Made by a program: the position numbers and the translations under genes. The notes below the pieces were generated by a model that was not told the DNA's origin, did not search any database, and saw only the letters and a list, made by a program, of their open reading frames with translations. Shown piece by piece: positions 1 through 45,103 of a stretch of DNA of 45,103 nucleotides. Within the stretch, counting starts at the first letter, position 1; each line of letters starts with the position of its first letter. The stretch covers positions 1-45,103 of the forward strand of contig QKHE01000131.1 in the NCBI GenBank assembly GCA_003250155.1, given 5' to 3'. Origin of the DNA: Chloroflexota bacterium (GTDB lineage: Bacteria > Chloroflexota > Limnocylindria > Limnocylindrales > CSP1-4).

Positions 1-363
1 CACGGGGCGGGTGCGTTCCCGGACGCGGGGCGCCCGCGGACGCTGTGGGTCGGGCTGACCGCCGGGGCCGAGCGGTTGACCGAGCTGGCCGAGGCGCTGG
101 CCCGCGAGCCGCGGGTCGTGCCATGGATACCCGTCCATCCGTCGGGCGGGCCGCCGGGCGGCAGGAAGCCGTTCGCACCGCATCTCACGATCGCCCGAAC
201 CGACGGCGTGCGCGGTGCGAACGACCTGGCGAGGGCGCTGGAGGCGGAGGCCGCGACCCTCGAGGCCCGCTTCACCGCGGACCGGGTCGTGCTCTATCGC
301 AGCATCCTGGGACGCGGGCCCGCCCGCTACGAGTCGCTGGCGGATGCCGCGTTCGGTGGCTGA
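1..363 (+). CDS. thpR: RNA 2',3'-cyclic phosphodiesterase / 2'-5' RNA ligase family (ThpR), C-terminal part, truncated by window start
   Basis: Frame 1 is open from base 1; 'PRTLWVGLTAG...' and the HxT motif in 'FAPHLTIAR' are typical of the 2H phosphoesterase family. Confidence 0.8.
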   Translation, partial: HGAGAFPDAGRPRTLWVGLTAGAERLTELAEALAREPRVVPWIPVHPSGGPPGGRKPFAPHLTIARTDGVRGANDLARALEAEAATLEARFTADRVVLYRSILGRGPARYESLADAAFGG

Positions 364-1249
364 CCGGCCGGTCGTCGGTCCGGTCGCATTCCTCGGCCTC
401 GGGCTGATCGGCGGCTCGATCGCCCGGGACCTGCGCGCGACGAGCCCGGCCACGCGGATCGTCGCCTGGTCGCCCGAGGGCGGCGGCCCGCGGGCGGCGC
501 TCGCCGAGGGCGTCATCGATGCGTCCGCCGACACGGTCGCGGCGGCCGTCGAGGGCGCGGCGATCGTGGTGCTCGCCGGTCCGCCGCTGGCCATCACCGA
601 GCTGCTCCACGCCGAAGCCGACACCCTTCGCGTCGCCGCGTCCGCGGGCGCGACCATCACCGACGTGGCCAGCACGAAAACCTCGATCGTCGCCGCTGCC
701 GATCGGGCGGCGTTGCCGTTCGTCGGCGGTCACCCGCTGGCCGGCCGCGAGACGTCGGGCTTCGGGGCCGCTGAGACGGGCTTGTTCCGTGATCGCCCGT
801 GGGTGGTCGTCAAGGGCGCCGCGGCGCGCGACGCCGACATCGAGCGGGTCGAGGACCTGGCCCGGCTCGCCGGGGCGCGCCCGATGCGGCTCTCGGCGCA
901 CGAGCACGACACGGCCGTGGCCGCGATCAGCCACCTGCCGCTGGTCGTGGCGGCCGCGCTCGTCGAGGCGGCGACCGCATCGGATGACTGGCCGGCGGCG
1001 CGCGTCCTGGCGGCGAGCGGCTGGACAGGGATGACGCGCCTGGCCCGCGGCGACCCGGAGATGGGCGCCGGCATCCTGGCGACGAATCGCGCGGCGACGG
1101 CCGAGCGGCTCCGTGCCTTCCGGGTCGCGATCGATGACTGGCTCACGGCGCTCTCGGATGGCGCCCCGGATCGGGCGGCCGGGCCGGACACGCTCCGCGG
1201 GCGCCTGGCGGCGGCCCGCGCGGCGCTGGAGGACGCGCCGGATGACTGA
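356..1249 (+). CDS. tyrA: Prephenate dehydrogenase
   Basis: N-terminal Rossmann 'VAFLGLGLIGGSIARDL', 'DVASTKTSIV', 'GGHPLAGRETSGF', 'SHLPLVVAAALV'; GTG start at 356 overlaps the thpR stop. Confidence 0.88.
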   Translation: MADRPVVGPVAFLGLGLIGGSIARDLRATSPATRIVAWSPEGGGPRAALAEGVIDASADTVAAAVEGAAIVVLAGPPLAITELLHAEADTLRVAASAGATITDVASTKTSIVAAADRAALPFVGGHPLAGRETSGFGAAETGLFRDRPWVVVKGAAARDADIERVEDLARLAGARPMRLSAHEHDTAVAAISHLPLVVAAALVEAATASDDWPAARVLAASGWTGMTRLARGDPEMGAGILATNRAATAERLRAFRVAIDDWLTALSDGAPDRAAGPDTLRGRLAAARAALEDAPDD

Positions 1250-1826
1250 CTCGGCCGAGGAGCTGGTGCTCGTCGTGCCACGTGACGCGCTGATGGGAGA
1301 TCCGGGCTGGACCGGCGTCCGGCCCGCCGTCGGCGAGTTCGAGGTGATCGTCGCGCGCGACGGGCGGTTCTTGCCGCGGGCCGCGATGGAGCGGGACCGC
1401 TCGTGGAAGCAGGTCATCCCGTACCTCGTCCTGCGCGACGGAGCCCGCTACTTCCTGATGCGGCGGACCCGGGCCGGCGGCGACGAGCGGCTCCACGAGC
1501 GCTGGTCGATCGGGGTCGGCGGCCATCTCAATCCCGGCGACGTCAATCTCGCGGGAGGCCTGCGACGCGAGTGGGCGGAGGAGATCCGGGCCGACTTCGA
1601 GCCGGACTTCCGGCTGATCGGCCTGCTCAACGACGACACGACCGACGTCGGCAGCGTCCACGTCGGGGCCGTCTACGTCGCCGATGCGGCCGGGCGGCCG
1701 GTCGAGATCCGCGAGACCGACAAGCTATCCGGGTCGTTCGCCGAGCCGGCCGGCGTGGCGGCCGTTCGCGAGCGGCTCGAGACCTGGAGCGCCCTCGTCT
1801 TCGACCACCTCGAGCGGGGCGCCTGA
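1242..1826 (+). CDS. NUDIX-like hydrolase / predicted phosphoesterase (COG4112-like)
   Basis: 'WSIGVGGHLNPGDVNLAGGLRREWAEEIRADF' is NUDIX-box-like, with the first Glu degenerate; ATG overlaps the tyrA stop by 8 nt. Confidence 0.72.
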   Translation: MTDSAEELVLVVPRDALMGDPGWTGVRPAVGEFEVIVARDGRFLPRAAMERDRSWKQVIPYLVLRDGARYFLMRRTRAGGDERLHERWSIGVGGHLNPGDVNLAGGLRREWAEEIRADFEPDFRLIGLLNDDTTDVGSVHVGAVYVADAAGRPVEIRETDKLSGSFAEPAGVAAVRERLETWSALVFDHLERGA

Positions 1827-1870
1827 CGGGGCATTCCCGGCCCCGGGTGCCATACTCATCCCAGCACGAC

Positions 1871-3220
1871 ATGAACCCGCCATTTCGCTCTCGACGCAAC
1901 CGACTTCGGCTGTCACTCGTCCTCGTCGTTCTCGGCTGGCTGCTGCTGGCGACGGGCGCGCGCGCCGCCGGTCCCGAGGTCGTCCTGCTGCCGACGACCG
2001 GGATCGTCGACGAGGGGATGCAGAAGTACCTCGCCGACCACATCGAGCTGGCCGCGTCCGAGGGGGCCTCGGCCGTCGTCGTGAAGCTCAACACCCCCGG
2101 CGGGAGCCTGTTCGCGACCTACGCGATCGTCGGGACCATCATGGAAGCCGACATCCCCGTGATCGTCTGGGTCGCCCCGTCGGGGGGCTTCGCCGCGAGC
2201 GCCGGGACGTTCATCACGCTGGCCGGGCACATCGCCCTCATGGCCCCGAGCACGACGATCGGGGCCGCCTCGCCCGTCACCGCCGAGGGCGGCGACATCC
2301 AGGGGACGGAGGCCGAGAAGGTCCGCCAGGAGGTCACGGCCAAGATCAAGGGCATCGCGGAGGCGCGCGGCCGGAACGTCGAATGGGCGATCGAGGCGGT
2401 CCAGGACGCCCGCGCGTCGTCTGCCTCCGAGGCCGTCGAGCTGGGGGTCGTCGATGGCATGGCGGCCTCGATCGACGAGGTCCTCGCCTTCGCGGATGGG
2501 CGGACGGTGATGGTCAACGGGCAGCCGGTCACGCTCGATCTCGCGGGCGCCACGGTCTCCGAGCGGACGATGAACCCGCTCTTGGCGTTCATCCGGCTGC
2601 TGTCCGATCCGAACATCGCCCTGCTCCTGCTGAGCGTCGGATCCGCCGGCCTCCTCGCCGAGGTGTGGAGCCCGAACTTCGTGACCGGGATCCTCGGCGG
2701 CCTGGCGCTCATCCTCGGCCTGATCGGTCTCGGGTCGCTGCCGCTCAATGTCGGGGGCCTGTTGCTGCTGCTGTTCGGGCTCCTGCTGTTCGGGCTCGAG
2801 CTGACGGTGACGAGCCACGGCCTCTTGGGAGTCGGGGGACTGGTGTGCTTCGCGCTCGGCGCGTCGGCCCTGTTCACCGGTCCGACCGATCCATTCGCGC
2901 CGGCCATCCAGGTCGCCGGGCCGGTGCTCACGGTCACGGTGGCGACATTCGCGGTCCTGCTCGTGGCGGTGGTCTACGGGGTCGTGCGATCGCGCCGGGT
3001 GAGCATGGCCGTCGCCGGTGGGGCGACGATCCAGGCCGGCGTGGCCGGCGAGGTGCGCTCGCCGCTGCTGCCGCTCGGCACCATCACCGCGGCCGGCGAG
3101 GAGTGGACGGCCCGGACGGCGGACGGCAGCCCGCTCCAGCGCGGCACCCCGGTGCGGGTCGTCGCGGTCGACGGCCTGACCCTGACCGTCGAGCCGGACC
3201 CGTCGGCGGAGCAGCCATGA
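1871..3220 (+). CDS. Long-form NfeD family protein with ClpP-class membrane serine protease domain
   Basis: Signal/TM N-terminus, 'VVVKLNTPGGSL', 'GGFAASAGTFI', multi-TM C-terminus and terminal OB-like domain; followed by a stomatin gene as in known nfeD-stomatin pairs. Confidence 0.9.
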   Translation: MNPPFRSRRNRLRLSLVLVVLGWLLLATGARAAGPEVVLLPTTGIVDEGMQKYLADHIELAASEGASAVVVKLNTPGGSLFATYAIVGTIMEADIPVIVWVAPSGGFAASAGTFITLAGHIALMAPSTTIGAASPVTAEGGDIQGTEAEKVRQEVTAKIKGIAEARGRNVEWAIEAVQDARASSASEAVELGVVDGMAASIDEVLAFADGRTVMVNGQPVTLDLAGATVSERTMNPLLAFIRLLSDPNIALLLLSVGSAGLLAEVWSPNFVTGILGGLALILGLIGLGSLPLNVGGLLLLLFGLLLFGLELTVTSHGLLGVGGLVCFALGASALFTGPTDPFAPAIQVAGPVLTVTVATFAVLLVAVVYGVVRSRRVSMAVAGGATIQAGVAGEVRSPLLPLGTITAAGEEWTARTADGSPLQRGTPVRVVAVDGLTLTVEPDPSAEQP

Positions 3221-3311
3221 CCCCACGGCGTCGGCAGACGCGGCATCATCGTCATGCACACGATCCCGGCCGGCGGCCGAGATCGCGGCATCGCTCGCTT
3301 GGAGGTGGCCC

Positions 3312-4217
3312 GTGGAATTCCCGGTGACGGTCTCGATTCTGGCCTTCCTGGTCGTCGTCGCCCTGGTGATCCTGTACCTGTCGGTCCGGATCGTGCAGCA
3401 GTACGAGCGCCTGGTCGTTTTCCGACTCGGGCGGACCGACGAATCGCTCGTCCGCGACCCGGGCCTGCGGTTCCTCATCCCGATCGTGGACCGGCCCGTG
3501 AAGGTCGATATCCGCGAGCAGTTCATCGAGGTTCCCAGCCAGACCACGATCACGAAGGACAATGCCCCGATCAACGTCGACTTCCTGATCTACTGGCGGA
3601 TCGTCGACGCCCTCAAGAGCCAGGTCAACGTCGTCAACTTCCCCGGCGCCCTGCAGGGCGTGGCGACCACGACCCTGCGCGCCGTGATCGGCGACATCCT
3701 GCTCGACGAGGTGCTGTCCAAGCGCGAGCAGATCAACGAGGTCCTGCGGGTCAAGCTCGACGAGGTGACCGAGCGCTGGGGCGGCAAGGTGACGACCGTC
3801 GAGATCCGCGAGATCACCCCGCCGCGCGACGTCCAGGACGCGATGAACCGGCAGCTGTCCGCCGAGCGGACGCGGCGCGCCGTGATCACCGAGTCCGAGG
3901 GGACCCGGCAGGCGGCGATCAACGTCGCCGAGGGCCAGAAGCAGTCGGAGATCCTCAAGGCCGAGGGCGACCGCCAGGCGGCGATCCTGCGCGCCGAAGG
4001 CTTCAGCGAGGCGCTGACCCGGATCTTCAACGCCGCGAAGGGCGTGGACCACAAGACGATGGCGTTGCAGTATCTCGAGGCGCTCAAGGCGCTCGGCATG
4101 AGCCCGGCGACCAAGTTCGTCATCCCGACCGAGTTCACCCGCCTCGTCGAGCCGCTGACCGGCTACGTCGAGCGCGGCATGTCCTCGGCCGGTGGATCGC
4201 CATCCGGCGACAAGTGA
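3312..4217 (+). CDS. SPFH/Band 7 (stomatin-like) protein
   Basis: N-terminal TM then 'RIVQQYERLVVFRLGR', 'PITRDNAPINVDFLIYWRI'-type SPFH sequence; GTG start with SD GGAGGT at about 3301. Confidence 0.92.
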   Translation: MEFPVTVSILAFLVVVALVILYLSVRIVQQYERLVVFRLGRTDESLVRDPGLRFLIPIVDRPVKVDIREQFIEVPSQTTITKDNAPINVDFLIYWRIVDALKSQVNVVNFPGALQGVATTTLRAVIGDILLDEVLSKREQINEVLRVKLDEVTERWGGKVTTVEIREITPPRDVQDAMNRQLSAERTRRAVITESEGTRQAAINVAEGQKQSEILKAEGDRQAAILRAEGFSEALTRIFNAAKGVDHKTMALQYLEALKALGMSPATKFVIPTEFTRLVEPLTGYVERGMSSAGGSPSGDK

Positions 4218-4242
4218 TCGAGACGGGGGAGGGGATGGGAGG

Positions 4243-5430
4243 ATGACGAAGGTCCTGGTCGTCGACGACGAGGCCAATGTCCAGCGACTGCTGCAGTACA
4301 CGCTGAAGCAGGCCGGCTACATGGTCCTGGTGGCGGCCGACGGGCAGGAGGCGCTTCGGCTGTGGACGGCCGAATCGCCGGGCCTGATCCTGCTCGACGT
4401 CGGCCTGCCGAAGCTGGACGGCTACGCGGTCGCCGAACGCATCCGGGCCGACGAGGCCGGCAAGGGCCATGTCCCGATCATCATGCTGACCGGCGAGAAG
4501 GAGGTCGAGCAGAAGGTCCGCGGCCTCCGAGCCGGGGCCGACGACTACCTCGTCAAGCCGTTCCACCAGGCCGAGCTGCTGGCGCGGATGCGCGGCTTGC
4601 TGTCGCGCTTCGGCGACGACCAGGGCGGCAAGAAGGCCAAGCCGCCGATGGGCCGGATGATCGCCTTCTACGGCGCCAAGGGCGGCGTCGGGGCGACGAC
4701 GCTGGCGATCAACGCCGCGATCGCCCTGCACCGCGAGCTGGATCGCAAGGTCGTCCTCGTCGATTCCGTCCTGCAGTTCGGCGATCACCGGGTCTTCCTC
4801 GACCTCGGCAACGACCGCAAGAGCGTCAGCGACATCATGGCCGCGCCGACGATCGATGACGACCTGCTCAAGTCGATCCTCGTCCGCCACGACTCGGGCG
4901 TCGACCTGCTGCTGGCGCCGACGAGCCCGGAGGAGGCCGACCTCGTCCTCGAGGACCGGCTGTCGGCCGTGCTGAGCCGGCTGCGGACGCTGTACGACTA
5001 CGTCATCGTCGACGTCGACAAGCGGCTCAACGACCTGTCGCTGTCGATCCTCGACCACGCCGACGAGGTCCACATCGTCATGACCGCGGACCTGTCGTGC
5101 CTCAAGAACGTCCGGCTGGCGCTCGAGGCGCTGCGCCGGATCGGCTTCGACGCGAAGCGGCTCAAGCTCGTCCTCAACCGCTCGAACGCCTTCACCGGGA
5201 TCAGCGTCCAGGCGGCCGAGAGCGCCCTCAAGCGGACGTTCGAGACGAAGATCACCAACGAGTACCGCGTCGCGATCAGCGCCCAGAACACCGGCGCGCC
5301 GTTCACCCACGCCAAGCCGGACGCGCCACTGTCACGCGAGATCGTCGAGCTGGCGAAGGCGATCGACGCGGCGGCCGTCGCGGAAGCCGAGCCGGCCCAG
5401 CTACCGGCTCGGGCGGGCGCGACCGGCTGA
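4243..5430 (+). CDS. Response-regulator receiver (REC) domain fused to a MinD/CpaE-like P-loop ATPase
   Basis: REC: 'VLVVDDEANVQRLLQY...LILLDVGLPKLDGYAVAERI...IIMLTGEKE...GADDYLVKPF'; deviant Walker A 'YGAKGGVGATTLAIN'; 'VDSVLQFGDHRVFLDL' CpaE-like; SD GGGGAGG upstream. Confidence 0.88.
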   Translation: MTKVLVVDDEANVQRLLQYTLKQAGYMVLVAADGQEALRLWTAESPGLILLDVGLPKLDGYAVAERIRADEAGKGHVPIIMLTGEKEVEQKVRGLRAGADDYLVKPFHQAELLARMRGLLSRFGDDQGGKKAKPPMGRMIAFYGAKGGVGATTLAINAAIALHRELDRKVVLVDSVLQFGDHRVFLDLGNDRKSVSDIMAAPTIDDDLLKSILVRHDSGVDLLLAPTSPEEADLVLEDRLSAVLSRLRTLYDYVIVDVDKRLNDLSLSILDHADEVHIVMTADLSCLKNVRLALEALRRIGFDAKRLKLVLNRSNAFTGISVQAAESALKRTFETKITNEYRVAISAQNTGAPFTHAKPDAPLSREIVELAKAIDAAAVAEAEPAQLPARAGATG

Positions 5431-5501
5431 CGCCGCCGCCCGGCCGACGGCGCGTCGACTCGAGGCCGGATCGAGGTGAGCGGCAGATAAGCGGGGCCGT
5501 C

Positions 5502-5507
5502 TAGCGT
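5502..5507 (+). promoter_or_regulatory. Candidate -10 (TAGCGT), 7 nt before yifB GTG
   Basis: TAGCGT-cggccgc-GTG. Confidence 0.5.
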
Positions 5508-5514
5508 CGGCCGC

Positions 5515-7104
5515 GTGCTGGCGACCCTGCTCTCGGCGACCCTCGTCGCGCTCGACGGGCGCGTGATCCGCGTCGAGGTCGACGTCGCGCCCGGACTGCC
5601 GGGCTTCACGATCGTGGGGCTCGGCGACGCCTCGATTCGGGAGGCGCGCGAGCGCGTGAGAGGTGCCCTGCGAAACGCCGGCTTCGTGCATCCGCCGCGT
5701 CGGATCACGGTCAACCTGGCCCCCGCCGACGTACCCAAGACGGGACCGGCCGCGGACCTCGCGATCGCGGTCGGGATCCTGATCGGGTCGGAGCAGTTCA
5801 CGGCCCGCGGCGACCGCGTCGCGTTGATCGGCGAGGTCTCGCTCGGTGGCGACGTCCGCGCCGTCCCCGGGTTGCTGCCGATGGTCGCCGCGCTGGCCCG
5901 GCACGGGGTGCGCCGGGTGGTCGTCCCGGCCGCCGCGACGCAGGAGGCCCGGCTGGTCCGCGAGATCGAGAGCGTGCCTGTGGCCACGCTGGCCGAGGCC
6001 GTCGATGCGCTTCGCGCGCGGCGCCGCGCCCCACCGGCGCGGCCGGCCCGGGTCGAGCTCGCGGCGACAGCGGCCGGTGACGGCGACGCGTCGCGGCTTC
6101 CAGGCCCGGCGGTCGCGGGCTTCGGGCTTCAGCCGGGTATCCCCGATCTGGCAGAGGTCCGCGGCCAGGTGGAGGCGCGGCGCGCCCTCGAGGTCGCGCT
6201 GGCCGGCGGGCACGGCCTGCTGCTGATCGGGCCGCCCGGGACCGGCAAGACGATGCTCGCCCGGACGATTCCCGGGCTTCTGCCGCCGCTCGCTGACGAG
6301 GACGCCCTCGGCGCGACGATCATCGCCTCGGCGTCCGGCGAAGGACCGATCCGCGGCCTGATCCGCCGCCCGCCCTTCAGAGCGCCGCACCACACGAGCT
6401 CCTACGCGGCGATGGTCGGCGGCGGGCGCAGCATCTCGCCGGGCGAGGTGACCCGGGCGGACAACGGCGTCCTGTTCCTCGACGAGCTGGCGGAGTTCTC
6501 GCGCGACGTCCTCGAGGCGCTGCGACAGCCGCTGGAGGACGGCCGGGTCACGATCGTCCGCGCTGGCGGGCGCGCGGCGACGATGCCGGCCAGGTTCCAG
6601 CTCGTGGCGGCCACGAACCCGTGCCCCTGCGGCCACCACGGCGACGCGGACGGCAGCTGCGTCTGTGCACGGGGCGTCGCCGAGGCCTACGTCGGCCGGA
6701 TCTCGGGGCCGCTGCGCGACCGCGTGGACCTCTGGGTCGGCATGCCGCGCGTGCCGCCGCGGGTGCTCGTCGCCGGCCCGGAGCCCGAGGCGTCGGCCGT
6801 CGTCGCGACGCGGATCGCGGCGGCACGGTCCCGCCAGCTCGCCCGGCAGGGCCGTCGGCTCAACGCTCGCGCGGGCGGCCGGAGCCTGCGGGCGATCGCC
6901 CGGCTCACGTCGACCACGGCCGGCCGCCTAGCGGCCCTCGCCGAGCACGAGCAGCTGTCGGGTCGCGGCACCGACCGGCTGCTCCGGGTCGCCCGGACGA
7001 TCGCCGACCTCGAGTCGGCCGACGCGGTCGCGATCGAGCACCTCGAGGAGGCCGCGCGCTGGCGAGCGCCGGCACGTCGGCCGCTGACGGCGCTGGCGGT
7101 CTAG
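5515..7104 (+). CDS. YifB/ComM family Mg chelatase-like AAA ATPase
   Basis: 'VDVAPGLPGFTIVGLGDASIREARERVRGALRNAGF', 'GPPGTGKTMLARTIPGLLPPL', 'NPCPCG'; GTG start. Confidence 0.93.
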   Translation: MLATLLSATLVALDGRVIRVEVDVAPGLPGFTIVGLGDASIREARERVRGALRNAGFVHPPRRITVNLAPADVPKTGPAADLAIAVGILIGSEQFTARGDRVALIGEVSLGGDVRAVPGLLPMVAALARHGVRRVVVPAAATQEARLVREIESVPVATLAEAVDALRARRRAPPARPARVELAATAAGDGDASRLPGPAVAGFGLQPGIPDLAEVRGQVEARRALEVALAGGHGLLLIGPPGTGKTMLARTIPGLLPPLADEDALGATIIASASGEGPIRGLIRRPPFRAPHHTSSYAAMVGGGRSISPGEVTRADNGVLFLDELAEFSRDVLEALRQPLEDGRVTIVRAGGRAATMPARFQLVAATNPCPCGHHGDADGSCVCARGVAEAYVGRISGPLRDRVDLWVGMPRVPPRVLVAGPEPEASAVVATRIAAARSRQLARQGRRLNARAGGRSLRAIARLTSTTAGRLAALAEHEQLSGRGTDRLLRVARTIADLESADAVAIEHLEEAARWRAPARRPLTALAV

Positions 7105-7107
7105 AGT
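7102..7107 (+). promoter_or_regulatory. Candidate -10 (TAGAGT), 7 nt before dprA GTG 7115
   Basis: TAGAGT-gctcggt-GTG; its TAG is the yifB stop codon. Confidence 0.55.
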
Positions 7108-7114
7108 GCTCGGT

Positions 7115-8371
7115 GTGGGCGAGCGTCCCGACGCTGCGCGGCCCCTCTCGGACGACGACCGCGACGCGCTGGCGGTCCTCCTCGCCGTGCACGGTCTCGG
7201 GCCGCTGACGCTCGGGCGTCTCATCGTCCGGATCGGCGCACCGAGCCGGGTCCTGGAGGTGGCGCGGTCGGGTGGCGGTGCCTCGGCGATCCACGAGGCG
7301 GCACGATCGCCCGGCGGCGACTGGGCGAGCCTGCCGAAGACGGTGGCCGAGGGCATCGTCACGGCGGCGACGACGACGGACCGGATCCTGGCGGACGTCC
7401 GCCGGCTGGAGCTGCGCGTCGTGACACCGTCCGATCGCGAGTTCCCGGCGCGGCTCCGGGCGATCGAGATCCCGCCGGCGGCGCTGTTCGTACGCGGCGA
7501 CCCGACGCCGCTCGCCGTCCAGACCGTCGTCGCGGTCGTCGGGACGCGTCGCCCGAGCGAGGCCGGCCGGCGGGTCGCCAGCCGCATCGCGGCGGCGCTC
7601 GCTCGTGCCGGTGCGACCGTCGTGTCCGGGCTGGCCGTCGGCATCGATGGCGCCGCGCACGCGGCCGTCGTTGCCGAGGGCGGTCGAACGGTCGCCTACA
7701 TCGGCGGCGGCCATGACCGGCTGTTCCCGCGAGCGCACGAACGGCTCGCTGCCGCGATCGTCGACGCCGGCGGCGCCATCGTGTCCGAGTACGCCCCCGG
7801 GACCCAACCGAGCAAGGGCACCTTCCCGCAGCGCAATCGCCTGATCAGCGGCTCGTCGGACGCCGTGGTGGTCGTCGAGGCGGGAGCGCGCAGCGGCGCG
7901 CTGTTGACCGCATCGTGGGCGCTCGAGCAGGGGCGCGAGTGCTTCGTCGTCCCGGGACCCATCGACGCCGTGGCTTCGGCCGGGTGCCTCGGCTTCCTGC
8001 GGGACTGGCCCGGCGCCGCCCGGATCGTGGCCGGCGTTCCGCAGCTGCTCGACGATCTCGGTCTGCCGGCCGGCGCCGCCCTCGGACCCGTGCGATCGAT
8101 CACCGCTGGCGACCGGATCGTCAGCTCGACCGTGACGCCGGTCTCGGTTGCCGCCCTGCTCGTCGAGGCCGACCCGGTCCAGCATGCCGTGGCGCTGGCG
8201 CTGCTCGCCGGTGCGACGACGGTCGACGAGCTGGTCGCGGTCACCGGCCAGACCGTCGCCGCGGTCTTGGGCGCCGTCACACGCCTGGAATCGCGCGGCC
8301 TCGTCCGCGGCAACGGCGGCCGCTATGAGACCGCCGGGCGGCTCGCCGCCGCGCCTGCGCCGGCGGCCTGA
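7115..8371 (+). CDS. dprA: DNA-processing protein DprA
   Basis: 'VVAVVGTRRPSEAGRRVA', 'VSGLAVGIDGAAHAAVV', 'FPQRNRLISGSSDAVVVVEAGARSGALLTASWALEQGR', C-terminal winged helix. Start GTG 7115 preferred over 7106 because of the -10 position. Confidence 0.9.
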   Translation: MGERPDAARPLSDDDRDALAVLLAVHGLGPLTLGRLIVRIGAPSRVLEVARSGGGASAIHEAARSPGGDWASLPKTVAEGIVTAATTTDRILADVRRLELRVVTPSDREFPARLRAIEIPPAALFVRGDPTPLAVQTVVAVVGTRRPSEAGRRVASRIAAALARAGATVVSGLAVGIDGAAHAAVVAEGGRTVAYIGGGHDRLFPRAHERLAAAIVDAGGAIVSEYAPGTQPSKGTFPQRNRLISGSSDAVVVVEAGARSGALLTASWALEQGRECFVVPGPIDAVASAGCLGFLRDWPGAARIVAGVPQLLDDLGLPAGAALGPVRSITAGDRIVSSTVTPVSVAALLVEADPVQHAVALALLAGATTVDELVAVTGQTVAAVLGAVTRLESRGLVRGNGGRYETAGRLAAAPAPAA

Positions 8372-8374
8372 TGC

Positions 8375-8380
8375 TATCGT
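8375..8380 (+). promoter_or_regulatory. Candidate -10 (TATCGT), 7 nt before hypothetical GTG 8388
   Basis: TATCGT-ccggctc-GTG. Confidence 0.55.
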
Positions 8381-8387
8381 CCGGCTC

Positions 8388-8687
8388 GTGATCCGGGCGA
8401 TCCTCCACCTGATCGGCGACCAGCCACTGGCCGTGGAGCTCGACGCGCTGCCGAGCGCGGCCGATACGACCCTCGTCTGCCGGAACGTTCGCACCGTCGA
8501 CGGCAAGCGGCCCGTCTTCATCGACGCCAGCGAATCGACGTTCATCTTCCCGTACACCCAGATCCGGTTCGTCGAGGTGCCCCTCGAGGCCGATCGCGCC
8601 GCCGGCGAGGCGGCGTCGGCCGCCGAGGCGGAGCCCGAGGACCTCGAGATCGACGAGGACTTCCTGCGTCGGATCCGCGAGGCCTGA
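8388..8687 (+). CDS. Conserved-looking hypothetical small protein with acidic C-terminus
   Basis: GTG start 7 nt after TATCGT; 'FIDASESTFIFPYTQIRFVEVP' plus Asp/Glu-rich tail; sits between dprA and topA. Confidence 0.65.
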   Translation: MIRAILHLIGDQPLAVELDALPSAADTTLVCRNVRTVDGKRPVFIDASESTFIFPYTQIRFVEVPLEADRAAGEAASAAEAEPEDLEIDEDFLRRIREA

Positions 8688-8738
8688 CGCCGCCCGTCGC
8701 TTCGCGACCCGCGCAAGGGCGCGTGCAGGGGCCGTGGC

Positions 8739-8744
8739 TATACT
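8739..8744 (+). promoter_or_regulatory. Candidate -10 (TATACT), 7 nt before topA ATG
   Basis: TATACT-cccccgg-ATG. Confidence 0.65.
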
Positions 8745-8751
8745 CCCCCGG

Positions 8752-11193
8752 ATGCCGAAGCACCTGGTGATCGTCGAGTCGCCGGCCAAGGCGCGGACGA
8801 TCGAGCGCTATCTCGGCGACGACTACCGCGTCCTGGCCTCCTACGGGCATGTCCGCGACCTGCCCGAGAACCCCGGCAAGGGCAAGTTCGGGGTCGACGT
8901 CGAGCATGGCTTCACGCCCGAGTACGTCGTCGGCGACGATCGCCGCAAGCACGTCGACGCGATCGCCAAGGCGGCCAAGGGCGCGGACACGGTCTACCTC
9001 GCGACCGACCTCGACCGCGAGGGCGAGGCAATCGCCTGGCACGTGACCGAAGCGGCGAACGTCCCGGCGAACAAGACCGCGCGCGTGACGTTCTCCGAGA
9101 TCACGGCGCCGGCGATCCGCGAGGCGTTCGCCCACCCCCGCGGCATCGATCGCAACCTCGTCGACGCCCAGCAGGCCCGCCGGATCGTCGACCGCCTCGT
9201 CGGGTACACCCTCAGCCCGCTCCTCGGCCGGAAGGTTCGGAGCGGCCTGTCGGCGGGGCGTGTCCAGTCCGTCGCCGTTCGGCTCGTCGTCGAGCGCGAG
9301 CGCGAGATCGAGGCGTTCGTCGCGCGCGAGTACTGGACGCTGAAGGGGCTCCTCGAGACCGCTGCCGGCGAGCCCTTCGCGGCCGACGTCGTGAAGCTCG
9401 ACGCCGAGGCGCTCGAGATCGACAACGGGACCCTCGCCGAGCACCACGTCGAGATGCTGCGGGGGCTCCGGCCGCGCGTGACGTCGATCGCGACCAAGCG
9501 CCAGAAGCGCAGCCCGGCGCCGCCGTTCACGACCTCGACGCTGCAGCAGGAGGCCAGCCGCAAGCTCGGCTTCAGCCCCAAGCGCACGATGTCCGTCGCG
9601 CAACGGCTGTACGAGGGCGTCGATACGCCCGACGGCCACGTCGGGCTGATCACCTACATGCGGACCGATTCGGTGGCCATGGCCGGGGTCGCGATGGGCG
9701 AGGCCCGTGACGTGATCCGGGACCGCTTCGGCGAGCCGTACACGATGCCCAAAGGCCGGGTCTACAAGACGCGCTCGAAGGGCGCGCAGGAGGCCCACGA
9801 ATCGATCCGGCCGACGAGCTTCCGGCGCAGCCCCGACGCGCTGGCCGGGCATCTCAAGCCCGAGGAGCTGCGGCTGTACCGGCTGATCTGGCAGCGTGCG
9901 CTGGCCAGCCAGATGGAGGCCCGTGAGCTCGAGACCACGACGGTCGAGCTCGAGGCCGGCCCGTACGGCCTCCGGGCGAGCGCGACCCGGACCCTGTTCG
10001 ACGGCTTCGCGCGCGTCTACACGGAGGGCCGCGACGCGACACCGAGCCGGTCAGGCGAGGGCGCCGACGCCGAGGACGACGAGGCTGACCGGGAGGCCCG
10101 ACTGCCGGCGCTGGCCGAAGGCGAGGACACGACGGTCCGCGACGTCGAGGCGACGCAGCACTTCACCGAGCCGCCGCCCCGCTTCACCGAGGCCTCGCTC
10201 GTGAAGGCCCTCGAGGACAACGGCATCGGCCGGCCATCGACCTACGCCGCCACGATCTCGACGATCGTCGACCGTGGCTACGTCCGCGTCGAGGAGCGTC
10301 GACTCCACCCCGAGCCGGTCGCGCGAATCGTCACGGACCTGCTCGTCCAGCACTTTGGCGATTACGTCGACGTCGGCTTCACGGCGAAGATGGAGGAGGA
10401 CCTCGACGAGGTGGCGCGAGGTCAGCGCGAGTGGGTGCCGCTGCTGCAGGCGTTCTACCCGCCGCTGCGCGAGCGCGTCGACGAGGTCCGCCGCACGACC
10501 CGGCGGCGCGACTTCACGACCGAGCCGACGGACGAGGTCTGCTCGCTCGGGCACCCGATGGTTCGCCGCCTCGGTCGCAACGGCTACTTCCTCGCCTGCT
10601 CGACGTATCCCGAGCACAAGGAAACACGGCCGCTGCCGGGCGACGAGCCGCCGGCGCTGGAGGGCGCCGGCGAGCCCTGCCCGGAGTGCCGCCAGGGCAC
10701 GCTTGTCGCCAAGCGCGGCCGATTCGGCCCGTTCGTCGGCTGCGATCGCTACCCCGACTGCGGCTACATCCGCCGCGACGGCCCGGGGCCGCCGGCGCAG
10801 CTGCCGTTCACCGTCGAATGCCCGAAGAATCGCGATGGCCACCTGGTGGCGCGTCGCGCACGGCGCACCGGAAACGTCTTCTGGGGGTGCTCGAACTACC
10901 CGAAGTGCGACTACACGACGAACTTCGAGCCGCTCGGCGCGCTGCACGACACCGACGAGGGGTCCGTCGCCCGGCGCGGCGACGGCGCGATCTGCCTCCG
11001 TTGCGGCGCGACGATCGACCTGCCCACCGAGGACGATCTGGTCGGACGGCGCCTGAGCGGCGGACCGCCCGATCCCGCGGCGATCGCCCCGCCGGCGCGC
11101 CGCAACGGCCGTGGCCGGTCCGGCAGCCGCGGCGGAGCGACGGGCAACCGCCGGCGATCGCCACGCTCCGGGCGAGTCAGCACGAGGGCGTGA
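8752..11193 (+). CDS. topA: DNA topoisomerase I
   Basis: '[34 protein letters not shown]', '[10 protein letters not shown]', 'TYMRTDS', C-terminal Cys4 zinc ribbons ('[28 protein letters not shown]'). Confidence 0.97.
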
Positions 11194-12233
11194 GCGGGCC
11201 GATGGCTGCCCGGCCGGAGGCGCTGTCGCGCTTCCTGCTCGGCCTGCGGGCCCGGGATGCCTCGGAACACACGATCCGGTCGTACGAGACCTCGGTCGGT
11301 GCCTATCTCGACTGGCTCGCCGAGCGCGGTGCGGACTGGCGGACGCCGTCGCGCGGCGAGCTGCGCGCGTACCTCGCCAAGCTCGTTGGCGCGGGAGCGC
11401 GGACCTCGGTGAGCCAGCGGCTCGCGGCGATTCGATCGTTCCACCGATTCGCCGCCCGGAGCGGCCTCGCGGCCGGCGACCCGTGGGGCGGCATCGCCAC
11501 GCCCAGGCTGCCGAAACGCCTGCCGCGGGTGCTCGAGGTGGAGCAGATCGAGCGGCTGCTCGCCGCGGTTGACGACCCCGCCGGCACCCGGCGGCGGCCC
11601 GCCGACCCGGAGCTCCGCGTCGCGCTGAGCCTGCGCGACCGGGCGATCATCGAGGTCGCGTATGCCGCCGGGCTGCGCATCAGCGAGCTGGCGTCGGCGT
11701 CGCTCGCGGAGCTGGACCTGCGGCGTGGTGAGCTTCGCGTTCTCGGTAAGGGCCGCAAGGAGCGGATCGGCCTCCTGGGCGGGCCGGCCATCGCCGCGCT
11801 GGAGGCGTACCTCGAGGAGGGCCGGCCGGCCCTCCTCGAACGAGGCCGGGCAAGGCAGGAGCCACGGGGACGAGGGGGCCGCGATGAGCGCCCGGAGGAG
11901 CGCGAAGAGGGGCGCGAGCCGGACGCTCTGTTCCTGAACCACCACGGGGCGCCGCTCGGGGTCCGGGGCCTGCGCCTCCGGATCGACCGCCTGCGCCGGG
12001 CCGCGGGCCTGCCGGAGGGCGTGTCGCCGCACACGCTGCGCCACTCGTTCGCGACCCACCTGCTCGACGGCGGGGCGGACCTGCGCATCGTCCAGGAGCT
12101 GCTGGGCCACGAGAGCCTCGCGACGACCCAGGTCTACACGCACGTGTCGCCGGCACGGCTGCAGGCCGCCTACCAGGGCGCCCACCCCCGGGCACGGCGG
12201 GACCCGGCGCCCACCTCGGCGGACCGCGCTTGA
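11190..12233 (+). CDS. xerC: Tyrosine recombinase XerC/XerD-like
   Basis: SAM-like N-domain; '[10 protein letters not shown]...[11 protein letters not shown]...[41 protein letters not shown]'; topA-xerC adjacency; GTGA overlap with the topA stop. Confidence 0.9.
11812..11839. repeat. Perfect 28-bp palindrome inside xerC
   Basis: TCGAGGAGGGCCGG|CCGGCCCTCCTCGA, self-complementary over its full length. Confidence 0.9.
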
Positions 12234-13903
12234 CCGATCAGGCGCCGGCAGAGGTCGCGGCCGACGGCGTCGCCCCGGAGCCGATGGTCGCCGACGCTGC
12301 CGGCGGCGGGCGCGGCCCCGGCGGCGGGAGCGGCGGGATGGCGCTGGCGCGAGCCGGGCTCATCGTCTCGGTCGCCTATCTCGGCGCCCGGATCCTGGGC
12401 TACGTCCGGGTCGTGGTCATCGGCTCGACGCTCGGCGCCGGGCCGGAACTCGACGCGTTCTTTGCCGCATTCCGGATCCCGGACCTGATCTTCCAGCTCG
12501 TCGCCGCCGGCACGGTCGCCGCGGCGCTCGTGCCGATGCTCGCGGGCGAGCTCGGGACGGGCCGACCCGGCCGCGCCTGGCACATCGTGTCGACGATCGC
12601 GACGCTGATGCTGCTCGGGCTGGCGATCCTCGCCGGATCCGCCTTCGTGCTGGCGCCGATTCTCGTGCCGATCATCACCCCTGGGTTCGAAGGAGCCCAG
12701 CTCGAGCGGACGATCGAGCTGACGCGCCTGATGCTTCTCGCCCCGGTGTTCCTGGCTCTCGGCGCGGTCGCGACGAGCACGCTCAATGCCCACCATCGGT
12801 TCGCGGCCGCGGCCGTCGCGCCGATCGTCTACGACCTCGCGATCATCGGCGCCGCGCTGATCCTCACGCCGAGCCTGGGGGTCACGGGGCTGGCGCTCGG
12901 CGTCGCCGCCGGCGCGCTTGGCCACCTCCTCGTCCAGCTGCCGGCCCTCCGGCGGGCCGGCTTCCGGTTCAGGCCGAGCCTCGACGTGGGCGACCGCGAC
13001 GTCAGCCAGGCGCTGCGGCTGATGATCCCGCGGGCCGTCGCGCTCGGCGCCGGCCAGATCACGATCGTCGTCGCGACCTCGCTGGCGACCGGCCTCGAGC
13101 CCGGCTCGGTGACGGCGTTCACGTTCGCCTTCACGCTGATGTCGATCCCGCTCTCGGTCGTCGGCGTGCCGATGGGCGTGGTGACCCTGCCGACGCTCTC
13201 GCGCGACCTCGCACGTGGCGCCGTCGACAGCTTCGCCGCGCTGCTCGAGCGTTCGCTGCGTCTGATCCTGTTCGTGGTGGCGCCGATCGTCGGGCTCGGG
13301 ATCGTGCTCCGGGAGCCGGCGGTGACGCTGCTGTTCAACCACGGCCGGTTCGACGAGACCGGGGTGGCCCTCGTCGCGGCGACCTTGCTGCTGCTGCTGC
13401 TGGCGCTGCCGGCCGAGGCGCTGATCACGATCCTCGTCCGGGCCTTCTATGCGGATCGCGACACGCGAACCCCGGCCTTCGCCGCGCTGCTGGCGATGAC
13501 CATCAGCATCACGATCGCGGTCCTCGCCGTGTCGAGGCTGGATCTCGGCCTCGCCGGGATCGGGGCGGGGATCGCCGTCGGTTCGTCGGTCGAGGCGGTG
13601 CTGCTGAGCCTGCTGCTGCGACGCCGCTTCGCGGGCTTCGACCTCCGCGGCCTTGCCAGGCTCGCGGCGCTGGTCGGGCTCTCGAGCGTCGTCGGGGCGG
13701 TGGTCGCGTTCGGCTTCGCGAACCTGCTCGCGGGACCGCTCGCCTTCGGCGAGGTCCACGTCGCCGCGTTCCTCGAGCTCGCGATCGCCGGCGGCGCCGG
13801 CGGCGGGGCGTACCTGCTGATGACGCGACTTTTGCGACTCCCGGAGGTTGGGCTCATCATGCGGGTCATGTCCGACACGCTGTCGCGCGTCCGGCCGGCG
13901 TGA
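12230..13903 (+). CDS. murJ: Lipid II flippase MurJ (MviN family)
   Basis: Multi-TM MVF family protein: '[34 protein letters not shown]', '[12 protein letters not shown]'; TTG start in TTGA overlap. Confidence 0.92.
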
Positions 13904-15036
13904 CCGCCGGGGTCACGGCCGAACCGGCAGCCGGCCCGCTCGGCCCGCACCCGGCCTCCGACGCCGAGCTCGAGGACTGGGACGCGCGAGCCGTCGACGG
14001 CCCGACGGGCCACGTGCTGCAATCGCGGGCGTGGGCCGAGTATCGCGCGGCGCATGGCTGGCGGACGTGGCCGCTCGTCTTCGAGGACGGCTTCCCGATG
14101 CTCGTCCTCGGTCACGACCGGCCGGTCATCGGCGGCGGCTGGGCCTACGCGTCGCGAGGGCCGCTTCCCGAACCGGACCCGGCGACGACCGCCGACCGAG
14201 CCGCCTCCGCGGCGGCGTTCGTGGCGAGCCGGGGCATGGACGCCCTGATCATCGACGGCGAGACGCCGGCCGGGTCGGGCCTGCCCGAGCTGATCCGCAC
14301 ACGGGGCTTCACACCGACCGAGGAGCTGCAGCCGTCGCGCCACCGGATGGATCTCGAGCTGCCGCTCCGGACCGACGACGAGACCATCCTGCGGTCGTTC
14401 GCGGCAACGACCCGAAATCTCATCCGCCAGGCCGAGCGACGCGGCCTGCGGGTCGTGCGCCTGGACACGCGGCCGTGGTCGCCGGAGGAGCCGTTCGAGC
14501 CCTCGGCCGACGCGGACCTGTCCGATCCGACGGCCCTCCTGACGACGTTCTACGGCATGCTCGACGCGACCGCCCAGCGTGTCGGCTTCGCGCTGGCGTC
14601 GGCGCCGGCCTTCCTCGACTGGTCGAAGCGGGCCCTCGGCGCCGGTCATCTCGTCTACCTGCAGGCCGTCGATTCGGACGACCAGCCGGTCGCCGGCGCG
14701 ACCTTCTACCGCCACGGCCGGCGGCTCACGTACTCCCTCGCCGGCGACCGCGCGGAGCTCCGGAAGAGCCATCCCGGCGCCGTCCGGCTGCTGCTGTGGC
14801 GCGGCATCCAGATCGCCCTGCGCGAGGGTCGCGAGACGATGGACCTCGGCGGCGTCGACGTCCGCGGCGCGAGGGGCCGGCCCGGCCCCGGCGACGAGAC
14901 GTACGGCAAGTACCAGTTCAAGGCGTCGTTTGGGGCGCGCTGGGTCGAGCTCAGCGGGGCGCACCAGCGGACGCTGCGACCGCTGCGGCACGCGGCCGGA
15001 CGAATCCTCGGGAGGCTTGCCGCGGTTGGCCGCTGA
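13900..15036 (+). CDS. FemAB/FemX-family peptidoglycan bridge aminoacyltransferase (GNAT fold), copy 1
   Basis: 'GHVLQSRAWAEYRAAHGWR', 'ATTRNLIRQAERRGLRV', 'GATFYRHGRRLTYSLAGDRAELRKSHPGAVRLLLWRGIQIALREGRETMDLGGVD', 'YGKYQFKASFGARWVEL'; GTGA overlap with murJ. Confidence 0.85.
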   Translation: MTAGVTAEPAAGPLGPHPASDAELEDWDARAVDGPTGHVLQSRAWAEYRAAHGWRTWPLVFEDGFPMLVLGHDRPVIGGGWAYASRGPLPEPDPATTADRAASAAAFVASRGMDALIIDGETPAGSGLPELIRTRGFTPTEELQPSRHRMDLELPLRTDDETILRSFAATTRNLIRQAERRGLRVVRLDTRPWSPEEPFEPSADADLSDPTALLTTFYGMLDATAQRVGFALASAPAFLDWSKRALGAGHLVYLQAVDSDDQPVAGATFYRHGRRLTYSLAGDRAELRKSHPGAVRLLLWRGIQIALREGRETMDLGGVDVRGARGRPGPGDETYGKYQFKASFGARWVELSGAHQRTLRPLRHAAGRILGRLAAVGR

Positions 15037-16165
15037 GCGACGCGCCGGACGCGGCGGGGCTGGGCTGCCAGACACCCCCGCGGCCTGGGACGCCTACGTC
15101 CGGGCCCAGCCGGCGGCGACCTACCTCCAGACCAGCGCCTGGGCGCAGCACAAGCTCGCGACCGGCTGGCGACCGCAACTTGTCCTGGCCGCCGGCCCGG
15201 AGGGAGGCACCATCGGCGCCCAGGTCCTGCTGCGCCGGGTGCCGCCGCTGCCGTGGCCGTTCGCCTACGCGCCGCGCGGGCCGTTGGCGGATCGCTGGTC
15301 GGTCCCGCTGCTCGAGGCATGGTCGCGACGGCTGCGCGACGCCGCGGCGAGCGACCGCCCGCTGGCCCGGGCGAGCGTCTTGCGCATGGATCCCGAGGTC
15401 GAGGAGGAATTCGAGATCGACGAGGTGCATGGCGGCAGCGTCGGGTTCGAGGGCGCCCTCGCGCGGCTGGGCTGGCTCCGGGCGCCGGACGTTCAGCCGC
15501 GAACCACGCGCATCATCGACCTGGCGGCCGACGAGGCGGCGTTGTGGCACGACCTCCGAAAGAAGTGGCGCCAGTACGTCAACAAGGCCCGCTCGAGCGA
15601 CGTCGTCGTGCGCGACGTCGATGCCGCCGCCGAGCCCGGCGCGTTCGCGACGTTCCACCGGGTCATGCGCGAGACCTCGGGGCGCACCGGCATCCCCCTC
15701 CGAACGGAGGCCGTCTACCGTGAGCTGTGGGCGGCATTCCAGCCGAGCGGCGAGAGCCGGCTGCTGTTCGCGGAGCGCGACGGGGACGTGCTCGCCGTCC
15801 TGCTGCTCGTGTCGTGCGGCGGCCGGGTCGTGGAACCGTACGGCGGGATGACCGCGGCTGGCGGCGAGACGCGGGCGAACTACCTGCTCAAGTGGGAGGC
15901 CATCCGGACCTCGCGCGAGCGGGGCGGGCGATCGTACGACCTGTGGGGCCTCGTGCATCCGGGGATCAGCCATTTCAAGGAGGGCTTTGGCGGGCGGCCG
16001 GTCCGCTACGTCGGGTCGTGGGACCTGCCGCTCTCGCCGGTCGGGGGCCGCGTCTTCCGCGCTGCGGAGTGGGGCCGGCGGACGGCTCGACGGGCGGTCC
16101 GCGTCAGCCGGGGCCGGTCGATCGGCGCGGCCGCGGGCGCGGATCCGGTGACCCCCGATGCCTGA
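15026..16165 (+). CDS. FemAB/FemX-family peptidoglycan bridge aminoacyltransferase, copy 2
   Basis: 'ATYLQTSAWAQHKLATGWRPQLVLA', 'LRKKWRQYVNKARSSDVVV', 'ANYLLKWEAIRTSRERGGRSYDLWGLVHPGISHFKEGFGGRPVRYVGSWDLPL'; TTG start overlaps the upstream stop by 11 nt. Confidence 0.84.
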   Translation: MAAERRAGRGGAGLPDTPAAWDAYVRAQPAATYLQTSAWAQHKLATGWRPQLVLAAGPEGGTIGAQVLLRRVPPLPWPFAYAPRGPLADRWSVPLLEAWSRRLRDAAASDRPLARASVLRMDPEVEEEFEIDEVHGGSVGFEGALARLGWLRAPDVQPRTTRIIDLAADEAALWHDLRKKWRQYVNKARSSDVVVRDVDAAAEPGAFATFHRVMRETSGRTGIPLRTEAVYRELWAAFQPSGESRLLFAERDGDVLAVLLLVSCGGRVVEPYGGMTAAGGETRANYLLKWEAIRTSRERGGRSYDLWGLVHPGISHFKEGFGGRPVRYVGSWDLPLSPVGGRVFRAAEWGRRTARRAVRVSRGRSIGAAAGADPVTPDA

Positions 16166-17765
16166 GCCCGAGATCGGGGGTTGGCGCCGCGCCGGCCAGC
16201 CCAACGGGCCGGTCCTGGTGGGCACGCGGCCGTTGGACACGCTCGTGGAGCGGCTCCGCGGGGAGGGCCGCCTGCTCAGGCTCGCGGGAGCGGCCGACGC
16301 CGGCCCGACGACGGAGATCGAGATCGGGGCGGTCGCCGATGACTCGCGGCGGGTCGGGCCCGGGTCGCTGTTCGTGGCGGTGCGCGGCCTGCGGGTCGAT
16401 GGCCATGCCTTCGTCGCCGAGGCGGTTCGGGACGGCGCGGCCGCAATCGTCGTCGAGGACGAGGTCGACGGCCTGGACGTTCCGCAGCTGATCGTCGACC
16501 GCGGCGCGGCGAGCCTCGCGTCCGCCGCGGCGTGGTGGTACGGCGACCCGAGCCATGAGCTGGGGACCGTCGGCGTGACCGGGACGAACGGCAAGACGAC
16601 GACGAGCTTCCTCGCTGCCGCGGCGCTCGACGCGGTGGGCCTGCCGGCCGGCATCGTCGGCACCATCGGGATCCGGATCGGCGGCGCGCTGCAGCGCAAC
16701 GAGGAGCCCCAGACGACGCCGCCCGCGCCGACCCTCCAGCGGTTCCTCCGCGGGATGGTCCTCGCCGGCGACCGCGCCGCGGTGCTGGAGACGAGCTCGC
16801 ACGGGCTCGCCGCGGACCGTGTCGCCTCGGTCGCCTACGGCGCGGCGATCTTCACGAACCTGTCGCACGAGCATCTCGATTTCCACGGCACGTTCGAGGC
16901 TTATCGAGCGGCCAAGCTCAGCCTGTTCGAACGGCTGTCGGCCTCGGATCCGGCCGGTCGGCCGGGCGTCGGCGTCGTGAACCTCGACGATCCGCACGGG
17001 CCGGCGTTCGCGGCCGCGGCCCGGGAGACCGGGGCGAGAGTCGTGACCTACGGCGCCGCCGCCGGTGTTGACGTCCGCCTCGCCGACGTCGGGGCGAGCC
17101 CGACCGGTACGCGGCTCGACCTGCTCGTCGACGGCATCCCGCGACCGATCGAGATCGCCCTGCCGGGCCGCTACAACGCGGTCAACGCGACGGCCGTCTT
17201 GGGCCTCGCGCTCGGTTGGGAGCTGGACCTCGACGTGGTCGTCGGTGCGCTCGAGGCCGTTCGCGGCGTGCCCGGTCGAATGGAGCGGGTCGAGGCGGGC
17301 CAGCCGTTCCTCGTCGTCGTCGACTTCGCGCATACCCCGCGGGCCATTGACGCCGTCCTGGCCGAGCTCGCGCCGCTGGCCGCGCCGGGCACGGGCCTGA
17401 TCAGCGTCTTCGGCTCGTCCGGCGAGCGGGACGTCGCCAAGCGGCCGCTGATGGGCGAGGCAGCGGCGCGCCGGAGCCGGCTGGTGATCGTGACCGAGGA
17501 CGATTCCCGGACCGAGGACCCTGCGGCGATCCAAGCCGCGATCGTCGCCGGCGCAGAGGCGGCCGGGGCGGTGCTCGGCGAGACCGTGCTCGTCGTGCCC
17601 GATCGCCGCGAGGCGATTGCCGAGGCCTGTCGGCGCGCAGCGCCGGGCGATGTCGTCGCCCTGCTGGGCAAGGGCCACGAGACGTGGAACGTCGGCCCCA
17701 ACGGGCCGGAGCCATGGTCGGACCGCGACGTCGCGACCGAGTTGCTGGAGCGCCTGGCGACCTGA
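16158..17765 (+). CDS. murE: UDP-MurNAc-L-Ala-D-Glu--diamino acid ligase (MurE-type Mur ligase)
   Basis: 'DDSRRVGPGSLFVAVRG', 'GVTGTNGKTTTSFL', 'ETSSHGLAADR', 'TNLSHEHLDFHG', 'GKGHE'. Confidence 0.92.
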   Translation: MPEPEIGGWRRAGQPNGPVLVGTRPLDTLVERLRGEGRLLRLAGAADAGPTTEIEIGAVADDSRRVGPGSLFVAVRGLRVDGHAFVAEAVRDGAAAIVVEDEVDGLDVPQLIVDRGAASLASAAAWWYGDPSHELGTVGVTGTNGKTTTSFLAAAALDAVGLPAGIVGTIGIRIGGALQRNEEPQTTPPAPTLQRFLRGMVLAGDRAAVLETSSHGLAADRVASVAYGAAIFTNLSHEHLDFHGTFEAYRAAKLSLFERLSASDPAGRPGVGVVNLDDPHGPAFAAAARETGARVVTYGAAAGVDVRLADVGASPTGTRLDLLVDGIPRPIEIALPGRYNAVNATAVLGLALGWELDLDVVVGALEAVRGVPGRMERVEAGQPFLVVVDFAHTPRAIDAVLAELAPLAAPGTGLISVFGSSGERDVAKRPLMGEAAARRSRLVIVTEDDSRTEDPAAIQAAIVAGAEAAGAVLGETVLVVPDRREAIAEACRRAAPGDVVALLGKGHETWNVGPNGPEPWSDRDVATELLERLAT

Positions 17766-17780
17766 GGCGGGCATCGCGGC

Positions 17781-17810
17781 CCGAACGGGGCCGACCGGGG
17801 CCGAACGGGG
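17781..17810 (+). repeat. Three tandem 10-bp units immediately upstream of the rsh -10
   Basis: ccgaacgggg ccgaccgggg ccgaacgggg. Confidence 0.85.
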
Positions 17811-17817
17811 CCGCTGC

Positions 17818-17823
17818 TAGACT
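17818..17823 (+). promoter_or_regulatory. Candidate -10 (TAGACT), 9 nt before rsh ATG
   Basis: TAGACT-tcgcgcacc-ATG. Confidence 0.55.
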
Positions 17824-17832
17824 TCGCGCACC

Positions 17833-20139
17833 ATGGTGGCCCCACGTACGAGGGCCGAAAGGCCCGCCGACACGACACCGAGCGCGCGGCCGAACCGCAA
17901 GGGCTCGCGGCGGGCTGCCGCGACCGACGACGCGGCGCGCGGGACTCAGCGGAACCGGGCTGCCGCCGCGGTCGCCACGCCCACGGCGGCGGAGCCATCG
18001 CTCGAGCAGCTGACCGACGACCTGATCGCGGCGATCCAGCGCCACGACGCGTCGGCCGACGTCACCGAGATTCGACGCGCGGTGGCCTTCGCCGCCGAGG
18101 CCCACGGGGACCAGCGGCGGGCTTCGGGTGAGCCCTACGTGACGCATCCGATCGCCAGCGCGCAGCTCGTGGCCGAGCTGGGGATCGATCCGATCGCCGT
18201 CCAGGCCGCGCTGCTCCACGACGTGCCCGAGGACACCGAATACAGCCTGTCCGACGTCGAAGAGCGCTTCGGGACCGAGGTCGCCCAGCTCGTCGACGGC
18301 GTCACGAAGCTGTCGAAGTTCAGCACCCTGAGCCACGAGCAGCAGCAGGCCGAGAACATCCGGAAGATGTTCCTGGCGATGGCCGAGGACATCCGGGTCG
18401 TCCTCATCAAGCTCGCCGACCGGCTGCACAACATGCGAACGCTGTCCGCCCTGCCCGTCGAGAAGCAGGTCCGGATCGCCCGCCAGACGATCGAGATCTA
18501 CGCGCCGCTGGCGGAGCGGCTCGGGATCTGGCAGGTCAAGTGGGAGCTGGAGGACCTGGCCTTCAAGGTCATCGAGCCGGCCCGCTTCCGCGAGCTGGCG
18601 AAGCTCCTGGACACGCGCCGCAAGGGCCGCGAGTCGTACATCGAGCGGGCCATCGGCGAGCTCCGGCCGCGCCTCGAGGCGGCCGGCATTCAGGCCGACC
18701 TGGAGGGCCGCCCGAAGCACATCTACAGCATCTGGAAGAAGATGCAGCGCAAGGGCGCCGAGTTCGGCGAGATCTACGACGTGTACGCGATCCGGATCCT
18801 CGTCGACGAGGTCCGTGACTGCTACGCGGCGCTCGGCATCGTCCACTCACTGTGGCGGCCGATCCCGGGCCAGTTCGACGATTACATCGCCGTCCCGAAG
18901 AACAACCTCTACCAGTCGCTCCACACCGCCGTCATCGCCCTCGACGGCAAGCCGCTCGAGATCCAGATCCGGACCCACGCGATGCACCAGGTCAGCGAGG
19001 TCGGCATCGCGGCGCACTGGCGCTACAAGGAGGGCACGAAGGCCGAGCGCGACTACGACGCCAAGCTGGCCTGGCTGCGCCAGCTCATGGACTGGCAGCG
19101 CGATGTCAGTGATGCCACCGAGTTCGTCGAGGGCGTCAAGCTCGACATCTTCCAGGACCAGGTCTTCGTGTTCACGCCGCGCGGCGACATCAAGGACTTG
19201 CCGGCTGGCGCCACGCCGCTCGATTTCGCCTACCGGATCCACACCGACGTCGGCCACAAGACGATCGGCGCCAAGGTCAACAACCGGCTCGTCCCGCTCG
19301 ACTACCGCCTCAAGAACGGCGACATCGTCGAGATCGTGACGACCCGCGCCGGCCACGGTCCGTCGCGCGACTGGCTGAACGTCGTCCGGACCTCGCACGC
19401 GCGGGAGAAGATCCGCCAATGGTTCAAGCGCCAGGAGCGCGACGAGAACATCGTGCACGGGCGCGAATCGCTCGATCGCGAGCTGCGGCGGCTGGCCCGG
19501 ACGTCGATGTCGGCCGTCGGCCAGGACAAGCTGCTCGAGGTCGCCCGCCAGTTCAATCACGACAGCGTCGACGACTTCCTGGCGGCGATCGGCTACGGCG
19601 CCATCAGTACCCAGACCGTGGTCATGCGCCTCGGCGTCGTCGACGACAGCCAGGCGGCCCTGCCGACGGTCGCGCCGCCGATCGCCCCGGCACGCGCCGG
19701 CGGGGTCCGCGTCAAGGGCGTCGGCGACCTGCTGTGCCGCTTCGGCAAGTGCTGCAACCCGATCCCGGGCGACCCGATCCAGGGATTCATCACGCGCGGC
19801 AAGGGCGTGACCGTGCACCTTCGGACCTGCCCCACGATCGTCAACGAGCGCGAGGTCTCGCGCCTCATCGACGTCGAGTGGGAGGCGGCGCCGCAGGCGA
19901 CGTACCCGATCGCGATCCGGGTCGAGGCGTTCGACCGCACCGGGTTGCTGAGCGACATCACCCAGGTCGTGGCCGAGGCGAAGGTCAACATCCTGGCCGC
20001 CGACGTGTCCGTCGCGCCGGATCACACCGCCCTCGTGCGGGCCACGCTCCAGGTCGCCTCGGTTTCCCAGCTCGCGCGCGTCCTCGGGCGGCTCGAGCAG
20101 CTCAAAGACGTCATCTCGGTCTCGCGCGACCTGAGCTGA
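17833..20139 (+). CDS. Bifunctional (p)ppGpp synthetase/hydrolase (RelA/SpoT homolog)
   Basis: HD hydrolase 'AALLHDVPEDT', synthetase 'YDVYAIRILVDEVRDCYAALGIVHSLWRPIPGQFDDYIAVPKNNLYQSLHT', TGS, conserved-Cys domain 'CRFGKCCNPIPGD', C-terminal ACT. Confidence 0.96.
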   Translation: MVAPRTRAERPADTTPSARPNRKGSRRAAATDDAARGTQRNRAAAAVATPTAAEPSLEQLTDDLIAAIQRHDASADVTEIRRAVAFAAEAHGDQRRASGEPYVTHPIASAQLVAELGIDPIAVQAALLHDVPEDTEYSLSDVEERFGTEVAQLVDGVTKLSKFSTLSHEQQQAENIRKMFLAMAEDIRVVLIKLADRLHNMRTLSALPVEKQVRIARQTIEIYAPLAERLGIWQVKWELEDLAFKVIEPARFRELAKLLDTRRKGRESYIERAIGELRPRLEAAGIQADLEGRPKHIYSIWKKMQRKGAEFGEIYDVYAIRILVDEVRDCYAALGIVHSLWRPIPGQFDDYIAVPKNNLYQSLHTAVIALDGKPLEIQIRTHAMHQVSEVGIAAHWRYKEGTKAERDYDAKLAWLRQLMDWQRDVSDATEFVEGVKLDIFQDQVFVFTPRGDIKDLPAGATPLDFAYRIHTDVGHKTIGAKVNNRLVPLDYRLKNGDIVEIVTTRAGHGPSRDWLNVVRTSHAREKIRQWFKRQERDENIVHGRESLDRELRRLARTSMSAVGQDKLLEVARQFNHDSVDDFLAAIGYGAISTQTVVMRLGVVDDSQAALPTVAPPIAPARAGGVRVKGVGDLLCRFGKCCNPIPGDPIQGFITRGKGVTVHLRTCPTIVNEREVSRLIDVEWEAAPQATYPIAIRVEAFDRTGLLSDITQVVAEAKVNILAADVSVAPDHTALVRATLQVASVSQLARVLGRLEQLKDVISVSRDLS

Positions 20140-20165
20140 CGTCGCTCGGCCCGTCTCGCCGCGGC

Positions 20166-20171
20166 TAGACT
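20166..20171 (+). promoter_or_regulatory. Candidate -10 (TAGACT), 8 nt before hisS ATG
   Basis: TAGACT-tcgcggcg-ATG. Confidence 0.55.
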
Positions 20172-20179
20172 TCGCGGCG

Positions 20180-21499
20180 ATGCCGACGTTCCGGGCGCCG
20201 CGAGGCACGCGCGATCTGCTGCCGGCCGAGCGCGCGCCGATGGTCCGCCTCGAGCAGGTCGCAGGCGAGCTGGCGGCGCGCTACGGCTATCACCCCATCG
20301 AGACGCCGGCGTTCGAGCAGGCGGCGGTCTTCGAGCGCGGCATCGGCGAGGTCACCGACGTCGTCGAGAAGGAGCTGTTCTTCGTCGGGGCGCGCGAAGA
20401 GGAGAGCGAGCGCTGGGCGCTTCGGCCGGAGCCCACGGCCGGCATCGCTCGGGCCTACGTCCAGCACGGGATGCAGACGTGGCCGCAGCCGGTGAAGGTG
20501 ACGATGACCGGCTCGATGTTCCGCTACGACCGGCCCCAGGCCGGCCGCTACCGGCAGTTCTGGCAGTTCGACGTCGAGGCGATCGGCGATCCCGGACCGG
20601 CAGTCGATGCCGAGATCATCGAGCTCGCGGCGCGGTTCTACCGCGAGGTCGGATTGTCCGACGTCACGATCCTGCTCAACTCGATCGGCGATCCGGCCTG
20701 CCGGCCGGCGTACCTGGAAGAGCTGACCGCCTACTACCGGCGGCATGAGGCACGGCTGCCGCCGCTCGAGCGTGAGCGGCTCGCCCGGAACCCGCTCCGG
20801 ATCCTCGATTCGAAGGATCCGGCCGTGGCCGACATCAACGCCGGGGCGCCGGTCGCCACCGAGCGCCTGTGCGACGCCTGTGCGACGCACTTTGAGGCGG
20901 TGCGCGAGCACCTGGCCGCGCTCGGGGTGGCCTACAGGCTGGAGCCGCGGCTCGTCCGCGGTCTCGACTACTACACGCGGACGACGTTCGAGGTCTTTCC
21001 GGCCTGGGCCGCCGGCCAGCAGTCGGCGGTCGGCGGGGGCGGCCGCTACGACGGCCTCATCGAGCTGATGGGCGGGCGGCCGACGCCGGGCATCGGCTTC
21101 GGGATCGGGCTCGATCGGGTGCTCCTGGCGCTGCAGGAGCAGCCGGCGCGGATCGACGCGGCCGAGGCGATCCTCGCCCCCGAGCCGGCGCCGCTGGCGG
21201 TCGTCGTCGGCAGCGATCCGGCCGATACGGCGACCCGGCTGCGCCTCGCGACCGAGCTGCGAGGGGCCGGCCTGGCGGTCCGGGCCGAGCTCGGCCGGCG
21301 CAAGCTCGGGAAGCAGCTGGAGGCCGCCGCTCGCGACGGGGCCCACTTCGCGGTGATCGCCGGCGACGAGCTGGCCGCCGGGCAGGTCCAGCTGCGCGAC
21401 CTCGAAGCCGGCACGCAGCGGCCGACACCGCTGGCGAATCTCGCCCGCGAGCTGCAGCGCGCCGCGCGGACCCATCATCACGGCCTCGAGGACGACTGA
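20180..21499 (+). CDS. hisS: Histidyl-tRNA synthetase
   Basis: 'APRGTRDLLPAE', 'LRPEPTAGIARAYVQHGM', 'FRYDRPQAGRYRQFWQFDVEAIG', 'GGGGRYDGLIELMGGRPTPGIGFGIGLDR'. Confidence 0.96.
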   Translation: MPTFRAPRGTRDLLPAERAPMVRLEQVAGELAARYGYHPIETPAFEQAAVFERGIGEVTDVVEKELFFVGAREEESERWALRPEPTAGIARAYVQHGMQTWPQPVKVTMTGSMFRYDRPQAGRYRQFWQFDVEAIGDPGPAVDAEIIELAARFYREVGLSDVTILLNSIGDPACRPAYLEELTAYYRRHEARLPPLERERLARNPLRILDSKDPAVADINAGAPVATERLCDACATHFEAVREHLAALGVAYRLEPRLVRGLDYYTRTTFEVFPAWAAGQQSAVGGGGRYDGLIELMGGRPTPGIGFGIGLDRVLLALQEQPARIDAAEAILAPEPAPLAVVVGSDPADTATRLRLATELRGAGLAVRAELGRRKLGKQLEAAARDGAHFAVIAGDELAAGQVQLRDLEAGTQRPTPLANLARELQRAARTHHHGLEDD

Positions 21500-21504
21500 T
21501 CGCG

Positions 21505-21849
21505 ATGGCCGAGTGGATCTACTTCATCCACCCACCGCGCGACAACTTCGCGGCAACGATGACCGCCGAGGAGGAGGCTGCCTGGTCGGCGCACTCCGAC
21601 CGCTTCGAGCGGCTGCTCGCCGAGGGTGTGATGATCCTCGTCGGGCCGACGCTCGGCGACGTCAACACCGGCATCGCGATCTTCGAGGCGACCGACGAGG
21701 CGGCGGCCCGGCGGATCATGGAGGAGGACCCGGCGATCGCCGGCGGCCATGCCCGAGGCGAGCTGCGGCCGTTTCGGACCTCGCTGCTGCGGGGTCGCGA
21801 CCCCGGCAACCCGCGAGCCGGCCTGGCGGAGGATTCGCCGCCGGCCTGA
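21505..21849 (+). CDS. YciI-like family protein
   Basis: 'WIYFIHPPRDNFAATMTAEEEAAWSAHSDRFERLLAEGVMILVGP...EEDPAIAGGHARGELRPFR'. Confidence 0.8.
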   Translation: MAEWIYFIHPPRDNFAATMTAEEEAAWSAHSDRFERLLAEGVMILVGPTLGDVNTGIAIFEATDEAAARRIMEEDPAIAGGHARGELRPFRTSLLRGRDPGNPRAGLAEDSPPA

Positions 21850-21866
21850 TCCGTCAGTCGCGGCGG
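21838..21866. terminator. Hairpin spanning both stop codons of the convergent yciI-like and ABC permease genes (candidate bidirectional terminator)
   Basis: CCGCCG..CTGA-tccg-TCAG..CGGCGG; no U-tract. Confidence 0.35.
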
Positions 21867-22639
21867 TTGAAGGCGACGACCGCCGAGCCCAGCAGCAGGA
21901 CGCTCAGGCCGCTGATGATCGCGACCTCCTCGACGAGCGTGACGGTGTGGCCGCTGATCGTGACCCCGATGCCGGGCAGCGTGCCGAGGAAGATCTGGCG
22001 GATCGCGTCGACGCCGTAGGTGAGCGGGTTGACCTTCGAGATCACCGCCAGCCAGTCGGGCACGTTATCGACCGGGAAGAACACGCCGGCCAGGAAGATC
22101 AGCGGGAAGATCAGCAGCTGGATCACGAGCTGGAAGCCCTGCTGACTGGTCATGAACGACGCGATCAGGATTCCGAGGCCAGACAGCCCGAGGGCCAGGA
22201 TGACGACGATCGGGATCAGCTCGAGGATGATGTCGAGGCGCAGCTCGACGCCCAGGATCGGCGCCAGGATCAGCATCAGGACGACCTGCAGCAGGCCGGT
22301 GACCGTCGCTCCGATCGCCTTGCCGAGCACGATCCCGGTCCGCCCGATCGGGGCGACGAGGATCTCGCGCAGGAAGCCGAACTCGCGGTCCCAGACGACC
22401 GACACGCCGGCGAACAACGAGCTGGTCAGGACCGCCTGGGCGACGATGCCGGGGTACATGAAGGCGATGAAGTCGACGCCCGGCGCGAGCGAGCCGATGA
22501 TCTGGCCGAAGCCGGCCCCGAAGATGACCAGGAACATCAGCGGGAAGGCCATGCTCGAGATGATTCGCGAGCGCTCGTTCACGAAGCGCAGCAGCTCGCG
22601 GTAGGCGACGACCCAGGTTCCGCGAACGATCTCCGTCAT
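21854..22639 (-). CDS. ABC-2 type transporter permease (DrrB-like)
   Basis: ABC-2 membrane topology: 'RELLRFVNERSRIISSMAFPLMFLVIFGAGFG...FMYPGIVAQAVLTSSLFAGVSVVWDREFGFLREILVAPIGR'. Confidence 0.92.
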   Translation of the reverse strand: MTEIVRGTWVVAYRELLRFVNERSRIISSMAFPLMFLVIFGAGFGQIIGSLAPGVDFIAFMYPGIVAQAVLTSSLFAGVSVVWDREFGFLREILVAPIGRTGIVLGKAIGATVTGLLQVVLMLILAPILGVELRLDIILELIPIVVILALGLSGLGILIASFMTSQQGFQLVIQLLIFPLIFLAGVFFPVDNVPDWLAVISKVNPLTYGVDAIRQIFLGTLPGIGVTISGHTVTLVEEVAIISGLSVLLLGSAVVAFNRRD

Positions 22640-22655
22640 CGTGGCGCCCCGGCGC

Positions 22656-23630
<975 letters not shown>

Positions 23631-23663
23631 GCGAAATGCGACTCCTCGGTGCTGTCGGGCTGC

Positions 23664-24287
23664 CTACTCTAGCGACTTCGCTGCGGCCTCGGCTTCGAGC
23701 CACGTGGGGCCGAGACGACGGGTCCGGTGCAGGCCCGCCGCGGCGAGCCCCGCATCGAGCTCGGCGTCGTCGAGGACGAGGGCCCGGAACGGCTGCCGGA
23801 CGACCGCTCCGCCGGCCTCGAAGACCGACACCGCCGCCACGAACGGCCGGTCGATCCTGACGTCCACCATTCCGAGGCGTCGGCCGTCGCGCTCGGTCCA
23901 CGACTCGGCGGCCGTGTCGAGCCAATCGAGCGGGTGGTGCTCGATCAGCACTCGGCCACCGGAGGCGAGATGGCGGGCCGCGGCGCGTACGAGCGCGGCG
24001 CGCAGCGCCGCGTCGGGCGTGTTGACGAGGTGGCTCGCGAGCACGACCACCGCGAACCGCGCCCCAAGGTCGTGCGTCGCGAGCGACGCGGCCCCGGCAT
24101 CGAGGTCGGGCAGCCAGTGGGTGACGGCTTCGCCTGACGCCGCGCCGAGCTCTCCGCCGAACCCGCGGAGCGCATCCCCGATCCGGCTGGAGCCGAGCGG
24201 CGCGACGACCCGGTCGCCACCCGCGGCCAGGACGCGATCGATGTCGGCCGGCTCGCCGATCGGCCGGCGGCGCCGGATCAGGAGCAC
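23664..24287 (-). CDS. Class I SAM-dependent methyltransferase-like protein (motif I degenerate)
   Basis: 'RFAVVVLASHLVNTPDAALRAALVRAAARHLASGGRVLIEHHPLDWL' resembles methyltransferase motifs II-III; no clear GxGxG motif. Confidence 0.5.
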   Translation of the reverse strand: MLLIRRRRPIGEPADIDRVLAAGGDRVVAPLGSSRIGDALRGFGGELGAASGEAVTHWLPDLDAGAASLATHDLGARFAVVVLASHLVNTPDAALRAALVRAAARHLASGGRVLIEHHPLDWLDTAAESWTERDGRRLGMVDVRIDRPFVAAVSVFEAGGAVVRQPFRALVLDDAELDAGLAAAGLHRTRRLGPTWLEAEAAAKSLE

Positions 24288-24291
24288 GTGC

Positions 24292-24672
24292 TCAGGCGGG
24301 TTCGTCGAACTGGACGAGCCCGATGAGATTGCCGTCGGGGTCCTTGAACCATGCCGCCCGGCCGGCAGGCATGCGCGCGACCGCGTTCACGGTCCTGGGC
24401 TCCTCGTACGCCTCGAAGGCGATGCCCCGACCACGCAGCTCCTCGACCGCGGCCTCGATATCAGGCACCGAGAAGGCCATCTGGGTGTGGCTGCCGTTCG
24501 ACCGTCCGCCCGATCGGCTGATCGCGAACACGCTGCCCTCGCCGGCCCGGTAGACGACGGCCGCCGGCAGCACGCTCGCCGGCTCGAATCGCAGGACGCC
24601 TTCGTAGAACCTCCGAAGGGCATCGACATCCTGCGTCGGCAGGGTGGTATGGACCCGGTAGTCGGACAGCAT
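24292..24672 (-). CDS. VOC (glyoxalase/bleomycin resistance) family protein
   Basis: 'LPTQDVDALRRFYEGVLRFEP...MAFSVPDIEAAVEELRGRGIAFE...AAWFKDPDGNLIGLVQF'; ATG at 24672 chosen over the longer ORF. Confidence 0.85.
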   Translation of the reverse strand: MLSDYRVHTTLPTQDVDALRRFYEGVLRFEPASVLPAAVVYRAGEGSVFAISRSGGRSNGSHTQMAFSVPDIEAAVEELRGRGIAFEAYEEPRTVNAVARMPAGRAAWFKDPDGNLIGLVQFDEPA

Positions 24673-24886
24673 CGGCAGCCCTCGCGCGTGGGCACGGGGG
24701 GATCCACGATCACGGCGATCGGCTCCCTCGCACCTCCCGATACGATACGCGCGCCCGTGGCCTCGGCGGCCGGGGCAGGGGCGACCGCCGTCAAGGATCG
24801 CTTCGAGCCCTCGAATCGGGTCCTCCAAGCGGCCCGTCGGGGCCCGACGATGGGTGTGGCCACGCGCTCGACCGCGGGCGGATCGA

Positions 24887-24892
24887 TACCAT
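24887..24892 (+). promoter_or_regulatory. Candidate -10 (TACCAT), 9 nt before aspS ATG
   Basis: TACCAT-tgcccggcc-ATG. Confidence 0.5.
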
Positions 24893-24901
24893 TGCCCGGC
24901 C

Positions 24902-26803
24902 ATGGCCGAGACCACCCCGGGCACGCTCGCGAGCTCCTACCGCAGCCACACCTGCGGCGAGCTGCGCGCGGCCGATGCCGGGTCGCCGGCGCGGCTCGCC
25001 GGCTGGGTCCACCGTCGCCGCGACCACGGCCAGCTGATCTTCCTCGACCTTCGGGATCGCTACGGCATCACCCAGGTCGTCATCGACGAGGGCGACTCGC
25101 CTGCGGCCCATGCCTCGGCGGCCAGGGTCAGGAACGAGTTCGTCGTAGCGGTCGCGGGGACCGTTGCGCGGCGGCTCCCGGGCACGGAGAACCCGCGCCT
25201 GCCGACCGGCGACATCGAGGTCCAGGCCGGCGCGATCACGATCCTCAACGAATCGAAGACACCGCCGTTCTACGTCAACGAGCCGGACGCGCCGATCGAC
25301 GAGGCGCTGCGCCTCAAGTACCGCTACCTCGACATCCGCCGCGAGCCGATGGCGGCGCGGCTCCAGCTGCGCAGCCGGCTCGTCCAGGCGATCCGCGAGG
25401 TCCACCACGTCCACGGCTTCGTCGAGGTCGAGACGCCGAACCTGATCAAGGCCACGCCCGAGGGCGCCCGCGACTTCATCGTCCCGAGCCGCCTCCAGCC
25501 GGGCGAGGTCTACGCGCTGCCGCAGAGTCCCCAGCAGCTCAAGCAGCTGCTGATGGTCGCGGGCGTCGATCGCTACTTCCAGATCGCCCGCTGCTTCCGC
25601 GACGAGGACCTCCGCGGCGACCGGCAGCCCGAGTTCACCCAGCTCGACCTGGAGATGAGCTTCGTCGACCAGGACACGGTCATGGATTTCGTCGAGACGA
25701 TGATCATCGACGTCAGCCGGGCGACGGTTCCCGACCGACCGGTCCAGGACGTTCCGTTGCCGCGGCTGTCCTACGAGGAGGCGATGACCCGCTACGGCTC
25801 CGACAAGCCGGACCTGCGGTTCGGCATGGAGCTGGTCGATCTCGGCCCCGCGCTGCGCGGCGCCGACGGCCAGCCGACATCCGGCTTCAGGGTGTTCGAC
25901 GAGACGCTCGCCTCGGGCGGCGTCGTCAAGGCCATCGTCGCCCCCGGCATGGCCGGCGCCTCGCGGCGCGAGACCGACGAGCTGGTCGAGCTCGCGAAGC
26001 GCTTCGGGGCACACGGCCTCGTCCACCTCGCCGTGGAGGACGCCGGGTCGGTGAAGACGCCGATCGCGAAGTTCATCGGGGACGACGGTGCGGAGCGGCT
26101 GGCCGGGGAGGCCGGCGCCACGCCCGGCGACCTGGTCCTCGTCGTCGCCGACCGGCCGAAGGTCGCCCACGACGTCCTCGGTCGGCTGCGCGTCGAGCTC
26201 GGGCTCCGGCTCGGGCTGGCCGACGAGAGCGCCCTGGCGTACTGCTGGGTCTACGGCTTCCCGATGTACGAGTGGGACGACGAGCTCGGCCGCTGGCACG
26301 CGACGCACAACCCGTTCTCCGGCGTCCTGCCCGAGGACGAGCCGCTCCTGGTGACCGCCTCGGGCGACCCGGCGAAGCCCTCGCCCGATGATCCGGCCGG
26401 CCGCGCTCGGGCGATGCAGTACGACGTCGTCCTCAACGGCTGGGAGCTCGGCGGCGGCTCGGTCCGGATCTGGCGCCGCGATCTGCTCGAGCGAAGCCTG
26501 GCCCTGCAGGGCCATTCGTTCGAGGGCATGCGCGAGAAGTTCGGCGCGATGCTCGAGGCGTTCGACTACGGCGCGCCGCCGCACGGCGGGATCGCGCTCG
26601 GCATCGACCGCTGGGCGGCCCTGTTCAGCAACCAGACGAACATCCGCGAGGTGATGGCCTTCCCGAAGACGCAGTCGGGCAGCGACCTGATGCTCGAGGC
26701 GCCATCGGTGCCCGAGCCGGAGCAGCTCGCCGAGCTCGGACTGCGGTTCGTCGGCGTGAAGCCGGGCAAAGCGCCCGCCGTCAATCCGGAGAGCGCCACC
26801 TGA
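24902..26803 (+). CDS. aspS: Aspartyl-tRNA synthetase, bacterial type
   Basis: 'LAGWVHRRRDHGQLIFLDLRDRYG', 'KYRYLDIRREPM', 'FRDEDLRGDRQPEFTQLDLEMSF', GAD insertion, 'GIALGIDRWAALF'. Confidence 0.96.
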   Translation: MAETTPGTLASSYRSHTCGELRAADAGSPARLAGWVHRRRDHGQLIFLDLRDRYGITQVVIDEGDSPAAHASAARVRNEFVVAVAGTVARRLPGTENPRLPTGDIEVQAGAITILNESKTPPFYVNEPDAPIDEALRLKYRYLDIRREPMAARLQLRSRLVQAIREVHHVHGFVEVETPNLIKATPEGARDFIVPSRLQPGEVYALPQSPQQLKQLLMVAGVDRYFQIARCFRDEDLRGDRQPEFTQLDLEMSFVDQDTVMDFVETMIIDVSRATVPDRPVQDVPLPRLSYEEAMTRYGSDKPDLRFGMELVDLGPALRGADGQPTSGFRVFDETLASGGVVKAIVAPGMAGASRRETDELVELAKRFGAHGLVHLAVEDAGSVKTPIAKFIGDDGAERLAGEAGATPGDLVLVVADRPKVAHDVLGRLRVELGLRLGLADESALAYCWVYGFPMYEWDDELGRWHATHNPFSGVLPEDEPLLVTASGDPAKPSPDDPAGRARAMQYDVVLNGWELGGGSVRIWRRDLLERSLALQGHSFEGMREKFGAMLEAFDYGAPPHGGIALGIDRWAALFSNQTNIREVMAFPKTQSGSDLMLEAPSVPEPEQLAELGLRFVGVKPGKAPAVNPESAT

Positions 26804-27747
26804 GCGAGCGCTCGACGGCGCTCGGCGTCCTCGAGCCGATCACGCGCCATCCCCGGCTGGCGGCGCTCGGCGGGGCGATGTGCATCGCCTTCTCCGGCAT
26901 CTTCTACCGCTACGCCGCGGTCGAGCCGTCGACCGCTTCGGTCTTCCGCTGCCTGTACGGCCTCCCGTTGCTGGCCGTCTTCGCGTGGTTCGAATACCGG
27001 CGCTACGGCTCGCTGTCGCGGCGCTCGATCGGCCTCGCCATGGTCGCCGGCGCGCTGTTTGCCGGCGACCTGACGAGCTGGCACCACGCCATCGAGGCGG
27101 TCGGGGCCGGCCTGGCGACCGTGCTGGGCAACCTCCAGGTCCTCGTCGTCGGCCTGCTGGCGTGGCTGATCCTCGGCGAGCGTCCGTCGCGGGCGGTGCT
27201 GCTCGCGGTGCCGATCGTGCTGGCCGGCGTGGTCCTGATCTCGGGCGTGCTCGATACCGGGGCCTACGGCTCGGATCCGCCGCTCGGGGTCGCGCTCGGC
27301 ATCCTGACCGCGCTGTTCTACGGCGGCTACCTGCTGGTCATCCGCCGCAGCGGCCGGGACGAGCGCCGGCCGGCGGGTCCGGTCACGGTCGCGACGGCCT
27401 CGACGGCGATCGTCGCCGGCGTAGCCGGGGTCCCGCTGGGAGAGCTGAATCTCACGCCGAGCTGGCCCGAGCACGGCTGGCTGCTCGCCTACGGGCTGAC
27501 CTCGCAGTTCCTCGGCTACCTGCTGATCTCGGTCTCGCTGCCGCGGCTGCCGGCCGTCATCACCTCGATCATCCTGCTGGCCCAGCCGGTCGCGACCGTC
27601 ATCCTGGCCCGGGTGCTGCTGGACGAGCAGCCCTCACCCGCGCAGCTCCTCGGCGTCGCCCTGGTCGTCGGCGGGATCGCCGCGGCGACCGTTCCGGTCG
27701 GCTGGTTGCGCGATCGCGCGATGGCGGCGGCCGCCACGAAACGCTGA
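26800..27747 (+). CDS. EamA/DMT family transporter (probable CTG start at 26800; first ATG at 26878)
   Basis: 10-TM DMT pattern, '[37 protein letters not shown]'; no ATG/GTG/TTG in frame between the aspS stop and ATG 26878. Confidence 0.8.
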
Positions 27748-27777
27748 TCGACCAACCTGGCGCGGAGAGGATCAGCG
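27742..27777. terminator. Inverted repeat spanning both stop codons of the convergent EamA and MobA-like genes (candidate bidirectional terminator)
   Basis: CGCTGATC-20 nt-GATCAGCG, 8-bp perfect arms; no U-tract. Confidence 0.35.
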
Positions 27778-28497
27778 CGGCTGGTCGGGGTCCTGGGCGG
27801 CCCGACCGTAGGGGGCGAGCGCGGGGCCGGCGAGCGGCGCGTCCTCGGGCAGGTCGGCCAACGGCGCGCCCCACTCGTGGGCGTGCGCGGCCGTTGGCTC
27901 GGGCGGGCCGTCGTAGGTCGGCAGCTCGGCGAACGGGATCGACAGGTCGTGGGTCACGCCCGGGTCGCCGAGATCGATGGTCCGTGACGGGACGCCGCCG
28001 GCCGCCAGGTCGTCGATGATCTCGTCCGGCATTCGCAACGAATCTCGCGTCACGGCATCGAGCGCTCCGGCGTGGGTGACCGGCAGCAGCACCGGCCAGC
28101 CAAGCTCGCCGTCGAACGCCGGCCGCAGCATCGAGCCCCGGTCGAGGCCGTGCGCCTCGATCAGCGAGGTGACGGTCTCCGGCCCGACCCAGCCCATCCG
28201 GGCCGGCCAGACGAGCGCCGCGGCGACGCCGCTGACGACGTTGCGGGCGACCTCGATCCCGCGCGAGATCTGGGCAACGGGCACGCCGTCGGGCTTGGGA
28301 ACCGGCTCGGCGAGGGTCGCCGACGTCCCGGCGAGGGCCGCCGCGACGGCGCCCTCCGGATCGAACGACACGACCACGATCGGCAGCGCGCCGCCGGCCC
28401 AGGCGGCGTCGGCAAGGCGGCGGACGACGGGTTGGCCGGCCGCGTCGGCGAGCGCGGATTCGGGGCTCGCGGCGAGGATCACGGCGGCGACGGTCAC
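27772..28497 (-). CDS. Divergent MobA-like NTP transferase domain protein
   Basis: '[47 protein letters not shown]' resembles the nucleotidyltransferase N-terminus. GTG start supported by TACGCT 6 nt upstream; the longer ATG start (28521) is possible. Confidence 0.62.
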
Positions 28498-28503
28498 GGC
28501 CGG

Positions 28504-28509
28504 AGCGTA
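28504..28509 (-). promoter_or_regulatory. Candidate -10 (TACGCT), 6 nt before the MobA-like GTG
   Basis: On the minus strand TACGCT-ccggcc-GTG. Confidence 0.5.
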
Positions 28510-28516
28510 GCAGTGC

Positions 28517-28522
28517 GACAAT
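28517..28522 (+). promoter_or_regulatory. Candidate -10 (GACAAT), 10 nt before typA ATG
   Basis: GACAAT-cccgcggccc-ATG. Confidence 0.4.
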
Positions 28523-28532
28523 CCCGCGGCCC

Positions 28533-30431
28533 ATGACCAGCCTCAGCCCTTCTGTCGCGCGCGACGACATCCGCAACATCGCGATCGTGGCCCACGTGGA
28601 CCACGGCAAAACGACCCTCGTCGACGCCATGCTCCGCCAGACCGGCGCCTTCCGGGCGAACCAGGCGGTCGTCGACCGGGTCCTCGATTCGGGCGACCTC
28701 GAGCGCGAGAAGGGCATCACGATCCTGGCCAAGCAGACCGCGATCGACGTCGATGGCGTGCGCCTCAACATCGTTGACACACCCGGCCACGCCGACTTCG
28801 GCGGCGAGGTCGAGCGCAGCCTGCTCATGGTCGATTCGGTGCTCCTCTTGGTCGACGCCGCGGAAGGCCCGCTGCCGCAGACTCGCTACGTCCTCCAGAA
28901 GGCCATGGCCCGCCGCCTGCCGGTCGTCGTGGCCCTCAACAAGATCGATCGAGCGGACGCCCGCCCGGCCGAGGTCCTCGACGCCGTGTACGAGCTGTTC
29001 ATCGATCTCGGCGCAGATGACGACCAGATCGACTTCCCGGTCGTGTACACGAATGCCAAGGCCGGCACGGCCAGCCTCGAGCCCGGCGAGGCCGGCGTGA
29101 ATCTCGCCCCGCTGCTGGATCTCCTCGTCCGGGTGACGCCGGCACCTCGACACGAGCCGGGTCATCCCCTGCAGCTGCTCGTCACGAACCTGTCGGCCAA
29201 CGACTACGTCGGGCGGATGGCCGTTGGACGGATCAGGAACGGCTCGATCCGGATGGGCCAGCGGGTCGCGGTCGTCCGCGAGGAGGCCGACGACACCGCC
29301 GGCGCCGTCGAGCCGGGTCGGACCGTGACGCTGACGGGCGCGGTGACGAGCCTCCAGACCGCCCGGGGGATCGAGCGCGTCGACATCGAGGCGGCGACCG
29401 CCGGCGACATCGTCTCGGTGGCCGGGCTGCCCGACGTCACGATCGGCGACACGATCACCGACCCCGCGGATCCACGGCCGCTGCCGCGCCTCGACGTGGA
29501 TGCACCGACGCTGCGGATGACCTTCGGCGTGAACACCTCGCCGCTTGCGGGCCGCGACGGCCGGTATGTCACCAGCCGGCAGATCAAGGACCGGCTCGCT
29601 CGCGAGGTGCTCGGCAACGTCTCGATCGAGGTCCATCCCTCGGCGTCCGCCGACACCTTCGAGGTTCGAGGCCGGGGCGAGCTCCAGCTGGCCGTCCTCA
29701 TCGAGCAGATGCGCCGCGAGGGCTTCGAGCTGACCGCGTCGCGACCCGAGGTGATCCTGCGGCAGGGGCCCGGCGGGCTCCAGGAGCCGTACGAGCGGAT
29801 CACCGTCGACATCCCGCCCGACTACATCGGCGAGGTCCAGGCGGCCCTGGCCGGCCGGAAGGGCCGTCTGGAGCAGATGACGACCGATGCCGACGGACGG
29901 GTCCGCCTCGAGTACGTCCTGCCCGTCCGGGGCCTGATCGGCTATCGCGGGCAACTGCTGACCGAGACCCGCGGGACGGCGCTGCTGCACCAGATCGGCG
30001 AGGGCTATGGGCCGTGGGCCGGCGAGGTGACGCACCGAACCAGCGGCGTCCTGGTCGCCGACCGGCCCGGTACGTCCAACGCCTACGCGCTGTTCAACCT
30101 CCAGGAGCGGGCCGAGCTGTTCATCGGCACCGGCGTCGAGGTGTACGAGGGCATGGTCGTCGGCGAGAACTCGCGCTCGGGTGACATGGACGTCAACCCG
30201 ACGAAGGAGAAGAAGCTCACGAACATCCGGACCCATGCCCACGACGAGGCGCTCCGGCTCACGCCTGCGCGGCCGCTGACCCTCGAAGCCGCGCTCGAGT
30301 TCATCGCCGAGGACGAGCTCGTCGAGGTCACGCCGTCGTCGCTTCGGCTCCGAAAGCGCCTGCTCCCGAAGCACGAGCGCGAGCGGCAGCGTGGCCAGGC
30401 CGCGGAGCGGGAGCGCGCCCGCCCCGACTGA
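28533..30431 (+). CDS. typA: Translational GTPase TypA/BipA
   Basis: '[26 protein letters not shown]', '[13 protein letters not shown]', '[14 protein letters not shown]', 'NKIDR', C-terminal '[23 protein letters not shown]'. Confidence 0.96.
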
Positions 30432-30474
30432 GCCCGCCGAGCCTGCGGCCCATTGGAGCTCGGAATCGGGCCCC

Positions 30475-30480
30475 TACAAT
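30475..30480 (+). promoter_or_regulatory. Candidate -10 (TACAAT), 6 nt before acyltransferase ATG
   Basis: TACAAT-cgcgcg-ATG. Confidence 0.6.
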
Positions 30481-30486
30481 CGCGCG

Positions 30487-31680
30487 ATGAAGGGAGCGGG
30501 AGCTCGAGCGGCCTCCGGCTTCGACCCCGTGACCGGTCTCGCGCCGAGCCCGGAGGCGTCCGAAGGCGGCCCCGTCCGGGCGTTCGACCTCGCCCGCGGC
30601 CTTGCGATCCTCTTCATGATCCTCGTCCACGTCCTGTTCCACTGGGGCCGGCCCGAGACGTGGTCGACGCCGGTGGGCACCGTGGTCAGCTTCCTCGGTG
30701 GGCCGTTGGCGATGCCGGTCTTCATCTTCCTGATGGGCGCGTCGCTGGCGTTCTCGTCTCGCACCAGCTTCCTGTCGCTCGCGGCCCGCGCGCTGTGGCT
30801 CGTCTGGATCGGGTACCTGCTGAATCTGCTCCGCGGCACCATCCCGGCGACGCTCGCGATGGGCGTCGGGATCGTGACCCAGGAGCAGATCGAGCCGTTC
30901 ACGCCGTGGTGGCTGACCTCGACCGTCGACCTCCACCACGCGGTCGGCCTGTCGCTGCTGTCGATGGCGCTGCTGCGGCTCGTCGTGAGGCCCGGCTGGT
31001 CGTGGATCGCCGTCGGCGCCGGAATCGTCGTCATCACCCCCCTGGTCCGTGGCCTGGCCTTCGCAACGCCGCTGCTCGATGCGCCCCTGACGCCCGTCTG
31101 GGGCGACGCCCCGAACGTGTACTACGCGCTGTTCCCGTGGGTCGCCTATCCGTTGGTCGGGGCGGTCTTCGGGGTGGCGATCGCCCGGGCGTCCGACCGG
31201 GTGGCCACCTTCCGCCTGGCGGCCCTCATCGGCGTCGCCCTGTGCGCGATCGGCGGTGCCTGGATCCTCGTCGACCCACCCGGCTTCGACATGGCCACCT
31301 ACTGGCGCCAGCCGGCCCAGATGGCGGTCGGGATCATGGGTGTCGTGCTCGTGTGGACCTGGCTGTGCGACGTCGTGACGCGGCGGGTCCCGCCGAACCG
31401 GGCCTTCGATGCCGTGTACGGCTGGAGCGGCCGGGTCATCGCGATGTACTTCGCCCACTGGCTGATCGTGACCTGGTCGATCGGGTTGATCGGCTTCCGG
31501 TCGCTGTCGTTCGAGGCCGTGCTGGTCGGCATGGTCGTGGCGGTTGGACTGACGGTGTATGTCTCAAGAACGCGACAGCGGCTCGCCGCGCTGGCCTGGG
31601 TCCACGCACCGTGGGCGGCCTGGGCGCAGCGACGGTCGGCTGCGGAGCCGGCCATCGTCGCCGACGCCGAGCATGCCTAG
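30487..31680 (+). CDS. Multi-TM acyltransferase-like protein (heparan-alpha-glucosaminide N-acetyltransferase-like / DUF1624 type)
   Basis: 'VRAFDLARGLAILFMILVHVLFHWG', 'MPVFIFLMGASLAFS', about 10 TM segments. Confidence 0.7.
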   Translation: MKGAGARAASGFDPVTGLAPSPEASEGGPVRAFDLARGLAILFMILVHVLFHWGRPETWSTPVGTVVSFLGGPLAMPVFIFLMGASLAFSSRTSFLSLAARALWLVWIGYLLNLLRGTIPATLAMGVGIVTQEQIEPFTPWWLTSTVDLHHAVGLSLLSMALLRLVVRPGWSWIAVGAGIVVITPLVRGLAFATPLLDAPLTPVWGDAPNVYYALFPWVAYPLVGAVFGVAIARASDRVATFRLAALIGVALCAIGGAWILVDPPGFDMATYWRQPAQMAVGIMGVVLVWTWLCDVVTRRVPPNRAFDAVYGWSGRVIAMYFAHWLIVTWSIGLIGFRSLSFEAVLVGMVVAVGLTVYVSRTRQRLAALAWVHAPWAAWAQRRSAAEPAIVADAEHA

Positions 31681-31683
31681 AAT
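31678..31683 (+). promoter_or_regulatory. Candidate -10 (TAGAAT), 6 nt before cysteine desulfurase GTG
   Basis: TAGAAT-ctgacc-GTG; its TAG is the stop codon of the upstream acyltransferase. Confidence 0.58.
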
Positions 31684-31689
31684 CTGACC

Positions 31690-32883
31690 GTGCCGATCTA
31701 CCTCGATCACGCCGCGACGACCCCGCTCCGAGCCGAGGTCCTCGAGACGATGCTGCCGTTCTTCGGAGAGACGTTCGGCAACGCGAGCTCGCCGCATTCG
31801 TTCGGCCGGCGCGCCCGGATGGCGCTCGACGAAGCGCATGAGCGGATCGCGGCCCAGGTCAACGCCGGGCCGCGCGAGATCGTCATCACCGGCGGCGGCA
31901 CGGAGGCGCTCAACCTGGCGCTGAAGGGCGCGGCCTGGGCCGGCAAGGCACGGGGCCATCGAATCGTCACCAGCTCGGTCGAGCACCACGCCGTCCTGCA
32001 TTCGCTGCAGCACCTGGAGAAGTTCGGCTTCGAGGTCGTCAGCCTGCCGGTCGATCGGTACGGCCGGGTGGATCCGGGGCACCTCGAGGCGGCGCTCAAC
32101 GAGCGGACGATCCTCGTCGCGGTCCAGCTGGCGAACAACGAGGTCGGCACGATCCAGCCGGTGGCCGCGCTCGGCGAGGTCGTCCGAACGAAGGGCCCGA
32201 AGGGCTGCCTGTTCGCGGTCGACGCGATCGCCGGGGCGGCGTACCTGCCGATCGACGTCGAGGTCATCGGCTGCGACCTGCTCGCCGTGGCCGGCCACAA
32301 GCTCGAGGGGCCGAAGGGCGCCGGCGCGATGTACCTGCGCAAGGGCGTCCACATCCTCGCCCAGCAGCACGGCGGAACGCAGGAGCGGTACCGCCGCGCC
32401 GGCACCGAGGACGTGGCGTCGGCGGTCGGGCTGAGCGTGGCGTTCGAGCTGTCGGTCGCCGAGCGGGCCGAGACGGTCAAGCGGGTTCGCAAGCTCCGGG
32501 ATCGATTGCGCTCGGCCGTGCTGGGAGTCGAGGGCGTCGAGCTGACCGGGCATCCGCGCGATCGGCTGCCGAACCTGCTGTCGGTCGTCGCCGCGGATGC
32601 CGACGGAGCCGCGATCGTCACGAAGCTCGATCTCGCGGGCGTGGCCGCCTCCGTCGGCTCGGCCTGCACGACCGGCTCGACCGAGCCATCGCACGTGCTC
32701 ACGGCGATGGGCTACCCGGACGATGAGGCACGCGGCGCGATTCGCTTCTCCCTCGGCCGGACGACGACCGATGCCGAGATCGACGAGGCGATCGAGATCG
32801 TGTCGCGGGTCATTGCCGAATCTCGCGCCGCGGCCGCGGTTATCGCCGCCGACCCCCTCGGCCAGGGAGTGGCGACCGCGTGA
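31690..32883 (+). CDS. Cysteine desulfurase (NifS/IscS family)
   Basis: '[15 protein letters not shown]', '[14 protein letters not shown]', '[11 protein letters not shown]', '[21 protein letters not shown]', '[15 protein letters not shown]'. Confidence 0.95.
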
Positions 32884-33998
32884 GCCGGGTGCTCGTCGCG
32901 ATGTCGGGCGGCGTCGATTCGTCGGTCGCCGCGGCGCTCGTCAAGGAGGGGGGCCACGAGGTCGTCGGCGTGTGGATGCGCCTGCACGACGTCGCCGACA
33001 GCGTCTCGGAGTTCAAGAAGAGCTGCTGCTCGCTCGACGCTGCCGAGGACGCGCGGCGGGTGGCCGGACAGCTCGGCATCCCGTTCTACGTCATGAACCT
33101 CGAGCGCGAGTTCGGCGCCGGCGTGCTCGAGCCGTTCCTCGGCGCCTACCTCGACGGCCGGACGCCCACCCCGTGCACCGACTGCAACACGACCGTGAAG
33201 TTCGGTGCGCTGCTCGGCCGGGCGCGGCAGCTCTACGCGTGCGACTCGGTGGCCACCGGCCACTACGCCCGCCGTGCCGAGGCCGACGACGGCGAAGCGT
33301 GGCTCCTGCGGGCCCGTGACGATGACAAGGACCAGACGTACTTCCTGTACGGCCTGCGGCAGGACCAGCTGGCGAAGGCCCGCTTCCCACTCGGCGAGCT
33401 GACCAAGCCGGAGGTTCGAGCGGTCGCCCGAGGCCTCGGCCTCGCCACGGCCGACAAGCCCGAGAGCCAGGGCATCTGCTTCATCCCCGACGGCGACGTC
33501 CGCGGCGCGCTTCGCAGCCGGGCCGGATGGTCGCCCGAGCCGGGGCCGGTCCTCGATGCCGACGGCGAGCGGGTGGGGGAGCACGACGGCGCGGCCGGCT
33601 ACACGGTCGGCCAGCGGCAGGGCCTCGGGGTCGCCCTCGGCGAGCCGCGCTACGTCTCGCGCGTCGACCCCGCTTCGAACATCATCACGCTCGCCCGCCG
33701 CGAGGATCTCGAAACGACGATGCTCGAGCTCGATGACGTGCGGTTCGTGGCCGCCCGCCCGCCCGACACCGCCTTCCGGGCCGACGTCCGGGTTCGCCAC
33801 CGCGGGGCGCTCGTGCCCGGCACCGTCCGCGAGGTCCCGGGCAGTGGCCCGCGCGACGGCAGCGGCCCGCGCGCCGGTCGCTGGGCCGTCGAGCTGGACG
33901 CGCCGGTCTGGGCCGCGGCGCCCGGCCAGGCGGCGGTGTTCTACGACGGCGAGCGCTGCCTCGGCGGCGGCCGCATCGCCGACCGGCCGGCGGCGTGA
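32880..33998 (+). CDS. mnmA: tRNA-specific 2-thiouridylase
   Basis: PP-loop '[16 protein letters not shown]', '[15 protein letters not shown]', 'ATGHYAR', 'DQTYFLYGL', '[12 protein letters not shown]'; GTGA overlap with nifS. Confidence 0.95.
33840..33875 (+). repeat. 18-bp tandem duplication in mnmA (encodes [12 protein letters not shown])
   Basis: GGCAGTGGCCCGCGCGAC / GGCAGCGGCCCGCGCGCC, 2 mismatches. Confidence 0.85.
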
Positions 33999-34014
33999 CG
34001 GGCAAGCCGCGGCC

Positions 34015-34410
34015 GTGATCCTGGGACCGGCGCCGGTCCTCGCCGCCGTTGTCGGCCTGTTCCACGTCTCGGCGTACGTCTTCATCCGGGGTCGGGCGGG
34101 CGCTCGCCTGCCGTTCCTGCTGCTGGCCGGCATCCTCGGCGCGTGGGCCGGCGACGCCGTGGGCGCCCGCCTCGGCGACCCGCTGACGATCGGCGACTTC
34201 CACGTCCTCGCGGCGTCGTTCGTGGCCTGGCTCGGGATCGCCCTCGTGGCGATCCTCGCGATCCTCGCTCCCGAGCGACCCCGCGAGACGCGAGCTCGCG
34301 CCTCGCTCGGGCGGCGAGTCCTCGCCGGGCTGGGCCGGTCTGATCCCGGCGATGGAGAAACGGAGCCGCCCCCACCCGACACGACGATCCCACCCGAGGC
34401 TCGACCGTGA
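34015..34410 (+). CDS. Hypothetical membrane protein
   Basis: Three predicted TM segments; GTG start; overlaps the next ORF by GTGA. Confidence 0.6.
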   Translation: MILGPAPVLAAVVGLFHVSAYVFIRGRAGARLPFLLLAGILGAWAGDAVGARLGDPLTIGDFHVLAASFVAWLGIALVAILAILAPERPRETRARASLGRRVLAGLGRSDPGDGETEPPPPDTTIPPEARP

Positions 34411-34607
34411 TCGGGCGGCGCCGAATCCCGCCGATCCTGCGGGCTGCGCTGCGCGGCCGCCGGACGGCGCTGCTGCCGCAGGGCGACACGTTCCTGCGCG
34501 GCCTGGCGCTCGGCGCGCTCGTCGGCGCCGCGATCGCCGGTTCCACGATCTGGAGCCGCATCCGCGGCCGCAACCGGCCGAGCAGGGCCGAGGACGCCGC
34601 GGGCTGA
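34407..34607 (+). CDS. Small hypothetical protein with one TM segment
   Basis: GTGA overlap; 'FLRGLALGALVGAAIAGSTIW' hydrophobic segment, basic tail. Confidence 0.55.
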   Translation: MIGRRRIPPILRAALRGRRTALLPQGDTFLRGLALGALVGAAIAGSTIWSRIRGRNRPSRAEDAAG

Positions 34608-34629
34608 CCGAGCCCGAACGGCGCTCGGC

Positions 34630-34635
34630 TACCAT
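34630..34635 (+). promoter_or_regulatory. Candidate -10 (TACCAT), 8 nt before alaS ATG
   Basis: TACCAT-tccgggcg-ATG. Confidence 0.5.
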
Positions 34636-34643
34636 TCCGGGCG

Positions 34644-37451
34644 ATGCCCAGCCCCGCTCCCGAACGTGATCCGCGGATCGAATGGCGATCCGCCGCCGAG
34701 ATCCGGAGCCGCTTCGTCGAGTTCTTCGCCGAGCGCGGCCACACGGTCGTGCCCAGCGCCAGCCTCGTGCCGGCTGGCGACCAGACGCTGCTGTTCACGA
34801 ACTCCGGGATGGTCCAGTTCAAGGACGTCCTGACCGGGGTCGAGAAGCGGTCGTACACGCGGGCCGTCGACTACCAGCGCTGCCTCCGCGTCGCCGGCAA
34901 GCACAACGACTTCGAGGAGGTCGGCCGGACGCCCCGCCACCACACGCTGTTCGAGATGCTCGGCAACTGGAGCTTCGGCGACTACTTCAAGCGTGAGGCG
35001 ATCCACTGGGCGTGGGACTTCCTGACCCGTGACCTCGGCCTGCCCGGGGAACGGCTCGCGGCGACCGTCTACTCGACCGACGACGTGGCCCACGAGGTCT
35101 GGCAGGACGAGATCGGCCTGCCGCCCGAGCGGCTGGTCCGCTGGGGTGACTTCCCGAGCGGCGACGAGAAGAACTGGTGGCGGATGGCCGACACGGGGCC
35201 GTGCGGACCGTGCTCGGAGATCCACTTCGACCGCGGGCCCGAGTTCAGCGAGGGCGACTTCTGCATCCCCGACCACTCCGAGACCTGCCCGCGCTGGCTC
35301 GAGGTCTGGAACCTCGTGTTCATGGAGTTCGAGCTGCACGCGGACCGCTCGCTCACGCCGCTGCCGGCGCCGGGCGTCGACACGGGCATGGGCCTCGAGC
35401 GGATCGCGAGCGTCGTGCAGCAGGTCCCGACGAACTACGACACCGACCTGTTCGTCGCGATCCATGCCCGGATGCGCGAGCTGCTCGGCCACGACCCCGA
35501 CGCGTTCGAGGCGGAGCGGTTCAGCTACCAGGTCATCGCCGACCACTCTCGGGCGATCACGTTCCTGATCGGCGACGGCGTGACCCCGTCGAACGAGGGC
35601 CGCGGCTACGTCTGCCGCCGCATCCTGCGACGCGCGGTTCGCCATGGCCGACTGCTCGGAAGAACCGAGCCGTTCCTGGCCGAGACCGCCAAGGTCGTCA
35701 TCGACACGATGGGCGAGGCCTACCCGTACCTCGTCGAGGTCCAGGCCGCGATCCTCGGCGCGATCGCCCGCGAGGAGGCCCAGTTCATCCGAACCCTCGC
35801 GGCCGGCACGAACCTGCTCGAGGAGGCGCTGATCCCGCTGACGTCAGAGGCGAGCGTCGTCGGCCGCCAGGCTGAGGCCCTGACCGCCGACGCGCCGGTC
35901 CTGCCCGGCGACGTCGCGTTCAAGCTCCACGACACGTACGGCTTCCCGATCGACCTGACGGTCGAGCTGGCGGCCGAGTACGGCGTGCGCGTCGACCGCG
36001 CGGGCTTCGAGGCGGCGCTCGAGGGGCAACGCGAGCGAAGTCGCAGCGGCAAGAAGGCCGACCTGCGGCGGCAGGCCGAGCAGGCCCAACTCTACGAGTC
36101 CATCCGCGGCCGCGCCGGCGACACGACGTTCCTCGGCTACGAGACGACAACCACCGGGGCCAGGGTGGTCGCCATCCTGCGCGACGGCATCGAGTACGAG
36201 GACCTCGAGGCGAAGGGCGACGAGGAGCTTCGAACGGAGGCCGGGGCTGCCGCCGAGATCGTCCTGGACGAGACGCCGTTCTACCCCGAAGGCGGCGGCC
36301 AGATCGGCGACCGCGGCACGTTGCGCGACGCCGACGGACGCGTCGTCTTCGAGGTCGAGGACACGCAGCGCGTGGCGGGCACCCAGGTGGCCGGCCTGAT
36401 CGCCCATCGCGGCACGCTCCGCGGGCGCCTCGCGGTCGGCGACACGGTCACGGCTGCGGTCGACCCGGAGCGGCGGGCCCACACGATGCGCAACCACACC
36501 GGCACACATCTCCTCCATCGGGCGCTCCGGAACGTGGTCGGTGAGCGGGCCAAGCAGGCCGGCTCGCTCGTCACGCCGGACTACCTGCGCTTCGACTTCC
36601 CGTTCGAGCGGGGCCTCACCGACGACGAGAGGCGATCGATCGAGGACGAGGTCCGGCGAATCGTTCGCGAGGACCGGCCGGTGACGATCGAGTACCTGCC
36701 GATGGCCGACGCGATCGAGCGCGGCGCCGACGCGTTCTTCGACGAGAAGTACGGCGAGACGGTCCGCACCATCCGGGTCGAGGACTACTCCTTCGAGCTG
36801 TGCGGCGGCACGCATTGCCGGGCGTCCGGCCAGATCGGGAGCTTCGTGATCACCGGGGAGCGGAGCATCGGCTCGGGCACGCGCCGGATCGAGGCGCTGA
36901 CCGGCGCCGGCGCCGATGCCCATCTCCGCGACAAGCTCGCGGTCCTCGACCAGGCCACCGAGGCCGCCGGTGCGAACACCGCCGAAGCGCTGCCCGACCG
37001 GATCGCGACCCTGCAGGCCGAGCTGAAGGACACGCGTCGCAAGCTGCGCGAGGGTGGCGGATCGCGGTCCGTGGCGCCGAAGCCGAAGGACCTGCGCGAC
37101 CGCGTCGAGACGTTCGACGGCGTGTCGATCGTCACGTTCGCCGCGCCGTTCGAGTCTCCAGATGCGATGAAGGGCTACGCCAGGGACCTGCGCTCGGCGC
37201 TCGGCGCGAACGTCGTGGCGCTGGCCCTCGATGCCGACGAGCCGCAGGTGTTCGTGACGGCCGACGAAACCGCGGTGGCCAAGGGCATCTCGGCCGGCGA
37301 GCTGGTCAAGCTCGCCGTCGGCGAGATCGGCGGCAAGGGTGGCGGCCGGCCCGAGATGGCCCAGGGCCGAGGCACGAAGCGCGACGGGGTCGAGGCAGCC
37401 ATGGCCGCCGTCCGGGCGGCAGCGCGCGAGGCCGCGTCCCGGCGCAGATGA
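34644..37451 (+). CDS. alaS: Alanyl-tRNA synthetase
   Basis: 'IRSRFVEFFAERGHTVVPSASLVP', 'LLFTNSGMVQFKDVL', 'RNHTGTHLLHRALR', 'ELCGGTHCRASGQIGSF', C-Ala domain. Confidence 0.97.
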   Translation: MPSPAPERDPRIEWRSAAEIRSRFVEFFAERGHTVVPSASLVPAGDQTLLFTNSGMVQFKDVLTGVEKRSYTRAVDYQRCLRVAGKHNDFEEVGRTPRHHTLFEMLGNWSFGDYFKREAIHWAWDFLTRDLGLPGERLAATVYSTDDVAHEVWQDEIGLPPERLVRWGDFPSGDEKNWWRMADTGPCGPCSEIHFDRGPEFSEGDFCIPDHSETCPRWLEVWNLVFMEFELHADRSLTPLPAPGVDTGMGLERIASVVQQVPTNYDTDLFVAIHARMRELLGHDPDAFEAERFSYQVIADHSRAITFLIGDGVTPSNEGRGYVCRRILRRAVRHGRLLGRTEPFLAETAKVVIDTMGEAYPYLVEVQAAILGAIAREEAQFIRTLAAGTNLLEEALIPLTSEASVVGRQAEALTADAPVLPGDVAFKLHDTYGFPIDLTVELAAEYGVRVDRAGFEAALEGQRERSRSGKKADLRRQAEQAQLYESIRGRAGDTTFLGYETTTTGARVVAILRDGIEYEDLEAKGDEELRTEAGAAAEIVLDETPFYPEGGGQIGDRGTLRDADGRVVFEVEDTQRVAGTQVAGLIAHRGTLRGRLAVGDTVTAAVDPERRAHTMRNHTGTHLLHRALRNVVGERAKQAGSLVTPDYLRFDFPFERGLTDDERRSIEDEVRRIVREDRPVTIEYLPMADAIERGADAFFDEKYGETVRTIRVEDYSFELCGGTHCRASGQIGSFVITGERSIGSGTRRIEALTGAGADAHLRDKLAVLDQATEAAGANTAEALPDRIATLQAELKDTRRKLREGGGSRSVAPKPKDLRDRVETFDGVSIVTFAAPFESPDAMKGYARDLRSALGANVVALALDADEPQVFVTADETAVAKGISAGELVKLAVGEIGGKGGGRPEMAQGRGTKRDGVEAAMAAVRAAAREAASRRR

Positions 37452-38026
37452 CGGATCTCACGCTCCTCGCCGGCGTGTCGGCCCTCGTGGCCGCCGTGGC
37501 GACGGTCGTCGGCGCGGTCCTGCTGATCCTGTTCTTCTCGAAGGGCGAGCCGTGGGGCACGCTCAACGACATCGCGAGCGTCGTGCTGATGGTCGCGATG
37601 CTGCCGCTCGTGCTGGCGATCGCGATCCTCCAGTCCGGGTCGTTTCCGGCCTCGCTGATCGTCGCGGCGGTGGGGCTCGTCGGCGCGACCGGCGCCGGCA
37701 TCGGCCAGGCCCTGCTCGTCGCCAGGCGCTGGACGTACGAGGAGCTGCTGCCGTGGACGCTCGGCTTCGGCGCCGTCGTCGGCCTGTGGTACCTCGGCGT
37801 CGGCGTGCTCGGACTGCCGGTGGCCGACGCCGGGGCGCTGGTCATCCTCGCCGCGGCAGCCGGCGTCGGCTACCTCGCGACCGGTTACGGGTTCTGGCGC
37901 GGGAATCAGCAGCACCCGCTCTCGATCGCCGGCGGCATCCTGCTGCTCGTCGCCTCGACGGCGTTCCTGGCCTGGCTCGGCCTGAAGCTCGTGACCGGCG
38001 AGGTCGCGGTGACCTGGCCGGCATGA
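37448..38026 (+). CDS. Hypothetical multi-pass membrane protein
   Basis: About 6 hydrophobic segments; ATGA overlap with alaS and with the FtsA-like gene. Confidence 0.65.
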   Translation: MTDLTLLAGVSALVAAVATVVGAVLLILFFSKGEPWGTLNDIASVVLMVAMLPLVLAIAILQSGSFPASLIVAAVGLVGATGAGIGQALLVARRWTYEELLPWTLGFGAVVGLWYLGVGVLGLPVADAGALVILAAAAGVGYLATGYGFWRGNQQHPLSIAGGILLLVASTAFLAWLGLKLVTGEVAVTWPA

Positions 38027-39294
38027 CGACGATGGCGAACCTCCGCCGGCTCTGGACGCGTGACGGGCGCGAGCGGCTCGATGCCTGCACGGCGCTCGAC
38101 GTCGGGACCGAGTTCGCGAAGGCCCTCGTGTTCGAGATCGACGAGACGAACCTCGGCATCGTCCGCGGCGTCGGGCGCAAGCGGCAGGGCCTGGCGCACA
38201 TGCAGTCGGGCACGGTGGCCGACATCGCGGCCGTGGTCGACAACTGCTCGGTGGCGCTGCAGGAGGCCGAGGAGATGGCCGGCTTCCGGCCGGAGCAGGT
38301 CGTGATCGGCATCGCCGGCGAGCTCGTGAAGGGCTTCACGACGGTCCACGACCAGCAGCGGGCCAAGGCCGAGCACCCGATCAACGAGAGCGAGCTGGCG
38401 AAGCTGATCGAGGGCGTCCAGCGGCGGGCGATGCAGGAGGCGGAGCGATCGGTGACCTGGGAGACCGGCCTGCCGAGCGTCGACGTCCGGCTCGTGCACG
38501 CGGCGGTCGTGGGGGCCTGGATCGACGGCTACGCGGTCACCAACCCGATCGGCTTCAAGGGCCGCAACGTCCGGATCGCGATCTTCGACGCGTTCGCGCC
38601 GCTGGTGCACCTCGGCGCCCTGCAGACCGTCGCCCAGCGGCTCGGCATGGAGCTGATCGCCGTGGTCGCGGAGCCGTACGCCGTTGCCCGCGTGCTCGAC
38701 AGCGAGCAGATCCGGCAGGCCGGCGCGCTGTTCATCGACGTCGGCGGCGGCACGACCGACGTGGCCCTGGTCCGCCAGGGCGGCATCGAGGGGACCCGGA
38801 TGTTCGCCCTCGGCGGCCGGGCGTTCACGAAGTCGATCGCCGATCGCCTTGAGCTGCCGTTCCCGCGCGCCGAGGCGCTCAAGGTCGACTATGCGCGCGG
38901 CATCGCCGGCGAGCGCGAAGCGGAGGTGCGCGAGATCGTGGCCGACGACGTCGCCGTCTGGGCGGCCGGCGTCGAGCTGGTCATGGAGGAGCTCGCCGGC
39001 GGCGACCTGCTGCCGGGTCGGGTGTACCTGTGCGGCGGCGGTTCGAGGCTGCCGGAGATCGCCGAGGCGCTGCGCGACGAGGCCTTCGCCCGCCAGCTGC
39101 CGTTCTCGCGGCCGCCCGAGGTCTCAATCCTGTCCCCCGAGCAGATCGAGCGGGTCCGCGACGAGACGCGCCTGCTCGTGGACCAGCAGGACGTCACGCC
39201 GATGGGCCTCGCCTACCAGGCGATCGAGCTCGGGACGTCGACGAATGTCCTCGACACGTCGCTGCGGCGGGTCGTGCGGGCGATGCGGATCTGA
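38023..39294 (+). CDS. FtsA/PilM-like actin-fold ATPase
   Basis: 'CTALDVGTEFAKALVFEI', SHS2-like region, 'QAGALFIDVGGGTTDVALVRQGGI', 'LPGRVYLCGGGSRLPEI'. Confidence 0.82.
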   Translation: MTTMANLRRLWTRDGRERLDACTALDVGTEFAKALVFEIDETNLGIVRGVGRKRQGLAHMQSGTVADIAAVVDNCSVALQEAEEMAGFRPEQVVIGIAGELVKGFTTVHDQQRAKAEHPINESELAKLIEGVQRRAMQEAERSVTWETGLPSVDVRLVHAAVVGAWIDGYAVTNPIGFKGRNVRIAIFDAFAPLVHLGALQTVAQRLGMELIAVVAEPYAVARVLDSEQIRQAGALFIDVGGGTTDVALVRQGGIEGTRMFALGGRAFTKSIADRLELPFPRAEALKVDYARGIAGEREAEVREIVADDVAVWAAGVELVMEELAGGDLLPGRVYLCGGGSRLPEIAEALRDEAFARQLPFSRPPEVSILSPEQIERVRDETRLLVDQQDVTPMGLAYQAIELGTSTNVLDTSLRRVVRAMRI

Positions 39295-40979
39295 TGGCCG
39301 AGCCACCGGCCCCGGGAACGCCACCAGCCCCGGCCCCAGCTCCGCCGATCCTGTACCTCGACGTCGACGACGAGATCACGTCGGCCGCGGCACGGATCCG
39401 GAGCATCGACGCGGAGCGCGTCGCGCTGGTCGTGCCGTTCGGGTCGCGCCTCGCGACGTCGCGGATCAACTTCCGGCTGCTGGCCCGCGAGGCGACCGAG
39501 CGCGGCAGGGCGATCGAGATCGTCGCCGCGGACGCGTCGGCGCGGGCCCTCGCGGCCTCGGCGGGCCTCATCGTCCACCCGTCGGTCGCGGCCTTCGAGG
39601 GGCGAGAGCCGAGCGACGGCGGCGCCGCGGGGACGGGCGACACGGAGACGCGCGCCGCGCCGTCGGCGGCAGGCGCCACGGGCGACGAGGCGGACACGGC
39701 GACCAAGGTCTTCGCGGTGCCGAGCGGGGTGACCGAACACCCCGGCCTGTCGAAGCCGCGCGAAGGGTCACGCGTCCCGCTGGTCGGGCCGACCAGGCCG
39801 CCGGTTCGAACGAGCGTCGCTGCCGGCATCGCGGTGGCCCTCGTGGCCATCGTCGCGATCGCCGCCTGGGTGGCCGTCGTCGTGCTGCCGTCGGCGACGA
39901 TCTCGCTGGCGCCTCGGTCCGAGGGCGTCGGGCCGTTCGAGCTGGTCGTGGAGGCGCGACCCGATGTCGCGGCACCAGACCCGGCGGCGCTCGAGATCCC
40001 GGCGCGGTACTTCACGTTCGACGTCGAGGCCAGCGACACCTTTCCCGCGACCGGCGTGAAGGTCGAGGTGACCACGGCGACCGGGAGCGTCCGGTTCTCG
40101 AACCTGGACCCCTTCCGTTCGCGACGCATCGACGCCGGCTCCATCGTGGCCACCGAATCCAAGATCGAGTTCACCGTCCTCGGCGACGTGACGCTCCCGC
40201 CTGCGACCATCGATGCCAGCCTCACGATCATCCCGTCAACGAGCTTCGTTGGCGTCGAGGCGGTCGTCGCCGGCGTTGGCGGCAACGTGGATGCGGGCGC
40301 GATCACCGTGGTGCCGAGAGGCGTGAACAAGAACGCGATCAGCGTGACCAATCCCGAGCCGATCTCGGGCGGCGCGCGGACCGAGTCGCCGCAGGTGAGC
40401 CAGGCCGATGTCGATGCGGCGCTGGCGGCGCTCCAGGTGCTGCTGCGGTCCGATCTCGACGCGATCGCCGCGGACCCGACGGACGTTCCGCCCGGGACGC
40501 GGCTGTTCGGCCAGACCGGCATCGTCAGCGAGGCGGCGCCGACCGTCGACCCGGCGACGCTCGTCGGGACCGACGCGGCCGAGTTCGAGCTCGAGATGAC
40601 CGGCACGGGGACCGTGCTGGGCGTGGACCCGGCGCCGCTCGACGCGCTCGCCGAGGCGCGCCTGGCCGAGCGGGTGCAGGACGGCTGGCGGGTCGTCGAC
40701 GCTTCGATCGTGGTCACGGTCGGCGAGCCCTCGCTCTTCGGCCAGAGCGTGACCTTCCCCGTCTCGGTGCGCGCGACCCAGGTTCGGGTGGTCGACGAGG
40801 AGACCGTGATCGCGGCGGTGCGAGGCCTGATGCTCGCCGATGCGAGGATGCGCCTCGAGGCGTACGGCGACGTCGAGATCTCGCTGTGGCCGGACTGGGT
40901 CTCGAACGTGCCCGACGACCCGTCCAAGGTCGCCGTGACGATCCTCGAGCCGCGGCCCGCCGAGAGCCCCAGCCCGTGA
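39294..40979 (+). CDS. Single-pass membrane protein with 'baseplate J/gp47-like' beta-rich extracytoplasmic region
   Basis: N-terminal soluble domain 'ILYLDVDDEITSAAARIRSIDAERVALVVPFGSRLATSRINFRLLAREA', TM around 'SVAAGIAVALVAIVAIAAWVAVVVLPS', then repeats of beta-type sequence with 'TGSVRFSNLD', 'GGNVDAGAITVVP', 'VTNPEPISGGARTESPQVSQADVDAAL'. Confidence 0.68.
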   Translation: MAEPPAPGTPPAPAPAPPILYLDVDDEITSAAARIRSIDAERVALVVPFGSRLATSRINFRLLAREATERGRAIEIVAADASARALAASAGLIVHPSVAAFEGREPSDGGAAGTGDTETRAAPSAAGATGDEADTATKVFAVPSGVTEHPGLSKPREGSRVPLVGPTRPPVRTSVAAGIAVALVAIVAIAAWVAVVVLPSATISLAPRSEGVGPFELVVEARPDVAAPDPAALEIPARYFTFDVEASDTFPATGVKVEVTTATGSVRFSNLDPFRSRRIDAGSIVATESKIEFTVLGDVTLPPATIDASLTIIPSTSFVGVEAVVAGVGGNVDAGAITVVPRGVNKNAISVTNPEPISGGARTESPQVSQADVDAALAALQVLLRSDLDAIAADPTDVPPGTRLFGQTGIVSEAAPTVDPATLVGTDAAEFELEMTGTGTVLGVDPAPLDALAEARLAERVQDGWRVVDASIVVTVGEPSLFGQSVTFPVSVRATQVRVVDEETVIAAVRGLMLADARMRLEAYGDVEISLWPDWVSNVPDDPSKVAVTILEPRPAESPSP

Positions 40980-41446
40980 CGCTCCTCGGCCTCGATCTCG
41001 GGGAGCGCCGAATCGGGCTGGCGATCGCCGAGCCGGGCGAGCTGTCCGCGCGGCCGCTGGCGACGATCCATCGGGGTCGCGGCGCCGACCCGGCGCGCGA
41101 CGCCGAGGCCCTGGCCCACGTCGTGGCGGCACAGCGCGTGACCGAGCTGGTCGTCGGGCTGCCGCTCGAGGCCAGCGGCGTCGAGGGGCCGATGGCAATC
41201 GCGGCGCGTGCCTGGGCAGCGGACGTCGGCCGACGCCTCGGCCTGCCGGTCGCGATGCGCGACGAGCGCCTGACCAGCCACCTTGCCGAGACCCGCCTCG
41301 GCCCGATGCCGCGCGGTCGCTCGGGCGGCCCGCCGTCACGGACCCAGCGGGACCGGTATCGTGAGCGCGTGGACCGTGAAGCCGCGACGATCATCCTGCA
41401 GGACGAGCTCGACGCCCGCCGGGCGGCGGCGACCGAGGGCGCGTGA
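40976..41446 (+). CDS. ruvX: Putative pre-16S rRNA nuclease / Holliday junction resolvase-like YqgF family
   Basis: 'LLGLDLGERRIGLAIAEPG', 'ELVVGLPLEASG', 'RDERLTSHLAE'; GTGA overlap. Confidence 0.9.
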   Translation: MTLLGLDLGERRIGLAIAEPGELSARPLATIHRGRGADPARDAEALAHVVAAQRVTELVVGLPLEASGVEGPMAIAARAWAADVGRRLGLPVAMRDERLTSHLAETRLGPMPRGRSGGPPSRTQRDRYRERVDREAATIILQDELDARRAAATEGA

Positions 41447-42792
41447 GCATTCGCGGCGGTCGTCCCCCGCGGGAGCCGGAGATGCCGGTCTGGCGCGCCT
41501 CCGACGGCCGTGGCGCGGCGCCGGTCTATCGCCGCCGTCGAGACGGCGGTGGCGGGTTCCGAGTGCCCGGCTTCATTCGCTTCCTGCTCTTCTCCGGCGT
41601 GCTCGCCGCGATCGTCCTCATCGCGTTCCTCACGGCGCTCCGGCCCGTCCTGCGCGCCGGCGTCGTCGGCTGGGCCTGGGACAACCCCGGCTCGATCGCG
41701 CAATTCCCCCTGGTGGCCGAGCTCGTGCGCGAGGACCTCGGACCGGCGCTGACGGCACCGGCGGGCACGGATTCGACCGAGAAGGTCTTCACCGTGAACC
41801 CCGGCGACTCGATCTACGAGCTTGCGCCGCGCCTCCTTGACGAGGGCTTCGTCGCCAGCGAGCGCGCGTTCCTGTACGTCGCCCTCGAGGACGGGCTGAA
41901 CAAGGAGCTGACGGCCGGGACGTTCCTGCTGCGCGGCAACATGACGCCCGAGCAGGTCGCCACGGCGCTCGTCGTCGCGCGTGTCGTCTACGAGACGCTC
42001 GATGTCACGTTCCGCGAGGGGCTTCGCATCGAGCAGATGGTGGCCCTGCTGCAGACCCTCGAGACCGGCGTCGATCCCGCCGCGTTCTACGAGCTGGCGG
42101 CGCACCCGCCGGCGGAGCTCCTGGGCGACTACGCCTGGCTCGAGCTGCCCGAGGGCGCGAGCCTCGAGGGCTTCTTGATGCCCGCCACGTACAAGCTCAT
42201 CACGTCCTCGAACGGCGGCCCGTTCCACGTCACCAACGCGGAGGACCTGATCCGGGCGATGCTCGATCACTTCGAGACGACGGTCGGACTGGATCGGATC
42301 AACGTGCCCGAGGGGCGAGGCATGACGTTCTACCAGATCGTGACGCTGGCCTCGATCGTGGAGCACGAGGCGGCGCTCGACGAGGAGCGGGCGCTCATCG
42401 CCGGCGTCTACCAGAACCGGCTCGACAAGCTGAACGGCGTGGCGCCCGTCCTGAACGCCGACCCGACCGTCAAGTACGCCACCGACACGATGGTCCTGCG
42501 CGAGCTGCCGTTCGAGGACTGGAAGGACTTCTTCTTCTGGAGCCTGCCGGGCGAGCCGCTCGGCCAGGTCCAGGTCTCGAAGGACCTGCAGGGCTACCAG
42601 ACGTACCAGAACGCCGGCCTCATCCCGGGCCCGATCTCGACCGCCAGCCTGGCCTCGATCGACGCTGCGCTCAACCCGGATACGAAGGCCGGCTACCTGT
42701 TCTTCGTGCTGATCCCGGATACCAAGGAGCACGCGTTCGCGAAGACGCTCAAGGAGCACAACGCCAATCTCAGGAAATACGGCTACCGATGA
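41443..42792 (+). CDS. mltG: Endolytic murein transglycosylase MltG (YceG family)
   Basis: N-terminal TM, 'VTLASIVEHEAALDEERALIAGVYQNRLD...LNADPTVKYA...YQTYQNAGLIPGPISTASLASIDAALNP'. Confidence 0.95.
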   Translation: MSIRGGRPPREPEMPVWRASDGRGAAPVYRRRRDGGGGFRVPGFIRFLLFSGVLAAIVLIAFLTALRPVLRAGVVGWAWDNPGSIAQFPLVAELVREDLGPALTAPAGTDSTEKVFTVNPGDSIYELAPRLLDEGFVASERAFLYVALEDGLNKELTAGTFLLRGNMTPEQVATALVVARVVYETLDVTFREGLRIEQMVALLQTLETGVDPAAFYELAAHPPAELLGDYAWLELPEGASLEGFLMPATYKLITSSNGGPFHVTNAEDLIRAMLDHFETTVGLDRINVPEGRGMTFYQIVTLASIVEHEAALDEERALIAGVYQNRLDKLNGVAPVLNADPTVKYATDTMVLRELPFEDWKDFFFWSLPGEPLGQVQVSKDLQGYQTYQNAGLIPGPISTASLASIDAALNPDTKAGYLFFVLIPDTKEHAFAKTLKEHNANLRKYGYR

Positions 42793-42802
42793 GGATCGCG
42801 TC

Positions 42803-44077
42803 ATGAGCACCGTCTCGCCCGGTCGCCCCGACCTGCGGCGCCTCGGCCCGGCCGAGTGGCCGCACCCCGCCGACTTCGCCGCGCCGCCGACTCGCGCCGA
42901 GCGCGCGCGCTGGGAGGAGGCAGACCGGGCGGCCAGGCCCCGGCGGCTGGCGCGGCTTCGCGAGCGCATGGCGGCCGAAGGCGTCGATGGCTACCTCGGC
43001 CTGCGTTGGGAGCACATGCGCTATCTGACCGGCCTGCCGTTCGACGAGAGCGAGGTCACCGGCTCGGGCGACTCGGGCAAGTTCCTCGTCACGGCGTCCG
43101 ACGTGTTCGTCCTCGCCGATTCGCGCTACACGATCGCGGTCGCTCGCCACGCCCCCGACGCCCGGGTCTTCGAGATCCAGCGCCAGATGCACGAGCACTG
43201 GGCCGATCTCGTGGCTGACGCCGGCGTGACCCGGGTCGCGGTCGAGGCGATGTCGATCCCACACCTCACCTGGGAGCGGCTCGCGGCCGCGGCGCCGAAC
43301 GTGGAGCTGCGGCCGATCGAGGGCTGGGTGGAGGCGCTGCGCCAGGTGAAGGACGCGTCCGAGCTGGAGCGGGTCGCGGCCGCCTCGGCCGTGGCGGATC
43401 GGGCGCTCGCGTCGCTGCTCCCGTCGATCCGGCCGGGCGTCACGGAGCGCGAGCTGGCGCTCGACCTCGAGTGGCGGATGCGGACCGGCGGCGCCGAGCG
43501 CCTGGCGTTCGACGTCGCGTGCCTCGCGGGCCCCGAGGCGGCGCTGCCGCACGGCTCGCCGGGCGACCGGCCGGTGCTCGCCGGCGCGGTCCTGTTGTTC
43601 GACTTCGGGGCGCAGGTCGAGGGCTATCGCAGCGACATGACCCGGACGCTCTTCGTCGGCGAGCCGTCCGAGCGCGATCTCGGCGTGTACGAGACGGTGG
43701 CGGGCGCGCAGGACGTGGTCTTCGCGGCCCTTGATGCCGCGGTCTCGGCAGCGCGCGATGGCGGTGGCCCGCTCCCGACCGGCCCGGCGTTCGACGCCAT
43801 CGCCCGCTCGTTTATCGACGCCGATGGCCGCTGGCCCTCCTACGGCCACGGGCTGGGTCACGGGATCGGCCTGGCCGTCCACGAGCTGCCCGGCCTGGGC
43901 AGCCGCTCGCCCAACGAGCCGCTGCCGACGCCGACGGTCTTCTCGGTCGAGCCCGGCATCTACCTCGAGGATGAGACCGGCGTCCGGATCGAGGATCTCG
44001 TCGTCCTCGACGTCGAGCGCGGCCGCGCCGACCGGGTCACCCTCTTCCCGCGCGACGTCGTGATCGTCGGCACCTGA
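42803..44077 (+). CDS. M24 family Xaa-Pro aminopeptidase/dipeptidase
   Basis: 'LFDFGAQVEGYRSDMTRTLFVG', 'GHGLGHGIGLAVHELP', 'FSVEPGIYLEDETGVRIEDLVVL'. Confidence 0.94.
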   Translation: MSTVSPGRPDLRRLGPAEWPHPADFAAPPTRAERARWEEADRAARPRRLARLRERMAAEGVDGYLGLRWEHMRYLTGLPFDESEVTGSGDSGKFLVTASDVFVLADSRYTIAVARHAPDARVFEIQRQMHEHWADLVADAGVTRVAVEAMSIPHLTWERLAAAAPNVELRPIEGWVEALRQVKDASELERVAAASAVADRALASLLPSIRPGVTERELALDLEWRMRTGGAERLAFDVACLAGPEAALPHGSPGDRPVLAGAVLLFDFGAQVEGYRSDMTRTLFVGEPSERDLGVYETVAGAQDVVFAALDAAVSAARDGGGPLPTGPAFDAIARSFIDADGRWPSYGHGLGHGIGLAVHELPGLGSRSPNEPLPTPTVFSVEPGIYLEDETGVRIEDLVVLDVERGRADRVTLFPRDVVIVGT

Positions 44078-44103
44078 GCCCCGACCTACCCGCCCCTCGA
44101 ACT

Positions 44104-44136
44104 GCCGACCGCGGCGCTGCAGCGGCGCGAACCGGC
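44104..44136 (+). terminator. GC-rich hairpin 27 nt after the M24 peptidase stop, followed by ccccttt
   Basis: GCCG-ac-CGCGGCGC-tgca-GCGGCGCG-aac-CGGC (one G-G mismatch in the 8-bp stem). Confidence 0.4.
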
Positions 44137-44423
44137 TGGCCCCTTTCCCGCCGCCAAACGGCACTGGCGCCCAACCAGATCGCACCGATCATGGACGCGC
44201 CGAGGTCCTGCGGGCATCTCTGGGTCGTGACGAGGGCCTTGACCCGGTGCGCGAGCGGCTCATCGGTCTCTGCCGGGGAAGCATCGTGGGCCAGCGCGGC
44301 GTCGCTGCATTCGACCTGGTGACTCGCGAGTGGACGATCCTATTGGAGCCGCGATGAAGGCGAGCCCTTGGTAGGGCCCAGTTGGGGCGGCCCGGGCTCA
44401 CGTGCGTCCCAGGGAGAGCCGGA

Positions 44424-45103
44424 ATGGACGTACACGGCAGGGCGAGCCGGCTCATCGTCGGCCTGATCGTTGTGGTCCTCCTGGCGGGGTGCGGGGCTGG
44501 AACGAATCCAGCGCCGGGAGAGCCAACCTCGACGCCGGACAGCCGGGAGTCCGGCGCGGTCACGACCGCGACTCCGAGCGCCACACCAAGCATCGTTGTG
44601 ACGCCCGACGTCGCGTATGAATCGTCCAGCTCGGCGTTTGAGCCGGGCGTGCTGGACGTCTACGCACCGTCCGCCGACGGTTCATGGCCCGTCGTCGTCA
44701 TGGTCCCCGCGGGCGACAAGGCGCAGTACCGGGAGCATGCCCGCAAGGTGGCGGATCTGGGGTTCGTCGTCTTCGTTCCGAACTGGGGTGTCGGGATGGC
44801 CCCCGGAGCACCAGGCTATGACGACCTCGTGGCGACGGGTTCACAAGCCGCCTGCGCGGTCGAGTTCGCCCGGACACGCGCGGCCGCGTACGGGGGCGAC
44901 GCGACGACCTTGATCCTGTTTGGCCACTCGGCCGGCGCGAGCACGGCGTCGATGGTCGCCTTCGCACGGTCCGAGCCTTCGGCAGGGTGCCTCGGCGATC
45001 GGATGCTCGGCGAGATCGATGCCCTCGTCACCTGGGATGGCGAGTGGTTGGCCCAGACGACCTTCGCCGGCTGGGACGAGCGGATCGCCGCCGACCCCCG
45101 GGT
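44424..45103 (+). CDS. Predicted lipoprotein alpha/beta hydrolase, truncated by window end (absent from ORF track)
   Basis: My translation from ATG 44424 is open to the end: 'MDVHGRASRLIVGLIVVVLLAGCGAG' (lipobox LAGC), Thr/Ser/Pro linker, 'VLDVYAPSADGSWPVVVMVPAGD', nucleophile elbow 'FGHSAGAST'; SD-like AGGGAGAG upstream. Confidence 0.82.
   Translation, partial: MDVHGRASRLIVGLIVVVLLAGCGAGTNPAPGEPTSTPDSRESGAVTTATPSATPSIVVTPDVAYESSSSAFEPGVLDVYAPSADGSWPVVVMVPAGDKAQYREHARKVADLGFVVFVPNWGVGMAPGAPGYDDLVATGSQAACAVEFARTRAAAYGGDATTLILFGHSAGASTASMVAFARSEPSAGCLGDRMLGEIDALVTWDGEWLAQTTFAGWDERIAADPR

Follow-up and report, generated by a model that had tools for sequence, protein, structure and literature searches.

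What is an actin of the FtsA type doing beside a membrane-anchored, baseplate-J-like protein in the middle of a housekeeping operon? The question is raised by a window of 45,103 nt, the whole stretch of Chloroflexota DNA analysed here, in which a first-pass annotation had singled out a string of five genes as its best candidate for an undescribed system, not an obvious divisome, type IV pilus or tail operon. That proposal hung on two points, namely that the central pair stays together in most relatives and that its ATPase is not simply the sole canonical FtsA. Below, we refer to the 38023-39294 product as the A-protein and to the 39294-40979 product as the J-protein.

The locus and its two proteins

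Reading the gene ends from the DNA, we found that the six genes from alaS to mltG (Table 1) overlap successively by 4, 4, 1, 4 and 4 nt, with the junction sequences ATGA (alaS/37448), ATGA (37448/A), TGATG (A/J), GTGA (J/ruvX) and GTGA (ruvX/mltG). These are the ends, and the overlaps of 1-4 nt, that had been annotated for the genes at 37448, 38023, 39294, 40976 and 41443. Only part of the annotated string held up as a unit: the A-J pair is conserved, whereas the 37448 gene is lineage-specific and ruvX, like alaS, is a housekeeping neighbour. Among the neighbourhoods compared, the 37448 protein was confined to the genus of the window, and its gene is a genus-specific insertion outside the conserved A-J core. 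Both alaS and mltG hold equivalent positions in Chloroflexota and CPR loci, and the murein transglycosylase first noted beside the pair is recognised as such by Pfam and kept in both phyla. Elsewhere in the window (12230-16165), murJ is followed by two FemAB-like genes, forming a wall gene group.

Table 1. Genes and protein features of the alaS-mltG stretch, in window coordinates
Feature	Position	Strand	Basis and remarks
alaS, alanyl-tRNA synthetase	34644..37451	+	Pfam tRNA-synt_2c E 2.9e-187; housekeeping, conserved upstream neighbour
192-aa membrane protein	37448..38026	+	five hydrophobic segments; no family in Pfam/NCBIfam
A-protein, FtsA-fold actin paralogue, 423 aa	38023..39294	+	Pfam/NCBIfam, AF2, Foldseek, tree
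A N-terminal amphipathic segment MTTMANLRRLW, MreB-like	38023..38055	+	hydrophobic moment; low model confidence here
A phosphate-1 motif LDVGT	38095..38109	+	L25, D26, G28, T29 invariant, n=51 sequences
A phosphate-2 motif DVGGGTTD	38737..38760	+	D239, G241, G243, D246 invariant, n=51 sequences
A adenosine motif LCGGGS	39028..39045	+	G338, G339 invariant, n=51 sequences
A C-terminal amphipathic helix LDTSLRRVVRAMRI	39250..39291	+	hydrophobic moment
J-protein, bitopic membrane protein with baseplate-J-like exodomain, 561 aa	39294..40979	+	Pfam Baseplate_J, AF2
J cytosolic N-domain, residues 19-103, alternating strands/helices, signature YLDVDDEIT	39348..39602	+	model
J disordered linker, residues 109-168	39618..39797	+	pLDDT under 50
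J transmembrane helix, residues 173-197	39810..39884	+	model; hydropathy peak 3.07
J outer beta-rich domain, residues 200-550, baseplate J-like	39891..40943	+	Foldseek
ruvX (yqgF)	40976..41446	+	Pfam RuvX E 7.2e-30; conserved neighbour
mltG, endolytic murein transglycosylase	41443..42792	+	Pfam YceG E 6.7e-61; conserved neighbour, likely partner pathway

The A-protein has the FtsA-type actin fold together with the ATP motifs. It matches PF14450 (FtsA) with 60.9 bits (cut-off 31.8; Pfam), and a Foldseek search with its AF2 model (mean pLDDT 87.5) returned FtsA first (7q6i, E 6.2e-32), PilM next (5eoy, E 4.5e-23) and then MreB (E 1.4e-12), which, along with the invariant ATP motifs, bears out the initial description of an FtsA/PilM-like actin-fold ATPase. 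The last 14 residues lie above the 90th percentile of background in hydrophobic moment in 51/51 rows, and this C-terminal helix, judged from sequence, likely binds the membrane as in FtsA. The N-terminal residues, which read MAFWRRIWQRD in relatives, are amphipathic by the same measure in about half of the 51 rows. In family f3 of the window's class, a short A-protein has lost the phosphate-2 and adenosine motifs, yet is still paired with J; these degenerate proteins, in which the phosphate and adenosine motifs are gone (L042:8312-9370 and L044:8708-9763 (minus strand)), are possibly pseudo-actins.

For the J-protein, the AF2 model (mean pLDDT 88.7), PF04865 and Foldseek agree on the architecture proposed at the outset, a cytosolic part, a transmembrane helix and a beta-rich, baseplate-J-like exodomain. 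The Pfam match to PF04865 (Baseplate_J; 30.7 bits, cut-off 21.1) covers ∼40071-40391, and the outer domain found PDB 8kea (E 8.6e-9) as well as baseplate J proteins in BFVD. The cytosolic N-domain gave no reliable match in Pfam, NCBIfam or PHROGs (best Chap-C, E 0.013). Its residues Y21, D23, D25, D26, E27, I28 and T29 are invariant in alignment A5, whose loci were chosen by this motif, and the signature recurs in CPR loci that were not. J relatives were found neither in viral contigs, searched with a profile from a close J alignment, nor in 50,697 phage records, and J is therefore a cellular protein. By sequence, the secreted copper oxidase GlxA of Streptomyces (PDB 4unm/5lqi/5lxz) also carries a baseplate-J-like domain (E 1.3e-6, spanning J profile positions 267-357).

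Separateness from FtsA and linkage of A to J

The A-protein is a second bacterial actin, distinct from divisome FtsA. As a divisome FtsA it failed the equivalog test (TIGR01174 ftsA, 104.7 bits vs a cut-off of 175.9), and Pfam SHS2_FTSA gave no match. The genome of the window has its canonical ftsA beside ftsZ in a separate ddl-ftsQ-sbp-ftsA-ftsZ cluster, and the A-protein is hence not the sole canonical FtsA. Likewise, canonical ftsA adjoins ftsZ in 18/18 Chloroflexota and CPR genomes checked, all 18 genomes tested from these groups encode FtsZ plus a separate FtsA, and ftsZ was found in 0/148 A/J loci. When 17 CPR genomes were searched whole, every one contained the A-protein at E 1e-174 or better and 16 gave a second, weak match; the ten of these that were fetched were all FtsA beside ftsZ. 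A quick-method tree of 63 sequences united FtsA in one clade at 100%, with the A-proteins on the opposite side. Within the latter, the Chloroflexota sequences cluster together bar one divergent row (L091), so that the A-protein may have arisen just once in each phylum. Two other identities were rejected, namely PilM (PilM_2 19.2 bits vs 27; TIGR01175 30.2 vs 133; no pilN/O neighbours) and MreB (TIGR00904 31.8 bits vs 365.8; a separate MreB-like gene in the window's genome, G000:C76).

In genome surveys of Chloroflexota and CPR, J was present in 277/400 and 321/333 genomes, respectively (96% of the CPR sampled), and A at E <= 1e-25 in 125/394 and 181/333, the CPR figure being an undercount. As J is thus commoner than A in Chloroflexota, A is dispensable in some lineages. 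The pair is not split in most relatives: among the matches listed, A and J are same-strand neighbours in 75 of the 77 Chloroflexota with both (62 of those 75 within 250 nt, most of the remaining pairs having a long J N-terminal stretch outside the profile match) and in 103/114 CPR genomes with both, a recurrence that puts the arrangement beyond chance. The order alaS-A-J-ruvX-mltG extends to several Chloroflexota families and to many lineages of CPR, and mnmA frequently precedes it. Besides, among 150 CPR J-proteins listed, 107/114 with a matching N-domain came from genomes with a recognised A, vs 12/36 of those without it; these raw counts, drawn from the J matches listed with kinship uncontrolled, fit a role of the N-domain as a docking site for A.

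A DNA-pattern scan for YxD[IV]DDEIT across 84,980 species, whose reach is confined to phyla with that motif, yielded at least 80 loci, all listed ones encoding J; the matches listed came exclusively from Chloroflexota, CPR and unnamed MAGs, apart from a single MAG that bears the label Chlamydiae. The proteins of this last MAG (L158) resemble those of Saccharibacteria. In genus g24 of family f2 (G037-G055; genomes of ∼1.1 Mb), murC is kept (as confirmed for G037-G041), as is an FtsA homologue, and there was no J match and, where tested, no A at E <= 1e-25; the pair has therefore been lost there with the wall genes kept.

Envelope role and competing explanations

The context of the pair points to a role in the envelope. 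J is carried by 275/353 murC-positive vs 2/47 murC-negative Chloroflexota (kinship not taken into account), and the two murC-negative genomes are drafts from murC-bearing families; since 78/353 murC-positive genomes are without J, a wall can evidently be made in its absence. Downstream of mltG, CPR loci commonly encode a LysM-CHAP protein, and mltG is followed by mreB, mreC and a transpeptidase gene (PBP2) in L247 and L258, with mreD in L247. Where the pair has moved away from this site, alr and ddl can adjoin it: the order in L267 is alr-ddl-A-J, and in L249 alr and a Ddl-like gene flank or neighbour the two genes. L242 and L233 have FemAB genes close to the pair. The alaS-ruvX-mltG linkage alone is common in bacteria and old, and for that reason the nearness of the pair to mltG is weak evidence. 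The gene directly after J encodes a secreted-looking protein in several loci of CPR (L249:8224-9372, L250:5782-6741, L267:3044-5044).

By analogy with MreB-RodZ or FtsA-FtsN, A and J most likely work together in wall growth, A as a membrane actin and J as the trans-membrane scaffold which it positions; to this mechanism we give an even chance. The A-protein, an actin of the FtsA type, would bind ATP, attach by its amphipathic ends to the cytoplasmic side of the membrane, probably as short filaments, and bind the cytosolic N-domain of J. The J-protein would relay the organisation of A across the membrane, its baseplate-J-like outer domains assembling side by side beneath the cell wall, and the resulting trans-membrane patch or ring could position peptidoglycan remodelling (by MltG and, in CPR, the LysM-CHAP protein) and synthesis during growth.

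The main rival, which we consider unlikely, is a second divisome actin, with A acting alongside FtsZ/FtsA at the septum and J serving as an FtsN-like activator outside the membrane. The closest fold to A is indeed FtsA, including the structure with an FtsN peptide (7q6i), each of the 18 genomes tested from CPR and Chloroflexota has FtsZ alongside a separate FtsA, and in other bacteria MltG is linked to division and to growth of the wall; however, the A/J loci lack ftsZ throughout, and the extra cell-wall operon, where present, is mreBCD-PBP2 and not dcw. Improbable as well is a type IV pilus-like or secretion platform with A as PilM and J as the analogue of PilN/PilO: PilM is the next-best fold of A, and PilM-PilN likewise joins an actin fold to a bitopic partner, but both PilM models score far below cut-off and no pil genes were recognised in the loci read. 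This platform is made less likely by a cultured Saccharibacterium whose pilM-pilN-pilO lie in distinct pilus loci (PMC12206443). That A and J are unrelated genes, merely retained by position in an old housekeeping operon, would accord with alaS, ruvX and mnmA being housekeeping genes of conserved order; it is a very improbable account, as the two stay together outside that operon (L249, L250, L267) and conservation of the J N-domain tracks A. Hardly credible at all is a domesticated phage tail or injection device built on a baseplate J protein. The outer domain does match phage baseplate J by HMM and fold, but superposition is limited to the local barrel (TM 0.16-0.25), tail, sheath, tube or spike genes are lacking nearby, viral contigs and phage records hold no relative, and a membrane anchor with a cytosolic domain is foreign to baseplates. 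The earlier view that this is no divisome, pilus or tail operon is supported.

A bolder reading, to which we give clearly less than an even chance, is an undescribed actin-based envelope machine that dates from a common ancestor of Chloroflexota and CPR and was inserted there between alaS and ruvX. Systems that join an actin to a bitopic partner are known in kind, and the A/J combination is, as far as we checked, apparently undescribed: a search of the open-access literature found no description of the pair, in keeping with the novelty originally proposed, and the A and J genes go unmentioned in the main text of the Saccharibacteria Tn-seq paper. If true, the cluster would be a shared derived character uniting Chloroflexota and CPR, and in CPR cells it would be central to growth. 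CPR bacteria account for a large share of bacterial diversity, most of it uncultured, and few cell-biology factors peculiar to them are known. The presence of J in nearly all CPR sampled, together with a distinct actin, marks it as a strong candidate for a core role in the envelope; the gene order common to both phyla offers independent evidence on whether CPR belong beside Chloroflexota, a placement that is debated, and the baseplate-J fold would have found a use within the bacterial envelope. The function of A-J can be tested, because genetic tools are available for a Saccharibacterium (PMC10633639).

Comparison with known systems

The outer domain of J resembles the phage baseplate J / gp47 family (PF04865) by HMM and fold, whereas the protein as a whole differs in being chromosomal, membrane-anchored and near-universal in CPR, with neither tail genes nor a phage relative found. 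With PilM-PilN of type IV pili, the pair shares an FtsA-like actin and a membrane protein with a cytosolic part; A and J differ in having no adjoining pilus genes and in falling short of the PilM models, and J departs from PilN in its folded alpha/beta N-domain and baseplate-J outer domain. As for FtsA (with FtsN), A has its nearest actin fold there and shares the ATP motifs, the C-terminal amphipathic helix and a bitopic partner, but it does not lie beside ftsZ, scores below cut-off, lacks SHS2_FTSA, forms a separate clade and coexists with FtsA, and J is unlike FtsN. As a RodZ, J was rejected on its N-domain, which alternates strands and helices in the model and matches no HTH family in Pfam. 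A, in turn, differs from MreB in that a separate MreB gene is present and its fold score is much nearer to FtsA. What the pair has in common with MreB-RodZ is a membrane actin with an amphipathic N-terminus, set among wall genes, and in J, as in RodZ, a cytosolic domain, one transmembrane helix and a beta-rich outer domain.
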